Below, one piece after another: positions 1 to 60,149 of a DNA stretch of 60,149 bases. This stretch comes from a virus. Every line of letters starts with the position of its first letter. Within the stretch, counting starts at the first letter, position 1. The notes under the pieces were generated by a model. The model searched no databases. It was given only the letters and a program-made list of their open reading frames with translations, and had not been told where the DNA came from. The position numbers were made by a program, and so were the translations under genes. The stretch spans positions 1 through 60,149 of IMG/VR virus record IMGVR_UViG_3300033273_000263, one strand, 5' to 3'.

Positions 1-334
1 AGTTGTTACTTACCGTATGGTACACTCCACGGTGACCGACAGGAAAATACTTCTGATCTGCAAGAAAGACTTTGACACCAATCTCTTTGAAAGACATCAT
101 CATATTGTTGAACTCTAGAGAATGTGGTGTAAAACTCTCCATATTCTCATAGTTGGATGAGATATCCAATAAAGTATGAACTTCTTCCACACCATCTGTG
201 CATTCCCTAACGAGCATACACCCCATAGCATCGTAGGTAAAATACCCTTTAGTGATCTTGTCTTCGTTTGCAAGCGCAACACCTGCAAGTCCAATAGACA
301 AAGAGGCAAAAATTGCGGGAATCAATCGTTTCAT
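1..334 (-). CDS. Exported protein of unknown function, 3' end outside window
   Basis: The reading frame opens at an ATG 17 nt after tRNA-Val and runs off the left edge, so 111 codons are visible. The first ~22 residues form a clear Sec signal peptide: MKRL, a hydrophobic stretch, then GVALA before NED. The mature part begins with acidic residues and contains two Cys about six residues apart. The protein is probably exported to the host periplasm or carried on the virion. I do not recognise the family. Confidence 0.75.
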   Translation of the reverse strand, partial: MKRLIPAIFASLSIGLAGVALANEDKITKGYFTYDAMGCMLVRECTDGVEEVHTLLDISSNYENMESFTPHSLEFNNMMMSFKEIGVKVFLADQKYFPVGHRGVYHTVSNN

Positions 335-350
335 AATAAATTGCGACGAA

Positions 351-422
351 TGGGAGATGAGGGGATCGAACCCCCGACAATCTCGGTGTAAACGAGGTGC
401 TCTACCGCTGAGCTAATCTCCC
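351..422 (-). tRNA. tRNA-Val(UAC)
   Basis: A 72-nt cloverleaf can be folded by hand. The acceptor stem is GGGAGAT/ATCTCCC, the D stem GCTC/GAGC, the anticodon loop TTTACAC (anticodon TAC) and the T loop TTCGATC. One C-A mismatch closes the anticodon stem. CCA is not encoded. Its 5' end directly abuts the stop codon of the upstream oxygenase gene, so it is probably cut out of a protein-coding transcript. Confidence 0.93.
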
Positions 423-983
423 CTATGAATAAGAGATCCACCCAGTAGCGATCATCTTCTCTTCATTTGGTGCTCGTAGACCGTGATGGGTATGTGTCCA
501 GTCTACAGGCCAAAAGAGTGTTAGACCCTTCTGAGGTTTCACTTTGTAATCTTGGTGGATCCAATATGTTTCACCACCTTCTTCGACAGTATTTAGATAA
601 GTCATCCAGGCAAGATGTCTGAATGAAGTTACCTTGTTAGATCCTGTCCGTTCACAATGTGGGTGATGAAAACCACCCGTTCCTTTAGGGTACCATTGAA
701 TGTTAAATGGTTCATCTAACTCCATAGGTTCCATAGCAGCATATGGATATTTTGCTAGATAATCATCTAACAAAATTTGGAGTTCTTGTAGGAAATTGCG
801 TACTCTACTGTCATTGATGTAGACAGGTACTGCCATATCAACAGAATTTTTAACTGATTTGTTGATTCCTCCAGAGAACTCCCCACTAACTTTTTTTAGG
901 AAGGTACAATTATCCCAGAATTCAATTAAATTGTCAATAGTCTCATTGGAGATTGTACCTCCACTAATAAAGTCAGTCTTCAT
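423..983 (-). CDS. 2OG-Fe(II) oxygenase, prolyl-4-hydroxylase-like
   Basis: This 186-residue protein has the C-terminal double-stranded beta-helix pattern of 2-oxoglutarate/Fe(II) oxygenases. Visible pieces are an HxE-type metal pair in FHHPHCERTG, a GGETYW turn, a distal His in WTHTHHGLRAP and a basic residue in EEKMIATGW that could hold 2-oxoglutarate. The substrate cannot be read from sequence. It is one of five such genes in the window. It overlaps the upstream 70-residue gene by 11 nt and ends directly at the tRNA. Confidence 0.75.
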   Translation of the reverse strand: MKTDFISGGTISNETIDNLIEFWDNCTFLKKVSGEFSGGINKSVKNSVDMAVPVYINDSRVRNFLQELQILLDDYLAKYPYAAMEPMELDEPFNIQWYPKGTGGFHHPHCERTGSNKVTSFRHLAWMTYLNTVEEGGETYWIHQDYKVKPQKGLTLFWPVDWTHTHHGLRAPNEEKMIATGWISYS

Positions 984-1185
984 ACATTTTACATTCTAGG
1001 GCAGAAGGGTTCTGGTCACAGTATAGTTCAAGTGCCGTTGGATCGTGATCATCTCCAGGATGATGCTCTTTATATTCCTCCAGATCGTGCAGTTCTTCTT
1101 CGATGTGACGGCGTTGTTGAGGAGAAGTCGTAGGATTGGAAAGGATTTCCCTATCCAGCTCGATGTGCTTGTCGATGTTTTCCAT
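973..1185 (-). CDS. Small acidic protein of unknown function
   Basis: This 70-residue, strongly acidic, His/Glu/Asp-rich protein contains HHPGDDHDPT and two Cys near the C-terminus. It is translationally coupled: its ATG overlaps the stop of the gp27-like gene and its end overlaps the next start. I do not recognise a family. The position at the end of the tail-hub operon says only that it is probably a late gene. Confidence 0.6.
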   Translation of the reverse strand: MENIDKHIELDREILSNPTTSPQQRRHIEEELHDLEEYKEHHPGDDHDPTALELYCDQNPSALECKMYED

Positions 1186-2558
1186 CAGAGTATGCTGTCC
1201 TTTGCTAGATTTAAGTAAGAGGTAACTCCCTCAGGTGAATAGGAATGTTTGATTCCTAATACAAGATACTTGCCCGAGTACATTTCGTCAAGCTTAATGC
1301 GTTCATAATCTGCTTGCGATGCTGGAATGTTGACATTGATCACATCACCAGCGCATATACCAGAGTTTCCTGGTATAGCAATGTCCAATTTAATTGCATT
1401 CAATAATTGCCATCTTGACGTACTATAAGCGGATGCAGTCACGGTGTCAAATGTCATATTTGAGGCATTTCCATCAGGATTTGCACTACTCTGGGAGTTT
1501 TTCATCACAGGAAGTGCACGAATTTTAATTCTAGTTGGTTTTGCCTCAGAAAATGAATCAGCACTTGCTCCATAAAAGGGGAATCCCCTATTGAGGTGAT
1601 TGGATAATGACCACACAGAATTGGCACCCATACTAATAGGACCATTTATGGATCCAGAAGGTGCCGAATCTTTGGTACCATCGGATGACTGACCGCCACT
1701 AGGTAGAAATCCAGAAGTCAGTGCTGGCATTGCCAAACCAATAGTCACGCTACTGTACATACCAGAGCGCATTCTTTCCAGATTGTTGGCACGATCTGGA
1801 TAGTTGATACTCTGAATTTTGTAACCATTGACATCACCTGTATTGCCGACGTTTGCCTGCTCATATGTGAAAGACTTTGGATTATTAAATGATGGATTCG
1901 ACCCAGAACACAGATAATCCATCGTACAGAAGTTGGTACCTCTATACGTCTCCCAATAAAGGTATCCAGGTCTACCTGAAGATCCACCAACAATCTTATC
2001 GGAAATATACCCAATACAGTCAAATGCTCTCCAGGAAGGAGAGATGAAATTGAAGTTACCTCTTGCTTCTTCCCATCTCTCGTGCTTTACCTGTCTCTTG
2101 AGATACTTTTTCTCAATTTCAGAGATTGCCTGGGATCCAGGTATATCAGAGAATGACTTAAATACGCGATTTGACTCATTATATGCACCACCAGGAGATA
2201 TGGTGTAGAGCATATAAGTTTGTGCTCTTTCCGTTTTGGTTACTTCACCAATTTTGAAAACCTTTTGAATAACATTGATTTCGTCTTCTGGAGCAGTATC
2301 AGTTGCCATAACCAACTTGACATATTCATTACCAGTCAAGAGTGTATTCAAATCGATCGTATCGAAGATCACCATTTCCATTCTGATGATCGGAGACTCC
2401 ACAGATTCATAATAATTAAAAGCAGAGCACATACCCTTCAGGTCATATGCTTTTTCTCCAGAAAACTTAAGACCAGACAGATCTTCATCAGGCGAAAGAT
2501 CGCGATCTAACGCCAACAGAGTAAATTCCTTTATATTATATCCTTTAGGTTGTGCCAT
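1185..2558 (-). CDS. Baseplate hub protein, gp27-like
   Basis: This 457-residue protein sits last in the tail-hub gene series. The C-terminal ~60 residues read as the second tube-like barrel of the gp27/VgrG/gpD family: AGDVINVNIPA, then SGKYLVLGIKHSY, then a VTSYLNLAKDS ending. The N-terminal half contains short strands such as EYVKLVMATDT and KVFKIGEV. In T4, gp27 forms the trimeric hub ring joining the spike to the tail tube. The gp27 assignment rests on these patterns and on context; another hub-barrel protein is possible. Confidence 0.65.
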   Translation of the reverse strand: MAQPKGYNIKEFTLLALDRDLSPDEDLSGLKFSGEKAYDLKGMCSAFNYYESVESPIIRMEMVIFDTIDLNTLLTGNEYVKLVMATDTAPEDEINVIQKVFKIGEVTKTERAQTYMLYTISPGGAYNESNRVFKSFSDIPGSQAISEIEKKYLKRQVKHERWEEARGNFNFISPSWRAFDCIGYISDKIVGGSSGRPGYLYWETYRGTNFCTMDYLCSGSNPSFNNPKSFTYEQANVGNTGDVNGYKIQSINYPDRANNLERMRSGMYSSVTIGLAMPALTSGFLPSGGQSSDGTKDSAPSGSINGPISMGANSVWSLSNHLNRGFPFYGASADSFSEAKPTRIKIRALPVMKNSQSSANPDGNASNMTFDTVTASAYSTSRWQLLNAIKLDIAIPGNSGICAGDVINVNIPASQADYERIKLDEMYSGKYLVLGIKHSYSPEGVTSYLNLAKDSIL

Positions 2559-4936
2559 TAGAAGAAGTTACTTAATACAGTGGTACCCTCATTGAGGAAA
2601 CCAAATCGAGATTGCAAGAACTGATTAGCAGGATTTTGCTTGCCAGGGATGACAATAGGAGTTTCATCTCCACCGCCTCCGCCAACACCAGGCATTTCAA
2701 TAACATCAAGAACAATAGTCTGAACTTGCTTGCTGAGTTCCTGTGCCTCTACAATATCAGTTGCATCTTGAACCTTCTCGAAGAGATCCATAATCATAGC
2801 ACCAGTGCCAACTGCTTGACCGACACCAGGGATCATACTTGCGGCAGGTGCAAGTGATTGCATAACAGGTTTGACTGTACCCATAATACCATCAATACCC
2901 CTACCAACACCCTTGGCAATGCCCTTCAGGAACCCACCAAGACCCATTTCAGGTATCTTACCACCCTCAGACTTCAAATACCCCAGAGACGCTGCCTGTG
3001 CTATCCTGCGACCAGTCAAACCAGGATCTCTACGAGTATGGGGGGTATCAAAGGGTATTACAAAACCCCCAGAGGATCTTTGTGCGACATATTCAGTTCC
3101 GTGCCCAATAAAGTCTACGCCCTTACCTGTCAGCGATACAGGGTACCCTGACTGAGGTCCACGAATCCATCCACCCTTGCTTCTACCACCCTTCATCTTC
3201 TCAAGGACAGCAATGGTATCCTGCCACTTGCGGTGTGCCTTGTTTCTACCGTCACCGTGGTAGTAGGACAAATTATCTGCACCTCTAGGCAGTGCTGCCC
3301 ACTCCATCGACAGGTTCTTAGCAAATCTCTCTGTGGAGATCTTACCAGACATAAAATCGTTCAGTCCACGACGCTTGAGGAGCAGATTGTAGATGTAGTC
3401 CTGTCCATTCTGGTCAAACTTAAATTTCGCAGGATCCTTACCAGCATTCCTCAGAACCTCAGACGCTGTACGCATCTGGATCTGGTAACGACCCATTGCA
3501 AACTGACCACCCCTCTCATTGAGAAGTTGAGTGACCGTCTTTGTGAGGATAGAAGAGTCCTTCTTACCGCCGACCAGTTTGGTGTAGTCATTTCCAGACT
3601 CAACCGCACCGATAAAACTACCCAGGTTAGTAGATGCAGGCATTGCGGTCGCTCTAGCAGGAGCTGCACCAGTTACAACATCAAGGGCAGCACCACCAGC
3701 GGCAGTGAGGTCTTCACGCATATCAGATGACCCATTGACCCACTTTAAGACCTGCGTCAGTCCTTTCAGAAGATAGATCAGCGGTGCAAAGGCAACTTCA
3801 CCCAAGAAAGATGCCACTTGCTTGATTACTGGCATATGTGGAGCAATAAAGTCCACCATCTTCTGAATGGCAGGACCCAGTTCCTCAAAGAATTTCTTAG
3901 TTGCATTCTTGATCGGTTCAAGGAAGGCATTAATCCCTTCCATTAGTTGCCCGAAAAACTCGCTTAGGGGTTCGATCAGGTCTTTAACAACAGGACCCAG
4001 GAACTTACCTGCGTGTTCACCAAGGAACCCACCCAGTGCGTTACCAATCAGTCCACCGATAGGACCAGCAACTGCGTTACCTATCTGTGCAAGTGCTACA
4101 CCACCAACAGTGGTACCTACGCCAGCACCGATTGCTGCAGACTGACGGTCTTCCTCATCAATAGACTCATCATTTAGGGTACGTTGATATGCTGCATACC
4201 CTTGAGCAGCAGCAACGACGGTCTGACCGATGACATTGCTACCCAGGAACTTACCAAGGTTGAGGATACCTCCCCCAACCATACCCAAGAGTCTACCGAA
4301 GTTGGCAATGGTACCAATCGGATTCTTAAGGAATGAGAGACCAACCAGGGCAGCAGCACCTACACCAACCAGTTTTAGTGCACCCTTTACCCTCTCTTGC
4401 CACGTCTTATCTTTACCGAATGCCTGTTCCCAAGCACCACCAATAAATCCAGTAAGTCTCTGGAAAAACGCTACCGTTGCCTTAAAAAATGCACCTAGTC
4501 GTTCAAATGTTGTCTGTATTGCTCGTTTATTCTTCGGATCCGCTAACCAGTCCAACGCTGCAACAAACAGCATAGACTTGAGGAATTTACCCAACCACTC
4601 CAGGAACGATGGTGCTGCAGCAGAGATAACACTACCAAGTTTCTCCCCAATGTTACCACCACGTCCACCTTCGATTCTATCCTCTAATGCCTTATCCTTT
4701 GCCAGTTGCTGTCTCTTCTTCTGGTCTTGCATCTGCTGTCTTACAGCGTTCTGCTGCTTAGTCAGCATTATACCGATGCTGTTGACCGTAGCACCAAGGG
4801 AATTAATTGCACTTAATGTTGGCGCGAAACTTGCACCAGCAATCTGCTTATCACCAACGGTTATGGTAGCTCCAGAGTCCTTTGGTGCTGTGACAAACTT
4901 ATAGAATCTAATTTTAGGACTTGCTGCAGTTGCCAT
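2558..4936 (-). CDS. Tail hub protein with GH104-like muramidase domain
   Basis: This 792-residue protein starts with a basic segment and a coiled coil (residues ~60-90). A long Gly/Ala-rich glycine-zipper region around residues 210-330 follows, then an enzyme domain near residues 435-585. That domain resembles the lambda R-type lytic transglycosylases (GH104): AVESGNDY with the likely catalytic Glu, GRYQIQ, a QD pair, LLLKRRG and EWAALPRG. It probably opens peptidoglycan during tail penetration. Its N-terminal half is paralogous to the adjacent M23 protein: both have a KALEDR coiled coil followed by a D(W/F)L(A/S)DPKNK helix. Confidence 0.8.
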   Translation of the reverse strand: MATAASPKIRFYKFVTAPKDSGATITVGDKQIAGASFAPTLSAINSLGATVNSIGIMLTKQQNAVRQQMQDQKKRQQLAKDKALEDRIEGGRGGNIGEKLGSVISAAAPSFLEWLGKFLKSMLFVAALDWLADPKNKRAIQTTFERLGAFFKATVAFFQRLTGFIGGAWEQAFGKDKTWQERVKGALKLVGVGAAALVGLSFLKNPIGTIANFGRLLGMVGGGILNLGKFLGSNVIGQTVVAAAQGYAAYQRTLNDESIDEEDRQSAAIGAGVGTTVGGVALAQIGNAVAGPIGGLIGNALGGFLGEHAGKFLGPVVKDLIEPLSEFFGQLMEGINAFLEPIKNATKKFFEELGPAIQKMVDFIAPHMPVIKQVASFLGEVAFAPLIYLLKGLTQVLKWVNGSSDMREDLTAAGGAALDVVTGAAPARATAMPASTNLGSFIGAVESGNDYTKLVGGKKDSSILTKTVTQLLNERGGQFAMGRYQIQMRTASEVLRNAGKDPAKFKFDQNGQDYIYNLLLKRRGLNDFMSGKISTERFAKNLSMEWAALPRGADNLSYYHGDGRNKAHRKWQDTIAVLEKMKGGRSKGGWIRGPQSGYPVSLTGKGVDFIGHGTEYVAQRSSGGFVIPFDTPHTRRDPGLTGRRIAQAASLGYLKSEGGKIPEMGLGGFLKGIAKGVGRGIDGIMGTVKPVMQSLAPAASMIPGVGQAVGTGAMIMDLFEKVQDATDIVEAQELSKQVQTIVLDVIEMPGVGGGGGDETPIVIPGKQNPANQFLQSRFGFLNEGTTVLSNFF

Positions 4937-7191
4937 TATCTAATGCCTGCTCCAGTATTTGAGTATTGGACATTCGCACCGCCTCCAGAGTTGGATGCAG
5001 GTCTAACAATGGGTTGTACAACAACAGGTTGTGCTCCTGTTGTTCTCCTCTTGGGCGTAGGTGGCGGAGGAGATGTCGTATTATTATCAGTATTTATCGT
5101 TGCTACTGGATCGGGTGGGGTGTTAACAACCCTGTTCTCTGCCTTGTTTGGTGTGCCGAACAGGTGAGGATAAATGTTATGAGGACTGAGATCTCCACCT
5201 TTACCTTGCTTGTAGACTTCCAGGTGCAGGTGTGTGTTAGCAATATCACGACCAACACGTCTCATATCGACGAGTTTACCAATTTTTTGTCCTGCCTCAA
5301 CACGATCCCCAGGTTTTACGCTAGGCATCATATGAACATATCTCTGATCATATCCATCATCACCCTTAATCATCATACCAGAGAGATAGTTCAAGGTACC
5401 AAGGAACTTCTCTGCCAATACAGTACCACCAACCATCGCGACCACATCGATCGCTGGATCAACACCAAAAGGAGGTTTCTCAGTCAGGTCAATGCCAGCG
5501 TGAGCACCTCTAGATGCATTGGGGTGAGTTCTGTGGTATTGGTTTGCCTGACCAGCAAATCTACCTCTAGGCAGAGGGAAGATCGTGCTACCTTTACCAC
5601 CCTTACTAGGTCCACGGACCTTCAATTCCTCTAGCACCTGAGTGCTGGTCATTACTGCCTTCTGCTGTCTCTTCTTCTTCTCTTCAAGTTCTCTAATATG
5701 TCTTTGCTCAGCAGCAATTCTATTCTCTACAGTGTTTACACCAAAGTCAGCGTGATCACCATAATAGATGCGAGCATCTCTACCGTGTTTTGCCTGGTGC
5801 CTCTGCAGGAAGGCTAGTTTCTCCTGTGCTTTTTTAATTTCATTGTCGGTACCAGTTACAGCCCTTTCAGCCTGACGCTTCTCTCTTTCTGCAGTTGCCC
5901 TCTCGTCTTCGAGACCAAACACATTAGCAACAGCACCAAGAGTATCTCCAGCACTCTGCATCAACTCCATACCACCATTGATCCAACTCTGAAGAGTTGC
6001 CAAGGCACCCTGAACCCAAGGAGAGTTCAGCATATCAATCATACCCTGAATTGCTGAGTCAGCAATAGGTTTCAAGAAGTCTCCGATCATCACGAAGACT
6101 GGTACCATCTCATCCCAGAGACCAACGAATGCGTCTACAACAGGAGAGATGAATGACTGGAATGCTGGCCAAGCAATCTCCAAGAAGTAATTCTTGAGAG
6201 GTTCTAAGATGGGTGTGATACTGTCACCAATGAAAGCACCAACCTTCTCACCCAGGAATGATCCCAGGAACTGACCGACGATGGGACCAAACGGACCCAG
6301 GATAGGTGTCAGCAGAGCAGACATTGCAAGACCGCCGATGACGGCACCCGCACCTGCACCTACAGCAGTCTCTACCTTGTCACCCTGTGCCAGTCTGGTA
6401 GCAGTTGACGCAACACCAGCAATGACAGAGATACCACCACCTTTGAGGAACTTACCAGCACCTGCCTTGAGTCTCCTCATCCTACGGATATGGGCAATGC
6501 GTGCTGCTCTTGCTTTTACTGCCTTCTTATGTAATTGCTTGGGCGATGAGTTCTTCCTCATCGAGTTGCCCAAGAAACTAATCAGTCTCTGAGCATCACC
6601 AATAAGTTTCCAGGGTTTTAATATCCTATCTGCTACCACCAGCGTGGCGAGACCACCTACTATCTTCAGTGCTCCCATCAGGAGACTCTCTTCCCCAAAG
6701 GCACCTAGCAATAGGTTGACTGAGGTTTGTACTACGCTCCACAACGTAGACACCCACGCAGTAATTATCTTTATGCCCGTCTTGATTATACCTTTGTTCT
6801 TTGGATCGCTGAGGAAGTCTAGTACAAACCAAGTTGCAACAGACTTTACCAACCACATAAATGGTTGAAGCAACTTTTCCAACCAGGTCAGTTTCATTCC
6901 AGTTGGTTTTGCCTCAGCACCTTTATCTAAGTCTTTACCTTTTACGTTACCCTTCTCTAGTCTATCTTCTAACGCTTTATCTCTCTTCAGTTGCTCTTGC
7001 TGAGCAGTTACTCCACCAGTCAGTAGTTCTTGATTAAATGCCATTTGACTGGCAAGGATGTTACCAATATCCTCCACAACAAAACCCATCCTAGTCACTG
7101 CTGTAGTCATTGCAGAGATGGGATTAGAAGTACCACCTCCCGTCTTTGGGGGGAGGAAGGATCTAATTTTTATGGGTTTTGTTGTTGCCAT
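4936..7191 (-). CDS. Tail hub protein with M23 metallopeptidase domain
   Basis: This 751-residue protein shares its N-terminal plan with the downstream GH104 protein: KALEDR coiled coil, DFLSDPKNK helix, then a Gly/Ala-rich zipper near residues 270-330. A second coiled coil (~440-520) precedes an M23-family lysostaphin-like domain near residues 560-690. Zinc ligands are visible as HAGIDL (HxxxD) and NTHLHLEVY (HxH). M23 enzymes cut peptide cross-links in murein. The C-terminus is Thr/Pro-rich and probably flexible. Its ATG shares one base with the TAA of the frameshift extension upstream. Confidence 0.85.
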   Translation of the reverse strand: MATTKPIKIRSFLPPKTGGGTSNPISAMTTAVTRMGFVVEDIGNILASQMAFNQELLTGGVTAQQEQLKRDKALEDRLEKGNVKGKDLDKGAEAKPTGMKLTWLEKLLQPFMWLVKSVATWFVLDFLSDPKNKGIIKTGIKIITAWVSTLWSVVQTSVNLLLGAFGEESLLMGALKIVGGLATLVVADRILKPWKLIGDAQRLISFLGNSMRKNSSPKQLHKKAVKARAARIAHIRRMRRLKAGAGKFLKGGGISVIAGVASTATRLAQGDKVETAVGAGAGAVIGGLAMSALLTPILGPFGPIVGQFLGSFLGEKVGAFIGDSITPILEPLKNYFLEIAWPAFQSFISPVVDAFVGLWDEMVPVFVMIGDFLKPIADSAIQGMIDMLNSPWVQGALATLQSWINGGMELMQSAGDTLGAVANVFGLEDERATAEREKRQAERAVTGTDNEIKKAQEKLAFLQRHQAKHGRDARIYYGDHADFGVNTVENRIAAEQRHIRELEEKKKRQQKAVMTSTQVLEELKVRGPSKGGKGSTIFPLPRGRFAGQANQYHRTHPNASRGAHAGIDLTEKPPFGVDPAIDVVAMVGGTVLAEKFLGTLNYLSGMMIKGDDGYDQRYVHMMPSVKPGDRVEAGQKIGKLVDMRRVGRDIANTHLHLEVYKQGKGGDLSPHNIYPHLFGTPNKAENRVVNTPPDPVATINTDNNTTSPPPPTPKRRTTGAQPVVVQPIVRPASNSGGGANVQYSNTGAGIR

Positions 7192-7388
7192 TAAAGTGAC
7201 TGACCTTTGGACGCTGCCCTTTGACGGGACTCCTCTTCACGCAAATGACGAATCAGCATATTAACGTACACGTCCCGCTCCCACGGCATCATATTCTCCA
7301 ACTCAGTTAGACTGTATTTGTGATGTTGCATCAATGCAAAGTTCACTTCAAACAGATTGATCAGAGAATCGTGGGCGAGGGCTACGCG
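7191..7388 (-). CDS. gp26 -1 frameshift extension (gp51-like), 65 codons
   Basis: This frame is open from the slippery site at the end of the gp26-like gene to a TAA that overlaps the next ATG. Slipping back one base at T TTT TTC gives a 300-residue product made of 235 residues of gp26 plus 65 more. The extension contains YSLTELENMMPWERDVYVNM, which looks like tail-assembly chaperone extensions (a 'lt..e...mpw.er..y' pattern). The only internal ATG that keeps most of it is at 7331, and it has no Shine-Dalgarno sequence, which favours frameshifting. A separate gp51-like protein is the alternative. Confidence 0.7.
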   Translation of the reverse strand, partial: RVALAHDSLINLFEVNFALMQHHKYSLTELENMMPWERDVYVNMLIRHLREEESRQRAASKGQSL

Positions 7389-8092
7389 AAAAAAGCTGCC
7401 ATCCCCTCAAGAACGACTTCACTCTTCACTTCGGTCTTCGGATTGAACACCTCAATAGTATGCTTAAGTTTAGGCATACTCTCAAAGAAACCTTGCACCT
7501 TCTGGAACTGAGTGGAGTTCATACCTTCAAAGAACTCAATGAGTTCTGCTTTCTTGTATGCTTTTGCGTCTTCAACGTCTTCACCATTGGCAATTTGGTC
7601 TACGCAATCAGCAGCAAGTTGGAAGATGTCTTCCAGACCAGGATTCTCAGAGAGGTTAGTCTTAACGAAGGTATCGATGGAAGGATACTTCATAACCAAG
7701 GTAACCTCGTCAGTGATCTTGACTTTGTTACTATGATTATCAGGTACCTGCACTTCAACCTCGTCAAGGTTTACTTCAACATCAACCAGTGTTTCACCGT
7801 CGTCAGGGCAGGTGAGTTTGAACTCACTAATTTCACCGACAGACTTAGCACGAATCTTCAGGAACAGATATTCAATATCAAAGGTAGCAAGGGTATCTAC
7901 CTTCTTCACACTGGTACAATTTTTGATAATCTCTTTAACTGCTTTGACCATCTCTTTCTGATCGCCAGTCTCCATTGCAACGTAAAGCAATTTCTCTTCA
8001 CGAACTAGAAAAGGACGGTACGTTACCTTCTGACCGAAGGGCAGTACACATTCATACTCAGGCACCACCAGTGTGGGCAAAGGCATAGGCAT
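7382..8092 (-). CDS. 26: Baseplate hub assembly protein gp26-like
   Basis: This 236-residue acidic protein has the N-terminus and length of the T4 gp26-type baseplate family: a VPEYECVLPFGQKVTYRPF start, then a helix around EEKLLYVAME. T4 gp26 acts with gp51 in building the baseplate hub. The last codons are GCT TTT TTC GCG TAG, and the -1 frame continues for 65 codons. A late promoter box lies 26 nt upstream of the ATG. The family call comes from sequence feel and from the order gp26, hub proteins, gp54-like; it was not tested by a search. Confidence 0.75.
   Translation of the reverse strand: MPMPLPTLVVPEYECVLPFGQKVTYRPFLVREEKLLYVAMETGDQKEMVKAVKEIIKNCTSVKKVDTLATFDIEYLFLKIRAKSVGEISEFKLTCPDDGETLVDVEVNLDEVEVQVPDNHSNKVKITDEVTLVMKYPSIDTFVKTNLSENPGLEDIFQLAADCVDQIANGEDVEDAKAYKKAELIEFFEGMNSTQFQKVQGFFESMPKLKHTIEVFNPKTEVKSEVVLEGMAAFFA
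7388..7394 (-). promoter_or_regulatory. Candidate -1 ribosomal frameshift site, T TTT TTC
   Basis: Six T and a C form a perfect X XXY YYZ heptamer, in phase with the gp26 frame and two codons before its TAG. Both tRNAs can re-pair after slipping back one base: TTT stays TTT and TTC becomes TTT. The -1 frame is open for 65 more codons. Confidence 0.65.
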
Positions 8093-8117
8093 AATTTTAA
8101 GACCAATTCAGTTGTAA

Positions 8118-8125
8118 CTATTTAG
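8118..8125 (-). promoter_or_regulatory. Late promoter box CTAAATAG for gp26 operon
   Basis: CTAAATAG lies 26 nt before the gp26-like start codon. It is a one-base variant of the T4 late box TATAAATA, and the same octamer recurs at similar distances before several other starts in the window. Confidence 0.55.
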
Positions 8126-8128
8126 AGA

Positions 8129-8938
8129 CTATCTGAAGATGCTACTCAAACTATCAGCAACGTCCGAAATAGCATTGATAGTTCTATCAACTCCAGCAAG
8201 AGTGTTGTTGATACTATTGAAAATATTTGTGTTAGATGTTGATGGTGCTCCACCAACAGGTTGGTTGTACAAGTCTGGTACTGCACCCTCAGTAATGATA
8301 TCTTCTGTCCAATCACCTTGACTCTTGATGGTGGTACCCATACGGAAACGCTCAACATAGAACTGAACATCCAGTTTCATCAGGTTTGTCTGTTCGTTGT
8401 TGAATGTCATTGCTCCCACATTGTATGGGAAGCAACCAACTGCTCTCCACTGTGCCGTAATTTTATTGTGTCTGATGCTCTGAACACCACGCTCAGTATC
8501 AAAGGTTCTGGTCACCAGGTTAGATCCAGGTTCCCACTTGTTGATGATAATATCAGTCACATAGTTATCATAGAAGAGACTTCTATTCTCAGTGTCTCTA
8601 GAGATAGTATTGATCCATCTCTCAAAGAACGATCTGTGCCACTGATTCTTTGTGACGAGGAAGGAGATCGTAAGTTCTTGGGGAGTCTGCTGCGTTGCAT
8701 ACCTTCTCATCGTACCGAAGTTAGTAACCTCACCTGTCATCAAATTACGAGAGGGTACCTGTACACTGTCAGCGAAGTAATCGATTGCTTCAAAGACACC
8801 CTGCGGACCACCGTATTCCCAAATGATCCCGCGTGCAAACTGGGGAATACCCATCTGCACACTAAACATATTAGAGCGAGATGGTTCATACTGACCAGTC
8901 GCAACCAGGTTCTTAAATCTTGTGAATGAGATTGACAT
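8129..8938 (-). CDS. Tail-tube-family baseplate protein, gp54-like
   Basis: This 269-residue protein resembles the T4 gp19/gp54 tail-tube family. It opens with MSISFTRFKNLVATGQYEPS, then has FSVQMGIP, a long loop, TMRRYATQQTPQELTISFLV and a Q-W-R-A-V-G-C-F-P strand. In T4, gp54 caps the baseplate and nucleates tube polymerisation, whereas gp19 is the tube subunit. The length exceeds gp19, and the neighbours are gp26-like, gp4 and gp48, so gp54 is the better fit. Its ATG overlaps the stop of the upstream gene. Confidence 0.65.
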   Translation of the reverse strand: MSISFTRFKNLVATGQYEPSRSNMFSVQMGIPQFARGIIWEYGGPQGVFEAIDYFADSVQVPSRNLMTGEVTNFGTMRRYATQQTPQELTISFLVTKNQWHRSFFERWINTISRDTENRSLFYDNYVTDIIINKWEPGSNLVTRTFDTERGVQSIRHNKITAQWRAVGCFPYNVGAMTFNNEQTNLMKLDVQFYVERFRMGTTIKSQGDWTEDIITEGAVPDLYNQPVGGAPSTSNTNIFNSINNTLAGVDRTINAISDVADSLSSIFR

Positions 8939-9402
8939 TAAGCAAACCGATAGACTAATTTAGATGGAACATCTATGTTCCTGCCGTTCACTGTACTTAC
9001 AAACTGTTCACAGGGTATCAAACCCACATCAGACCACTCAGAAATCGGCACGTCAAATGTAGGTGAGAGTACATTAGAGCGTAAGTATTTATGGTAAGTA
9101 ACGGGAGGTATGTCAAGTACACCTCCTTGCAGGGACTCACCCAGTCCTGTACGCCCTGCAGGTGGTAAGTAGTGAAGGTTTGCACCCCAGAATCTAGTAC
9201 CATCTTCACCTAGCACATACACCAGAGGATATCTATCCCAGAACTGCATTCTCTCACCATAGGTAGCATTATACCTGAAGAAGACCATCTTCCCCGCCTG
9301 AGGGACACCTGCTTGCAATGCGTACTGAAAGTTACTACGCCACCACTCTCTTTTCTGAGACTTGCCGTCAGATAGATCTCGGATGTCTTCAAACAGACTC
9401 AT
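8938..9402 (-). CDS. Conserved virion-assembly-type protein, unknown
   Basis: This 154-residue protein lies between gp4 and the gp54-like gene. It has an aromatic-rich core around FFRYNATYGERMQFWDRYP and GANLHYLPPAGR, which looks like a compact beta fold. I cannot assign it to a named T4 gene with confidence. Tail completion (gp3-like) or DNA-end protection would fit the neighbourhood, but that is guesswork. The start overlaps the gp4 stop by 4 nt. Confidence 0.65.
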   Translation of the reverse strand: MSLFEDIRDLSDGKSQKREWWRSNFQYALQAGVPQAGKMVFFRYNATYGERMQFWDRYPLVYVLGEDGTRFWGANLHYLPPAGRTGLGESLQGGVLDIPPVTYHKYLRSNVLSPTFDVPISEWSDVGLIPCEQFVSTVNGRNIDVPSKLVYRFA

Positions 9403-9842
9403 ACTAGCAGTTCCTTTTCTGTGAGGACTAAAAATTTCATTCTTCTGTCATTACAATACTCTCTTGCTGCTCTCCACTTCGCTTGATTGACAGCATAGGT
9501 TTTGATCTCATTCAGGTAAGTCTTAGTTACCTTAGACTTTTTCTTCGGTTCCTTAGTCTGCGCGAGTGGTTTAACTTCAATAATGAACTTCTCAGTCCTT
9601 CCACTCCTGGTCCTTGCTCTGACATAGAAGTCTGGAAAATAGCGATGAACCCTACTATCAACAGGGCTAATATAGGGGATAATAATTTCCTCACTGCCCC
9701 ACTCAACGACGTTTTCATTTCGATCACACCATACCATAAGTTTTCGTTCCCACAAAGACCTATAAATAATGTTTGTAGGATCTCCTTTGTATTTGCCTGG
9801 GTTGCTGGGTTTGAACTTTCCTGAATAACTTTTCTGAGGCAT
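9399..9842 (-). CDS. 4: Head completion protein gp4 (TnsA-like nuclease fold)
   Basis: This 147-residue protein is recognised from the T4 gp4 pattern: YSGKFKPSNPGKYKGDPTNI, then YRSLWERKLMVW, EEIIIPY, RYFPDFYVR and IIEVKP. FPDFYV...EVKP is the PD-(D/E)XK core shared with the TnsA N-terminal endonuclease. In T4, gp4 acts with gp50 to finish packaged heads before tail joining. Its ATG abuts the ATG of gp48 on the other strand. Confidence 0.9.
   Translation of the reverse strand: MPQKSYSGKFKPSNPGKYKGDPTNIIYRSLWERKLMVWCDRNENVVEWGSEEIIIPYISPVDSRVHRYFPDFYVRARTRSGRTEKFIIEVKPLAQTKEPKKKSKVTKTYLNEIKTYAVNQAKWRAAREYCNDRRMKFLVLTEKELLV
9761..9768 (+). promoter_or_regulatory. Late promoter TATAAATA for gp48-gp53, inside gp4
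   Basis: A perfect T4 late box lies on the plus strand 75 nt upstream of the gp48 ATG, entirely within the gp4 coding sequence. It is the nearest promoter-like sequence for the gp48-gp53 pair. Confidence 0.6.
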
Positions 9843-10889
9843 ATGGCAGAAGCTCCATTAGTATATCCCCGTTCAATTCCTACCCAGGTACGACCAGGTG
9901 AGTCTTCATCATCTAGTATCAGAGACTTCGACAGCTTTGGTACCAAGGTAGTTGACTACCTAAAGATCAAAGTGTATCGCAGTGCTGAAGGTAACCCGTA
10001 CTCCTATATGGGAGGTCAAGGTTCATCTACTGAGGGTGCTCTTTATAAAACTATTTATTTATATCTACCTCAGGGTTTGAAAGAAGAGTACGGTGCACAG
10101 TATAACAGAACTGCACTAGGTGCTGGTGGTCTTGGTGCTATCAAAGCAGCAGGTACTATTGCAGGTCAAAGTGTAAAGAAAACAGAAGACCTAACAAATA
10201 TTGTTCAGCAAACTGCAGGTTCGATGAAACCAGAAGCAGTTATGAATGCTGTTGCTGCTGCTGTTGGTACCGTTAACTCTGCTGTTGGTCTTGGTACCAA
10301 TGTTGATGCTAACACCCTTGCTGCCCTAACTACCAAGAAGATCTTCAACCCGTACGAAGAAACAACCTTCAGAGGTTCAAACTATAGGTCACACCAATTC
10401 AACTTCAAGTGTCAACCAAGAAACGCAAAGGAGTCTGAAGAACTATACAAGATCATTCACTGCTTGCGTCTTGCAATGCTGCCAGGTATGAATGATGGTA
10501 CTGAAGAAGAGTTCTTCACTCAATCAGGATTCAGTAACCTTGCTTCTGGTATTGTTGGCAACTCTGCAGAGACTGCTGCTGGTAGTGGTAGATGGTTGAC
10601 TATCCCCGACTACTTCCGTATCGAAGTCATTCGTGTTGAGGGTAAACCCAGTGAGAGTGGAGACCTTGAGGTTACTGCAGGTCAACCCAATGCACTCAAA
10701 AGAATTATGCGCTTCCCTGTGAAGATGGTGTTAACTAATATGAGTATTGATCTGACACCCGATGGTCCTTACAACTCACTGAAGGATGCTCTTGACAGTT
10801 CCATTGATTATGGTCCTGCAGCATTCAACCTGTCACTCTCCTTCGACGAGACTGCATTCCTCACTAAAGAATCATTCAGCGGATTTTAA
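9843..10889 (+). CDS. 48: Baseplate tail-tube cap protein gp48
   Basis: This 348-residue protein is followed directly by gp53, as expected of the baseplate module. Features are a polar N-terminus, DYLKIKVYR, an Ala/Gly-rich middle (residues ~105-160), FRGSNYRSHQFNFKCQPRN and a C-terminal TNMSIDLTPDGPYNSLKDAL strand-helix. The last two fit the gp19-like fold shared by gp48 and gp54. T4 gp48 binds the baseplate hub and starts the tail tube. TAATGG overlap couples it to gp53. Confidence 0.75.
   Translation: MAEAPLVYPRSIPTQVRPGESSSSSIRDFDSFGTKVVDYLKIKVYRSAEGNPYSYMGGQGSSTEGALYKTIYLYLPQGLKEEYGAQYNRTALGAGGLGAIKAAGTIAGQSVKKTEDLTNIVQQTAGSMKPEAVMNAVAAAVGTVNSAVGLGTNVDANTLAALTTKKIFNPYEETTFRGSNYRSHQFNFKCQPRNAKESEELYKIIHCLRLAMLPGMNDGTEEEFFTQSGFSNLASGIVGNSAETAAGSGRWLTIPDYFRIEVIRVEGKPSESGDLEVTAGQPNALKRIMRFPVKMVLTNMSIDLTPDGPYNSLKDALDSSIDYGPAAFNLSLSFDETAFLTKESFSGF
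10056..10063 (-). promoter_or_regulatory. Late promoter TATAAATA, minus strand, inside gp48
   Basis: TATAAATA on the minus strand lies within gp48, 214 nt before the gp4 start. It could drive gp4 and the downstream hub genes; the leader would be long, so an additional nearer promoter is possible. Confidence 0.4.
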
Positions 10890-11716
10890 TGGCATACTTC
10901 AAATATCTACCTAAGGTTTACGTTCGTAACAAGGCTGCCCTTGCTGGTCAGCAACCTTACGAACTTGCAGTAAACATCTTCCGCAGAATCAAGATTCGCG
11001 ACAGTCTGCAAGGTTCTCTGCTGGGTTTCACTCAATATGAAATCCAAGAAGGTGTAAGACCAGATCAAATCGCATACGATTACTACAAAGATCCTGGTCT
11101 TGATTGGATCGTTCTTCTAGTTAACAACATCATTAATGTCAATGAAGATTGGCCAATGAACAGAGAAGAACTCAGACAATATGTTCAGGACAAATACGAT
11201 TCCATCGAAGGGATCAGACACTATGAAACTAAAGAACAAACACTTCCTGACGGTACCATTCTACTGCCAGCAGGACTTACAGTTGACGAAGACTTCCAGT
11301 ACATAAAAGGAGATGGTAGTGTAGTCCCTAAGTCGGATTCTAGATCACCCATTTCATATTTCCAGTATGAGAGTGATAAAAATGAAATGAAGAGAAATAT
11401 CTATCTACTTCGTCCTCTATATCTCAACGACTTCATAGCAGAGTTCAAGAAACTGTGTGAATATCTACCTCACGCAGAAGTTGATGAGGAAGGAAACAAA
11501 AAAACCCCCGTCACATTGGCGGAGGAATTTATTGGTCTTCCCAGGTACAACAAACCAAGACAGTCTTCTGCTTCTACTGGTTCTGCTTCTGGTGGTGGTT
11601 CTTCCACTGCACTGATAACATCTACTGGTACCAGTGTTGGTACTGCTGGTACTGCTGCTACGGTGATCACAACCACAAGTACATCTACATCATCCACAGG
11701 TAGTGGTGGGTACTAA
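10889..11716 (+). CDS. 53: Baseplate wedge protein gp53
   Basis: This 275-residue protein is recognised from the conserved gp53 core: YEIQEGVRPDQIAYDYYKDP, GLDWIVLLVNNIIN and DWPMNREEL. The first part is LysM-like. In T4, gp53 joins the wedge at the stage that lets six wedges close round the hub. The last ~55 residues are almost only Ser, Thr, Gly, Ala and Val, a low-complexity tail absent from T4 gp53 and probably surface-exposed. It converges with the His-rich gene 8 nt away. Confidence 0.88.
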   Translation: MAYFKYLPKVYVRNKAALAGQQPYELAVNIFRRIKIRDSLQGSLLGFTQYEIQEGVRPDQIAYDYYKDPGLDWIVLLVNNIINVNEDWPMNREELRQYVQDKYDSIEGIRHYETKEQTLPDGTILLPAGLTVDEDFQYIKGDGSVVPKSDSRSPISYFQYESDKNEMKRNIYLLRPLYLNDFIAEFKKLCEYLPHAEVDEEGNKKTPVTLAEEFIGLPRYNKPRQSSASTGSASGGGSSTALITSTGTSVGTAGTAATVITTTSTSTSSTGSGGY

Positions 11717-11724
11717 ACTTTAAT

Positions 11725-12015
11725 TTAGAAGCACCAATTTTTCGACTTGTAAATGTAGCAGGGCACTCCGTGTTGGTTGTGCTCGTTCGGAATGAAGTAT
11801 GGTCCGTTGTTGTAGTGGTGGTGATGGTGGTGATGGTGGTGATGTCGTCTTGGTCTCACTGGTGTGTACCAACAGTTCCAAGACATAAACATCGGGTCAT
11901 ACACACAGTGAGATGGTTTGACCTCCCTCTCCCCGTCAGTAATACGGTGGCGATGACCTGCTAGAGCAGGTCCAGGGATCAGTAGTGCTGTCAGTAAGAG
12001 AGGGAAAAATTTCAT
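11725..12015 (-). CDS. Exported His-rich protein with ten-histidine tract
   Basis: I start this gene at MKFFPLLLTALLIPGPALAG because this gives a normal signal peptide cut after ALA; the frame extends 11 codons further upstream. The mature protein (~77 residues) has a run of ten His, a PRR before it, and four Cys spread over the chain. A natural metal-binding or chaperone role in the periplasm is plausible, but no function is known to me. A terminator and a TATAAT box lie just upstream. Confidence 0.75.
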   Translation of the reverse strand: MKFFPLLLTALLIPGPALAGHRHRITDGEREVKPSHCVYDPMFMSWNCWYTPVRPRRHHHHHHHHHHYNNGPYFIPNEHNQHGVPCYIYKSKNWCF

Positions 12016-12036
12016 CGTTCTTCCGTTGATACAATA

Positions 12037-12042
12037 ATTATA
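12037..12042 (-). promoter_or_regulatory. Possible -10 box TATAAT for the His-rich gene
   Basis: TATAAT lies 22 nt before the start codon and immediately after the terminator T-run. No good -35 box is visible at 16-18 nt, where the terminator stem sits. Confidence 0.35.
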
Positions 12043-12045
12043 TAT

Positions 12046-12069
12046 CAAAAAGGGGTCTCGTAAGACCCC
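12046..12069 (-). terminator. Intrinsic terminator after gp32 operon
   Basis: The minus strand has a perfect 7-bp stem GGGGTCT/AGACCCC with a 4-nt loop, followed by TTTTT. It lies 11 nt after the stop of the 39-residue gene. Confidence 0.85.
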
Positions 12070-12080
12070 CCTGTGACAGT

Positions 12081-12200
12081 TTATCGATTGAACGCTCTGT
12101 CCATTCTAAGTTTGATGTAATACATCCCGATGACCCAGAGGGAGAAGAGAAACCCTTCTCCATAACTCATCGAGTTCCAGGCGTGCACTGCTTCTCCCAT
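12081..12200 (-). CDS. Small membrane protein, 39 residues
   Basis: The ATG shares its A with the gp32 TGA stop, so translation is coupled. One hydrophobic segment (GFLFSLWVIGMYYI) is followed by a basic C-terminus. It ends just before the operon terminator, which supports it being a real gene. Function unknown. Confidence 0.65.
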   Translation of the reverse strand: MGEAVHAWNSMSYGEGFLFSLWVIGMYYIKLRMDRAFNR

Positions 12201-13129
12201 CACTCTTCAGCGAGTTTGGCGAAGTAACTCAGTGCGTCATCTTCTTCAGTGCTTCCTCCAATCGATGCATCTTTTGCAACTGAGAAGGAGTCAACATCCT
12301 CCTTCCAGGATGAGGCACTAGCGGTAATGTCTGGGGCATTGAAGGACTCGGCTTCTGCGGTCTCGGCATCGTAGCGTGGTTGAACACTCTTACCAAGGAC
12401 AGTTTGAAGGCGACCATCCAGTTCTTCGTAGGACTTGAAGTTGGAATCATCGGTGTATTCCGCCAGAGAGTACGTGTTGTTGTACACCTCCTCCAGCTGT
12501 TCGTCGTCGAATCCACCCAGGGTACCAGGGGCAGCAAAGGTGGAGTCGTCGTAGTTCCAGTAACCAGCGACCTGCTTGATCTTCAATTTGAAATCAGCAC
12601 CAGTCCAGAGATCGAACGGGTCAATAGCGGGTTGCGGATCATAATCATTCTCGTCGGGTTGCATACGAGCGGTAATCTTATCAAAGATACGCTTACCGAA
12701 CTTATACAGGAAGACTTTGCCTTCGTTCTCTGGGTTCAGAGGGTCTTTGCAGACATAAATGTTAGCGTAGTAGGACAACTTGCGCTTCTGCTTACGAGCG
12801 ATGTCTTTGTCAGACTCGCGACCAGCATTCCACAGAGTAGAATTGTGAGCGCATACGGGGCACTTCTCTCCTTTGGTTGTCGGGCAGTTCTCGATCAACC
12901 AACCACCTGGTCCTTGGAATGCGTGACTCCAGACCTGTGCCCAAGGCAGGTCGCTATCACCTTTGTTAGGGAGAAAGCGAATAATGGCAAATCCGTTACC
13001 AGATTTGTCAACCCCAGGTTTCCACAGACGGTCATCGGTTTGCTTACCGCCGCTGTTCATCTTCTCAAGTTCTTTGGTGAGCTTGGACAGATTGGAACCA
13101 GAGGATTTTTTAAGGGATGCGAAAGACAT
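12200..13129 (-). CDS. 32: Single-stranded DNA-binding protein gp32
   Basis: This 309-residue protein is the replication ssDNA-binding protein. It has a basic N-terminal cooperativity region (LKKSSGSNLSKLTKELEK), an OB-fold core with WKPGVDKSGNGFAIIRFLP, and a zinc site made by a His in WSHAFQ plus Cys in ENCPTTKGEKCPVC. The acidic C-terminal tail (STEEDDALSYFAKLAEE) binds partner proteins. Order gp33, DUF1825-like, gp32 recalls the T4 33-59-32 cluster. No gp59 was identified. Confidence 0.95.
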   Translation of the reverse strand: MSFASLKKSSGSNLSKLTKELEKMNSGGKQTDDRLWKPGVDKSGNGFAIIRFLPNKGDSDLPWAQVWSHAFQGPGGWLIENCPTTKGEKCPVCAHNSTLWNAGRESDKDIARKQKRKLSYYANIYVCKDPLNPENEGKVFLYKFGKRIFDKITARMQPDENDYDPQPAIDPFDLWTGADFKLKIKQVAGYWNYDDSTFAAPGTLGGFDDEQLEEVYNNTYSLAEYTDDSNFKSYEELDGRLQTVLGKSVQPRYDAETAEAESFNAPDITASASSWKEDVDSFSVAKDASIGGSTEEDDALSYFAKLAEE

Positions 13130-13186
13130 AGTGTGTTCGTGTTTTAGTGTGTTGTGTGTTTGTACTACCCATATAGGGTAACACTT

Positions 13187-13194
13187 CTATTTAG
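13187..13194 (-). promoter_or_regulatory. Late promoter box CTAAATAG upstream of gp32
   Basis: CTAAATAG lies 58 nt before the gp32 start and contains the TAG stop of the preceding gene. A TTGACA sits just upstream on the same strand but has no convincing -10 partner. Confidence 0.5.
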
Positions 13195-13528
13195 TGCTGT
13201 CAAGTTCCTTTTTCCAGGACTTGAGACGCTTCTCCATATCATCCAGGACATCGGTAATCAACTTACCGCCGCTGTACATATGGGTCATTTGGTCGATGCG
13301 GATCTTGATCTCCGCTGCTTCTTCGTCCTCCAATGACATCAGAGAAAGTCTAGCATAGAAAACCTTCTGCTTGGCAACAAGTGCCATAGTTTTCTCAAGG
13401 TGCTCTGTCTTCTCGTCTCTAGTCATCAAGGGGAAGCGAATTGAAATATCGTACAGGTCTTTGTACAGACTCTGCATATCTACCAGTTCCTGTCGTACGA
13501 CTTCAGACTGATAAAACGGTTCGCTCAT
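13187..13528 (-). CDS. DUF1825-like helical protein
   Basis: This 113-residue, mostly helical protein begins FYQSEVVRQELVDMQSLYKD and continues with an EHLEKTMALVAKQKVFYARL helix. The spacing resembles the cyanobacterial DUF1825 family (a start like 'FFDSEIVQEEA...Y..L', then 'm...Y..F.kR..LS'). If so, it is a host-type gene placed between gp33 and gp32. It overlaps gp33 by 4 nt. Function unknown; interaction with transcription or replication machinery is inferred only from position. Confidence 0.6.
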   Translation of the reverse strand: MSEPFYQSEVVRQELVDMQSLYKDLYDISIRFPLMTRDEKTEHLEKTMALVAKQKVFYARLSLMSLEDEEAAEIKIRIDQMTHMYSGGKLITDVLDDMEKRLKSWKKELDSTK

Positions 13529-13770
13529 AGGGGTAACACTCCTCTTGACGTTTTCTTAACGTAATTAAGTTGTTGAGCGTTGTACTTGATCTTATCTTTG
13601 AGGGGTCTCGAAATCAGTTTGTTAACTGTCTCCACCTCAATGTCGAACTCGTCACAGACAACTACGACTGCATCGATATAATTTACCAGACCATTGCTGT
13701 TCTTCACCACTTCCTCTACGAGAGAGGAAAATTTCGTTTGAGTCATAAATTTGTCTTGGAATTCTTTCAT
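13525..13770 (-). CDS. 33: Late transcription co-activator gp33
   Basis: This 81-residue protein matches the cyanophage gp33 pattern: TKFSSLVEEVVK, NYIDAVVVVCDEFDIEVETV and KLISRPLKDKIK, followed by a QLNYVKK helix. In T4, gp33 links RNA polymerase to the sliding clamp and, with sigma factor gp55, activates late promoters. The late promoter boxes throughout this window fit its presence. The C-terminus (RGVLPL) is hydrophobic, as expected for clamp binding. Confidence 0.75.
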   Translation of the reverse strand: MKEFQDKFMTQTKFSSLVEEVVKNSNGLVNYIDAVVVVCDEFDIEVETVNKLISRPLKDKIKYNAQQLNYVKKTSRGVLPL

Positions 13771-14441
13771 TGATAGGCACTATTGAAGTCGTGAATGTAC
13801 TCGTGGAGCAGTTTATATAATTGATCCAAGTTTCTCTTCTCGATCACCTGTACACTACCGTCTTCTACGGCAATGATGGTGACAACCTTCTCAACTGCAA
13901 CACCACAACGTTCATAGTACATTGCAGCGTACGCTGTCTCTTGAACAAAATAGTTCTCAATCCAGGATTCTTGTTTGGGTTTCGTAGAAGTCTTGAAGTC
14001 AATCACAGCAAGTTCTCCATCGAACTCTGCTATGCAGTCAACACGACCAGCAATACGCAAATGATCACTGTAGAGAGGAGCTTCCAGTAAGTGAATGCGG
14101 TTGATCCTATCCAGCGTCGAACGGGAGGACTTAAAAAGATAAGTAGCAAGAGGATTTTCATCATCCTTTGGCACCTCTTCGTTCTTCAGGTAACATTCTA
14201 CCATAGAATGATACTTGTTTCCACGAGCAGATGCACGACCAGAAATCTTGTTTGCTTGTTCCTCACCGACACGCTTCCTCCATTTAATAATAGAGTCTTT
14301 CTTTCGGTGACTGGTAACTGTCGTGATGGACGGGTACCATTTACCTTCACTAACTTCATAAAGACGAAGACCGCTATCTTTAGTAACGGAGTTCAATTCA
14401 GTTAGTGGAACAGGAGGTCCCACCAATTCAAACATAATCAA
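13767..14441 (-). CDS. PD-(D/E)XK exonuclease, RecB/MGME1-like
   Basis: This 224-residue protein has the RecB-family nuclease core: a helix with RGNKYHSMVECYL, GRVDCIAEF (metal Asp), then LAVIDFKTSTKPK (Asp and Lys), and a QETAYAAMYYE helix. These enzymes trim DNA ends in repair or recombination. It overlaps the neighbouring genes by 4 nt on both sides, between PhoH and gp33. Confidence 0.8.
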   Translation of the reverse strand: MIMFELVGPPVPLTELNSVTKDSGLRLYEVSEGKWYPSITTVTSHRKKDSIIKWRKRVGEEQANKISGRASARGNKYHSMVECYLKNEEVPKDDENPLATYLFKSSRSTLDRINRIHLLEAPLYSDHLRIAGRVDCIAEFDGELAVIDFKTSTKPKQESWIENYFVQETAYAAMYYERCGVAVEKVVTIIAVEDGSVQVIEKRNLDQLYKLLHEYIHDFNSAYQ

Positions 14442-15187
14442 TACCCAAGGTTAATTTTGCTGATCAGATACTCGCGTACGAGACCAGACCTAACGATGTC
14501 TTCAATACCAAACTCTACACATTCAAACGAGGGCATCGTCTGAAGGATACGCATAAAGTCTAGGACACCATTCTTTTCATTACTCTTTACGAGGTCAGAC
14601 TGTGTGTAGTCACCACTGAAGATGATCTTAGAGTTTTGTCCGACACGAGTAATTATACTATCAAGTTCGTGGAAGTTCAAGTTGGAAAACTCATCAACAA
14701 TGATGATGCAGTTGTCCAGTGTGGTACCACGAATGAAAGAAGTTGACCAGAAAGATACCGTCTCCTGAGACCTGAGATTATCATAGAGCATATCAAATGC
14801 CGAGTCATCAGGCATCTCAAACATATACCTGACCATATTCTTATAGGGAATCTGATACAGGTTGCTCTTATCTTCGTGGTCTCCAGGAAGGAAACCAATC
14901 TCACGAGTAGGTACAAGAGAACGTACCATATACACCTTTTCGTAGGGAGAAGATGGTTCTAGTACATCCTTAAGCGCAAGGTACAGACTGATAAATGTCT
15001 TACCAGTACCAGCACAACCGTGAAGAACCAGGTTCTTACCTTCAGCATACGAATTGAATACTGTTTCCTGGTTGTCAGTAAGAGGTTCAATCGTCTTAAG
15101 ATGATCAAGATTGATTGGTTTCTTTCGTCTCATCTGCTTTGCTGTCATAGGAGTCTTACGCTTTCCTCTAGGTGCAGGCATAATCAA
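14438..15187 (-). CDS. phoH: PhoH-like ATPase
   Basis: This 249-residue protein has a PhoH-type ATPase domain: TDNQETVF, Walker A GCAGTGKT, a KVYMVRSLVPT strand, Walker B IIVDEFSNL and a sensor IIFSGDYTQSD. The basic N-terminus (PRGKRKTPMTAKQMRRKKP) may bind nucleic acid. PhoH is very common in marine phages; its role is debated (RNA helicase/nuclease partner or phosphate-stress protein). Confidence 0.93.
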   Translation of the reverse strand: MIMPAPRGKRKTPMTAKQMRRKKPINLDHLKTIEPLTDNQETVFNSYAEGKNLVLHGCAGTGKTFISLYLALKDVLEPSSPYEKVYMVRSLVPTREIGFLPGDHEDKSNLYQIPYKNMVRYMFEMPDDSAFDMLYDNLRSQETVSFWSTSFIRGTTLDNCIIIVDEFSNLNFHELDSIITRVGQNSKIIFSGDYTQSDLVKSNEKNGVLDFMRILQTMPSFECVEFGIEDIVRSGLVREYLISKINLGY

Positions 15188-15414
15188 GTAAATCTACTAA
15201 GGTTTGCTCCAGGATGTGCCTTCTGAATCTTTTGCATCACGCTCTTGAATCCATCAGACTGTTTCGGTTTACCGTAGACGGTAGCAACGTTCTGGTTCCC
15301 GAAGTATCGTTCCAACTCGGGATGTTCTTCTTTGTATTTATCGAGATCGTGAATCGACATAAAGTTTGTCGTGATCTCTCCTGTTTCTTTGTTAATCCAA
15401 TCATAACTAGGCAT
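15184..15414 (-). CDS. Small conserved protein, FmdB-like start
   Basis: This 76-residue protein begins MPSYDWINKETGE and ends with a KVM-type helix then AHPGANLSRF. The pattern recalls FmdB-like zinc-ribbon proteins but lacks the Cys residues. It overlaps genes on both sides by 4 nt. Function unknown. Confidence 0.65.
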   Translation of the reverse strand: MPSYDWINKETGEITTNFMSIHDLDKYKEEHPELERYFGNQNVATVYGKPKQSDGFKSVMQKIQKAHPGANLSRFT

Positions 15415-15641
15415 TAAACTTCATCCTTGTTGTTGCGAATTTCTTCTGTAAGTTTATCTATACGTTTAAGGTCTCGTTTCAGTCGTCTCTTCATTGACTG
15501 TGCCATCCACCACATCCTTGCCTTAATCCAAGCAAACTTAATCTCCAACTCAATGTAGTAGACCAGTTTCATAAGCTCTTCGGTACCATAAAAAGCAACG
15601 AAGATAATGATCAAAAAGCACAGGATATAAGTGGCAAGCAT
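15414..15641 (-). CDS. Small membrane protein with coiled coil
   Basis: This 75-residue protein has an N-terminal membrane helix (ATYILCFLIIIFVAFYG), then a long amphipathic, Arg/Lys-rich helix ending in a charged coiled coil. Start and stop overlap ThyX and the downstream gene. Function unknown; the topology would place the basic helix in the cytoplasm. Confidence 0.65.
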   Translation of the reverse strand: MLATYILCFLIIIFVAFYGTEELMKLVYYIELEIKFAWIKARMWWMAQSMKRRLKRDLKRIDKLTEEIRNNKDEV

Positions 15642-16351
15642 CAGTCAATCCTCAAGGACGGTTGAATGCAATCACATTCATCCATATGTCTAGAGCATCC
15701 ACAGTCACCTTCAGGACACCAACCCAATGCCTCAGCAACAGTTGGGAACTTACAGATGAAGTGTTGCTTAGCACCTTCTGCGATTTCCATATGCTCCTTC
15801 TGAGTACCATTAGCAGATCTCAGATTGATATAATGGATCCACGAGCGACACGAGCCCGTCATATAGATTTTGGTGGGCGTTGCCAAAGGAAGAACCATAC
15901 GAGCACATTCCTTTGCGATTCCCATATCAAGCATCTGCTTATAGAGATCCATACCCTCAGCAAAATACTTCTGGATTAAAATCTCAAAAGTTTGCTTGAC
16001 GTATGGATCAACATCATCAATAGAATTCTGACGATTCTTTGTATCCTGACGACGAAGATCGGGAAGAGGAATGTGATCTACCAACAAAGAACTGTCAGCA
16101 TACCGCTGGGAAAACTCTTGATATGTGAAGCTACGGTGACGAAGCACTTGAGCTGCGATTGCCCTCGTAGTATTGATCTCAAGGGTCATCGTTGCTTGCT
16201 CGAACACAGACCAGTGGTTGTGCTTGATACAATACTTCAGAAGACCTGCAACGTTTGGGTTGTCCTGATTAGAGGGATTGCTCACACGAGCAATGTAACC
16301 CATAGTTTTTTCAGCGTCAGGAGTGACGGATACGAAGCAGACTTTTGTCAT
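15641..16351 (-). CDS. thyX: Flavin-dependent thymidylate synthase ThyX
   Basis: This 236-residue enzyme makes dTMP from dUMP using FAD, NADPH and methylene-THF. The ThyX signature RHRSFTYQEFSQRY is visible near residue 75, and the C-terminal half has GMAKECARMVLP-type helices and SWIHYINLR. It serves phage DNA synthesis with NrdAB and MazG, also in this window. The C-terminus is Cys-rich (EGDCGCSRHMDECDC), which is unusual and could bind metal. Confidence 0.95.
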   Translation of the reverse strand: MTKVCFVSVTPDAEKTMGYIARVSNPSNQDNPNVAGLLKYCIKHNHWSVFEQATMTLEINTTRAIAAQVLRHRSFTYQEFSQRYADSSLLVDHIPLPDLRRQDTKNRQNSIDDVDPYVKQTFEILIQKYFAEGMDLYKQMLDMGIAKECARMVLPLATPTKIYMTGSCRSWIHYINLRSANGTQKEHMEIAEGAKQHFICKFPTVAEALGWCPEGDCGCSRHMDECDCIQPSLRID

Positions 16352-16587
16352 TTTAGTAGTTTAATAATAATAGTGATACACATTGCTTGGAAGTAGTTGA
16401 TTGCTTTCCATCCAAAGATGGCAGGCAGTGACCAGTTCCAAGCAAACATTAGCACAAGTGGAAGTGCAAATACAGTACCAATAAAGGCACCTACCATCTC
16501 AGGTGTTACCACCTGTTCAACCTCTTCCCCCTGATTCTCTTCGACACTCCGTTCAGGTGCCTTAGTCCTAAAGGTGTAGATACTCAT
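16348..16587 (-). CDS. Small membrane protein
   Basis: I start at the ATG that forms an ATGA overlap with the upstream stop, giving 79 residues; seven more codons are open upstream. An acidic N-terminal half (EENQGEEVEQ) is followed by two hydrophobic segments (FIGTVFALPLVLMFAWNW and YFQAMCITIIIKLL). Function unknown. Confidence 0.6.
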   Translation of the reverse strand: MSIYTFRTKAPERSVEENQGEEVEQVVTPEMVGAFIGTVFALPLVLMFAWNWSLPAIFGWKAINYFQAMCITIIIKLLK

Positions 16588-16823
16588 TTTTTCTTTCGTG
16601 GTTCCCATACTTTTGGATTAACTCTCCCTTCTGCTTGTGTAATTGAGATAAGTCCTTCCCGATATCGATCCCAATAATAATCAAATGCTTCCACTCGCTT
16701 CTTAGGCATCACCAGATCGTAATAGGTAACACCATTGTCGATGTAGGTTACCAAGAATGCTGTGACTGGAAGAGTTTTATCGTTGGCATCTTCGGGGTTG
16801 CAATTCTGTTTAATAAACCTCAA
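16584..16823 (-). CDS. Hypothetical protein, 79 residues
   Basis: A small protein with a short beta segment (TAFLVTYIDNGVTYYDLVM) and an aromatic helix (FDYYWDRYREG), ending in a basic tail. It overlaps both neighbours by 4 nt, which supports translation. I do not recognise a family. Confidence 0.6.
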   Translation of the reverse strand: MRFIKQNCNPEDANDKTLPVTAFLVTYIDNGVTYYDLVMPKKRVEAFDYYWDRYREGLISITQAEGRVNPKVWEPRKKK

Positions 16824-17254
16824 GATCTATTCCCCCACTGAATAGAAGGAAACGCTTCCTTCACTACAGCGTGGGTAATTCGGTACTTCTTTTGCAGTTG
16901 CTTATCCTTAACCAAGCAGACAACCTCTGCTTCGTCCTTGTACAAACCTTCCAACATCTGAAGGAACATATTCTCCTTCTTGATAGAAGGAACATTGTCA
17001 GCGCCACCCTTGATGAAGTAGAAGAACTTGCGTGCTTCATTCTCCAAACGAGTGTGCTCAGTCCCCAGAGGTGCTGGATTGGGGGTGTAGGGTACCTCAC
17101 CCTCGGGCAGGATAGAGATCACACTGTCATCAAAGTTCCAGATGAACAAGGATCGCAGTGCTTGACTGTTGTTATCCTGCAGAATTTTGATTTTTTCTGC
17201 CTTGGTCTTGGCATTGTGTGCTTTCTGCAGCACCTCAGAAATCAGTAGTTTCAT
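16820..17254 (-). CDS. Conserved T4-like phage protein (DUF6433-like)
   Basis: This 144-residue protein starts MKLLISEVLQKAHNAKTKAE, then has a helix-turn with RSLFIWNFDDSV and a conserved-looking PYTPNPAPLGTEH loop. I have seen this arrangement in many T4-like phages as an uncharacterised family, probably DUF6433. It lies 2 nt downstream of RNase H in a replication cluster. Function unknown. Confidence 0.65.
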   Translation of the reverse strand: MKLLISEVLQKAHNAKTKAEKIKILQDNNSQALRSLFIWNFDDSVISILPEGEVPYTPNPAPLGTEHTRLENEARKFFYFIKGGADNVPSIKKENMFLQMLEGLYKDEAEVVCLVKDKQLQKKYRITHAVVKEAFPSIQWGNRS

Positions 17255-17256
17255 CG

Positions 17257-18135
17257 TTAAAATTCACTTACGTAATGTAGCAGATCAGTCAGTTGCTTTT
17301 CCATAAAGTATGGATAAAGCATTCCTCTTACTGGAGGAACAATAGACTCATAGTTATCTATAATCTTTTCACTGATCTCTTTTGGAATGAAATCAAAGTC
17401 GATCAGTTTCTGATTGCGTAGATACTGTTGCATCATCTCATCGTTGTGACAGAAGTCTTCGGGAGATTGTGTTACCCACCGAGCAATTTTAACCTTTGCC
17501 AGGGGTTTTTGTCTACGTCCTTCTACCAGACAAGAATCATCGGAGAGAAAGTTAGGAATACCATCACTCCTATCACCCTTGAGAACGTGCTCAGCGATGT
17601 ACATCCTAGGGTCTAGACCTTCGATGTATTTCTTGAGGCAGGGATTGTACTGGGTAACATACCCGTACCGCTTGAGTTGAATGAAGTCTTTGTCACCAGA
17701 CAAGATCAAAGTCTTGACTGGAGGTTGCATATTGTTTTGCAACCTGATGTTAGCAAGACCCTGATGCTTACACAGAACAGCAATGATGTCATCTGCTTCT
17801 GCACCATCAATCTCCATAACTTTGTATGGAAGATTGTCTTTGAATTCTACTTTCAGTGTGTTGAGAAGGTCAAAGATGTTATCCCAGTTGTGCTTTGACT
17901 TTGCTCGATCTTTCTTCCTGGTACCTTTGTAGTACGGGAAGACTTCACGCCTCCAGTAATGCTTACTGTCATAACATAAGACAAGTTCGCCATAGGTTTT
18001 AGAAAACTCTGTGCGATAACGGCGCAAAGAATTCAGAACCATATGACGAACCAGACCTTCTTGGAGTTCCTCAGATTGATTTAGCGAAACCATAAGGTTC
18101 GCGATCATCACCTGATTCATATCGACAAGAATCAT
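17257..18135 (-). CDS. rnh: RNase H / 5'-3' exonuclease
   Basis: This 292-residue protein is a FEN/T4 RNase H-type nuclease. It begins ILVDMNQVM (metal Asp), has YYKGTRKKDRA, the acidic cluster MEIDGAEADDIIAVL, LILSGDKDFIQL and a helix-hairpin region near GDRSDGIPNF. T4 RNase H removes RNA primers and adjoining DNA from lagging-strand fragments. It fits the neighbouring replication genes. Confidence 0.93.
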   Translation of the reverse strand: MILVDMNQVMIANLMVSLNQSEELQEGLVRHMVLNSLRRYRTEFSKTYGELVLCYDSKHYWRREVFPYYKGTRKKDRAKSKHNWDNIFDLLNTLKVEFKDNLPYKVMEIDGAEADDIIAVLCKHQGLANIRLQNNMQPPVKTLILSGDKDFIQLKRYGYVTQYNPCLKKYIEGLDPRMYIAEHVLKGDRSDGIPNFLSDDSCLVEGRRQKPLAKVKIARWVTQSPEDFCHNDEMMQQYLRNQKLIDFDFIPKEISEKIIDNYESIVPPVRGMLYPYFMEKQLTDLLHYVSEF

Positions 18136-18137
18136 AA

Positions 18138-18368
18138 TTAGTCGTCGTCTTCGTCATCAATCATACCATCGTCATCAGTAAAACGCAAGTAGAGTAACTC
18201 TTCTTGGTTCACTTTACCATTTTCATCAAGCATCTCTGGATGCGTGATTGCTTTGGCATAAGCAGCGTTGTCAATGAACGCTTCGATGTAGTCCTTTGCC
18301 ATCCAGAAGAACATACCTCCCAGAAGAAACGCTCCAAACAGAGCGAAAACATAAACCACTTCCTGCAT
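18138..18368 (-). CDS. Small membrane protein with acidic tail
   Basis: This 76-residue protein has one N-terminal membrane helix (YVFALFGAFLLGGMFFWMA) and a C-terminus of Asp/Glu (DDDGMIDDEDDD). It starts downstream of a CTAAATAG box. Function unknown. Confidence 0.65.
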   Translation of the reverse strand: MQEVVYVFALFGAFLLGGMFFWMAKDYIEAFIDNAAYAKAITHPEMLDENGKVNQEELLYLRFTDDDGMIDDEDDD

Positions 18369-18439
18369 CAGTTCCTCTCCCTAAACTATTAGATTATTAC
18401 GAAAGTTCGACTCCTCCTATCGATTGTGTTGGTTTCAAA

Positions 18440-18447
18440 CTATTTAG
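18440..18447 (-). promoter_or_regulatory. Late promoter box CTAAATAG
   Basis: The octamer includes the TAG stop of the 18.4-18.8 kb gene and lies 71 nt before the downstream start at 18368. The gap between holds no gene. Confidence 0.4.
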
Positions 18448-18784
18448 TTTTTTTCTTGCGACCTGGGCGTCGATCCTTCTCGTACTGCCAAGCATCTTCA
18501 AGAATTCCATACAGGAATTTATGCAGCTTTCTTGCTTGAGGTTTTGAGAGGTAACCGTATGCCTCCTTCACAACTTTATCTGGTTTTGTGATGTACTTTT
18601 CAAGGTCATAGCACGTTATCGATATGTTAGATGCGGTACCAGACTCAATGAATGCCGTACATTCTTTGCGAGTAAACTTCTGATCGAGCATATGCGGATA
18701 AAGTTTCATTAGAAACTTACCATCTCTCATTGCCACGTCTACCGCACGCTCAATGAGTTCACATAGTTCACCAACTTTGTCCAC
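18440..18784 (-). CDS. Hypothetical helical protein
   Basis: I place the start at a GTG just after the glutaredoxin stop, giving ~114 residues. A longer TTG start at 18835 would overlap glutaredoxin by 46 nt. The protein is mostly helical and basic at the end (RRPGRKKKTK), with LHKFLYGILEDAWQYEKD preceding it. No family recognised. The start is uncertain. Confidence 0.6.
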   Translation of the reverse strand: MDKVGELCELIERAVDVAMRDGKFLMKLYPHMLDQKFTRKECTAFIESGTASNISITCYDLEKYITKPDKVVKEAYGYLSKPQARKLHKFLYGILEDAWQYEKDRRPGRKKKTK

Positions 18785-18789
18785 TTCTG

Positions 18790-19044
18790 TCAAATCAAAC
18801 CTCGCTTTTTGAATTCCTGAATGGTTTCGTTGCAACCACCTGTATTCTTACCATCAACAATCAGTTGGGGGAAGGTGGCAGACCCACCAAACTGTGCATA
18901 GAATTGATCTCTGGAAAAGTTTTCGTTGAGGACTTGCTCACGATAACTCCATCCCTTGATTTTGTAAATCTCTTTGATCTTAGTGCAGAAAGGGCAACCA
19001 GGTTTCGTATAGATGGTGGTGCTACGGGGTGCGGAACTGTTCAT
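18790..19044 (-). CDS. nrdC: Glutaredoxin
   Basis: This 84-residue protein has a complete glutaredoxin fold: TTIYTKPGCPFCTKIK with the CPFC active site, a TFPQLIVDG cis-Pro turn and a GGCNETIQEF C-terminal helix. A phage glutaredoxin would reduce ribonucleotide reductase (NrdA/NrdB are present at 35.5-39 kb). It lies between an oxygenase and a hypothetical gene. Confidence 0.92.
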   Translation of the reverse strand: MNSSAPRSTTIYTKPGCPFCTKIKEIYKIKGWSYREQVLNENFSRDQFYAQFGGSATFPQLIVDGKNTGGCNETIQEFKKRGLI

Positions 19045-19046
19045 AA

Positions 19047-19667
19047 TTAGAATAGATGTACGTTGAATGCGATGGACCAGCGACTACCATCGTGATCGCC
19101 AGCAATGGTTGAGTGCTCCAACCAAGAAGGGAATAGTATAACAGACTCGGGAACAGGATCAAAATAGATACCCTCTTCTGTGCCAAACATACACATCTTT
19201 GAATATGGATTTGGATTGTAGAAGAGAATACCACCCATATTAGGGGTGGTACGGTGATAGTACACTCCAGAAAGTGTATTACCTGCGTGGGTATGTCGTG
19301 GTTGTGTCTTGCCCTTCGGCAATGCATTGATCCACGACTGTGTGATCTGCCAAGTGCCCTTCAATGGTTCTATATATGCTATCGAATCAGGGACAGGAAG
19401 TTTTGTATTGGATACATAATCATCCAAACATTCTCCAAGGAATGCCTGAAACTTAGGCAGCGAAGAACCGTGCTTCTTAAAGAACTGAAGTATATGCTGC
19501 TTGTGGTGAGTACCATCAAGAGTTTCTTGCATAGCATAAGGAGACAGGTAGGAACTGTCTGACCAGTCTCCTGTCTCCTCTAAGTATTCAATAACAGAAT
19601 CGATCTCCTGAACAATCTCAGGGTCGTTGTGTTGTCGTGGGTATATTCGTGTCGGAAATAGGTCCAT
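19047..19667 (-). CDS. 2OG-Fe(II) oxygenase-like, TIGR02466 type
   Basis: This 206-residue protein matches the pattern of a phage/marine oxygenase family (TIGR02466-like): W(I)NALPKG, RHTHAGNTLSGVYY, a GGILFYNP strand, then VILFPSWLEHST and RWSIAFNVHL. The metal site would be HxH plus a distal His instead of HxD. The true activity and substrate are unknown. It ends 2 nt before glutaredoxin and overlaps a membrane-protein gene at its start. Confidence 0.75.
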   Translation of the reverse strand: MDLFPTRIYPRQHNDPEIVQEIDSVIEYLEETGDWSDSSYLSPYAMQETLDGTHHKQHILQFFKKHGSSLPKFQAFLGECLDDYVSNTKLPVPDSIAYIEPLKGTWQITQSWINALPKGKTQPRHTHAGNTLSGVYYHRTTPNMGGILFYNPNPYSKMCMFGTEEGIYFDPVPESVILFPSWLEHSTIAGDHDGSRWSIAFNVHLF

Positions 19668-19827
19668 TGTTCCAGTGTCGGATTACTCCGCTAATAATAA
19701 AACAGTTAGTGACAAGATAAGAGAGAAATATAATAGTCCGTACACTAGCAATGATGTTTGCTTCTTTGTCACTACGACCCTCCTTCCTACCTAGAGCATA
19801 GCTCCACAGTCTCCACGCCTTTAACAC
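19618..19827 (-). CDS. Small membrane protein, GTG start
   Basis: This 69-residue protein opens with a basic segment (LKAWRLWSYALGRKEGRSDK) before one membrane helix (TIIFLSYLVTNCFIISGVI). It starts at a GTG inside the end of the upstream gene and ends 50 nt inside the next. The basic-then-membrane arrangement looks like real protein and not a shadow frame. Function unknown. Confidence 0.6.
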   Translation of the reverse strand: MLKAWRLWSYALGRKEGRSDKEANIIASVRTIIFLSYLVTNCFIISGVIRHWNNGPISDTNIPTTTQRP

Positions 19828-20017
19828 GTTCGGTAATCTCTTTCAATTTGCCGTCAGTAGTATATAGCAGACAGTGATTGTCAGTCAAGACGTAGTACCC
19901 AGTGATGTCCTTACCGTTGTCGCACCAACCATATGCAAACACGGGTTCATCAACCTCTTCTAAGAGGAGACGCTTGTTATGCATATAGTGACCATAGCGT
20001 TCGTGGAGATTGATCAT
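19787..20017 (-). CDS. Hypothetical protein, 76 residues
   Basis: A small beta-rich protein with EPVFAYGWCDNGKDITGYYV and LLYTTDGKLKEITERVK. It overlaps the upstream gene by 4 nt. No family recognised. Confidence 0.6.
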   Translation of the reverse strand: MINLHERYGHYMHNKRLLLEEVDEPVFAYGWCDNGKDITGYYVLTDNHCLLYTTDGKLKEITERVKGVETVELCSR

Positions 20018-20196
20018 TGCTCTTCCACAATTTCAGTGTACCGACGACGGCAATAGTCAATACATTCGTCTCGATACATCATCAGTTCGTGGTAGCACTT
20101 TTGTGCGTGTGCTTCACCTCTGAGTTCGGAGTTTGGTTCAATCAGACTCTCTATCAATAGGCTCATCCCCCTGAGTTTTTGGTCCCGTGTCGCCAT
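20014..20196 (-). CDS. Hypothetical helical protein, 60 residues
   Basis: All-helical and charged, ending YRDECIDYCRRRYTEIVEE. The ATG at 20196 has GAGG seven nt upstream, which decides the start although it lies 58 nt inside the previous gene. No family recognised. Confidence 0.55.
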   Translation of the reverse strand: MATRDQKLRGMSLLIESLIEPNSELRGEAHAQKCYHELMMYRDECIDYCRRRYTEIVEEQ

Positions 20197-20410
20197 CGGC
20201 AGCCTCCTGTGTGTGTTCCCTTACATTATATAGAGTGTCGTCCAGGCGGGCAACCTCTCCCAATCTACTTTTGTAAAATTTACTGATTTGCTTAATCTTT
20301 TTCCTCATTGCTTTGGGGTTACCCTTGTGCTCGTTGATTGCCTTACGGAGACTGTTCAACTCACGGTTGGATGTCATCAACTTACGGTCCCAAAAACCTT
20401 CATTCTTCAT
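20138..20410 (-). CDS. Hypothetical helical protein, 90 residues
   Basis: The ATG shares a base with the TAA of the 1051-residue gene. The N-terminal ~60 residues are a basic helical segment (SLRKAINEHKGNPKAMRKKI), and the tail is acidic and Gly-rich. No family recognised. Confidence 0.6.
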   Translation of the reverse strand: MKNEGFWDRKLMTSNRELNSLRKAINEHKGNPKAMRKKIKQISKFYKSRLGEVARLDDTLYNVREHTQEAADGDTGPKTQGDEPIDRESD

Positions 20411-23400
20411 TAGGTTGCGTCCTCAATAACAAACTGATAATAATTAAACTGTGCAGACTTAGATCTACTCAGGTTACTATACCACACCGTACTGTTTCTG
20501 TCGTGTGATTCCTGGTACATTGCCCACTTAGCAGATCTAGAAACAGCATTGGTCTCTGCGTTTCTAATCTTAATCTTCTTAGGAAGTTGCTTCTGACTGG
20601 GATAGAAAGGAGCACTGGTCTCCTGACCATCATAGTTATCATCAGATCTGTCTGGGAACTCAAAGCGTTTCCTAAGACCATCATAGTATCCAGTGCCATA
20701 ACTCTGAACAGAATCCACAGTCCACCTGAAGTTATACCCCAGGGCAGACTCTGGTTGACCATTATCTATCTCGGTATCTTTATAGATCATCTGGGCACGC
20801 ATACGAACCTTAAATGGATCGTTCCCACCAAACACAAAGTCGTGATAGAAGTAAACTGGTTCACTATTAGCAGTTTTTCTGATCCAATACTGTACCAGGG
20901 TGACAGGTTCACCATAGTATTCCGATACAGATCCAGAACTATCCTGCAAGTCAGTTGTAAACAGATGCTCTACCAGTTCGTTAACAGCAATGTCATAGTA
21001 ATTATTGTTGACTGCCTGTAGGTTGATCATCTGGACAGGATCAGGTACCCCAAACACACCCTGCTCTGCGTTGGCATTAATGGCACCAAACTTAACTGTC
21101 TGAACAACACCAGAAGTGGCACACTGTGCCCCATCAATAGTATCTACACGAATTGCTTGGAAGAATTTTTCACCATTCCCCCCCTTATCTACTCCAAGGA
21201 AGTAGCGTTCCTTTTCATTTGTAGTATATCCTGCTGCACCATAGGTGTCTAGCATAGCAGTAATCTTATATCGAATACGATTATTATTCAGTGTCTCATA
21301 CTGAAGGGCAAAAGAAAGTCCCTTCTTAGTTTCACGAGTCATAAATCCAGACATATTATCCACCACTTCCTTTCTTCCATCAATAAATCGTGGACGCCCG
21401 TTAACAGTCAACCAGTTGCCAGTGACACCACCAGCAGAAGTCCAGGCAACAGTGCTGTTGCTATCGTCAAACATATCAACCAGACTTATCTGACCAGGTT
21501 TGCCACAGGTAGCATCATTTGTACCACGCATCTTGTGAGAGATCGTTGTGAGTTTCGCTGTCCAAGTAGTGATTAGATCACCAGCAGTTTCATCTCTCAA
21601 AGAAAATGCAGGGGAAGCACTACCATTGAAGTGACCATCGTTGATTTCTTCAACGTGGAAGGAGATATCATCCCCCTCAGATACAGAGAAGGTATAAAAC
21701 ACTTCGCCAATTCGCTTCCAATCTTCTACGTGAGATTTCTCTTGGTAGATAGTGGTACCATTTTTCTTGAGAGACCAAGTGAACTTAATACACTCACCAA
21801 ATCCACCAGTCATACCACCGTGAGATCTGATACTCAGAGTTGCATTCTTAGTTGCAGTGATGGTCTGAACAACATTCCTGCGATCAGAGTAATCACCCTC
21901 ACACTTACCACATCCATATCCATCCTCAGTAATCTGACCGCACTCGTGACGTGTCAAAGATGCGTCGAAGAATCCACGAGGTTCGAAGATGGCAGTATCA
22001 CAACCATCCTTCATTGAAAGATCCATATACTCAGGAACGATGGTATCTTCAAAGACATAACACTGAATGCCTTCATAGAACCAAGGACTGTTAACATAGT
22101 TCAAACGATATGAGATCTTCACATCATCATAGTCATCATCACCATCAAGAAGATCTTCCCAGTATTGCCACCAGCGAGAAGTCCACTTAGTAAAATTCTT
22201 ATTATTCCAATTCAATCTCTTCTCAGAGAACACTGATAGGTCATTCTCTGCGCTGCTGAGATTTGTTCTCCAACCATTACCAGTCTCAGAGAATGTTAGT
22301 GTATCTCCTTCGCTAACACTATTCTCCTGGTTACCATCAGGCACCAAAACAAAACCAAGTCTGCAAGGAACATACTGGTTGATGGTTGCAGCAGGAATAG
22401 TGAATGACTTATATCCTGTCGCATCAGTTGCATTAGGAAGAACTACTTGACCATACACAGGATCTAGACCTTGATCTACAGGTGCAAGATAGTATCCAAA
22501 AGTATTTTCATATGATGCACCACCTCTCTGACAGTTGAATTCAATCAGCAAGTCAGAAGTAACTTCGTGTCTAAGATTGTAGTATCCCTTGGTGAGGTTA
22601 GCAACCAGTGGTGCACCACCAATGGGATTGAGAGTGTACCTATGGTCCTGGGTGGTCGGATTGTAATATCTGTAAAGAGGTGCACCTTTCTCTCCTTCAC
22701 CAAGGGCACTAATGATGTTGTTACTTTCACGGTAAACGTAAACAAGAACATCATCCCTTGCTCCCATACCAGCAGCATCCATCGTGCTCTTTTCACCAGC
22801 AGGATCTGTAGTGAGCATAGTGTCTACTGTGCTGCTGCTATATGAAATAAACAGCGGATCAGAATTGGGTTGCTCCTCTACGTGTGCATAGAATGCAACT
22901 TTTGTATCGCTATACCCTGGCGGTGGTGACTCAGACAGAGAATACAGATGATTAGATGCATTTACGTGCTCCCAGATAGGCACACGGAGAGGCACGCAGT
23001 TACGGACACAGACCTTATTATAGAGTCCGTACTGGCTTTTACTGGAGAAGGTATCACAGTCCGCTTGTGGGGGTTTCCAAGCACCTCCTGCGTAGGGTCT
23101 GAAGATGCAATCGATATGATCCTTGATGCACTGTTTGAAATCAAACTCTTCCTTACAGTTGATGGAAGAGTTGTACTCACCAAAGTCATTGGTACACACA
23201 GAACCAGACGTGGGTTCCTTGGCATTAGGGAAACTGAACTGCACCTTAGAGGGTACCTGCCCAGGATCAATACCAAGACCCACCAGACTATCTAAGATAC
23301 CAGAGAAGTCATACTCGATTGGTTGTGCGGTGGGTACATCATCGTCTTCGGGCACAAAGTTCCGAATGGTTTGAGGTGCCTGAGACGGATAGCACTGCCC

Positions 23401-23565
23401 CAGGAGATTCTCGATCACCTGGTTGACAGTCTTCTGTGCAGGAGTCGAACCATCAGATCCTGTGTTTACTGGACCCCCACCAGATGCAACCTCCTGCTGT
23501 CCAGCATTGGGGTCATCCGTGGGGTCACAGTTTTGTTGAAACCAACCGTTATCACCACCTGCCAT
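20410..23565 (-). CDS. Large virion-type protein with DUF5648-like repeats
   Basis: This 1051-residue, beta-rich, Asn/Ser/Gly-rich protein probably belongs to the virion surface. Around residues 190-340 it has two YRYYN/DHRYTLNP-type repeats with NHLYSL and FYAHVE, resembling DUF5648 lectin-like repeats. The later part has jelly-roll-like strands (ATLSIRSHGG, FTWSLKKNGTTIYQE). At least 10 Cys occur in the first 200 residues. No signal peptide. A late-type box precedes the ATG by 23 nt. Proteins annotated VrlC in related phages may be homologous; I could not check this. Confidence 0.7.
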   Translation of the reverse strand: MAGGDNGWFQQNCDPTDDPNAGQQEVASGGGPVNTGSDGSTPAQKTVNQVIENLLGQCYPSQAPQTIRNFVPEDDDVPTAQPIEYDFSGILDSLVGLGIDPGQVPSKVQFSFPNAKEPTSGSVCTNDFGEYNSSINCKEEFDFKQCIKDHIDCIFRPYAGGAWKPPQADCDTFSSKSQYGLYNKVCVRNCVPLRVPIWEHVNASNHLYSLSESPPPGYSDTKVAFYAHVEEQPNSDPLFISYSSSTVDTMLTTDPAGEKSTMDAAGMGARDDVLVYVYRESNNIISALGEGEKGAPLYRYYNPTTQDHRYTLNPIGGAPLVANLTKGYYNLRHEVTSDLLIEFNCQRGGASYENTFGYYLAPVDQGLDPVYGQVVLPNATDATGYKSFTIPAATINQYVPCRLGFVLVPDGNQENSVSEGDTLTFSETGNGWRTNLSSAENDLSVFSEKRLNWNNKNFTKWTSRWWQYWEDLLDGDDDYDDVKISYRLNYVNSPWFYEGIQCYVFEDTIVPEYMDLSMKDGCDTAIFEPRGFFDASLTRHECGQITEDGYGCGKCEGDYSDRRNVVQTITATKNATLSIRSHGGMTGGFGECIKFTWSLKKNGTTIYQEKSHVEDWKRIGEVFYTFSVSEGDDISFHVEEINDGHFNGSASPAFSLRDETAGDLITTWTAKLTTISHKMRGTNDATCGKPGQISLVDMFDDSNSTVAWTSAGGVTGNWLTVNGRPRFIDGRKEVVDNMSGFMTRETKKGLSFALQYETLNNNRIRYKITAMLDTYGAAGYTTNEKERYFLGVDKGGNGEKFFQAIRVDTIDGAQCATSGVVQTVKFGAINANAEQGVFGVPDPVQMINLQAVNNNYYDIAVNELVEHLFTTDLQDSSGSVSEYYGEPVTLVQYWIRKTANSEPVYFYHDFVFGGNDPFKVRMRAQMIYKDTEIDNGQPESALGYNFRWTVDSVQSYGTGYYDGLRKRFEFPDRSDDNYDGQETSAPFYPSQKQLPKKIKIRNAETNAVSRSAKWAMYQESHDRNSTVWYSNLSRSKSAQFNYYQFVIEDAT

Positions 23566-23587
23566 AGTATCTTAAAGAGTTTCTTTT

Positions 23588-23595
23588 TATTTATT
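23588..23595 (-). promoter_or_regulatory. Late promoter box AATAAATA
   Basis: It lies 22 nt before the ATG of the 1051-residue protein and contains the TAA stop of the upstream gene. Confidence 0.5.
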
Positions 23596-23890
23596 CAGGT
23601 GCCTTTGATGGTACATAGGGATCGCGTGAGCGATTCTTGATAACAATGAAGGCATCATTATTATACTTGCGGGTACCTTTAAGAGGTGCCCACTTGGTAC
23701 CTGCACCATCAATCCCATAGACTGAGGTGCCACCAATTTCTACAACAACATCATCATAACAATCCCATCCAAGTTCTGCAATGGTGTCTGCAAGTTGTTT
23801 ATGAACTGTTTTCATCACTGCTGCTGCTTTTCTTTTTGTAATTAAAGTGTCATCCATAACGTGTTCTTCGGGTTCAAAGTTGCCGTGCAT
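23591..23890 (-). CDS. Hypothetical protein, ~99 residues
   Basis: I start at the ATG (MHGNFEPEEH) just after a terminator; a longer frame upstream would translate the terminator hairpin itself. The protein has a helix (KAAAVMKTVHKQLADTIAEL) and a Gly-rich KYNNDAFIVIKN strand. No family recognised. Confidence 0.6.
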   Translation of the reverse strand: MHGNFEPEEHVMDDTLITKRKAAAVMKTVHKQLADTIAELGWDCYDDVVVEIGGTSVYGIDGAGTKWAPLKGTRKYNNDAFIVIKNRSRDPYVPSKAPE

Positions 23891-23915
23891 AAAAAAAAGG
23901 GAGCAGTTAACTCCC
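23891..23915 (-). terminator. Intrinsic terminator
   Basis: Minus-strand stem GGGAG/CTCCC with a 7-nt loop followed by eight T. It lies 8 nt after the stop of the 339-residue gene. Confidence 0.75.
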
Positions 23916-23922
23916 TTATATA

Positions 23923-24942
23923 TTAACATCCAGGAAGACGAGATGCGACTGTCTCCACATTCACGTATTTCTCAAGTGCCTTACGAGTCTTCTCAGTAAC
24001 AATCTGCTTACGCTTTTGACCCTTAACATACAGATCGAAGCAGTAAAGAACCCAAGGTACCGTGCAATCCATATTATCATTGCCGACGTATTTGGTGTTC
24101 TTGTTTGGGAAGATAACACCCTCGTTCTTACGCCACTCCTGAACAATGTGAGAGACACCATCCATCTCTGCTTCCATATTGTTCATTGCCATCCGATCCA
24201 GTTGAGCGAATGCCTTATTCAAGAGATCGTTCTGGGTACCATACTTCTTGATGGCAAGCAGTGCAGCACAGATCAAGTGCTGATCCCAATGCATAGAGTT
24301 GCTCATAAAGTTATCGAGATGCTTGATCTCTTCCAAGAAAATTCCGACCTGCCCAACCAATTCAGTACCCTTAGGAGCAATTTGAACTTCCCAGGTATCG
24401 GGATCATAGGCACAGCACGCCTTATGGAGTGCGGTCAGGATCTGACCTTTGCTCAGTTTATTGGACTTGGGTTGGTAACGGTACATACCAGAGAGGATAC
24501 CGTAAAGTTTCTCCTGGTTTTTCTCAGTTGCATCAGGAGAGTCAAAAGTATTGTAGGAAGTCTGGATACGAAGGCAGGAGTCGTAAGAGAACTCAATGTA
24601 GAAAACTTCCTTCGGGATCGCATCAGATCCACCTTCTGCCCAGTTCTTTGCACGGGTGTTGGAGTCAAGACGCCAACGCTGACCTGCCTTATACTTTTTA
24701 CCAAAGATCTCATCGTCCTTGGTGAGTTTGGCAATGAACACCACCCAGTGTTCGGGCATCAGGCGTGCCAGGTGAGCGCGAGCACGCTTCAAACGTGCCA
24801 GAGTATCGCGTTGACAGAACACCTCATCAAGTTGAGAATATTCTTCATAGTTCATCCAACCAGAGGTAAGAACGTTGGATTCACGGGTAGGCATAAACGG
24901 CACAATGGTACCGTCTGCACGAAATACAGTAGTCGTAGTCAT
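23923..24942 (-). CDS. Protein of unknown function, possibly ParB-like
   Basis: This 339-residue protein has its own sigma70 promoter and terminator, so it is probably expressed early and as a single gene. The central part (KKYKAGQRWRLDSNTRAKNW, then IEFSYDSCLRIQTSYNTFDS) faintly recalls ParB-like 'dGntR...fds' nuclease/CTPase domains, but this is weak. The C-terminal half is helical. The location directly downstream of psbA suggests an early host-takeover role; that is inference. Confidence 0.7.
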   Translation of the reverse strand: MTTTTVFRADGTIVPFMPTRESNVLTSGWMNYEEYSQLDEVFCQRDTLARLKRARAHLARLMPEHWVVFIAKLTKDDEIFGKKYKAGQRWRLDSNTRAKNWAEGGSDAIPKEVFYIEFSYDSCLRIQTSYNTFDSPDATEKNQEKLYGILSGMYRYQPKSNKLSKGQILTALHKACCAYDPDTWEVQIAPKGTELVGQVGIFLEEIKHLDNFMSNSMHWDQHLICAALLAIKKYGTQNDLLNKAFAQLDRMAMNNMEAEMDGVSHIVQEWRKNEGVIFPNKNTKYVGNDNMDCTVPWVLYCFDLYVKGQKRKQIVTEKTRKALEKYVNVETVASRLPGC

Positions 24943-24994
24943 AGTTTTTTCGGTTGCGTATAGAGAGACTCAGGTGCCTCCCTTTGACTCTCCC

Positions 24995-25023
24995 AATATA
25001 CACAAAAAAAGGACCCCTGTCAA
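24995..25023 (-). promoter_or_regulatory. Sigma70 promoter for the 339-residue gene
   Basis: TTGACA, 17 nt, TATATT on the minus strand, ending 52 nt before the ATG. The -35 hexamer is the loop of the psbA terminator hairpin. Confidence 0.75.
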
Positions 25024-25032
25024 GGAGTCCTT
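25004..25032 (-). terminator. psbA intrinsic terminator
   Basis: AAGGACTCC/GGGGTCCTT stem (one T-G pair) with loop TTGACA, followed by seven T in total, 24 nt after the psbA stop. It shares sequence with the next promoter. Confidence 0.8.
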
Positions 25033-25056
25033 ACTTGGATTGTTAGGAAACCAACA

Positions 25057-26136
25057 TCAACCGATTGCAGGTGCCTTGAGTGCCACAGGGGTGGATTCAA
25101 CAGATGCCAGGTCCAGAGGGAAGTTGTGAGCGTTGCGCTCGTGCATCACCTCAAAACCGAGATTAGCACGGTTGAGAATGTCTGCCCAAGTGTTGATCAC
25201 ACGGTTCTCGTTATCCAGCAGAGACTGGTTGAAGTTGAAACCGTTGAGGTTGAATGCCATTGTGCTAACGCCCAGGGCAGCAAACCAGATACCGACAACA
25301 GGCCAAGCAGCAAGGAAAAAGTGTAGTGAACGAGAGTTGTTGAACGAAGCATACTGGAAGATCAGACGACCAAAGTAACCGTGTGCAGCAACAATGTTGT
25401 ACGTTTCTTCTTCTTGACCAAACTTGTAACCATAGTTCTGGGACTCAGTTTCGGTGGTTTCACGAACCAGCGAAGAGGTAACCAACGAACCGTGCATTGC
25501 ACTGAACAGAGAACCGCCAAACACACCAGCAACGCCGAGCATATGGAACGGATGCATCAGAATGTTGTGCTCTGCTTGGAAGACAAGCATATAGTTGAAG
25601 GTACCAGAGATACCAAGAGGCATAGCGTCAGAGAAAGAACCTTGACCAAAGGGGTAGACAAGGAACACTGCAGATGCTGCAGCGACAGGTGCGCTGTAGG
25701 CAACGCAGATCCAGGGGCGCATACCCAGGCGGTAGGAGAGTTCCCACTCACGACCCATATAAGCGTAGATACCAATCAGGAAGTGGAAGACTACCAGTTG
25801 GAAAGGACCACCATTGTACAACCACTCGTCAAGCGATGCGGCTTCCCAGATGGGATAGAAGTGAAGTCCAATAGCGTTAGAGGAAGGAACAACAGCACCA
25901 GAGATAATGTTGTTACCCCACATAAGAGAACCCGAAACAGGTTCGCGGATGCCATCAATGTCCACAGGGGGAGCACCGATGAAGGCGATGATGAAACACG
26001 TTGCTGCAGCGAGCAGCGTAGGAATCATCAGGACGCCGAACCAACCGACATACAGACGGTTGTTGGTGGAGGTGACCCAGGAACAAAACTCCTCCCAGGT
26101 AGATGCGCCTTGTTGGCGCGAAAGTGTTGCAGTCAT
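25057..26136 (-). CDS. psbA: Photosystem II D1 protein
   Basis: Complete 359-residue D1, the PSII reaction-centre subunit in the thylakoid membrane. Key residues are at their standard positions: Tyr161 (TyrZ), Asp170, His190, His198 and His215, Ser264, His272, and the Mn-cluster ligands His332, Glu333, His337, Asp342 and Ala344. Fifteen residues follow Ala344, so C-terminal processing by CtpA is expected. Glu is at position 130, as in the high-light D1 form. No intron or intein interrupts it. A phage copy keeps photosynthesis running during infection. It has its own promoter, leader hairpin and terminator. Confidence 0.99.
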
Positions 26137-26186
26137 CGTTAATGTACTTGAAGTAAGACCATCAGGGAAATGGTGGAGTTACTATT

Positions 26187-26207
26187 CCTCCCCACCCTCA
26201 GGGGAGG
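26187..26207 (-). promoter_or_regulatory. Hairpin in psbA leader
   Basis: Perfect 7-bp stem CCTCCCC/GGGGAGG with a 7-nt loop, ~50 nt before the psbA ATG. No T-run follows, so it looks like a 5' leader structure (RNA stability or translation control) and not a terminator. Confidence 0.5.
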
Positions 26208-26298
26208 TATGAGAGACGTGATTTAGTCACCCTATAGGTCTCGGTTTGGGGTGAGATCTTCGGGATGAGAAACGGTTAAGTTTCGTAACCCGTTGATG

Positions 26299-26332
26299 TA
26301 TTTATATTAAGGGAAAACCGAACCTTTGTCAA
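26299..26332 (-). promoter_or_regulatory. psbA overlapping sigma70 and late promoters
   Basis: TTGACA (26332-26327), 17 nt, TAATAT (26309-26304) is a near-consensus sigma70 promoter. The T4 late box TATAAATA occupies 26306-26299, overlapping the -10 box. The -35 overlaps the zwf TGA stop. Both forms would give a leader of about 160 nt. Confidence 0.8.
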
Positions 26333-27696
26333 GCGGGATAGTCCCAGGATGTGACACTTCCTGAATTGTGTGTCCCCCAGGTGCCTGAGTGGTACAGGTA
26401 CGGTACGGTCCTGACCTTGCAGGATTCCCCAGTACAGATCAAGTCATCCACGATCCTCCAGGATTCCATAACCTCATCAGCGTGAACGAAGTGACTCTGA
26501 TCCCCGTTGATAGCATCATACAAAAGTTTCTCATACCCATCGATGGATCTATCTTCAGGATAGTTGTGTGTGAGGGTAGCAGTCTCAACATCATTTTTGA
26601 ATCCAGGTGCCTTCATATCCAGACGAATGTCTAGGTGAGGACGTGGTTGCAAACGCATAACAATACGATCATTATACTCGTGACCTTCAAACAGTTGTTG
26701 TGGTGGTGCCTTCAGTTTGATCACAACCTCAACACACTGATAAGGCATCCGTTTGCCAGTCATAAAGTTGAAAGGAACTCCCTCCCAACGCCAGTTGTCG
26801 ATGTACATATCGCCACAGGCATAAGTTGGAGTCTGACTATTGTCATCAACTCCTTCCTCGTCACGGTACCCTATGTACTGACCGAGAATAAGTTTCTTAC
26901 CCAGGCGAGTTGCAGCGAGAACCTTAGACTTCTCCCTACGAATCTCCCTGGCATCCATCCTACAAGGCGCTTCCATAGCGATCAATGCTAGGACTTGAAG
27001 GACGTGGTTCTGTAGCATATCTCTGACCACACCAGCAGTCTCATAGTATTGTGAACGACCTTCACATCCTATGGTCTCAGTGGCAAAGATCTGAACTTCC
27101 TCTACGTAGTTCCTGTTCCAAAGTGGTTCCAGTAGAATATTGCTAAAGCGGGTGGCAAGGATATTATTAACAGTATCTTTGCCGAGATAATGGTCAATGC
27201 GATATACTTGTTTCTCGCGTAGATGTCGAGCCACCACAGATGATAGATTATCAGCAGATTTATAATCGTATCCAAAGGGTTTCTCGATAACCACGCGGGA
27301 GTGATCTGGGTCATCCAGTCTCCCACTTTCTTTAAGATTGGCAATCGCATTAGCATACCTCTCTGGTGGCACGGATAAAAAATACGTATTGTCGTGTAGG
27401 TAATAAGGAAGAAGAGAAAGAGTATCATCATTGGCCAGATCAACACAGGTGTAATCAAGTTGTTGTAAGAACTCTTGAGGGTATTCTCCTAGAGTCTTCT
27501 TCCATTCGGATGCAGTTGGTGAACGTCTAGCAGCACCAGTAATTAAAAAATTCTCTGGCAAAAAATTCTTCTGCCAGAGTTTGTATAGTGCAGGGATTAG
27601 TTTCTTCTTACAAAGGTCTCCCGTTGCTCCGAAGATAACAATCCCTTTAGTGAGCGGTACCATTTCCGTCATAGTCGTCTGAGTCATAGTAGTCAT
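26329..27696 (-). CDS. zwf: Glucose-6-phosphate 1-dehydrogenase
   Basis: Phage Zwf, about 455 residues from the ATG preceded by AGGGTGA. The longer open frame upstream is the coding sequence of an overlapping 45-residue protein. Visible motifs: GIVIFGATGDLCKKKL (NADP site), VVIEKPFGYD, and the active-site RIDHYLGK. It starts the oxidative pentose phosphate pathway, giving NADPH and, with gnd, pentose for nucleotides. The C-terminus is close to family length. It belongs to the gnd-zwf operon. Confidence 0.96.
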   Translation of the reverse strand: MTTMTQTTMTEMVPLTKGIVIFGATGDLCKKKLIPALYKLWQKNFLPENFLITGAARRSPTASEWKKTLGEYPQEFLQQLDYTCVDLANDDTLSLLPYYLHDNTYFLSVPPERYANAIANLKESGRLDDPDHSRVVIEKPFGYDYKSADNLSSVVARHLREKQVYRIDHYLGKDTVNNILATRFSNILLEPLWNRNYVEEVQIFATETIGCEGRSQYYETAGVVRDMLQNHVLQVLALIAMEAPCRMDAREIRREKSKVLAATRLGKKLILGQYIGYRDEEGVDDNSQTPTYACGDMYIDNWRWEGVPFNFMTGKRMPYQCVEVVIKLKAPPQQLFEGHEYNDRIVMRLQPRPHLDIRLDMKAPGFKNDVETATLTHNYPEDRSIDGYEKLLYDAINGDQSHFVHADEVMESWRIVDDLICTGESCKVRTVPYLYHSGTWGTHNSGSVTSWDYPA

Positions 27697-27784
27697 TCTC
27701 ACCCTTATAGGCTCCAAAGAACAGGGTGGCACATAAAAAGGGTATTGCTGCCCAAAGTAAGACATTCCCTAGTAGGTGTTCCAT
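27647..27784 (-). CDS. 45-residue membrane microprotein overlapping zwf start
   Basis: The frame starts with ATG at 27784, 24 nt after the stop of the 27-residue gene, and ends 50 nt inside zwf in another frame. One membrane helix (NVLLWAAIPFLCATLFFGAY) is followed by an acidic Tyr/Asp tail and GNGTAH. The AGGGTGA for zwf lies inside it. The amino-acid pattern looks selected, not random. I do not recognise it among the known small photosystem or cytochrome b6f subunits. Confidence 0.65.
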   Translation of the reverse strand: MEHLLGNVLLWAAIPFLCATLFFGAYKGENDYYDSDDYDGNGTAH

Positions 27785-27808
27785 TGTACTATCTATGGTT
27801 GTGATTTA

Positions 27809-27892
27809 TCATTTAGGTTTTTTAACTGGCCAAGTTAATTCTAACGTAATTGTCAGGAGAACAACGAAAGAGAATATAAAGATTGAAGTCAT
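27809..27892 (-). CDS. 27-residue membrane microprotein
   Basis: ATGA overlap with the gnd stop strongly suggests coupled translation. The whole protein is one membrane helix (SIFIFSFVVLLTITLEL) with a WPVKKPK end. Size and topology match small photosystem/cytochrome subunits, but sequence identity to any is not evident. Confidence 0.6.
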   Translation of the reverse strand: MTSIFIFSFVVLLTITLELTWPVKKPK

Positions 27893-28953
27893 CGCACGTC
27901 GTGACCTCCGAACATTGCTCTCATACCATTTAGAACCTTGGCAGTGAAAGCACCCAGACGGCGCGACTCAAAGCGCGAATACAAAGCACTACTGATAACA
28001 GGAGCGGGTACGCCAAGATCCACAGCAGCGTGAACCGTCCAACGACCCTCACCAGAGTCTGATACTCCCCCATCGAATTTGCTAAGCTCTCTATCGTGCC
28101 GTAGAACATCAGCGGTAAGATCGAGTAACCAACTGCCAACCACGCTACCACGACGCCAACACTCAGCCACCTTAGACACGTCAATGTCATAACAATAATC
28201 TTCTGGACAGTCCATTGGAGCGACCTCAGCATCTCCTTCTTTGACATACTTAGCACCTGCATTTGCTTCGTGAAGAATGTTAAACCCTTCTGCGTATGCT
28301 TGCATAATGCCATACTCTACGCCATTATGCACCATCTTTACAAAGTGACCTGCACCAGGTCCACCACAGTGCATCCAACCAAACTCTTCAGGGTATAGAA
28401 CATACCCATCACGACCTGGGAGACGTTCGGCGGCATCAATTCCTGGGGCGAGTGCATCAAAGATTGGACGACAAGTGGCGACCGCAGTATTTCCACCACC
28501 AACCATAAGACAGTATCCACGATCCAGACCGTAAACACCACCGCTAGTACCGCAGTCAATATACGCGATACCAAGTTTTGCAAGGCGCTCTGCTCTTTTC
28601 CGACTGTCCTTAAAATTGCTATTGCCATTATCAATAATAATATCTCCTTCACTACAATATCGTAGTAACTCATTGAGTGTCTCCTCTACAGTTTCTGCTG
28701 GTACCACCATCATAAAGACGCCAGGTTGATATACAGTCTCATCTGACTTCTCGCCATAAATTGATGTTCCTTGGTGTACTACTTGAACAAGGCTTTGTAT
28801 AGAAGTGGTAAATCCACTGAGATAACCCGCTTCATATTGTGCAGCAGCTTTTTCATAGTTGTTACGGTAACCCCATACTTCGTGACCTGCTTTAATAAGA
28901 CGACGGGACATACCTTCTCCCATTCGTCCAAGTCCAATCATTCCTACTTTCAT
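27889..28953 (-). CDS. gnd: 6-phosphogluconate dehydrogenase
   Basis: This 354-residue enzyme has a Rossmann start GMIGLGRMGEGMSRRL, DNGNSNFKDSRKRAE, CGTSGGVYGLDRG, and the catalytic HCGGPGAGHFVKMVHNG with Lys and His-Asn. It oxidises 6-phosphogluconate to ribulose-5-phosphate, CO2 and NADPH. At ~350 residues it is the short form of the family, lacking part of the C-terminal helices of the ~470-residue enzymes. It is cotranscribed with zwf and the oxidase gene. Confidence 0.95.
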   Translation of the reverse strand: MKVGMIGLGRMGEGMSRRLIKAGHEVWGYRNNYEKAAAQYEAGYLSGFTTSIQSLVQVVHQGTSIYGEKSDETVYQPGVFMMVVPAETVEETLNELLRYCSEGDIIIDNGNSNFKDSRKRAERLAKLGIAYIDCGTSGGVYGLDRGYCLMVGGGNTAVATCRPIFDALAPGIDAAERLPGRDGYVLYPEEFGWMHCGGPGAGHFVKMVHNGVEYGIMQAYAEGFNILHEANAGAKYVKEGDAEVAPMDCPEDYCYDIDVSKVAECWRRGSVVGSWLLDLTADVLRHDRELSKFDGGVSDSGEGRWTVHAAVDLGVPAPVISSALYSRFESRRLGAFTAKVLNGMRAMFGGHDVR

Positions 28954-29138
28954 TTTCCTTCGTTAATAAAATATTCAGGTAAGGGACATCCCTTGAAATC
29001 GTTTATCTCATCGACTGCTAAGACAAACATTACTGCGGATCCGAGACAAAAAGCAAACAGCATTTGAGGGAAGTTGTAATTACAATCATTTGCTGTTGGA
29101 TCTTCGGGTTCATCATCGTGAGGAAATCGCATTTTCAT
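28950..29138 (-). CDS. Small membrane protein, 62 residues
   Basis: An acidic N-terminus (HDDEPEDPTAND) precedes one membrane helix (MLFAFCLGSAVMFVLAV). Its stop overlaps the gnd ATG and its ATG overlaps the oxidase stop, so it is embedded in the operon. Function unknown. Confidence 0.65.
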   Translation of the reverse strand: MKMRFPHDDEPEDPTANDCNYNFPQMLFAFCLGSAVMFVLAVDEINDFKGCPLPEYFINEGK

Positions 29139-29638
29139 ACGATCATCTCCATTGCTTTTAGTAATTCGTTGCTGTGTGTTAGTTCATCATTCAAGATCTC
29201 AAGGATTTTTTCATCTGGACCTTTGTCTGCAAGATACTTAGCATATGTAGTTGCAGCGTGGACCTCTACTTCGTAGGACAGATGGTAAGCAGCACGAGGA
29301 GCCACCCAATAATAAACCACGTTGACCCAATAATAGATAAGGACGAGGTGTTTGGCAACAAAGCGATCCACCCAATGAGCATTACCGCCCCTACTCTCCA
29401 TATATTCCAGATGTTCTGTTTCATTTACAGACTGTGCAAAGTGTTCCTTCATCAAATAAAGATGTTCTGGTCCACGTAAACCCATACTTTCTCTGAAGTG
29501 TAACACACTCAAGAATGCAAAATAAGGTGCCCGAGCAATTTCCTCAAGCACCCAAAAACGTGGATAATCTCTTCCCCTATAGAGGAAGTCTAAGATTGCA
29601 ACAGTGATGTCCAAAACAACAGTGTTGAACTTTTTCAT
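29135..29638 (-). CDS. Plastoquinol terminal oxidase (PTOX)
   Basis: I start at MKKFNTVV, whose ATG shares a base with the upstream TAA, giving 167 residues. The diiron carboxylate ligands of the alternative-oxidase family are visible: VLEEIARAPYF (Glu), HFAQSVNETEHLEYME (ExxH), EVEVHAATTY (Glu) and EILNDELTHS (ExxH). PTOX oxidises plastoquinol with O2 and relieves electron pressure when CO2 fixation is blocked. In this operon it is followed by gnd and zwf. Confidence 0.92.
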   Translation of the reverse strand: MKKFNTVVLDITVAILDFLYRGRDYPRFWVLEEIARAPYFAFLSVLHFRESMGLRGPEHLYLMKEHFAQSVNETEHLEYMESRGGNAHWVDRFVAKHLVLIYYWVNVVYYWVAPRAAYHLSYEVEVHAATTYAKYLADKGPDEKILEILNDELTHSNELLKAMEMIV

Positions 29639-29778
29639 TATAGGTCGTCTGTAAAATCGTAGGTCATTTGACCGTACCAATGTTCATCATCTTCCCAAGT
29701 CGAAGGTTCTGAGAACAGTTCATCCATCTTAATCTTGAAGATCCTTTCTTTAAGAATTTCGATGTCTTCTTCACTCAT
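29638..29778 (-). CDS. Small acidic protein upstream of PTOX
   Basis: 46 codons, TAATG-coupled to PTOX. A charged helix (EEDIEILKERIFKIKMDEL) is followed by an acidic tail rich in Trp, Tyr and Asp. It is the first gene of the PTOX-gnd-zwf operon that I can see. Function unknown. Confidence 0.6.
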   Translation of the reverse strand: MSEEDIEILKERIFKIKMDELFSEPSTWEDDEHWYGQMTYDFTDDL

Positions 29779-29820
29779 TGGTACACACCCTATCTAGATT
29801 AGTTTGCTTGATTGTTACAG

Positions 29821-30018
29821 TTAGTTTGTCACCAGTTCAAGATATTTCTCGAATGCTTCTTCGATCCCGTTTGTAGTCGGGTTACCTTGACTTACCCAGT
29901 CGTGACAAAACTCGTAGAGATGTTTCGTTGTCTTGAGTTTGAAATGCTTTTTGAGTTTGAGGAATGCTTCTGCCCTGAGAAGCATTCGTTCATCACTGTA
30001 GCGCCAGTCTTCAGTCAT
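29821..30018 (-). CDS. Small helical protein
   Basis: This 65-residue, helical, charged protein starts MTEDWRYSDER and contains FLKLKKHFKLKTTKHLYEF. The start lies inside the end of the preceding 54-residue gene (8 nt overlap). Function unknown. The 42 nt after it hold no obvious signal. Confidence 0.6.
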   Translation of the reverse strand: MTEDWRYSDERMLLRAEAFLKLKKHFKLKTTKHLYEFCHDWVSQGNPTTNGIEEAFEKYLELVTN

Positions 30019-30175
30019 CTAATACTGCACGAACTTCTCTTGGATTATACACCATACTCTGAGAAAGTCTACACAGTTCTAGATAAAATTCTACCTTGAC
30101 TTTAGACAGGTCTCGATATTTGTTGAGAGTCATCCAAGATCCGCTAGCATCCTGGCATTGCAATTTGTATCGCAT
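30011..30175 (-). CDS. Small protein, 54 residues
   Basis: Begins MRYKLQCQDASGSW and ends in a helix with VYNPREVRAVLDD. A CTAAATA box lies 21 nt upstream and directly follows a terminator, so this is the first gene of a late unit. Function unknown. Confidence 0.6.
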   Translation of the reverse strand: MRYKLQCQDASGSWMTLNKYRDLSKVKVEFYLELCRLSQSMVYNPREVRAVLDD

Positions 30176-30196
30176 CACTATGTTCCGTGTTACCAG

Positions 30197-30203
30197 TATT
30201 TAG
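30197..30203 (-). promoter_or_regulatory. Late promoter box CTAAATA
   Basis: It abuts the T-run of the preceding terminator and lies 21 nt before the next ATG. Confidence 0.5.
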
Positions 30204-30228
30204 AAAAAAAGGGTGACCGAAGTCACCC
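30204..30228 (-). terminator. Intrinsic terminator with UUCG tetraloop
   Basis: GGGTGAC/GTCACCC stem closed by C(UUCG)G, then seven T on the minus strand. It includes the TGA stop of the lysozyme-like gene. Confidence 0.88.
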
Positions 30229-30738
30229 CAATGTTATCTTGTTAGCATATTGTCTTGCGTATATAGTTCGATAACCGTGGACACCCCATCCCAACCAACG
30301 ATATGATTTCTTCATATACCAATCAATAGACTGACCAGAAGTCTTCATTGAAGGAAGGATGTCTTGCCACTGTTTTTCGTTAACAAGATAACGAAGTTGT
30401 GTACCGAGAGTGGAAGGGTCTCCACCATACTTGCTAGCAAAGGTACCAAGACCATTGTAACGTCTGATAGAGGTCCACTGAATGAGACCATAACCACCCG
30501 AACGGCAGTTTAGATAAGAAACTCGGGCACCACCTTCACAAATGTTGGGGTGGAAGTTGCTCTCTTGTTTGATGTTACCAAGAACAACTGACAAAGCATT
30601 CTTATCCTTAATGCCTTGGTCTTGCATAAACGAAAGAGTTGTTTTCTCATTCGCGTTGCAAGTCTCGCAAACATACCGTGCTGCATCTGCTGCAGGTGCG
30701 GTTGCCAGACAACCAAGGACTAAAAGGGATTTGATCAT
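30223..30738 (-). CDS. Exported lysozyme-like protein
   Basis: This 171-residue protein has a signal peptide (MIKSLLVLGCLATAPAADA) and a phage-tail-lysozyme-type domain: ALSVVLGNIKQESNF with the likely catalytic Glu, then GGYGLIQWTSIRRYNGL. Four Cys in the N-terminal part suggest disulfides, consistent with export. It may act in host lysis or in local wall cutting. A late promoter and a tiny membrane gene lie just upstream, a holin-endolysin-like arrangement. Confidence 0.8.
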   Translation of the reverse strand: MIKSLLVLGCLATAPAADAARYVCETCNANEKTTLSFMQDQGIKDKNALSVVLGNIKQESNFHPNICEGGARVSYLNCRSGGYGLIQWTSIRRYNGLGTFASKYGGDPSTLGTQLRYLVNEKQWQDILPSMKTSGQSIDWYMKKSYRWLGWGVHGYRTIYARQYANKITLG

Positions 30739-30752
30739 AAACTAAATTGAAT

Positions 30753-30836
30753 TCAACTTTCATCACCTGATTGGGTGAGTAAAGCGGCACTGACAAATGT
30801 ACCAATAAGAATTAAAAACAATGTTAGTATGTACAT
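30753..30836 (-). CDS. 27-residue membrane microprotein upstream of lysozyme
   Basis: ATG at 30836, 22 nt after a perfect TATAAATA box. One membrane helix (ILTLFLILIGTFVSAALL) then a short acidic end. A holin-like role next to the lysozyme gene is possible but untested. The start codon sits inside a long inverted repeat. Confidence 0.55.
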   Translation of the reverse strand: MYILTLFLILIGTFVSAALLTQSGDES

Positions 30837-30847
30837 TTCAGTGCCGC
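30784..30847. repeat. 17-bp imperfect inverted repeat, 28-nt loop
   Basis: GCGGCACTGA(CA)AATGTAC at 30784-30802 is complementary to 30831-30847, with a 2-nt bulge. In the minus-strand transcript it would fold over the start codon of the microprotein gene. Confidence 0.8.
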
Positions 30848-30857
30848 AATGGGTAAG

Positions 30858-30865
30858 TATTTATA
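30858..30865 (-). promoter_or_regulatory. Late promoter TATAAATA
   Basis: Perfect T4 late box 21 nt before the microprotein ATG; it would drive that gene and the lysozyme-like gene. Confidence 0.65.
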
Positions 30866-30889
30866 CCTTACCAGATACTAGGAGGTGGA

Positions 30890-30982
30890 TTAGGGTATGA
30901 TTGGGGACAGGACCGCCCAACTAAAAAGAGAAGTTACGGTTCCAAACAATAAGGTGGTCGTGGTGAAGTTCATTGGAGTCAT
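30890..30982 (-). CDS. Possible 30-residue membrane microprotein
   Basis: The frame MTPMNFTTTTLLF... ends in WAVLSPIIP and consists of one hydrophobic segment. It follows the second hli gene and the 31.0-kb hairpin. No ribosome-binding site is evident, so this call is weak. Otherwise the ~180-nt stretch 30890-31073 holds only the hairpin. Confidence 0.3.
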   Translation of the reverse strand: MTPMNFTTTTLLFGTVTSLFSWAVLSPIIP

Positions 30983-31010
30983 TCATCAGAGGACATACTA
31001 TATAGCATCG

Positions 31011-31035
31011 GTTTTGTATCACGTTGATACAAAAC
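31011..31035. repeat. Perfect 11-bp inverted repeat, 3-nt loop
   Basis: GTTTTGTATCA / TGATACAAAAC separated by CGT, 38 nt after the hli stop. No T-run follows on either strand, so it is either a weak terminator for the hli operon or a protein-binding/processing site. Confidence 0.75.
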
Positions 31036-31073
31036 GTATCGGTTATTACCCTTTAGGATGTTTTGTCAGAGGA

Positions 31074-31181
31074 TCACCAAATACCAGGGATGAGTTGTCC
31101 AGTAACAGCGTAGGATCCCATTGCTGCTACGACTCCGAGCATTGCTGCCCAACCATTAATGCGTTCTGCGTTTTCGTTCAT
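31074..31181 (-). CDS. hli: High-light-inducible protein (minimal, 35 residues)
   Basis: The sequence is one chlorophyll-binding helix: NAERINGWAAMLGVVAAMGS, then YAVTGQLIPGIW. The ExxNxxxAM motif of HLIPs is present with Trp at the usual Arg position. HLIPs bind chlorophyll and carotenoid in the thylakoid and dissipate excess light. It has an ATGA overlap with the peroxiredoxin stop, so both are made from one mRNA. Confidence 0.88.
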   Translation of the reverse strand: MNENAERINGWAAMLGVVAAMGSYAVTGQLIPGIW

Positions 31182-31687
31182 CGTTGTTCTCCATAAGTGG
31201 TCAGGTAACCCAATACGGTATCTGGGTCACTAATTTCATAGGGGTCAACAGGGCAGTTACCCACCTTGCCAGGTTCTTCAAACAGTTGTTCGATCACCCC
31301 GTCGTTAACAACCATAGCATAGCGCCAGGATCGGAACCCGAAACCAAGGTTCGCTTTGTTAACTGACATACCCATTGCGTAGGTAAATTCACCGCTACCA
31401 TCAGCAATAGGTTTCACATTTTCAATACCCTGGTCCTTGAACCAGGCATTCATAACGAACGAATCATTAACACTGAGGCAATAAACCTCATCAATGCCGT
31501 TCTCTTTGAACTCTTCATACTTCTCTTCATAACCAGGGAGTTGGTAGTTAGAGCAAGTAGGAGTGAATGCACCAGGGAGTGCAAACACAATCACACGCTT
31601 ACCTGCAAAGAGGTCTCCAGAGGAGGTGTGAACCCAATCACCGTTCTCACGGGAGTGGAAGGTAACTTCAGGTACTCTAAGTGCCAT
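31178..31687 (-). CDS. Peroxiredoxin, Prx5 type
   Basis: This 169-residue protein is a thiol peroxidase: PGAFTPTCSNYQLPGY contains the TxxC peroxidatic site, and SWRYAMVV the conserved Arg. It would use glutaredoxin or thioredoxin to reduce H2O2 or organic peroxides in the cytoplasm. It lies between two hli genes and shares their promoter, pointing to oxidative-stress protection during infection in light. Confidence 0.9.
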   Translation of the reverse strand: MALRVPEVTFHSRENGDWVHTSSGDLFAGKRVIVFALPGAFTPTCSNYQLPGYEEKYEEFKENGIDEVYCLSVNDSFVMNAWFKDQGIENVKPIADGSGEFTYAMGMSVNKANLGFGFRSWRYAMVVNDGVIEQLFEEPGKVGNCPVDPYEISDPDTVLGYLTTYGEQR

Positions 31688-31693
31688 AGTAAA

Positions 31694-31780
31694 TCAATAA
31701 GTTTCAGAAAGTTTTTCGACAGAAATGCTCAGCAAGATAAAGAAGGTGATTGCTGTAACGGTCCAGAATAATTCTACCAT
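31694..31780 (-). CDS. 28-residue membrane microprotein in hli operon
   Basis: TGATG overlap with the upstream hli stop. One membrane helix (LFWTVTAITFFILLSI) is followed by a short charged tail. It resembles single-helix photosystem subunits only in size and topology. Confidence 0.55.
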   Translation of the reverse strand: MVELFWTVTAITFFILLSISVEKLSETY

Positions 31781-31989
31781 CACATTACGCCGAAGAAGAG
31801 TTTACCAGTAAAGGCATAGGAAATCAAGGCTGCCACAAAACCCATCATTGCGGTGCGACCATTCAGACGTTCTGCACGCTCAGCATACGGTTCGTAACCA
31901 TAGCGTTCCATTGCTTCTTTGGTCATATACATTGTAGGTTCTTTGGCAAACAGATTCATTTGCCCCCACTCGTTCTTGGTAACGGTCAT
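31780..31989 (-). CDS. hli: High-light-inducible protein (69 residues)
   Basis: I use the internal ATG (MTVTKNEW) behind the promoter. The C-terminal helix has the complete HLIP signature ERLNGRTAMMGFVAALISYA. The N-terminal ~35 residues contain KEPTMYMTKEAMERYGYEP, common in phage HLIPs. It is the first gene of the hli-microprotein-peroxiredoxin-hli operon. Confidence 0.95.
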   Translation of the reverse strand: MTVTKNEWGQMNLFAKEPTMYMTKEAMERYGYEPYAERAERLNGRTAMMGFVAALISYAFTGKLFFGVM

Positions 31990-32015
31990 CGTGTTGTGTA
32001 ACAAAATACTACAAA

Positions 32016-32044
32016 ACTATATAGTAAATATTAAGAGTTGTCAA
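32016..32044 (-). promoter_or_regulatory. Sigma70 promoter of hli operon
   Basis: TTGACA, 17 nt, TATAGT, 27 nt before the hli ATG. The -35 overlaps the TGA stop of the upstream gene. Confidence 0.78.
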
Positions 32045-32325
32045 GAATCGAATGTAATGACATCCTGACCGACCGTACCAAAGACATCAACGGGACCACC
32101 AGCAACGGGATAAGGATGCTCGTCGTGGTGAGACTGGTTCAGGTTGAAACTCACATACTCTTCGGGGAGTTGTGACTTTGCCTGACGGTACATCGTGTCA
32201 AGACCTTGATAGTGACGCCAGATAGCCCCCTCTTCCTGCTGGTCCAGATCTACCTTGAGTGCCTCTTGTACGGCACGAGAGGCAGCGTCTCGTGCTGCCT
32301 TCAGAGCGTTAACGTAATCAGTCAT
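32041..32325 (-). CDS. Hypothetical protein, 94 residues
   Basis: An N-terminal amphipathic helix (VNALKAARDAASRAVQEALK) is followed by a segment with SHHDEHPYPVAGGP. It overlaps the upstream gene by 8 nt. No family recognised. Confidence 0.65.
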   Translation of the reverse strand: MTDYVNALKAARDAASRAVQEALKVDLDQQEEGAIWRHYQGLDTMYRQAKSQLPEEYVSFNLNQSHHDEHPYPVAGGPVDVFGTVGQDVITFDS

Positions 32326-32539
32326 AAGTTGCGTTGAGAATACCTTTAGAAATCTTGTGCGACTCCCACATAGAAGTCATCTCCAGCATCTTCATCAGAG
32401 GATTTTTCTTGCTGGGTTTGGAGAATGCACCTTCTTCGCAAGCGAAGTAGTTGCACATATGGATGACATACTCATCTGGAAGTTGTTCCAGGTACATCAT
32501 CATATCTGCCTTAATGGCAGGAAAGTCTGCTTGTGCCAT
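32318..32539 (-). CDS. Hypothetical protein, ~73 residues
   Basis: Start placed at MAQADFPAIKADMMMYLEQL; 16 more codons are open upstream. It contains EYVIHMCNYFACEE and a Lys-rich end. No family recognised; start uncertain. Confidence 0.6.
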   Translation of the reverse strand: MAQADFPAIKADMMMYLEQLPDEYVIHMCNYFACEEGAFSKPSKKNPLMKMLEMTSMWESHKISKGILNATYD

Positions 32540-32567
32540 AGGGCACCGCTTGTGTAGGGGTTTTGCT

Positions 32568-32813
32568 TTAAGTGCGCTTGACATCATCCTTTACATAACA
32601 GGGCACGGTGTCTGGGTCCAACCACTTAGTGTACTCAAAGTCCTCCATCGCAGTCAGAAGTTGCATCTGATTATCGAGAAGGTACATATCGCTATACCGT
32701 TTGGTATAAGGATCTGCTTTCTGGATACGGTAGTCGGGGTTACCATTCAGTTCAATGGTACCACACTGGACGTACCGATAGGGGAAACGCTCAAGAAGAA
32801 CAGTGGGTTTCAT
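32568..32813 (-). CDS. Hypothetical protein, ~81 residues
   Basis: Start placed at MKPTVLLERFPYRYVQCG, which has GGAGA upstream and a promoter before it; the open frame extends into the terminator, which is not plausible coding. Beta-rich with many Tyr. No family recognised. Confidence 0.65.
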   Translation of the reverse strand: MKPTVLLERFPYRYVQCGTIELNGNPDYRIQKADPYTKRYSDMYLLDNQMQLLTAMEDFEYTKWLDPDTVPCYVKDDVKRT

Positions 32814-32836
32814 AGTATTGTCTCCAGGACTCCTAA

Positions 32837-32845
32837 AGTATAGCA
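32837..32845 (-). promoter_or_regulatory. Extended -10 promoter TGCTATACT
   Basis: An extended -10 box starts 2 nt after the T-run of the preceding terminator and ends 24 nt before the ATG. No -35 is visible, as extended -10 promoters allow. Confidence 0.55.
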
Positions 32846-32846
32846 T

Positions 32847-32871
32847 AAAAAAAGGACCCCGTGGGGTCCTT
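32847..32871 (-). terminator. Intrinsic terminator
   Basis: AAGGACCCC/GGGGTCCTT on the minus strand with a very tight loop, followed by a run of T. It ends the unit carrying tRNA-Arg and the 67-residue gene. Confidence 0.85.
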
Positions 32872-32907
32872 AGACAGTTCAAGTTTTGGCTCCACCAGGA
32901 CTAGGTG

Positions 32908-33111
32908 CTATGCAGTACCAAATCCGATATCAGAAGCGAGATGGTCGAGGAAGACTTCGTAATCCTCGTCTGGATCTCCATAAAAACGGACACCCACTGT
33001 CTCGTACCAACGGAACAATCGATTGAATAGAGAAGGATTTTCTCGATCAAGTGCAATGTCTCCGTTAACGACTGACCTGAGATAGGTATAGTCGGACTTA
33101 CTGATAGGCAT
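32908..33111 (-). CDS. Hypothetical acidic protein, 67 residues
   Basis: Contains NPSLFNRLFRWYETVGVRFY and an acidic PDEDYEVFLDHLASD segment. It lies 45 nt after tRNA-Arg. No family recognised. Confidence 0.6.
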   Translation of the reverse strand: MPISKSDYTYLRSVVNGDIALDRENPSLFNRLFRWYETVGVRFYGDPDEDYEVFLDHLASDIGFGTA

Positions 33112-33156
33112 AAGAATACCTCACTTCTAGACTGTAGATTAAATCCCTTGCGGGAA

Positions 33157-33230
33157 CGGGTCAGGTTGGACTCGAACCAACGACCGATCGCTTAGAAGGC
33201 GATTGCTCTCTTCCACTGAGCTACTGACCC
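33157..33230 (-). tRNA. tRNA-Arg(UCU)
   Basis: A 74-nt cloverleaf: acceptor GGGTCAG/CTGACCC, D stem GCTC/GAGC, anticodon stem ATCGC/GCGAT with loop CTTCTAA (anticodon TCT), T arm GTTGG-TTCGAGT-CCAAC. CCA not encoded. It starts 8 nt after the upstream stop codon, so it is probably processed from an mRNA. It reads AGA/AGG codons. Confidence 0.96.
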
Positions 33231-33238
33231 AGTGGATT

Positions 33239-33394
33239 CTATGTTGTCATAAGTAAGCGGATTTTAATTGCAGTTACCTCTGCAGAAGCGTGATCATCTT
33301 TTGAAATGTAATCGTGTAGACGGTCAATCATAATTGAAAGTGTCTTCTCAAAATACTCTTGGTCATCAGAAACATCCTGATTCCAATCGTTCAT
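33239..33394 (-). CDS. Small acidic helical protein, 51 residues
   Basis: ATG with AGGGGGA upstream and a clear promoter. Contains DQEYFEKTLSIMIDRLHDYI, a charged helix, then SAEVTAIKIRLLM. The strong ribosome site makes this a convincing small gene. Function unknown. Confidence 0.65.
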   Translation of the reverse strand: MNDWNQDVSDDQEYFEKTLSIMIDRLHDYISKDDHASAEVTAIKIRLLMTT

Positions 33395-33422
33395 TGGTGA
33401 TCCCCCTTGCTTCAACTCGCTA

Positions 33423-33452
33423 ATTATATATGCAAGTGGAAGAGAAAGTCAA
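33423..33452 (-). promoter_or_regulatory. Sigma70 promoter for 51-residue gene and tRNA-Arg
   Basis: TTGACT, 18 nt, TATAAT, 29 nt before the ATG. The -35 overlaps the TGA stop of the GIY-YIG gene. Confidence 0.7.
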
Positions 33453-33913
33453 GAGGGAAAATAGTCCTTGCGATAGTACCGACCTAGGATATTACTGTTG
33501 TAATAAGCAGGGGTACCATCCGCAAGTGCTTTGGTTAGAACGTCGTGAAGAAAAAGTTGTCTTGTCTCTTCGTAATTTGTTTTTCCTGGTGTTAGGTGGA
33601 AGGAGAGGATTTCTCTAGTAAAAGCGTTCCGTCCAAACTTCTTAACATCTGCCGAAAGCTCTGGACAAGATCCATAGTAGTTACGCCAGTTGCTTTCAGA
33701 TGTAACTCGTCGCCGTTTTCTAGTTTGATCTGTAGATCTAGGCTTTCGTTTTTGCCAGAAATACTTTCTTCCGATGTACGAACGGTTAGTGGTGCTACAG
33801 GTAATCTTGTAAACAAAACCATAGTAGTCCCCAATATCGCTCCCGTCAAAAGGGGAGCCCATATAGATCCAGGGATTTTCATATTCATTAATCGGGGTCT
33901 CCATCGTCATCAT
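33449..33913 (-). CDS. GIY-YIG nuclease-like protein
   Basis: This 154-residue protein has the GIY-YIG core: YGFVYKITCSTTNRSYIGRK, a basic KRKPRSTDQTRKRRR stretch and SNWRNYYGSC. The second half has a helix with NYEETRQLFLHDVL containing a possible metal Glu. Free-standing GIY-YIG genes in T4-like phages are often homing endonucleases (Seg type), but this one is short and could be a repair or phage-exclusion nuclease. No intron is next to it. Confidence 0.7.
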   Translation of the reverse strand: MMTMETPINEYENPWIYMGSPFDGSDIGDYYGFVYKITCSTTNRSYIGRKYFWQKRKPRSTDQTRKRRRVTSESNWRNYYGSCPELSADVKKFGRNAFTREILSFHLTPGKTNYEETRQLFLHDVLTKALADGTPAYYNSNILGRYYRKDYFPS

Positions 33914-34049
33914 TACTATACACTATACGCCCGACTGTGATTGCGGGTTCTTGTGTGTATTTAGAGATATCAGAGTAGATCTCAGATTCAATCTCATTGA
34001 CTAAACCTTTGAGTTCATTCAACATCAACTTTAGTTTAGACCTGTCCAT
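33888..34049 (-). CDS. Small helical protein, 53 residues
   Basis: Start placed at MDRSKLKLMLNELKGLVNEI inside the end of talC (14 nt overlap). Helical N-terminus, acidic end (YSNDDDGDPD). Function unknown. Confidence 0.55.
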   Translation of the reverse strand: MDRSKLKLMLNELKGLVNEIESEIYSDISKYTQEPAITVGRIVYSNDDDGDPD

Positions 34050-34704
34050 CGAGACCCTCCTGAAGTTTCTCCCAATCTTTGTTGAAGATATCCAAACCTT
34101 CTCTAGTGAGAACGTGGTCATACATCTTCCAGAATACAGGGACTGGTAGGGTAACTACGTCAGCACCGTAAAGAAAACATCTGGATACGTGATGGACATC
34201 TCTGAGAGATGCTGCGAGAACTTGTGTCTCTACGGAATGAACCTTGTAAGTACCACTAATAGCACGTACAAGCTCAACACCACTAAAACTGTTGTCATTA
34301 CATCTTCCCACAAAAGGTGAGACATATGTTGCACCTGCTTTCGCTGCCATAATAGCTTGTGCAACAGAGAAAATCAAAGTCACATTTGTTTTGATTCCAT
34401 CAGCTGATAGATCAGAACAGGCAAGTAGTCCTTCTACATTACAAGGAAGTTTGATGGTAACGTTTGGTGCTATTTGGTAGTATTGAACTGCCATATCTAG
34501 CATCTCATCTGCAGTATCACCCACTACTTCTGCAGATATTGAAGCACCCCAAGAGAACATCTCAGAGAACTTGTAGATAATGTCCAGCGGATCCTTGCCT
34601 GCTTTGAGCATCAAGGAAGGGTTGGTCGTAATTCCATCAACAAGACCTGTATCGATAGCAGGCTTTGCCAATTCAGGATCGGAACAGTCGAGAAAAATCT
34701 TCAT
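34036..34704 (-). CDS. talC: Transaldolase, TalC type
   Basis: This 222-residue enzyme is the short TalC/fructose-6-phosphate-aldolase-like form found in cyanophages. It has KIFLDCSDPELAK, GITTNPSLMLKAG, the Schiff-base Lys in VTIKLPCN, TNVTLIFS and YVSPFVGRCND. It interconverts sugar phosphates in the non-oxidative pentose phosphate pathway and complements zwf and gnd. It lies behind a terminator and a CTAAATA box. Confidence 0.96.
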   Translation of the reverse strand: MKIFLDCSDPELAKPAIDTGLVDGITTNPSLMLKAGKDPLDIIYKFSEMFSWGASISAEVVGDTADEMLDMAVQYYQIAPNVTIKLPCNVEGLLACSDLSADGIKTNVTLIFSVAQAIMAAKAGATYVSPFVGRCNDNSFSGVELVRAISGTYKVHSVETQVLAASLRDVHHVSRCFLYGADVVTLPVPVFWKMYDHVLTREGLDIFNKDWEKLQEGLDGQV

Positions 34705-34728
34705 CGTTCAGTCTCCTATAGTTAAAAG

Positions 34729-34735
34729 TATTTAG
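34729..34735 (-). promoter_or_regulatory. Late promoter box CTAAATA for talC
   Basis: 24 nt before the talC ATG and directly after the preceding terminator. Confidence 0.5.
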
Positions 34736-34737
34736 TA

Positions 34738-34772
34738 CAAAAAAATGAGCACCTAAGTGCTCATATCTTTTT
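34738..34772. terminator. Bidirectional-type terminator
   Basis: ATGAGCAC/GTGCTCAT stem with a CTAA loop; T-runs follow on both strands. On the minus strand it holds the stop codon of the upstream 55-residue gene. Confidence 0.8.
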
Positions 34773-34928
34773 GTTATAAACTGGGTTGAAGGTTAGAGAT
34801 TTTTCTAACCACTCACGGTAGTGAATACAATAGCAGGACCAGTATGGTACCCCTCGGTATTTGAGATTGTAACACGCTGGTTCCCTGCTATCTCTATCCA
34901 TATCATCATAGTGATATCGATAGTCCAT
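34761..34928 (-). CDS. DUF4278-like small protein B
   Basis: 55 residues with NLKYRGVPYWSC near the middle, the YRG motif of the cyanobacterial DUF4278 family. The N-terminus is Tyr/Asp-rich and the chain has three Cys. It starts 3 nt after the stop of a similar-sized YRG protein. Function unknown. Confidence 0.6.
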   Translation of the reverse strand: MDYRYHYDDMDRDSREPACYNLKYRGVPYWSCYCIHYREWLEKSLTFNPVYNKKI

Positions 34929-34931
34929 TTA

Positions 34932-35099
34932 TCACTTGTTGTAAGTGTGACCGCGATAGCAGAAAGTTCCGTGAACTTCATTGACAGTGCCCGACTTACA
35001 CTCAAACTTAACACCACGATATGCAGTGTGAGAGATTTGAGCATCGTGAAGGGAAGATGCCTTTTCGATCTGCTTCTTGATAAGAGATAAGGTGTTCAT
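34932..35099 (-). CDS. DUF4278-like small protein A
   Basis: 55 residues, ATG with AGGAG upstream. It has two YRG motifs, HTAYRGVKFEC and FCYRGHTYNK. These fit DUF4278, a family common in cyanobacterial genomes. It is probably host-derived and is paralogous in motif to the next gene. Function unknown. Confidence 0.7.
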   Translation of the reverse strand: MNTLSLIKKQIEKASSLHDAQISHTAYRGVKFECKSGTVNEVHGTFCYRGHTYNK

Positions 35100-35141
35100 A
35101 ATAGACTCCTGAAATACTAGGGTGAATTAACTCCCGTTCCT

Positions 35142-35342
35142 TCAGTCGTTTGCGTCCCAACGGCATTCTGGGACAGATTCCTTTACGGTCTCTACCAGTT
35201 CTACCAACACTGCGGGAGGTAGATTTCGATTTGTACTGATCTTTAGCATTAATGCTTCAGCATCAGCACAAGTCATTGATGCATATAGAAGTAAATCTAA
35301 CATTGGGATGAACGCTCCGTTCCGCGACTTACTTGCGTCCAC
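35142..35342 (-). CDS. Hypothetical helical protein
   Basis: The 66-codon frame begins at a GTG; an ATG at 35303 (MLDLLLYASM) is an alternative start giving 53 residues. Helical, with ALMLKISTNRNLPPAVLVEL. No family recognised. Confidence 0.5.
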   Translation of the reverse strand: MDASKSRNGAFIPMLDLLLYASMTCADAEALMLKISTNRNLPPAVLVELVETVKESVPECRWDAND

Positions 35343-35381
35343 CGAAGTGGATGAACGTAAATAGGGGATTGCTCCCCCACT

Positions 35382-35510
35382 TTATTTATGCTTTCGGAGA
35401 CGTTTTTTAGTACCCCTACGCTTCTTAGAATCATATCTTAACTCTTTTTTAAGAGAGGCAAGGAATCTAAGGTGCTTGCGGGTCTCGTCTCTTTCAGACT
35501 TAGGAATCAT
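35382..35510 (-). CDS. Small very basic protein, 42 residues
   Basis: Start placed at MIPKSERDETRKHLRFLASL, just after the nrdB stop. About 40% Lys/Arg, ending KKRRGTKKRLRKHK. It could bind nucleic acid. Function unknown. Confidence 0.55.
   Translation of the reverse strand: MIPKSERDETRKHLRFLASLKKELRYDSKKRRGTKKRLRKHK
35383..35390 (-). promoter_or_regulatory. Late promoter box CATAAATA
   Basis: Overlaps the TAA stop of the basic protein and precedes the next frame by 40 nt. Confidence 0.35.
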
Positions 35511-35514
35511 AGCA

Positions 35515-36696
35515 CTAAAGAGAGAATCCTGCAAACGTGTCAGCGGTAACATCCTGCTTGATAGCACCCACAACATAGGACTCGATCTCAGTCTCTTGAG
35601 GAGCGTTCTGCTGACCCTTAGAGTTCAACCAATGCTCTGTCCAGGGAAGAGGGTTGCTCTTGGCAGGGATGTCATAGATAGGATCAAAACCAACTGCCTT
35701 CAGACGACGGTTAGCAATCCATTCCACATAACGACCCAGCAATTTAGCGTTGAGACCGATCATAGAACCGTTCTCGAACAGGTACTCTGCCCACTGCTTC
35801 TCTTCATCAACACACATACGGAACATCTCAATGACGTTCTCTTTCTCTTCCTCCATAATCTCAGACATCACAGGATCATCACCTGCTGCCCACTTGTTCA
35901 GAATGTTCTGTGTGAGTACAAGGTGTTGTGATTCATCTCTCGCAATAAGAGAAATGATTTTTGCCGATCCTTCCATAAGCTTAAGTTCGCCAAAAGCAAA
36001 CGAGCACGCGAAGGAGACATAGAACCTAATTCCTTCCAGGATGTTAACATTAACTACTGCTCGGTAAAGTTTACGTTTGAGTTCGCGAAGTTCTTCTTCT
36101 GCAACAGGAACACCCTCAAGATTGTGCTTCCACATAGGACCAGATCCCCACTGCTGTGCAGCGTTGATGAACTCGTCGTATGCTGCAGTCACAGACTGTG
36201 CACGTTTGATGATGTTCTCGTTGTCCAGAATGGTGTCAAAGACTTCTTCTGGATTACTGTAGACGTTCTTGATGATGTGCGTATAGGACTTGCTATGGAT
36301 CATCTCAAAGAACTCCCAAGCAATCATAGCAGATTCCAACTCAGGTAGTGAGCACCAAGGGATAAAAGCAAGCCCAGGACCACGCCCTTGTACGGAGTCA
36401 AGGAGGATCTGGTACCGTAGATTGCTTGTAAAGATGTGCTTCTGGGTTTCATTCAGTGTTTGATAATCACTACGATCCTTCTGGAGAGAAACCTCTTCAG
36501 GTCTCCAGAAGTACCCCAGTTGCTGCGTCGTCAGTTTATCAAAGACGGGATACTTAGATCCATCGTATCTCTGGACCCCCAGAGGGGGTCCGAAGAACAT
36601 TGGAGACTTCTTTGCTTCTACTCTGTTAGGGTTAAATACTGTAGTACCTTTGATGCTGTCGCCGTCGTTGTTCAACTTAAACTTTGCAACTGTCAC
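35515..36696 (-). CDS. nrdB: Ribonucleotide reductase class Ia, beta subunit
   Basis: This 393-residue R2 subunit carries the diiron-tyrosyl radical cofactor. The radical Tyr is in SNLRYQILLDSVQGR, and iron ligands lie in WEFFEMIHSKSY and ARDESQHL. The C-terminus (TFAGFSL) would dock into NrdA. It starts at a GTG 20 nt inside the nrdA end, so the two are coupled. It supplies dNTPs with NrdA, glutaredoxin and ThyX. Confidence 0.97.
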   Translation of the reverse strand: MTVAKFKLNNDGDSIKGTTVFNPNRVEAKKSPMFFGPPLGVQRYDGSKYPVFDKLTTQQLGYFWRPEEVSLQKDRSDYQTLNETQKHIFTSNLRYQILLDSVQGRGPGLAFIPWCSLPELESAMIAWEFFEMIHSKSYTHIIKNVYSNPEEVFDTILDNENIIKRAQSVTAAYDEFINAAQQWGSGPMWKHNLEGVPVAEEELRELKRKLYRAVVNVNILEGIRFYVSFACSFAFGELKLMEGSAKIISLIARDESQHLVLTQNILNKWAAGDDPVMSEIMEEEKENVIEMFRMCVDEEKQWAEYLFENGSMIGLNAKLLGRYVEWIANRRLKAVGFDPIYDIPAKSNPLPWTEHWLNSKGQQNAPQETEIESYVVGAIKQDVTADTFAGFSL

Positions 36697-38959
36697 AATC
36701 TTCCTCCTTAGCGTTTGCGATTTCGTTTAGTAGTTTTTCTAGGCGTTCTGCCTCATTATCATTCTTACCATCATATGTATTTTGATAGTAAGAAGTCTTC
36801 CAACCGTACTTGTACGTAGTAAGCAAATCATTTGCCATTACAGAGACAGGCACTTCATCGTTGGGATAGTTCTCTGGATTGTAGGACCAGTTACCACTGA
36901 TTGCTTGATCAAAAAACTTTTGCATCACGGCGGTGACCTTAATATAACCCTCATTAGATATCATATCCCAGAGAAGAGTGTACTTACTCTTGAGATGAGG
37001 GTAACCAGGAACAATTTGCTTGAGTGGACCTTTCTTGCTCTTCTTAACGGACAGGTAGTCGCGAGGAGGTTCGATTCCATTGGTAGCGTTTGACACAACG
37101 GAACTGCTCTCCGATGGCATCTGTGCGGACAGTGTGCTGTGTCGGAGTCCGTGCTCCAAGATAGACTCTCTAAGACTCTGCCAATCATAGAAGTATGCAG
37201 GTGCCACAATTTCGTCAACTTCCTTCTTGTAAGTATCGATGGGAAGGATACCATCAGCGTACTTGGTACGGTTAAATACATCACAAGGACCCTTTTCCTT
37301 GGCGAGAGTGTTAGATGCCCTCAGGAGGTGATACTGGAATGCCTCAGAGAGTTTATGGACCTCAGTGTAAGCAGCAGGATCATTATACTTGTGACCAAGT
37401 TTAGCAAGGTAGTGTGCCAGACCAATAAAACCAATACCCAAAGAACGACGGGCAAGGGTGCTGCGCTTAGCAGCAGCAACAGGATACTCCTGATAGTCAA
37501 TCAGTTCTTCGAGACCACGGACAGTAAGGTCACATAGTTCTTCAAGTTCACCCAGGTTACGCATCTTACCAACGTTGATTGCCGACAAAATGCACAATGC
37601 AATCTCACCATCTGCATCATCGATATGATTGATGGGATCGGTCGGGAGAGTAATCTCCTGACACAGGTTGGACATATAAACTTTGTCCTTAAAGGAAGAG
37701 TGAGTGTTACAGTGATCGATATTCATAATGTAAATACGACCAGTCTCATTCCGCTCCTTCAGAATATCCAGAATCAACTCTTGTGCTGGAATTGCTTTCT
37801 GAGGAACATCGGGATCTCCCTCATAGGCACGATATAGATCGTCGAAACCATCAGTACCAAATGCTTCATAAAGACCAGGCACATCGTGAGGTGAGAAGAG
37901 AGTGATGTGCTCATTGTTAATGAATCGCTCATAGAAGATTTTAGAAATCTGAATAGAGTAATCCAGTTTTCTCACACGGTTATCTTCAGTACCTTTGTTG
38001 TTCTTGAGGACGATGATGTCCTCTATTTCTTGATGCCAGATAGGAAAGTGAACTGTAGCAGAACCACCTCGGATGCCGTTTTGTGTGCAGCATCGTACAG
38101 TTGATTCAAACTTTTTAAGGAAGGGGACCACACCTGTGTGTTGTACCTCTCCATCTCGGATCTTGCTGTTGATACCACGGATTCTGCCTGCGTTAATGCC
38201 GATTCCAGCACGTTGTGCGACGTATTTACCAATAGCCATATCAGAGCTAAAGATAGAATCGAGGGTGTCATCAACATCAACGAGAACACAAGATGCAAAT
38301 TGGCGCAGTGGTGTTCTGACTCCTGCCAAAACTGGTGTTGGGACGTTGATCTTTCCTTTGGAGGTTGCTGTGTAGTAGCGTCGTACATAGTCGAGTCGTG
38401 TTTCCTTAGGGTAACTCTGGAACAGCGTTGCTGCAACCATAATGTACATAAACTGTGGCGTCTCATAGAGAAGACCACTGCTACGATCCTGTACCAGATA
38501 CTTATCGACAACCTGACGGAGACCTGCATAGGTAAACCCATAGCAGCGTTGGTGATCGATAAAACTATCTAGTTGTTCCCACTCACTATCTTCATATTTA
38601 TTGAGAATAGACGCATCATATACTCCCAGTTCAACACATCTTTCTACGTGACTCTTGAGAGATGGGTACCCTGAGGTATTCCAGTCTGGGAACACTTGTT
38701 TGCGTACAGAAAACAGGAGTAAACGTGCAGCAACGAATTGATAGTTTGGATTATCGAGACTGATCAGGTCACTAGCAGACTTAATCAGGATATCTTGAAT
38801 TTCAGAAGTCTTAATGCCATCGAAGAACTGAAGGTTGGCATTCATTTCTACTTGTGATTCACTTACGCCTGCGACTCCTTCGCAAGCAAACTCAACCATC
38901 TGATGTACCTTGTCAAGGTTGAGAGGTTCGGCAGTTCCGTTCCTTTTAATGACATTCAT
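36677..38959 (-). CDS. nrdA: Ribonucleotide reductase class Ia, alpha subunit
   Basis: About 760 residues from the ATG forming ATGA with the primase stop. An ATP-cone-like N-terminus (VIKRNGTAEPLNLDKV) is followed by LRQFASCVLVDVDD (redox Cys), the active-site loop SNLCQEI and a C-terminal DCDSCKV redox pair that glutaredoxin can reduce. No inteins or introns are seen. It forms the holoenzyme with NrdB. Confidence 0.97.
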   Translation of the reverse strand: MNVIKRNGTAEPLNLDKVHQMVEFACEGVAGVSESQVEMNANLQFFDGIKTSEIQDILIKSASDLISLDNPNYQFVAARLLLFSVRKQVFPDWNTSGYPSLKSHVERCVELGVYDASILNKYEDSEWEQLDSFIDHQRCYGFTYAGLRQVVDKYLVQDRSSGLLYETPQFMYIMVAATLFQSYPKETRLDYVRRYYTATSKGKINVPTPVLAGVRTPLRQFASCVLVDVDDTLDSIFSSDMAIGKYVAQRAGIGINAGRIRGINSKIRDGEVQHTGVVPFLKKFESTVRCCTQNGIRGGSATVHFPIWHQEIEDIIVLKNNKGTEDNRVRKLDYSIQISKIFYERFINNEHITLFSPHDVPGLYEAFGTDGFDDLYRAYEGDPDVPQKAIPAQELILDILKERNETGRIYIMNIDHCNTHSSFKDKVYMSNLCQEITLPTDPINHIDDADGEIALCILSAINVGKMRNLGELEELCDLTVRGLEELIDYQEYPVAAAKRSTLARRSLGIGFIGLAHYLAKLGHKYNDPAAYTEVHKLSEAFQYHLLRASNTLAKEKGPCDVFNRTKYADGILPIDTYKKEVDEIVAPAYFYDWQSLRESILEHGLRHSTLSAQMPSESSSVVSNATNGIEPPRDYLSVKKSKKGPLKQIVPGYPHLKSKYTLLWDMISNEGYIKVTAVMQKFFDQAISGNWSYNPENYPNDEVPVSVMANDLLTTYKYGWKTSYYQNTYDGKNDNEAERLEKLLNEIANAKEEDCDSCKV

Positions 38960-39957
38960 ACTTTCTTCCACTGTGAAAATTTAACTTTGGCTGTGAGACC
39001 TTGGTAGGTATTGGATTCTACCAGAGATTGAACATCGTGTCCAGCAAGGACCATATCATTGATGTCCTTTTCTTTAATTGTATTTGGCCAGATGACTACT
39101 TTGTAACCTCTGGTGATGGCATTGGAGATTCGAGTTGTGATTTGTTCGTTACGTGGTTCGTTATCAAAAACATAAACAGGATCGCTCCAATTAAACGACC
39201 CAATATCAACGTCAGCCCCACACATTGCAACGCAGTTTTCCAAGAAGAGAGAGTCAAACGGTCCCTCCACGATGTAGATACTACGGTCATCTCGTACTCG
39301 GTCGAGACCGAAGAGTTTGGGTTTAGTTTCATCAAACAGAATAGTAATGTATCTAAGTTTGGTGTGTGGAGATAGTGATCTACCTTGGATTCCAAACCAG
39401 GTACCATCAGGATTTGTCAGAGGAATAATGATCCTTGGCAGATCCTTCTGGAGATTCTCAAACGTTTGCTTTTGTGTGTTAACAAACCTCTTGAACCTTT
39501 CAGCATAATAGATATGTTCTAGTTTAGAACCTGTGATTTGCCTCTGTTCAAGATAGATCCGAGCGGGGTGTTCTTTATTTAGCGAGTCAATACTTGGCAG
39601 CTTAGTACCAGTATTAAAATTCGGTTTGTTGTGAACTATTTTGGTGAAAGATGGTTCTGCAACTCTGGTATGCTTGCCCGTCAGTCCTTCCTTGTACCGT
39701 TCTAGAACGTATTGATCGTATAGATCCCTAGCATTATCCTTTAGGAAATTGGCAAGCGTCCTACCTACACCACAGTTATGACACTTGAAGATAAAGTCAC
39801 TACCCTTGGTGAAGAAATAACCCCTTGCTTTTGACTTCTGCTTCTGAGAGTCACCGCAATAGGGGCATCTAAAGTTATAGAGGGTTGACTTTTTCTCCGT
39901 GAACTTGTCGAGACGACCGCCGACCAGGCGAGCGTACTTGACATTAACGTAACTCAT
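38956..39957 (-). CDS. 61: DNA primase gp61
   Basis: This 333-residue primase has an N-terminal zinc finger (FRCPYCGDSQ and FKCHNCGVG), a TOPRIM core with IYIVEGPFDSLF (EGxxD) and VYVFDNEPRN, and a basic C-terminus. With gp41 it makes RNA primers for lagging strands. It overlaps nrdA and the downstream gene by 4 nt. Confidence 0.93.
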   Translation of the reverse strand: MSYVNVKYARLVGGRLDKFTEKKSTLYNFRCPYCGDSQKQKSKARGYFFTKGSDFIFKCHNCGVGRTLANFLKDNARDLYDQYVLERYKEGLTGKHTRVAEPSFTKIVHNKPNFNTGTKLPSIDSLNKEHPARIYLEQRQITGSKLEHIYYAERFKRFVNTQKQTFENLQKDLPRIIIPLTNPDGTWFGIQGRSLSPHTKLRYITILFDETKPKLFGLDRVRDDRSIYIVEGPFDSLFLENCVAMCGADVDIGSFNWSDPVYVFDNEPRNEQITTRISNAITRGYKVVIWPNTIKEKDINDMVLAGHDVQSLVESNTYQGLTAKVKFSQWKKV

Positions 39958-40382
39958 CCTGGTCTGACGATCTCAACTCCTGTTATTGTACTTGTATATG
40001 GAGCATCCGTCAATATTTTGACAACAGGTGGTACCACTTGTAATAGTGTCACAATCGTAGCAATTACAGCAGTGGCACCGATGACAAACTTATTATTCTT
40101 TTCAACTTTCTTTTCAAGAACACCCATCTTATCATCGATGTTCTTGAACATACGATCATCATACTTCTGATGATCTTTAATCATCTGGACGATAGCATTA
40201 TTTGCTTTGTCGCCTTCATCGAGTCTGTTCTCGTGACGCTCCAAAACGATAGCAATCTTGTTGCTATTATCTGAGATAGTGGAGACTGCTCGCTCAAGTT
40301 TGTCGAGCATCTCTTTACTTAGGTCTTCATAGATACCGAGTTTAGATTCAAGGACCGCTAACTTACCAAGACCAAAAGCCAC
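39954..40382 (-). CDS. Coiled-coil membrane protein
   Basis: This 142-residue protein has a long coiled coil (~residues 20-95; KLERAVSTISDNSNKIAIVL and later heptads), one membrane helix (FVIGATAVIATIVTLLQVV) and a short outside tail. The pattern resembles tail- or membrane-anchored phage proteins sometimes called holin-like. Function unknown. Confidence 0.65.
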   Translation of the reverse strand: MAFGLGKLAVLESKLGIYEDLSKEMLDKLERAVSTISDNSNKIAIVLERHENRLDEGDKANNAIVQMIKDHQKYDDRMFKNIDDKMGVLEKKVEKNNKFVIGATAVIATIVTLLQVVPPVVKILTDAPYTSTITGVEIVRPG

Positions 40383-40385
40383 GAC

Positions 40386-41342
40386 TCAACACCCCTTAGA
40401 CTGATACTTTTTCTTTGTGCAGAACTTGCGAGGTTTTTTAGTAGTCAGTCCCATCATCGGAGGATCGAACCCCGCAGTGGGTCCATTAGCATCAGCACTA
40501 CCACTGAAACCACCATCACCAGCACTCATTGTGGGTGCCTCTTCAGGAATAAAATCTTCTTTGCGAGTCTTCATACGCTTAGCGTATTCATAGTAAGACT
40601 CACCAGGACGCAGTTTTTTCCAGTCAGAACCGCTGGACTTCTTAGCACTGGTACCACGATCTTCACGAGCACGTTGGTTAGGACCAGGACCACCTAACTT
40701 ACGGTCCTTGTCAGGATCGGGATGCCAGAAATCGCCACGCTCTAGGATAGTTTCTTCACCCATTGCTTTCTGTTTACGAAGTTTCTTAGGATCCTTAGTC
40801 TTGGATGCTCCGTAACCTTCTGGACTATCAGGATCTCGTGCAACTCCGTGTCTTGCACTTCTTTCATAATCAGACATATTTGCACGTCTTCTCTTTGCTT
40901 CATCTGGAGAATACTTTCTACCAGTGTTGTGCCATTCCTTACCAACGTGACCTCTCTTCTCAGCATCAGCAGAAGCAGCTCTACGCTCATTCTTCTTGCG
41001 ATTTGCTTTGAAGTCCTTCAATGTCATTCCTTCATCAACAGTCTTTCTACGACCACCGCTCATCGCTTGATCGTGCTGAACAGGTCTACCAGTTTTTTTC
41101 TTGGCAACCGCTCTCTTAGAACCATCAGGATTGATAAAGTCTGAAGGATAGGTTGCTTCAGATACTTCTTCCTTCTTCACAGGAAGGTTCTTCTCTTTGG
41201 TCTTAGCAAATTCTCTGACTGCCTTGACGGACATATCCTTCGCGGCATCACGAACTTCGGGAGATGGGTTGTCCATCTCTCCCTTCTGGGTGGCACGTAC
41301 CATCCCCATAAATCTACGTTGTGCTACAGACTTTGCAGGCAT
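40386..41342 (-). CDS. DUF3008-like, highly charged virion-type protein
   Basis: The 318-residue protein begins MPAKSVAQRRFMGMVRATQK, then SPEVRDAAKDMSVKAVREFA, the DUF3008 pattern. The middle is Lys/Arg-rich and low in hydrophobics (EAKRRRANMSDYERSARHG), the end Gly-rich with KFCTKKKYQSKGC. It may be a DNA-associated or unstructured virion protein. It overlaps the downstream gene at its ATG. Confidence 0.65.
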   Translation of the reverse strand: MPAKSVAQRRFMGMVRATQKGEMDNPSPEVRDAAKDMSVKAVREFAKTKEKNLPVKKEEVSEATYPSDFINPDGSKRAVAKKKTGRPVQHDQAMSGGRRKTVDEGMTLKDFKANRKKNERRAASADAEKRGHVGKEWHNTGRKYSPDEAKRRRANMSDYERSARHGVARDPDSPEGYGASKTKDPKKLRKQKAMGEETILERGDFWHPDPDKDRKLGGPGPNQRAREDRGTSAKKSSGSDWKKLRPGESYYEYAKRMKTRKEDFIPEEAPTMSAGDGGFSGSADANGPTAGFDPPMMGLTTKKPRKFCTKKKYQSKGC

Positions 41343-41704
41343 TAGATTTTACTCAATTCTTCTTGAACATATTCGTCAAAATCAATATCAGTGAGCAGTC
41401 CTTCCTCAAGTCTATTCAAGAAATAGAGGTAAGTCTTTAGCGCACTCCAGTATTGACTTTCTATCTTAAAGATAAGCAGCGGGATTGCTGCATCACCAAA
41501 CACATTAAACAATACGATTAGATGATTAATAATGAGATGATTACGTAACACCCCAGTCTTAGCGTACCTTCCAAAAAGGCGCTTCAGATATTTGAAGCGC
41601 ATCATATCTTCTTGGAAGTCTTCGTATGTTACTGACTGGGGGTTATCATAATGTTTCATTGCGAACAACATAAAATTGTCCGCATTGAGCACCGTAAAAA
41701 TCAT
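41342..41704 (-). CDS. Conserved T4-like phage protein, 120 residues
   Basis: A helical protein with FKYLKRLFGRYAKTGVLRNH and LIINHLIVLFNVFGDAAIPL. Proteins of this pattern recur next to structural genes in cyanomyoviruses. The stop overlaps the next start. Function unknown. Confidence 0.65.
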   Translation of the reverse strand: MIFTVLNADNFMLFAMKHYDNPQSVTYEDFQEDMMRFKYLKRLFGRYAKTGVLRNHLIINHLIVLFNVFGDAAIPLLIFKIESQYWSALKTYLYFLNRLEEGLLTDIDFDEYVQEELSKI

Positions 41705-41721
41705 AATATATTAGCAAGTTA

Positions 41722-42303
41722 TCAAGTGCCGAAGGTCAGAACTGCGCTGTCGGAGATAACTTCTTCTGCACCAGCGGTGCTTGTCAGTTTCACACGATAC
41801 TTGTAACCGTCTTCGGATGCGGTCAGACCAGTCAGTGCCAGAGATGCACTGGTTGCACCACTGATGTTGCTCCAGCGGGTACCAGTTGCAGTTTGGCGCT
41901 GCCACTGATAGACCACGGTACCAACGTCTGCAGTTGCGGTAACCGAGAAGGTTGCTGCACCAGATGCAGAAGTCTGTGCTGTGGGTTGTGCACTGATGGT
42001 GATTGCCGATGCCACGTCTGCTGCGATGGTGTCGTCAGACAGAGTTTCGTTAGCATTGGTATCGGGGTTGCTGAGGACCATCAGGTGCTCTGCCTTGTGA
42101 CGTGTCTTACCAGATGCGTCAGTATATGTGCGATATGCCCACCAACCAGGGGAAGTGAGACCACGCTCTTTGTTCTCGCTCAGACCTGCTTCGGTCGCAT
42201 CAACGAAAACGATTGTTTCGGTGGAAGAACCACTGCCGTTTCCACGGGTGGCTGCCACTTTGGTTTGGTTTGCTACTGCGTCAGTTCTCCCGTAAAGAGA
42301 CAT
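41722..42303 (-). CDS. Virion-type protein with C-terminal Ig-like domain
   Basis: 193 residues in two parts. Residues ~1-90 form a conserved small cyanophage domain (SLYGRTDAVANQTKV, GLTSPGWWAYRTYTD). Residues ~95-190 read as an Ig-like domain with VVYQWQRQTATGTRWSNISG, a core Trp and DGYKYRVKLTS. Ig domains on phage structural proteins often bind cell surfaces. A terminator-late promoter module precedes it. Confidence 0.75.
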   Translation of the reverse strand: MSLYGRTDAVANQTKVAATRGNGSGSSTETIVFVDATEAGLSENKERGLTSPGWWAYRTYTDASGKTRHKAEHLMVLSNPDTNANETLSDDTIAADVASAITISAQPTAQTSASGAATFSVTATADVGTVVYQWQRQTATGTRWSNISGATSASLALTGLTASEDGYKYRVKLTSTAGAEEVISDSAVLTFGT

Positions 42304-42334
42304 TGTTTCTTACTCCAGTTAATTGCCTATTAGT

Positions 42335-42342
42335 TATTTATA
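42335..42342 (-). promoter_or_regulatory. Late promoter TATAAATA
   Basis: Perfect late box sharing one base with the preceding terminator T-run, 31 nt before the Ig-protein ATG. Confidence 0.65.
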
Positions 42343-42365
42343 AAAAAGGGAGGTGTTACCCTCCC
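42342..42365 (-). terminator. Intrinsic terminator
   Basis: GGGAGG/CCTCCC stem, 6-nt loop, six T on the minus strand, just after the 67-residue gene. Confidence 0.85.
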
Positions 42366-42372
42366 CCTTCTA

Positions 42373-42576
42373 TCACTCTTCGTCCCTTGCCTTGATTGCT
42401 TTCTCAACCACTGCAAGTAGTTGGTCGTCCATATCGGTCTTCGTTAGGGTAACTGCCTTCTTAAGGATCACCAAGCAAAGTTCGATAAGTTTTTCGCCAA
42501 GTTCCTCATTATCAGGGATGTTTGATACAGCATCCTTTACAATTTTGGATGCTAGGGGAAGCAGAAATGCCAACAT
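42373..42576 (-). CDS. Small helical protein, 67 residues
   Basis: Two amphipathic helices (LLPLASKIVKDAVSNIP and EKLIELCLVILKKAVTLTK) and an acidic end. It ends just before a terminator. No family recognised. Confidence 0.6.
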   Translation of the reverse strand: MLAFLLPLASKIVKDAVSNIPDNEELGEKLIELCLVILKKAVTLTKTDMDDQLLAVVEKAIKARDEE

Positions 42577-42612
42577 AATTAACCTCAGGATAGAAACTCT
42601 ATCCTATATAGG

Positions 42613-43062
42613 CTAGTGGTTGTGAGATTCTGCAACTACAACTTCAAGATCCTCAACAGCAACGTGCTCAAAGATCCGACCTACTTCGTCTACGATGTCG
42701 TAGTGAGTCACTCTATGAGTGATATCGCCTTGGGGTTCTGCCATTTCCTCAAGGGTGTGACGCTCGGGAATAGTGGTGCACAGACCATAGTCAGCGTGCT
42801 CAACATACTTAGCACAGATGTGAGTCTTCTTACCCATCGCCTTAGCAACTGTCTTGCGACGGTTCAGCAGGTACTTGTCAGACTTATCGTGGTCACCGTC
42901 GTTGTCGATGTCCTTGTCCTCTTTCCCCACGGGATCAAGTTTTTTTGCTGCTTCCTTCAGAGTTTCCAACTCCATTTGGAGCAGTTGGCGGATGGATTCT
43001 TTCATTAGATCAGATTTCTTAGGGTTGATGATAACTTTGGTTTTCTTTTCAATTAAGTCCAT
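42613..43062 (-). CDS. EF-hand-like Ca-binding virion-type protein
   Basis: About 149 residues. A helical N-terminus ([20 protein letters not shown]) is followed by a DxDxDG loop, [18 protein letters not shown], typical of EF-hand or dockerin calcium sites. The C-terminus is acidic with His. The ATG at 43062 is preferred over the GTG at 43068. A head- or tail-associated role is inferred from context. Confidence 0.65.
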
Positions 43063-43064
43063 AA

Positions 43065-45137
43065 TCACTTACCAAAATTAGGAAACGCTTTATTGAAGAC
43101 TTCAGAAGCTTCCTTGTGCTTACCTTGCTTAGTCAATTCTTTCGACTTAGCAAGTGCTGCAGATTTTGCCTGCTGCTCAGGAGTCTTCTCCTCACCCAGA
43201 CGGCGAGCAACTTTGTCGCTACCTCTGGATACTGCACGGGCAGTCTTACCAACTACCTTCTTGATACCACGCTTAATGGCACTGCCTGCACGACGCAAGA
43301 GTGACTTTTTCTTGGTACCACTATCACTAGAGGAAGAACCACCAGAGGAAGAGGAGGAAGAACCACCACCGCTGCTGGAACCACCAGAGTAGGAAGAACC
43401 AGAAGAGGTTGTGCTAGAGGAGGAAGAACTGCTACTGCTCTTACCACCCGAAGAACGGATCTTATCGAGCAGTGCCTCACCCTTCTTACGAGTTTCAGCG
43501 TCCTTGTCGGAACCACTAGACTTTGCAGCGGGTTTAGAATCACCACCAGAAGACTTCGACTTGCTCAGTGCCTCACGCTTTGCCTTGATACGTGCTGCTT
43601 GGTAAGAACCAACAGCGTGACCTGCTGCTGAACTTGCAGCACCGATTACTTTCTTAGCACCAGACTTAACTGCTGCCTTAGCACCCGAACCAACTTTCTT
43701 AGCACCTTCGCCTGCCTTAGATGCTGCAGACTTTGCTGCTTCACCTGCCTTAGAGGCACCGCTCTTCAGAGCAGAACCAACAGCAGCTGCTGCTTTCTTG
43801 ACTTTCTGTACGCGAAGGGCACGACGACCTGCTCTAGCGGCAGGAGTCTTTGCTGCTGCCTTAGATGCCTTAACAGCAGAATCGTAATAGTCTTCAGTGA
43901 GGAGTTCCATTTCAGCGAAAGTCTCACACGCTTCTTGGAGGAGTTCTTCGCTGTCCAGGTCAACCAGTGCTTCGATGATCAGATCTTGCAGATCCAGATC
44001 GGTCAGGGTGTCAAACTCTTCATTGAGTTCATCAACCAGATCCCACATCCACTCTTCGGATTCCTTGACGCAGTTAGGAACTTCCTTACCACCCTTCATC
44101 TTGGTACCCTTAGCAACGTAACCATCCCAGCACTTGCCAGCACCAACATTCTTGCGAGCATTCTTCAGACCTTCTGCCAGATCAGGGTGAGGTGCATACA
44201 GGGGACCTTCATAGTTACCAGCAAATTCTACATCTTCTTTGTAGTTGCTACGTGCTTTCTCATCACCCATCTTGGCGAAACGCTCATTCTCTTTCTGACG
44301 AGCGATAGCAGAGACAATCTTAGAAGACTTGTTCTGTGCATCTTCCTTATTCTTACCCTTGGAGGACAGAGAAGTACGTGCCAGGTTACCAGCACGACGA
44401 TACATCGCGTTTTCTTTTTTCTTGTCGATGGGTTTGTAACCCTCTTCGACTTCATTCTCTTCTACGTTAAGAGTCTTGGGATAGTTCTTATCCCCAGGCT
44501 TAGCAGGATGCTCGCCACGCTCACGCTTAGCGTGAATGTTATCCCAGAGACCTTTCTTCTCCTCCAGGTTCTCTCCAGTTGTTTCTGGTTCAAATGAATT
44601 CTTGAGCGCACCTTTGCCGTACTGAGCCGTAATTTGCGCCCTAACCATATCAACTGCCTTCTTCTGCGCTGCACGAGTTGCTGCAGGGTCATACTTCTTT
44701 GCTCCTTTGTTAGAGGAAGCACTAGATCCGTAACGCTGATTTCCACCAAGACCGCCTCTTTCCATACGACGGTCTCTCAGGCGGTCTGCCTCTTCTTCTT
44801 TAATGACCTCTTCGGTCTTAGGGGAAGCGTCAGATGCTTTTGTACTGATGGAACGTTGGGTTGCTGTTACAGGTCCCTCAGTAGTTTGCTTTTCTTTGAC
44901 GCTATCAATCTTTCCAGAAGCAGCACTAGGTTTCGCCTTGATAGTTGCCATATTCTTGTTCTCAAGAATGATGTCGGCAATCTCGATGAGTCTGTCAGTC
45001 TTCAGTTTAGACTCAATATATTCGTGAATCTCCTTCACATCTTCACAGTTATGTGATGCATACTCAACAACGTATGTCACAGACTGTAGCTCTGCAGGGG
45101 AATACTTAAGTAGTTTCGCGGCGTAAATTGGGTCCAT
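43065..45137 (-). CDS. Large low-complexity virion-type protein
   Basis: 690 residues. The N-terminal ~70 residues are an ordered helical domain ([20 protein letters not shown]). Much of the rest is Lys/Ala/Glu-rich and probably disordered. Around 560-600 it contains a run of Ser/Gly with [11 protein letters not shown], and near residue 420 a helical [20 protein letters not shown] segment. It has [17 protein letters not shown]-like KA repeats. A late box lies 24 nt before the ATG. It is probably a head-associated or DNA-binding virion protein. Confidence 0.7.
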
Positions 45138-45160
45138 CTCTAGGCTTCTTTTTGATAATA

Positions 45161-45168
45161 CTATTTAG
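45161..45168 (-). promoter_or_regulatory. Late promoter box CTAAATAG
   Basis: 23 nt before the 690-residue ORF and overlapping the TAG stop of the adenylyltransferase-like gene. Confidence 0.55.
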
Positions 45169-46309
45169 ACTTACGGAAGTCGCTGAACTTTTTCACCGAC
45201 TGCCCAGGTGTCATTTCCTGTACTGCTGTACGATATGCATCGGTACCAACCTTCCAAGTGTTACCAGATCCATCGTCTGCAGAATGATGCTTCTCTGCTA
45301 CCTCATTGAGGTGCTGCAACCAGCAACGGAATCTCCATCCATTCTCATCTTCAAAGATTGCATAGTTAGTTCCTCTATATACAATCTCACCACGAACACC
45401 AGTATCGAGGTGCTCTACAAGTGATCCAAGATTGAATACTTCTTTAGAAACGTATGCTTCACGGAGACCTTGCTGGTCAAGTTTGGGAGCAATGCTCCAC
45501 ATTTCTTCTACTTGCTGTTCTTGCTCAACAATACCCATCCCCTTACGAACAGCATTCATCAGGTTTTTTGCCAGTTGCTCGTTACCACCAGGGATACCCT
45601 TAGCAAACTCAGCGATGTTACCTTCAGCAGCAAATGCACGCATCTTAGATGCGGACATACCTTCTACTCCTTCGGCATCAGGGTCACGTTCACCTGCGGA
45701 TTCAACTCTGAGTTCTTCAAAATTGTATGCTGTGCCATTATACTTGTTAAGAAGATTGCTGAACTCAGCAACGCGATCAGAACCGACAACCATAGTAACA
45801 GAAGAATATCCCTCTTCATTGATTGCTGATAACACATTAAAAATATTCCCCTTGTCAGATTCATTTACAATAGCATCCTTATGGGAAGGATACATCTGTT
45901 TCATATATCCGATCTTTTCCTTGGGTTCAAGGGGGTTCTTCTTAGGATCCACCGAACGGGAGGGATAGATTCTATAGTCACCACCTTCTGCCATCGATGC
46001 TACTGTGTCAAGCAGTTTCTCGTGACCGATTGTGGGAGGATTGAAACGACCGAATGTGATGGCAATGGAACCAAGGTCTTGGACACTTGCATTGCCCTCG
46101 TCCTCAACAGCACCGTTTTCAGCACTTGCCTGTGCTTGCGCTGCTTCCTCTGGACTGACCGCTACTAGGCGCTGACCGCCCTCAGATTTTGCAACAATGT
46201 TACCAGTACGATCAGCGTAGTAACCGTGACCGACGTGTTGCAGACCACGTTTTGCTGCTGCTTCTCCAGCGACTGTACGTGCTTCAGTAATAAAACTAGC
46301 GAATCTCAT
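45161..46309 (-). CDS. NMNAT/cytidylyltransferase-like protein
   Basis: 382 residues. Residues ~75-260 form a nucleotidyltransferase domain: ITFGRFNPPTIGHEKLL (xxGH), VTMVVGSDRV, and GMSASKMRAFAAEG, which matches the ISxTxxR motif. These enzymes adenylylate NMN or a related phosphate compound. The C-terminal ~110 residues add a KOW/SH3-like segment (GEIVYRGTNYAIFEDENGWR). NAD synthesis is one option; a structural or nucleic-acid-end role is another. Confidence 0.75.
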   Translation of the reverse strand: MRFASFITEARTVAGEAAAKRGLQHVGHGYYADRTGNIVAKSEGGQRLVAVSPEEAAQAQASAENGAVEDEGNASVQDLGSIAITFGRFNPPTIGHEKLLDTVASMAEGGDYRIYPSRSVDPKKNPLEPKEKIGYMKQMYPSHKDAIVNESDKGNIFNVLSAINEEGYSSVTMVVGSDRVAEFSNLLNKYNGTAYNFEELRVESAGERDPDAEGVEGMSASKMRAFAAEGNIAEFAKGIPGGNEQLAKNLMNAVRKGMGIVEQEQQVEEMWSIAPKLDQQGLREAYVSKEVFNLGSLVEHLDTGVRGEIVYRGTNYAIFEDENGWRFRCWLQHLNEVAEKHHSADDGSGNTWKVGTDAYRTAVQEMTPGQSVKKFSDFRKSK

Positions 46310-46334
46310 CGTGTTATTCGTTGTTTCCCTTATA

Positions 46335-46342
46335 TATTTATT
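46335..46342 (-). promoter_or_regulatory. Late promoter box AATAAATA
   Basis: 25 nt before the adenylyltransferase-like ORF; it shares two bases with the TAA stop of the ligase-like gene. Confidence 0.5.
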
Positions 46343-47534
46343 AACCCCAGTTCTTCTCTACTGTGAAGTTGGCGCGGGAGAACTCCAAGCGGTCAACCAA
46401 TTTGAGAGCAGAACCAGAGGTGATTGCGACAAATCCTTCAGGTGCAGTGACCCGATAACCGCTATCCGTCTTTATATAGGTACCAATCGACTTGACCTTT
46501 TCCAGTTGACGGATGACCAGGGTCTTAGCAGCAATCAAATTCATATAAGAAGCAACAGTCATATAGATTGAACGGTACTGAGTGCGGATGAAACGCACAC
46601 CGTCTGCCTTGATCTTTTGATACTTTGCTTTAGTGCTTGCTTGTTTCTTGCTAGCGATCTCTTTGTCAAGAGTCTCAGAGTAATACTTCTCAAACCCCTT
46701 AGCGACTGCTGCAGCACTGGAGAATGTCAGACCGCGACGAATGAAGGAGTTGAAGTACACCTTGAACATAGCGGACAGGAGGAACTTACCATCTCCAGTC
46801 TGCTTAAGGATATCAAGGAAGGCAGATGCTTGCTTGAGAGAACCCTCTGCTCTGTTTACTGCGAGGTTGTACTGTGTTTGCTGTGCCTTGGTAAACTTAG
46901 AAGCACCACTGGCATCAGTGAAGTTGGAAGAGAACACAGAGATAGTGTTCACTTTCTTGAATCTGTTGACATTAACACCGAAACTAGCGTTCATATCACG
47001 CAGTTCAGGACCACCACTGTAGCGAGTGTGGAATACAATGCCGATATTAGATGCTGCAATCTTCTTACCCATCTCACTCTTCTGGGGGACAGCGTAAGTG
47101 ATGGTATTTGGTTGGAACATATAGCACGCTTCACCATTTACGGTGGCAGTTTTCACATCACCTTTCGTGAACAGAAGATCTCCCTGCACCACACCAGTAA
47201 TACCAAGTTTAGGGAGTTCACGAAGACAAGTCTTGAGTTTATTTGCCAGTTCACCACTGTAGAGAAGGTCAACATCCTTATCATTCATACAGATCTTGGG
47301 CACCTTGGCGAACACACCCTTGGTACCAACAAAGAAGTCTTTGGTTTCTGGGTGCTGACCACAGATAACAGCAGGTGCACCATCCCACTTGGTAGTAATA
47401 CGGATACCAGAGTCGGGTTCAGATAGCATCTTGCCAAGTTCACGGAGGAATGCAATAGCGTTCCTGCCGCCGTCCGAACCTTGGTTCAGGATGTCGTCTT
47501 CTAGGTGTTCGAGGTGAGTGTTCTGCTTTGCCAT
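46341..47534 (-). CDS. Ligase-like nucleotidyltransferase (KxDG motif)
   Basis: 397 residues with signs of the covalent nucleotidyltransferase fold used by DNA/RNA ligases. RITTKWDGAPAVICG has the KxDG motif with the putative nucleotidylated Lys; FFVGTKGVF follows; GVVQGDLLF resembles a motif-III/IV strand; NIGIVFHTRY; and SALKLVDRLEF could be motif V. Phage proteins of this kind are grouped as DUF6267, I believe. Ligase, RNA-capping-like or adenylation activity is not proven. It sits between an adenylyltransferase-like and a nuclease-like gene. Confidence 0.7.
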   Translation of the reverse strand: MAKQNTHLEHLEDDILNQGSDGGRNAIAFLRELGKMLSEPDSGIRITTKWDGAPAVICGQHPETKDFFVGTKGVFAKVPKICMNDKDVDLLYSGELANKLKTCLRELPKLGITGVVQGDLLFTKGDVKTATVNGEACYMFQPNTITYAVPQKSEMGKKIAASNIGIVFHTRYSGGPELRDMNASFGVNVNRFKKVNTISVFSSNFTDASGASKFTKAQQTQYNLAVNRAEGSLKQASAFLDILKQTGDGKFLLSAMFKVYFNSFIRRGLTFSSAAAVAKGFEKYYSETLDKEIASKKQASTKAKYQKIKADGVRFIRTQYRSIYMTVASYMNLIAAKTLVIRQLEKVKSIGTYIKTDSGYRVTAPEGFVAITSGSALKLVDRLEFSRANFTVEKNWG

Positions 47535-47583
47535 ATCTGTATTATAGCGCGTGATGGGGTCCTGTCCCCGTATAGTGGACAGT

Positions 47584-48489
47584 TTACCAGGGGTCCCCTG
47601 ACATCTTCAGACTGCTGGCAAGTTTCTCAGATTCATACTTGAATCTCATCTTCAGGATCTTCTTCGATCCTGCTTTGACACCAATAGAATCGTTACCAAC
47701 TTTCTCAAACTGGATCTGCTGAGTCATAATCGCTTCCAGTTTAGGGTTGTTGAGAGGATCTTCCACGTCTGCAGTGAAGGGTGCATTCTTTCCTTTACCA
47801 GTTACCTTAACATAGGGAGGGAATAGTTCTGTACTAGCATCGATCCACCCCCTGATGATATACTCTTTACGATCTTTCTGTTGCATCGTAGACAACTTCG
47901 CATACATCGCATCTCTACACTTGTTGAGAACATCAGATCCCATCTTATCGGTCTGCATCTGAACTGCCTTTGCTCCTCGGATAGCAGACTTTCTAGCACT
48001 AGCAGACTTCGGTAACTTGAAGTTCTTTACAACTTTGTCTACAGCATCTTTATTAAACTTTGCTAGGACAATACCCAGATCTTTTTCTACCGTACCAACA
48101 CCAGGGTTCTTAAAACCAATATCACCTTTACCAGATGTAGACTTAGCAGAAAGACCTAAGAATCCACCAGAGTTAAACTTAACTAAAACATCAGTTGGGT
48201 TCTTTTTCTGGTCAACTTCTGTACCAGTTACTGCCTTAAAAGAAAACCCAGGACGTGCTGTCCAATATACACTTTGAACACCACTATATCCATTTCTTCT
48301 TGCCCACTTCAAAAATTCTTCTGCCATTTTAATGGCACGACCAATCTGCTGAGTGCCTTGATCTGCAGTCAGTAGTGCAAGTTTCCTGGTGTACTGTGCC
48401 TCAGACGCATCATCAGGAAACTTATTATTGTTGAGAGCATACGCAGTGTAAATCTCATTTACATCTGCCAAGTCTGTATTAGCAGGCAT
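47584..48489 (-). CDS. Conserved protein, possible PD-(D/E)XK-like nuclease
   Basis: 301 residues. NPTDVLVKFNSGGFLGLSAK places an Asp and a Lys at PD-(D/E)XK-like spacing, but the middle acidic residue is replaced by Ser. A helix (IGRAIKMAEEFLKWARR) precedes it. The rest is basic and unrecognised. Nuclease function is therefore tentative. A late box precedes it. Confidence 0.55.
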   Translation of the reverse strand: MPANTDLADVNEIYTAYALNNNKFPDDASEAQYTRKLALLTADQGTQQIGRAIKMAEEFLKWARRNGYSGVQSVYWTARPGFSFKAVTGTEVDQKKNPTDVLVKFNSGGFLGLSAKSTSGKGDIGFKNPGVGTVEKDLGIVLAKFNKDAVDKVVKNFKLPKSASARKSAIRGAKAVQMQTDKMGSDVLNKCRDAMYAKLSTMQQKDRKEYIIRGWIDASTELFPPYVKVTGKGKNAPFTADVEDPLNNPKLEAIMTQQIQFEKVGNDSIGVKAGSKKILKMRFKYESEKLASSLKMSGDPW

Positions 48490-48503
48490 TAGACCAGAAT
48501 ATT

Positions 48504-49097
48504 TTACCTACTATTTAGATTGATGTGGGACAGGGTAACATTAAAAGCGATGCTGTACCTGTCTTGAGGTACTGGTGACTGATCAATCCAGTGCATAATC
48601 CAACTAGGAAATGCAACCAAGAGTCCTGTAACAGGTTTCACAATCATCCTGTGACTGTTCCAGTTATTATCTTCGCGTATTAAATCCCTCGGTACGGTGT
48701 ACTCTATGACACTATGTGGATTGGCAAGGATCAGGGGAGCAGTATGCTCATCTGCCTCTGGATAAAAAACGAAACTGATCCAGTGATTAGCGTGGATGTG
48801 TGGTTCTGTGTTAAAAGCATTCTGTGGTCCAGAACTATTTCGATTGATCCAGAAGTCACTGATTTGAGGATTTGCTTTCTCGGATAGACCGTACAGTTCA
48901 GCGAAATGCGGAATCTTACTATTGATATGGTCTGTCAGTTCTGGGATATCTTCTTCCAGTGGACCACTTTGCCACCCGTTCGTATGGTAAGAAGGTCTGC
49001 TCTTCTCCATATCAATACAGTATTGGAGAATCTTATCGCAATCTACAGAAAGAACCTCTGTTGCTAAGAAACTAGCAAAAGTGGGTTGCAGGTTCAT
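48504..49097 (-). CDS. 2OG-Fe(II) oxygenase-like protein
   Basis: 197 residues. NTEPHIHANHWISFVFYP has an HxH metal pair, then a PLILANP strand, LLVAFPSWIMHWI with the distal His, and RYSIAFNVTL. These match the same family as the 19.0-19.7 kb gene. Its ATG shares the A of the upstream TGA stop. Substrate unknown. Confidence 0.75.
   Translation of the reverse strand: MNLQPTFASFLATEVLSVDCDKILQYCIDMEKSRPSYHTNGWQSGPLEEDIPELTDHINSKIPHFAELYGLSEKANPQISDFWINRNSSGPQNAFNTEPHIHANHWISFVFYPEADEHTAPLILANPHSVIEYTVPRDLIREDNNWNSHRMIVKPVTGLLVAFPSWIMHWIDQSPVPQDRYSIAFNVTLSHINLNSR
48511..48518 (-). promoter_or_regulatory. Late promoter box CTAAATAG
   Basis: Lies inside the end of the oxygenase gene, 21 nt before the 301-residue gene. 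Confidence 0.5.
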
Positions 49098-49642
49098 CAG
49101 AATGTACCAGGTTTCTTATAGAGATTCATTGCAAAGCACCTACGATGAAAGTCTGTTCTTGGTACCTCGTGCAACATCTTAGCATCAAAGATCAGTAACT
49201 GTCTCTCGGATGGAAAGTATGGACTGTTGCCACCAAATATGATTGGTGCTGCTCCCTCATCAATGCGTATATATCCAACTGCAGCAAAATCTGCTGGGTA
49301 GTGATTGTGTGGTTTCACATAATCACCTGGTGTGTAGTCAGCACCCCAGCAGTTCCTCACTTCAAATTCAATGTCAGTAGTGCCGTCATTCAGTCCACCG
49401 TAAACTCTACCACCAGCATTGTACACAAGATTAGAAATCATCTTGCAACAAAGTTTTGCATATTCTTCACATAAGGGAAGACTCAAATCCACATCGGTTT
49501 GGGTACCTACTATATTAGAGGAGATAGGTTGCCCCTTCCCCTCTAAGATCCAATCATCGATTGCTTTATCTGCTTCAGTGATACATTCCTGTGGAAGAAT
49601 AAATTCAAACACAGGTTGACCAGCACCAACATAAACAGTCAT
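49097..49642 (-). CDS. 2OG-Fe(II) oxygenase-like protein
   Basis: 181 residues. YVKPHNHYPADFAAVGYI provides an HxH metal pair, IFGGNSPYF a strand, and LLIFDAKMLHEVPR the distal His. It is a sibling of the next gene and overlaps it by 1 nt. Substrate unknown. Confidence 0.7.
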   Translation of the reverse strand: MTVYVGAGQPVFEFILPQECITEADKAIDDWILEGKGQPISSNIVGTQTDVDLSLPLCEEYAKLCCKMISNLVYNAGGRVYGGLNDGTTDIEFEVRNCWGADYTPGDYVKPHNHYPADFAAVGYIRIDEGAAPIIFGGNSPYFPSERQLLIFDAKMLHEVPRTDFHRRCFAMNLYKKPGTF

Positions 49643-49857
49643 AACGAATTTTTTACTTGCTCCACAACCTTATCTATAACATCAACATCAATGCCTAAGA
49701 ATGGTGGGATGATTCCCATCATTCTAAGAAGACCATCAACAAATAGTGCTAGCACAATGAACCCTAAAATCATACTGATAATAGAAGCAGTACGATTATG
49801 TTTTGCCATAGCAGCATCAATCATTTGCTGCACTTCTTGTCGATAATCTTCTGGCAT
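49639..49857 (-). CDS. Small membrane protein, 72 residues
   Basis: Charged N-terminus (EDYRQEVQQMIDAAMAKHNR), then a membrane helix (IISMILGFIVLALFVDGLL) and an amphipathic end. ATGA overlap with the oxygenase gene. Function unknown. Confidence 0.6.
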   Translation of the reverse strand: MPEDYRQEVQQMIDAAMAKHNRTASIISMILGFIVLALFVDGLLRMMGIIPPFLGIDVDVIDKVVEQVKNSL

Positions 49858-49875
49858 TGTTTTAAGTTGTAAAGG

Positions 49876-50376
49876 TCAGCGGTCGCCTTCTGCTCGCTCT
49901 TCAGAGCGTACTACTGTGAACTCACCTTCGGGATATCGTGTGGCAAGTTTTACAGTGTTGCGGAAGATCACTTCTTCAAAACGAAGATTGAGTGCCATAC
50001 ACGCTTGGGCAGCATACCAGAGGATGTCTCCCAGTTCGGTCATCAGATGATCACGAACGTCTTCGTTGTAAGGCTTACCTTGGAATTTGATTTTCTTCAC
50101 CAGTTCCATAAACTCACCACTCTCTGCCACGAGACCAGAAGCAGCGGTGTCAAGGCGTTCGATCTTACAACCTGCCTTGTGAAGTTCTTGGTAACGCTCC
50201 ATCAGAGCGTCAAAATCTTTAGAAGGGTCGCTTGTGACGACATCAACGAACTCGATATATTTATCGAGATCAACCTCCATTTTTTGTTCTTGACGCCTTT
50301 TAGCATTATCTACTACCTTTTTGGACGAGGGTGTGTTGAAACCCTTAAAGTCCTGAGGCATTGCATCAATCGACAT
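49876..50376 (-). CDS. mazG: MazG-like nucleotide pyrophosphohydrolase
   Basis: 166 residues with the MazG metal site: TAASGLVAESGEFMELVKK (ExxE) and LMTELGDILWYAAQ (ExxD). MazG hydrolyses NTPs or dNTPs and, in cyanophages, is proposed to affect ppGpp or nucleotide pools. The N-terminus is an extra ~60 residues. It is 2 nt after gp41. Confidence 0.93.
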   Translation of the reverse strand: MSIDAMPQDFKGFNTPSSKKVVDNAKRRQEQKMEVDLDKYIEFVDVVTSDPSKDFDALMERYQELHKAGCKIERLDTAASGLVAESGEFMELVKKIKFQGKPYNEDVRDHLMTELGDILWYAAQACMALNLRFEEVIFRNTVKLATRYPEGEFTVVRSEERAEGDR

Positions 50377-50378
50377 AA

Positions 50379-51743
50379 TTAAACCTTCCAGTCAGTGAAC
50401 AGTTTGTTTTCGAGAACCTCAACAGGTCCTTCGGGTTGACCAGCATCCACGACTTGCGGCTGCTCGTCACAATCATACAGGCGCATCTTTGCCCTGTCAA
50501 TACCCACAACGAATCTCTTGTGCATTGTGGGGTCATTGTATCTATTCTTAAGTTGTTTGATCATAATCTGACCCGATGCTTCCAGATCTTCCGAACTGAT
50601 CAAAGCAAACATAAAGTCTGCAGTAGCAGGAAGACCGAAGGATTCTGAGGTGTCGGTCAGTTCAACGTCGCTGTTACCATACCCACTCCGAGTAGTCTGA
50701 GTAGCGGTAATGATAGGCACGTCGCACTCACCAGCAAGACCACGGAGTTCTTCAGCGATTGCTTTAACATAGGTGTACGAGTTTACGATAGCGCCTTTGT
50801 AGCGTGAGGATGCACAGATGTTCAGATAGTCAATGTAGATGACATCTGGTACAAAGGACTTTTTGACTGCCAGTTCCTGAAGGAGTGCCTTGAAGTGTCC
50901 CTTGTGAGCAGACGCAGTGGGGTACTCCTTGATAACCAAACGACCTTGTGTCTTAAGCGACAGTTTGTGGATCTTGTTATCAAACATCACCTTGGGTAAT
51001 GTTTCCAGTTGCTGCACACCAACGTTCAAGAGATTAGCGTCGATGCGTTCTGCAATCCTTTCCTCTGCCATCTCCAGCGTGATGTAAAGGACATTGTATC
51101 CTGCCATCAGGTGTGATGCTGCACAGTGACACATAAAAAGACTCTTACCAACACCCGTACCTGCCAGGGCAACGTTGAGAGTCTTCTTACAGATACCACC
51201 CTTGGTAACCTTGTTCAGCATACTAAGGTCAAATGGGATCCGTTCTTCATCACGATGGTAATACTCATAGCGAGCATCAGCATCAAAGATGTAATCGTGT
51301 CCAACTGAGTTATCAAAACTGACAGCAAGTGCATCAGAGAGGATAGATGGAATAGCATCACGTCCTCGCATCTCATCGTTACCCTCAGCAATCTGAATAG
51401 ATTCGAGGAGAGCATTGTAGATAGCACGATCGCGACACCACTTCTCCGCAGTATCACACAACCACTTAAGGTCGTGTGGTTCATCAGAGGACTCCTGCAC
51501 AATCTTAGCAGTGTGTGCATACACATCCCCAGTCAAGTCTTTCCGACCTTCAAGTTCAATGCATAGTGCTTCCTTAGATGGAAGTGCATCGTACTCAATA
51601 AAGTATTCTGAGAGTTGCTCGTAGATTAATTTATTGGAATAGTCCTCAAAGAACTCAGACTTGATGTGAGGAAGAACTCTGCGCGTGAACCCCTCGTCAA
51701 AAAGCATCGATGATACTAAAAGGGATTCAACAGAGTTAGACAT
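50379..51743 (-). CDS. 41: Replicative DNA helicase gp41
   Basis: This 454-residue DnaB-family helicase has an N-terminal helical domain, Walker A AGTGVGKSLF, LYITLEMAEERIAERID, Walker B PDVIYIDYLNI and ITATQTTR with the arginine region. It unwinds DNA ahead of gp43 and partners the gp61 primase. It starts 8 nt inside the preceding oxygenase gene. Confidence 0.96.
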   Translation of the reverse strand: MSNSVESLLVSSMLFDEGFTRRVLPHIKSEFFEDYSNKLIYEQLSEYFIEYDALPSKEALCIELEGRKDLTGDVYAHTAKIVQESSDEPHDLKWLCDTAEKWCRDRAIYNALLESIQIAEGNDEMRGRDAIPSILSDALAVSFDNSVGHDYIFDADARYEYYHRDEERIPFDLSMLNKVTKGGICKKTLNVALAGTGVGKSLFMCHCAASHLMAGYNVLYITLEMAEERIAERIDANLLNVGVQQLETLPKVMFDNKIHKLSLKTQGRLVIKEYPTASAHKGHFKALLQELAVKKSFVPDVIYIDYLNICASSRYKGAIVNSYTYVKAIAEELRGLAGECDVPIITATQTTRSGYGNSDVELTDTSESFGLPATADFMFALISSEDLEASGQIMIKQLKNRYNDPTMHKRFVVGIDRAKMRLYDCDEQPQVVDAGQPEGPVEVLENKLFTDWKV

Positions 51744-52314
51744 AGTGAGTGTACGTGCTGAGGAGATACTTGTCGTTGGAGATGGCAGGTTTCCCGCAGT
51801 GTGGATATAACCACAGGGGCGGGAAGATTACCATCCTACCAGTTTTGGGTTTGACTGTAAAGTCATCGAAGAAAACTGTTTCACCGCCTTCTTCGACATC
51901 GTTAAGGTACCAGAAGATTGAGAGGAAACGTCGTGCCGAATCATAATCGCCAACATCAACGTGAGTGTCAAACCTATCGTCTGTTCCTGCCTCATACTTC
52001 TTGACTCTGAACTGTTCTAATGCAGAGCGTTTAGGAAAACTCTGCCTGCATTGAACATCGTCCATATATTTCTGGACATAATGGGAACCAGACTCAATTA
52101 AAGCATTATGGATAAGACCCCAGTCATTTGCTGGGTGCTCAGTAAGATCTGTATGGTCATCCAGGTACTGAGTGATATTAAATTGTTTGAACTTTGGTTT
52201 ACCACCATTATCAAACTCTTCCAAGATTTGACCTTGGAAGAGTCGAATGACATTCTTACACAGATCTTCAGTGAGTGTGTAATCGTAAACTTGGATAAAG
52301 TCTTTAAGATCCAT
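51736..52314 (-). CDS. 2OG-Fe(II) oxygenase, prolyl-4-hydroxylase-like
   Basis: I start at [14 protein letters not shown], giving 192 residues. It has the classic HxD site ([20 protein letters not shown]), [13 protein letters not shown], and [18 protein letters not shown] with the distal His and basic residue. It lies between uvsX and gp41 in the replisome operon, overlapping both. The substrate is unknown: host protein, phage protein or nucleobase. Confidence 0.8.
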
Positions 52315-53317
52315 AACCAAATTCCTTTCTTGCAGATTCGTCAAGTGCTTGCATCACTTCGGGGGTGAAGTATCTTTCGGGATTAGCCAGAATAGCAGAA
52401 GGATAAACAGAGGATTCACCAACAACGACACGATTCCCCTTACGGGTGAATACTCCGTACTGTTCACCCAATTCCAATAATCCATAATACCTGTCCAGTC
52501 CGCGTTCGTCATAGAAAAGACGTGTTGCAACTTTGCTGTTCTCCTTGGTGAATCGAGACTTCTTAGTTTCGCACTTGATGATGTTACCTACAACTTCCTT
52601 ACCATCCTTCTCTTTAGATTTGGAGAGATAGATGATGGTTGAAGCAGCGTACTTCAATCCCGATCCACCACCCATCTCTTTAGTAGGTACATAAGCACCC
52701 ACCACATCATATGTATGATTGGTAACAATCATAGGAATATTTGCTTTACCCAGTTTGAGGGTGAGGACTCGGAAGATTGCCTTAACAACTTGTGCTCGTG
52801 TCATATCACGAGTCTCCTTACCTGCCTCAGAGTCTTCAATCTCCTTGGTGGTAGAGAGCATACCCAGGGAGTCAAGCACAAACATCAGGGGTTTGCGATC
52901 CTCTGGCTTCTGCTCCAAATACTTGTCAGCAATCTTCAGTGCTTGAGTTCGGAATTCCTGTACAGTGGTAACAGGAACAATGATCATACGCTTAGAGTCG
53001 ATGTTACGACTCTCGATCATATCTTTAGAAAGTGCTGACTCAGACTCAAAATAAATGACTCCAGCGTCAGGATCAGTATCAAGGAAATGACGCACAACAG
53101 AGAGAGTAAAAAAAGTCTTCCCTGTGGACGATTCTCCAGCAATAGCGGTGATCTTATTAGAGGGAATACCCCCAAAGATAGATCCACTAACCAAAGCGTT
53201 AAAGATATAAGAGCCAGTGTCAACGAAATCTGAAACGTCGCCAGCAGCAACCCCCTCACTAACAACTGAAGCATACTCATTACCGATCTCGGAAATGACT
53301 GTGTTTAAGAAACTCAT
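52304..53317 (-). CDS. uvsX: Recombinase UvsX (RecA-like)
   Basis: 337 residues with the RecA core: [17 protein letters not shown] (Walker A), [22 protein letters not shown] (Walker B) and [10 protein letters not shown]. It coats ssDNA and drives strand exchange in recombination-dependent replication. ATGA overlap with gp43. Confidence 0.95.
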
Positions 53318-55791
53318 ACGAATAGGTCTTCTAGGGTAGCGATTTTCTCTGCCTTCCAGTTGATTGTATCCATAATCACCTGTAGAGGATCGAGAAAACT
53401 TTTCTGAAATTGTAGATCGTAATCGATCGACTTGTCAAGTCCAAACTCCTTGGGAAGAGTCTGGAAGAATGAGATCACATTCTCATTGATCTTGTTTGGT
53501 TGACGAAGGTACAAGAACTTAATCTTTTCGCCGTCTTGAATGAGGGGATACTTGTGTGTGATCTTGGTTTTCTTTGCGTGAAAATTATATAGCAGAGCAC
53601 CACGAACGTGGATCGGGGTACCCTTACTATAGATTGTGGCAGGGTTGGAGAACTTTGCAAGGTTGTTGCATCCACGAGGGAATGCAATTTCTTCTGGTGG
53701 AAGACTTTCAAACTTCTTACGAAAGTTAGCAACGTACTCCTGAACATCATCTTGGGTACCATTCATAATAACCTTCAGGGCATCCTTAATTGCCGTACGG
53801 CAGGATGCTGGTGTGGATGATTTGACTGCTTCGATACCCATCATCTTGAGTTTGGGTTCAGTAAACCTCACACCTTCGATGTCCCAAGCATTGAGGATGT
53901 ACCTCTTCTTGGCAGTCCAGATGCCTTTGTTCGCGATAGTCTCGCGCTTCATAAACATCTTCTGGTCGTACGCATTAACGTACCGTGCTAGTTCTTTGTA
54001 CGATTTGTCGATGAATGGTTCGATTCGATCCGTACAGGCTGCATCGAGAAAGTCAACGATCCTCTCCTTCGAAACATCTCGTGAAGCAAATACAGAACGG
54101 ACAAGTAGATCAAGACAGATATAGATGCTGTCAGTATCACTGGCAATAACATAGTCTTTGTCCTCCGTGTTGAGTAGTTTATTTAGATAGGCATTCATCT
54201 TGTTCTCAATCCAACGGATCGATACCTGTCCAGACAGAGTGATTGCCTCAGCATTGGCAAGGTTATAGTACCTAAAATACTGGTTACCAATGGCACCATA
54301 GGCACTGTTAAGTTGAATCTTGCGTGCCATCTGGATATTGTTGAATGCACTGATATCATCCTGTAATTTAGGATCACCAGTTTCTTCAAACTTTTTCTTG
54401 GCAGCAAGCATCTTGCCCTTGTAGATCTTACGTTCATCGTAGATCTTCTGCATCATCTCAGGGAGAAAACCGTGAATGTCCTTACGATACTGAGCACCGT
54501 TAGCACAAACACAAGTATCTCCCTTGATGGTAACCTCCTGGTTTAGGAGTTTATCTACCGAGACACCTGGGAACCTCTCATCCACCAACGTCTCTGGCGA
54601 GATGTTGTACTGCATAATGAGGTGAGGGTATAGGGAGTTGAGGTCAAAAGAGACCACCCATTCATACTGCCCAGGAACAGGTTCTTTGACATACGCACCA
54701 GCATACTTGTCATCCTTCTTGGACTCCTGTTTCGGTGGAACACAGATCTTACGATCCTTGAGGTAATTATAGATGAGGGTATCCCACATCCGTACCTGAG
54801 AGTAGACATCTTCGAAATTGACCTTAGCATCATATGCCATAGTCACTGCAAGTTCTAGTAGTTTCATCTTGTGCTCAAGACGATCCACCAGTTCAACGTC
54901 GATGATGTTGTACTCAACGAACTTCTGCCAGTCATTCGTATAGAACTCCTTGAAGTTCTCGAACTCACTGTGATCCAACTTCTGCTGGTTCAGTTCAACA
55001 AAAGCAATATGATCCAGTCGATAGGACTCCTGGTTGCTATAAGTGAACTTCTGGTACAGGTCAAGGTAGTCAAGGATGCTGACACCCAAGATGTCATAGG
55101 CAAGGTTCTTGCGACCTTTGATGTACACCTCACGCATATTCACCTTGTCCCAAGGGGACAGGGACTTCTGCCACTTCTCACCAAGCACACGCTCAATGCG
55201 ACGGCAGATATACGGGATGTCATACAGGTTACAGTTCCAACCAGTAACAACATCAGGAGTATTCTCAACCCACCACTTGTGGAAGTCTGCAAGCATCTCC
55301 TGCTCAGTCCAGAAGACACGATACTCAGTATCGATTTTTGCCTCCCTGGTACCCCAGGTGATGAACTTACCAGACGACAAGTCTTTAATGGTGATGAGCA
55401 GCATCTCCTCTTGACACGCCTCGGTGTCTGGGAAACCGTTCTCACAAGCAACCTCAATGTCAATCGTATAGATCTTCATCTGTTGCAGGTTAAATCGAAG
55501 TTGACCAGGGTAGTTTTCACTGATCCACTGGTACACAAATCGTTCATACCCGTGCACTTCAAACCCATCAACGTCCTTGTACTTCTCGATGAATTCACGA
55601 GCACGACGGGCACCATCCTGAACAACAGGTGCCATCTGCTTGCCATCAAGAGATTTCCATTCACCCTTGGGCGATGGTACAAACAGAACGGGTTTAATGA
55701 TCTGCTTGAATGAAACAGGAGACCCATTCTCATACCCACGGCAGAGGATGGCGTCTCCTAGAAGTGTAACGTTTGTATAGATTGAACTCAA
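53314..55791 (-). CDS. 43: DNA polymerase gp43 (family B)
   Basis: This 825-residue replicative polymerase is intact. Exonuclease motifs [26 protein letters not shown] and the third Exo region are present. The polymerase motifs are [16 protein letters not shown] (A), [18 protein letters not shown] (B) and ASDTDSIYI (C). The C-terminus ends TLEDLFV, consistent with a clamp-binding tail. No intein or intron is seen. Confidence 0.98.
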
Positions 55792-56024
55792 AGTGCCTTC
55801 TTGTAGTTGGTAACGGCGTCGTCAGACGGATCTACTATAGTCAAGATCACGTCAGAAGTCAAGAAAATATCGCGCTGGTCTGTGTACAGGGGATACCTAG
55901 TCCACGCATTAGCATCGATCCTCATACAGTTACCAATAAGATACGATGGTTCTTCATCTAGTTCAGTAACCTCACCCATAAGGTGAGTGTGATCCTTAAG
56001 AATCACTATCTTTAACGGACTCAT
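55788..56024 (-). CDS. Small beta-rich protein upstream of gp43
   Basis: 78 residues, ATGA-coupled to gp43. Strands such as KIVILKDHTHLMGEVTEL and IDANAWTRYPLYT, with an acidic end. Position suggests a replisome accessory role, but no family is recognised. Confidence 0.6.
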   Translation of the reverse strand: MSPLKIVILKDHTHLMGEVTELDEEPSYLIGNCMRIDANAWTRYPLYTDQRDIFLTSDVILTIVDPSDDAVTNYKKAL

Positions 56025-56355
56025 TGTGATGTACCTCAGTTAATGTTTCCCATCGTGCCTTAACTTCAGGATGGGGTTCGTAAATGGTGACGACTTGAGA
56101 CAACTGAACAAGAGTTCTATTGTCACAGGAAAGTGGAATCCACGGGAACAACTCAAGATTGAGATCATTGATCTTCTGAGGTGTATCATCAGCACCTTCT
56201 TCAAATAACATCTCTGCAGTTGCAGTGATGGTAACAGTATAAGGATTTGTGAGAAAATAACCGATTGGTGAGTATGATTCCTGGTTAGGATATGCTTCCT
56301 TTACATCAGCAATGATGTCCTCACCGCTTGCGATTCTTACGATTTTTACGGTCAT
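55996..56355 (-). CDS. Sm-like small protein
   Basis: About 119 residues from MTVKIVRIASGEDIIADVKE. The opening strand-turn-strand plus YFLTNPYTVTI resembles the Sm-like 'SGEdiIa.v...NP' proteins of T4-like phages. An acidic segment follows. It overlaps neighbours on both sides. Function unknown. Confidence 0.65.
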   Translation of the reverse strand: MTVKIVRIASGEDIIADVKEAYPNQESYSPIGYFLTNPYTVTITATAEMLFEEGADDTPQKINDLNLELFPWIPLSCDNRTLVQLSQVVTIYEPHPEVKARWETLTEVHHNESVKDSDS

Positions 56356-56548
56356 AGTTTTTCTCCAATAATTTTTCATAGACATCTCTTACGATGTCAC
56401 CAAATGCCCTTCTAGCGGTGATGTTCTTTTCATCTGCTAGCACCCTAGCATAATACAAAATTGTCTCGGCATCTTCAGTAGGAACATCTAAAGTAACCGA
56501 TTCATATTCTTGGCAGTTCTTGGGCGTACAGTTAACATAATAATTCAT
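56321..56548 (-). CDS. Small conserved protein, first gene of replisome operon
   Basis: 75 residues with SVTLDVPTEDAETILYYARV, a helix, and a basic end (KNYDRKNRKNRKR). Function unknown. It follows a terminator and a late promoter box. Confidence 0.6.
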   Translation of the reverse strand: MNYYVNCTPKNCQEYESVTLDVPTEDAETILYYARVLADEKNITARRAFGDIVRDVYEKLLEKNYDRKNRKNRKR

Positions 56549-56560
56549 ACAATCGCTCCA

Positions 56561-56588
56561 AATAAAAAGAGACCCTTGCGGGTCTCTT
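56561..56588 (-). terminator. Intrinsic terminator
   Basis: Nine-bp stem AAGAGACCC/GGGTCTCTT with a GNRA-type GCAA loop on the minus strand, then T-rich TTTTTATT. It ends the beta-barrel gene transcript. Confidence 0.85.
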
Positions 56589-56599
56589 CGGTTGTATTC

Positions 56600-56607
56600 T
56601 ATTTATA
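56600..56607 (-). promoter_or_regulatory. Late promoter TATAAATA upstream of a terminator
   Basis: Perfect late box, 51 nt before the replisome operon ATG but upstream of the terminator hairpin, so its RNA would begin with that hairpin. Confidence 0.45.
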
Positions 56608-56619
56608 CTATCTGGAAGA

Positions 56620-56991
56620 TCAGAAGGAATACTTCAGACCTGCCTTGGTGCCGTATCCACGGTCAACGCTGGAAGAACCAGAACCGAGGAACGAAACTTC
56701 ACCATAGACGCCGAGTTTCTCGGTAACCGAGACGCCCAGACCTGCCTTACCCGAAGGAACGGTGTCAACCTCGCCACCGTCAGGGGAGACGACAGAAGCG
56801 CCTGCTTGGACGTAGTAGGAAGCAGACTCACCAAGAGGACCTTCGTAGCCCACGTGGAGGTCAGTCGTCGTGCCAGTGTAGTCCGAACCAGTGAAACCAG
56901 AGTTGGCTTCCACGTTAACGTAGGGACCTGCCAGGGCAGCAGCGGGAGCGAACGCGAGAGCAGCAGCAGCTGCGAAAGCAGTTTTGATCAT
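56620..56991 (-). CDS. Exported beta-barrel-like outer-membrane-type protein
   Basis: 123 residues with a signal peptide (MIKTAFAAAAALAFAPAAAL, cut after ALA). The mature ~100 residues are alternating strands (TTTDLHVGYEG, ASYYVQAGASV, KAGLGVSVTEK, LGVYGEVSFLG) ending KAGLKYSF with a terminal Phe, as in outer-membrane barrels. It could insert in the host outer membrane. It has its own sigma70 and late promoters and a structured leader. Confidence 0.78.
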   Translation of the reverse strand: MIKTAFAAAAALAFAPAAALAGPYVNVEANSGFTGSDYTGTTTDLHVGYEGPLGESASYYVQAGASVVSPDGGEVDTVPSGKAGLGVSVTEKLGVYGEVSFLGSGSSSVDRGYGTKAGLKYSF

Positions 56992-57015
56992 AGTTGTTTT
57001 ACCTTTGAATTTACT

Positions 57016-57059
57016 TGCGGAGTGGTTACCCGCAGATGGAGGATCGGGTTTTCCCGATC
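57016..57059 (-). promoter_or_regulatory. Two leader hairpins upstream of the beta-barrel gene
   Basis: Hairpin 1: GATCGGG/CCCGATC (57042-57059, 4-nt loop). Hairpin 2: TGCGG/CCGCA (57016-57034, 9-nt loop). Both lie in the ~70-nt leader between the sigma70 promoter and the ATG. Confidence 0.55.
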
Positions 57060-57067
57060 GCTTAAGA

Positions 57068-57097
57068 ATTGTACATCACCCTGAGAAATCTTGTCAA
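57068..57097 (-). promoter_or_regulatory. Sigma70 promoter of the beta-barrel gene
   Basis: TTGACA, 18 nt, TACAAT on the minus strand. Confidence 0.7.
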
Positions 57098-57123
57098 CCC
57101 CTCAGGGCGCTGTAACAAAAAGT

Positions 57124-57131
57124 TATTTATA
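57124..57131 (-). promoter_or_regulatory. Late promoter TATAAATA
   Basis: Perfect T4 late box 27 nt upstream of the sigma70 -35 box of the same gene. Confidence 0.55.
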
Positions 57132-57169
57132 CACCAAACCGTAACGTATTGTTACAGTTTATGCCAACC

Positions 57170-57191
57170 ATCACTGATAATTATCAATGAT
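57170..57191. repeat. 22-nt near-perfect palindrome
   Basis: Ten of eleven arm positions are complementary, centred on TGATAATTATCA. It contains the stop codon of the 57.2-kb membrane protein. No T-run follows. Confidence 0.7.
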
Positions 57192-57332
57192 GCTCTGGCA
57201 CTTGTCTAGGTTCTTCTTGCAAAAATTATGCACGTAAGAGTCTGCATCTACACTCATTGTATAATGAGCGTGAGTATGCAAAGACTGAATCACAATCAAG
57301 AACCCAACTACAAGTAGGTTAAACTGCGTCAC
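57171..57332 (-). CDS. Small membrane protein after hsp20
   Basis: The GTG at 57332 gives ~53 residues; a longer ATG start at 57365 lies inside hsp20. Signal-like helix TQFNLLVVGFLIVIQSL, then a His-rich turn and a soluble tail with two Cys. Function unknown. Confidence 0.5.
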   Translation of the reverse strand: MTQFNLLVVGFLIVIQSLHTHAHYTMSVDADSYVHNFCKKNLDKCQSIIDNYQ

Positions 57333-57801
57333 TGGGTTCAGTAGAACCCGTAGTATCAATTTCATAGATCTTGAGTTTCTGGTGATCAGGAATAACCTTC
57401 TTCAATTCTACCACAAGCATTCCATTTGTAAAGGTTACCGATCCAACCTCTACATCATCACTCAAGTTGAAACCTCTAGCGAAGGTGCGAGTCGATACGC
57501 CCCGATGCATATACTCGTCTTCAGCATTCGTATCCTTCGCTGCCTTGGACTTGATGAGCAAGACATTGGATTCCGTGCTCACTTCAATGTCTTCTGGTGC
57601 CCATCCAGCAAGTGCTAGTTCGATGCGCCACTTAACTTCTGATTCTTTGATCAGGTTGTATGGAGGGTACTGTCCACCAGGTTGGTTGTAACCATACGAA
57701 TTCAACCGATGGAAAATGTCATCCAATCCAACGCTATAGCGATTGGCTGCATCAAAAATCCTGTCCAAATCTTTGGACGTGTAACGTGAAAGTCCAGTCA
57801 T
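57319..57801 (-). CDS. hsp20: Small heat-shock protein Hsp20
   Basis: About 160 residues from MTGLSRYTSKDLDRIFDAAN, chosen for the AGGAG upstream. The alpha-crystallin domain is present: WRIELALAGWAPEDIEVSTE, YMHRGVSTRTFARGFNL, and the NGMLVVELKK motif. It acts as a holdase chaperone and is common in cyanomyoviruses. Confidence 0.95.
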   Translation of the reverse strand: MTGLSRYTSKDLDRIFDAANRYSVGLDDIFHRLNSYGYNQPGGQYPPYNLIKESEVKWRIELALAGWAPEDIEVSTESNVLLIKSKAAKDTNAEDEYMHRGVSTRTFARGFNLSDDVEVGSVTFTNGMLVVELKKVIPDHQKLKIYEIDTTGSTEPSDAV

Positions 57802-57855
57802 TGTAGTTCTCCTTAAAAAGCGAGAGTCGTTGTGTGGTCCCCGAAGGCAACCATA

Positions 57856-57861
57856 ATTATA
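57856..57861 (-). promoter_or_regulatory. Possible -10 box TATAAT for hsp20
   Basis: 54 nt before the hsp20 ATG; the -35 region (TTGCTT about 19 nt upstream) is poor. Confidence 0.4.
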
Positions 57862-57915
57862 TAGACGAGATGGTACCAAAAAGCAAGTTCGGTTCTCACC
57901 AAAGAAAGAAATCTA

Positions 57916-57923
57916 CTAAATAG
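57916..57923 (+). promoter_or_regulatory. Late promoter box CTAAATAG (plus strand)
   Basis: 24 nt before the first of three plus-strand exported-protein genes. Confidence 0.55.
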
Positions 57924-57947
57924 CTCTGATCGTAAATTGATTCGGTA

Positions 57948-58454
57948 ATGAAGAAAGCACTGTTTGCTTTTGGAATGATTTTGATGACTGCACCTGCTAT
58001 GGCAGGTGGACTTGTTACTAAACACGCATCCAGTGTTCAACTGACTGTCGATGCTGCAAGAACTACTGCCACGAGAGTGGGTAACTCCTACTCGGTATCT
58101 GGTAGCGGTGTTGTCACTGACGTTGGTGGCAGTGGCACTGCTGACCTTGGTGTTGGTGGTCTTGGCACCATAACTAATGGTGCTGCTGCTGGATCTTTTG
58201 CCACAGCGACCCAAGCAACCTCTGGTAACGCTTTTAGTTTCAGTAACTCCTTTACAGCAGGTGATTCCATAATCACAACTGCTCCCACTGTGGGCAATGT
58301 GAGTGCGTTCTCCAATCAAACTTCTTACGCTGCAGGAACTGCTGGATCTCTGGCAGGTACTGTAACCACAGCAGGTGCTCTAACTGTAACCGCAGGTGGA
58401 GCTGGTACTGTTGCAACAGGACAATTTGTTAGCGAGATTACTGTTATCGACTGA
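57948..58454 (+). CDS. Exported Gly/Ala/Thr-rich repeat protein 1
   Basis: 168 residues with a signal peptide (MKKALFAFGMILMTAPAMAG). The mature part is low in charge and rich in Ala, Gly, Ser, Thr and Val, with SYSVSGSGV and GNAFSFSNSF elements shared with the next gene. It is probably a surface or periplasmic beta-structure. Function unknown. Confidence 0.75.
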   Translation: MKKALFAFGMILMTAPAMAGGLVTKHASSVQLTVDAARTTATRVGNSYSVSGSGVVTDVGGSGTADLGVGGLGTITNGAAAGSFATATQATSGNAFSFSNSFTAGDSIITTAPTVGNVSAFSNQTSYAAGTAGSLAGTVTTAGALTVTAGGAGTVATGQFVSEITVID

Positions 58455-58462
58455 GGTTTGAT

Positions 58463-58897
58463 ATGGATCGTTTGAAAGAAGCAATCGGTCTTGGACTTGT
58501 CTTAGGTATGTTTCACGGGGCTGCTCAAGCAGTACCCGTGGTCCCAAACTTCACACAGGGGTCGATGACGAGCCACACAGAGACGACACAAAAGATAACA
58601 GAAACCATCAACTCGATGGACTATAACACTGGATATCAATATTCAGTAACAGGGAGTGGAGTAACCGCGTCAGGTAATCTTTCGCCTGGCACAGGTACAA
58701 GTAGCGTAACTATTGATGGAGTGACTTCGCAATGGACAGGAATCGGATCGAGACCAACATTCACACAAACAACACCAGGCGCAGCGTTTCAGTTTACAGA
58801 AACGTACCAAGGTCCTGGTTTAAGCAACCAAACAATAATTCAAAGGGTGACAGAGGTTACCAGTGTGACAGACACAACAAGCATTTTCACGCAGTAA
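58463..58897 (+). CDS. Exported protein 2, paralogue of protein 1
   Basis: 144 residues with a signal peptide (LGLVLGMFHGAAQA). The mature part has YQYSVTGSGVTASG and GAAFQFTETY, matching the two elements of protein 1. Thr/Ser-rich. It starts 8 nt after the previous stop. Function unknown. Confidence 0.7.
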   Translation: MDRLKEAIGLGLVLGMFHGAAQAVPVVPNFTQGSMTSHTETTQKITETINSMDYNTGYQYSVTGSGVTASGNLSPGTGTSSVTIDGVTSQWTGIGSRPTFTQTTPGAAFQFTETYQGPGLSNQTIIQRVTEVTSVTDTTSIFTQ

Positions 58898-58900
58898 GAA

Positions 58901-59607
58901 ATGTATCGCTCAGCACTGTTATTGGGATTAGTCTGCTATGCCCTAGCGTTCTACGTGCTGAAACTGTTGGTGGAGTCTCTGCAACAGCTTCCCCAATAGC
59001 GAACAGCTCAGGCTCAGTGACCAACCAAGCTATTCAGGTTTTACAGGGTCCATACATCACTAACACATACGGGAACGGGATCCAGTGTCAAGGTCCCACT
59101 GTTAACTTCACTCCATATGTTACAGGTAGTGCATCTGCTACTAAACCTTACGAACCATATTATTGGGATCCTGTTTATGATATGCGGGATCTTGATGAAG
59201 ATGGTGCCCCTGATAATCCTGGCTCTATTCTTTACACTGTTCCTGTAAGAACAGGACAGAAAGATAACTACAACTTAGGTGTAGGTTTCTCTGCTACTTG
59301 GTCTTCTCCATTAGATAAGAAGTTGCAAGACCAATGCAAAGAAGCAGCTGCTGCTAACATCGCATTGATGAAGCAACAAGCTGCTAATAAAAGATTAGAT
59401 TTTGAAATTGCCAGATTAAAAAATTGTGGAGAATTATTAAAGCAAGGAATTCAATTCCACCCTAAGAGCCCTTATTATTCTGTGTGTGCTGATGTCGTCG
59501 TGAATAATCCACCAGGACATACACATCCACACGTTCATTCTATTCCTAGTCCCGTTTCTAGAAAAGCAGAAGATTTAGGTGGACCGTTACAATCTACTCG
59601 TCAGTAA
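58901..59607 (+). CDS. Exported coiled-coil protein with split signal peptide
   Basis: The mature domain (ETVGGVSATASPIANSSGSV onwards, ~220 residues) has Asp/Tyr-rich and coiled-coil parts (DKKLQDQCKEAAAANIALMK) and a His/Pro-rich end. Its frame has no ATG, GTG or TTG near the signal peptide; the nearest is 58732, deep inside the previous gene. The ATG at 58901 starts the right kind of signal peptide (MYRSALLLGLVC) in another frame. A 1-nt deletion or error is likely. Coordinates give the inferred gene. Confidence 0.6.
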
Positions 59608-59974
59608 GGTGATCAGCACACTGTAGTTCGGTAGGTTCATCACCACTATTCCAGAACTTCTGGTTTGCTTCCAGAAGTGCTTCTGTTACATCCTCTTTGA
59701 ATGAGCGACGTGGAATGAAGATCTCATCATCTTCCGTCTTGTACTCTGGGTGATTCTCTTTGAATTGAGTTTCAGAATCATAGAGTAGAGAACGTGTAAT
59801 GTCATTGACTATTTCTAGGCACGATCCAGGGAGATTAGAATAGTTACCATTGCCAGTGCCATACATCAGTTCTCTCACAACATCAAGTAATTTGATGTAG
59901 GTAACTGCTTTCTCTGCGAAGACGAGTTCGAACTCTTCTTGGTGTTCAGTTGTTTTGAATGTGGGGATGTTCAT
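59594..59974 (-). CDS. Conserved hypothetical protein, 126 residues
   Basis: Helical, acidic protein with EEFELVFAEKAVTYIKLLDV and IFIPRRSFKEDVTEALLEAN. It overlaps the convergent plus-strand gene by 14 nt. No family recognised. Confidence 0.65.
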   Translation of the reverse strand: MNIPTFKTTEHQEEFELVFAEKAVTYIKLLDVVRELMYGTGNGNYSNLPGSCLEIVNDITRSLLYDSETQFKENHPEYKTEDDEIFIPRRSFKEDVTEALLEANQKFWNSGDEPTELQCADHLTDE

Positions 59975-59983
59975 TTGTTTTTC

Positions 59984-60149
59984 TCACAATAGAGGAAGTA
60001 TCTGGGGCTTGGGTCGGCGGGCGGCGCGGAGAGCAGGGATGGCTTTACCATCTTCGCCCCAATATCCCATTTTCATCATCCAAGCGATGACTGCCTCCAG
60101 CTCAGTGTCAGCGCCCCATTGGGCGGCTTGGGTGGCGACATCAGTTACC
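59984..60149 (-). CDS. C-terminal fragment of an unknown protein
   Basis: 54 codons are visible before the TGA. A helix (QWGADTELEAVIAWMMKMG) is followed by a Pro/Arg-rich end. The 5' part lies beyond the right edge. This stretch is clearly richer in G and C than the neighbouring 2 kb, which could reflect transfer. No family recognised. Confidence 0.55.
   Translation of the reverse strand, partial: VTDVATQAAQWGADTELEAVIAWMMKMGYWGEDGKAIPALRAARRPKPQILPLL

Follow-up and report, generated by a model that had tools for sequence, protein, structure and literature searches.

Does the gp26 homologue of this phage yield a single protein, or does its end open into a second, longer product? The window (the whole 60,149-nt stretch of the viral record IMGVR_UViG_3300033273_000263 that was analysed) contains, on its minus strand, a gp26 homologue whose 3' end reads GAG GGG ATG GCA GCT TTT TTC GCG TAG. 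The first-pass annotation had interpreted this end as a -1 slippery site that opens a 65-codon extension, giving a pair of chaperones of the lambda G/GT type with 236 and 300 residues. Inspection of the sequence confirmed that the T TTT TTC heptamer (7394-7388) is in phase. The -1 frame is open from 7388 to 7194 (65 codons) and its TAA at 7193-7191 overlaps the ATG of the 751-aa open reading frame (ORF), so that the frame and both product sizes had been given correctly. After a -1 slip, reading would resume with CGC GTA. The predicted slip junction in the 300-aa product is AFF-RVALAHDSLINLFEVNF (junction residues AFF-RVALAHDSL). We screened all six frames of the whole window for ORFs (≥100 aa) that combine an in-phase XXXYYYZ near the stop with ≥40 further codons open in the -1 frame. 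This combination was unique to the gp26 ORF. Judged by its sequence, the locus very probably encodes the tail assembly chaperone (TAC) of a cyanomyovirus-like phage, in which -1 frameshifting would give TAC-N and TAC-NC (Table 1).

Table 1. Features of the chaperone locus and its neighbours, in coordinates of the window.
Feature	Position	Strand	Evidence
gp26 homologue, predicted short tail assembly chaperone (TAC-N), 236 aa	7382..8092	-	PF12322 E=1e-67; phrog_150 E=2e-74; AlphaFold model pLDDT 93
Slippery heptamer T TTT TTC, in phase	7388..7394	-	sequence; T TTT TT[C/T/A] in phase in 74/74 non-redundant relatives
Internal Shine-Dalgarno-like GAGGGG, 8 nt 5' of heptamer; likely stimulator	7403..7408	-	4-mer counts; Glu codon bias
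-1 frame extension (TAC-C), 65 codons + TAA; predicted C-terminal part of 300-aa TAC-NC	7191..7388	-	phrog_634 E=5.5e-28; alignments; helical model
751-aa tape-measure-like tail protein with M23 peptidase domain	4936..7191	-	PF01551; weak tape-measure PHROG matches
792-aa paralogue of the 751-aa protein	2558..4936	-	BLASTP E=8e-24 over residues 1-434
Tail tube-like protein, encoded next to and upstream of gp26 homologue	8129..8938	-	phrog_45 E=7.5e-44

In profile searches, TAC-N matched phrog_150, which is described as 'baseplate hub', and the extension matched phrog_634, the 'baseplate hub assembly catalyst'. The extension also weakly matched the C-terminal end of phrog_150, indicating that this profile already includes the fused form. 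The tape-measure-like ORF begins at the TAC-C stop, and most relatives likewise have a large ORF next. Its product is called tape-measure-like from weak PHROG matches and its position. The tandem proteins encoded at 2558-4936 and 4936-7191 are paralogues that share 26% identity (E=8e-24) in their N-terminal ~430 residues, and the M23 peptidase domain is present in the 751-aa protein only and absent from its 792-aa paralogue.

Related loci were gathered on the basis of proteins resembling gp26 or the extension, the heptamer not being a criterion. The extension was found in the -1 frame in all 133 of the 133 loci holding both parts. Conservation was analysed in a set made non-redundant at 80% identity, which holds 74 sequences and includes 12 named phages. 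Each of the 74 has an in-phase T TTT TTN site (C in 62, T in 8 and A in 4 at the last position). The 12 named phages that keep the heptamer belong to Kyanoviridae, Straboviridae (Nanhuvirus, Ceceduovirus), Emdodecavirus, Chakrabartyvirus, Menderavirus and others. The alignment of the site in relatives that had been proposed earlier thus revealed a heptamer that is invariant across diverse phages.

Could the site be a chance product, a slippery Phe-Phe ending followed by a fortuitously open -1 frame? Phe-Phe is conserved at the protein level, and this accounts for part of the T run. However, the codon before the heptamer ends with T in 74/74 sequences, though it codes for Ser, Asp, Asn or Ala (log10 P about -17 if the sequences were independent, a value overstated by kinship). 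The first Phe codon in the heptamer is always TTT, in comparison to 64% elsewhere in the gene (log10 P about -14 under independence, likewise overstated by kinship). Since the sampled sequences are related, these P values are only indicative and their significance is overstated. The wobble T is nevertheless invariant both in the codon preceding the run and inside it. Together with the conserved -1 protein and the fixed frame, this refutes a coincidence: with all 133 loci in the -1 frame and all 74 sequences keeping the T-heptamer, chance is ruled out and receives practically no weight.

Some loci deviate in detail. In Vibrio phage VAP7 (Ackermannviridae, L144:3700-3760), the TAC-C ORF is in the -1 frame and has no in-phase X_XXY_YYZ. 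Its site reads CAC GTT TTT CGC TAA and resembles the GTTTTT motif that the phage Adele paper (PMC12846349) reports for Vandenendeviridae and Andersonviridae. In a subgroup (L063, L070, L071, L074, L087, L107 and similar loci), the zero frame stops 7-8 codons after the heptamer, and thus the short product there has a longer tail. In several loci of this type, the large ORF lies ~300-430 nt further downstream.

The extension could also be a gene of its own, a small gp51-like protein translated separately from a start within the -1 frame. Two observations fit such separate, overlapping genes. First, the cyanophage and related GenBank records examined contain no joined annotation of the junction; they list two genes, a hub subunit and a hub assembly catalyst, or lack the second part. 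Second, an ATG is located within 15 codons after the heptamer in 26/74 relatives, so that a comparison of starts alone is not decisive everywhere. The invariant heptamer is decisive, and separate genes would leave it unexplained. Only 2/74 relatives have a start codon in the -1 frame that coincides with or precedes the heptamer. In the window, the earliest -1 start is a GTG at residue 15, followed by a TTG, and ATG first occurs as residue 20, at 7331. We searched for a Shine-Dalgarno (SD) sequence 5' of these GTG, TTG and ATG codons in the window and found none, in line with the earlier claim that the extension lacks a good start or ribosome site.

The protein sequence of the extension also argues against a separate start. 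The extension is 56-67 aa long in 74/74 relatives. In their alignments, conserved residues begin right after the heptamer with the block R[IV]ALxHDSL, which lies 5' of the candidate starts in the window, and residues upstream of most possible extension starts are conserved. Between close relatives, substitutions in -1 codons 1-15, which precede the earliest possible start in the window, are mostly at the third position (160 vs 79 and 57 at the other two). Codons 16-57 are also dominated by third-position substitutions. In the structure model, the predicted first helix of the extension begins at residue 2. A separate product starting near 7331, which had been named as the outcome that would contradict frameshifting, would lose 19 residues of the conserved sequence. 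The extension was therefore rejected as an independent gp51-like gene with its own start, on account of the missing SD and of the conserved residues upstream, and we consider separate translation from the GTG or from the ATG at 7331 very unlikely.

If the extension is reached by a slip, signals promoting slippage may be expected around the heptamer. In bacteria, SD-like elements are known to stimulate -1 frameshifting, and UUY codons in the A site are slippery in E. coli (PMC4066793). An SD-like 4-mer is located 20 to 7 nt 5' of the heptamer in 58/74 relatives, mostly at offsets -15 to -12, while the background in windows of the same genes is 8.6%. At the SD-like position, the Glu codons GAG and GAA occur in a ratio of 31:12, in comparison to 545:1195 gene-wide (P=1e-7). 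This synonymous preference for GAG places the bias at the nucleotide level. Downstream of the heptamer, the mean folding z over the 74 relatives was -2.1 (60 nt from 12 nt after the first base of the heptamer), and strong hairpins were predicted in many of them. In this phage, no downstream stimulatory hairpin was predicted (83 nt, folding z=0.03). GAGGGG would thus stimulate slippage here by SD pairing alone, as we infer. A long hairpin ~5 nt past the heptamer, absent in the window, was predicted in L149, L062, L064 and L046; it has an ~11-bp outer stem and reaches down to -26 kcal/mol in 60 nt.

These signals also bear on the possibility that RNA polymerase, and not the ribosome, slips on the T6 run and yields a fused mRNA. 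Every heptamer is a T-homopolymer and a few relatives have T7-T8, as transcriptional slippage would have it. But the run is mostly exactly six T, and a run of six is short for RNA polymerase slippage. In addition, ribosomal slippage alone would call for an SD-like element at a fixed spacing, and the downstream hairpin in many relatives likewise speaks against slippage during transcription, which we regard as highly unlikely.

With ribosomal frameshifting, expression of the locus can be pictured as follows. The majority of ribosomes would terminate at the TAG and release the 236-aa TAC-N. A minority would pause when the upstream GAGGGG pairs with 16S rRNA, and would slip by -1 on U UUU UUC. The two Phe tRNAs would pair anew, CGC GUA would be read next, and the product would be TAC-NC of 300 aa. 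If the two forms act as lambda gpG/gpGT do, the tape measure protein, whose gene follows directly downstream, would be coated by TAC-N, both as the short form and as the first part of TAC-NC, and tail tube subunits would be brought in by the TAC-C domain. In this picture, the occurrence and frequency of slippage and the chaperone function are what we infer.

The locus is similar to lambda gpG/gpGT in its predicted -1 frameshift near the end of the short ORF, its position directly upstream of the putative tape measure gene and its small second domain. It differs in that TAC-N is larger here (236 aa) and is mixed alpha/beta. The lambda heptamer is G GGA AAG, as opposed to T TTT TTC. With E. coli dnaX, the locus shares a slippery heptamer with an internal SD just 5' of it (GAGGGG, 8 nt upstream). 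Unlike this phage, dnaX has an A AAA AAG heptamer and a downstream hairpin.

The AlphaFold model of TAC-N is confident and mixed alpha/beta, and among viral structures its neighbours are proteins of the baseplate hub and of hub assembly. When the PDB was searched with this model, the HK97 tail assembly chaperone 2OB9 had by far the best probability (0.72) but an E value of 0.93. This match is not significant, and the likeness to the HK97 chaperone fold is thus a hint only. A search by sequence for a homologue of solved structure found none. The TAC-C model is helical, and the structure search with it gave no significant match. Three features of a T4-like TAC are present at the locus: membership of the gp26 family, a slippery site with a conserved -1 ORF, and a position upstream of a tape-measure-like gene. 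The earlier reading as a G/GT-type pair made by -1 frameshifting is strongly supported by the conservation of frame, heptamer and extension in relatives.

How, then, are the two products related to gp26 and gp51 of T4? In profile comparisons, T4 gp26 aligned with TAC-N only (E=6.5e-22), whereas residues 15-244 of the 249 residues of T4 gp51 aligned with TAC-N plus TAC-C (E=8e-13). The C-terminal part of gp51 matched the extension alone (hmmsearch E=2e-8), and homology to the extension is confined to the last ~40 residues of gp51. T4 gp26 and gp51 are themselves mutually similar (BLASTP E=2e-6). Thus, gp26 corresponds to the short product and gp51 to the whole 300-residue product, and the split is one of short versus long chaperone, not of 26 plus 51. 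The first-pass view that both are represented by one gene here holds, but the extension equals only the last part of gp51 and not the whole protein. That gp51 is a full fusion also argues against separate translation of the extension.

T4 has two copies of this family per genome, while each of the 12 frameshift phages (12/12) has one. In T4, the homologous genes 26 and 51 are separate and lie on opposite strands, in contrast to the single frameshifted gene of this phage. T4 gene 26 reads GAG TTC TTT GAG, keeping Phe-Phe; coded by TTC TTT, it lacks the heptamer. T4 gene 51 has its own SD (AAGGAG). On balance, we favour a scenario in which U UUU UUN and a selected internal SD are the ancestral setting of the short:long ratio in marine T4-like phages. 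Hairpins would have been gained and lost between lineages, and T4 would have duplicated the gene and destroyed the heptamer.

Frameshifting is reportedly conserved in several T4-like groups, with T4 using genes 26 and 51, as the abstract of the 2022 study of Vladimirov and coauthors is said to state. T4 has been described as an exception to the conserved G-T frameshifting (Atkins et al. 2016, PMC5009743). As cited by two later papers (PMC10885494, PMC12846349), the TAC genes of T4-like phages were identified by Vladimirov, Gautam & Davidson (2022, Virology 566:9-15, doi 10.1016/j.virol.2021.11.003). According to the passages citing that study, in some T4-like phages a short gene is accompanied by a long fusion gene (PRFect paper, PMC10885494), and T4-like TAC-N genes have poly-T frameshift signals (phage Adele paper, PMC12846349). 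As far as these citations describe them, those TACs share the kind of locus and the poly-T sites with ours, and some T4-like phages have separate short and long genes. A frameshifted TAC in T4-like phages was, by these accounts, already proposed in 2022, and our finding arrives at it again independently, for a new phage, and adds evidence on the signals. The synonymous-codon evidence for the internal SD and the contrast between one copy and two copies were worked out in the present analysis.

Public annotations of the extension vary: it is truncated to 41 aa in Sf-FP1 (L146:2552-2677) and was missed entirely in S-WAM1 (L149:3703-3892). Reading the locus as one frameshifted chaperone gene corrects its annotation as hub subunit and hub assembly catalyst, and it points T4 gp26 and gp51 toward tape measure handling. 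T4 and the frameshift phages together represent a simple case of a lineage exchanging frameshifting for gene duplication.
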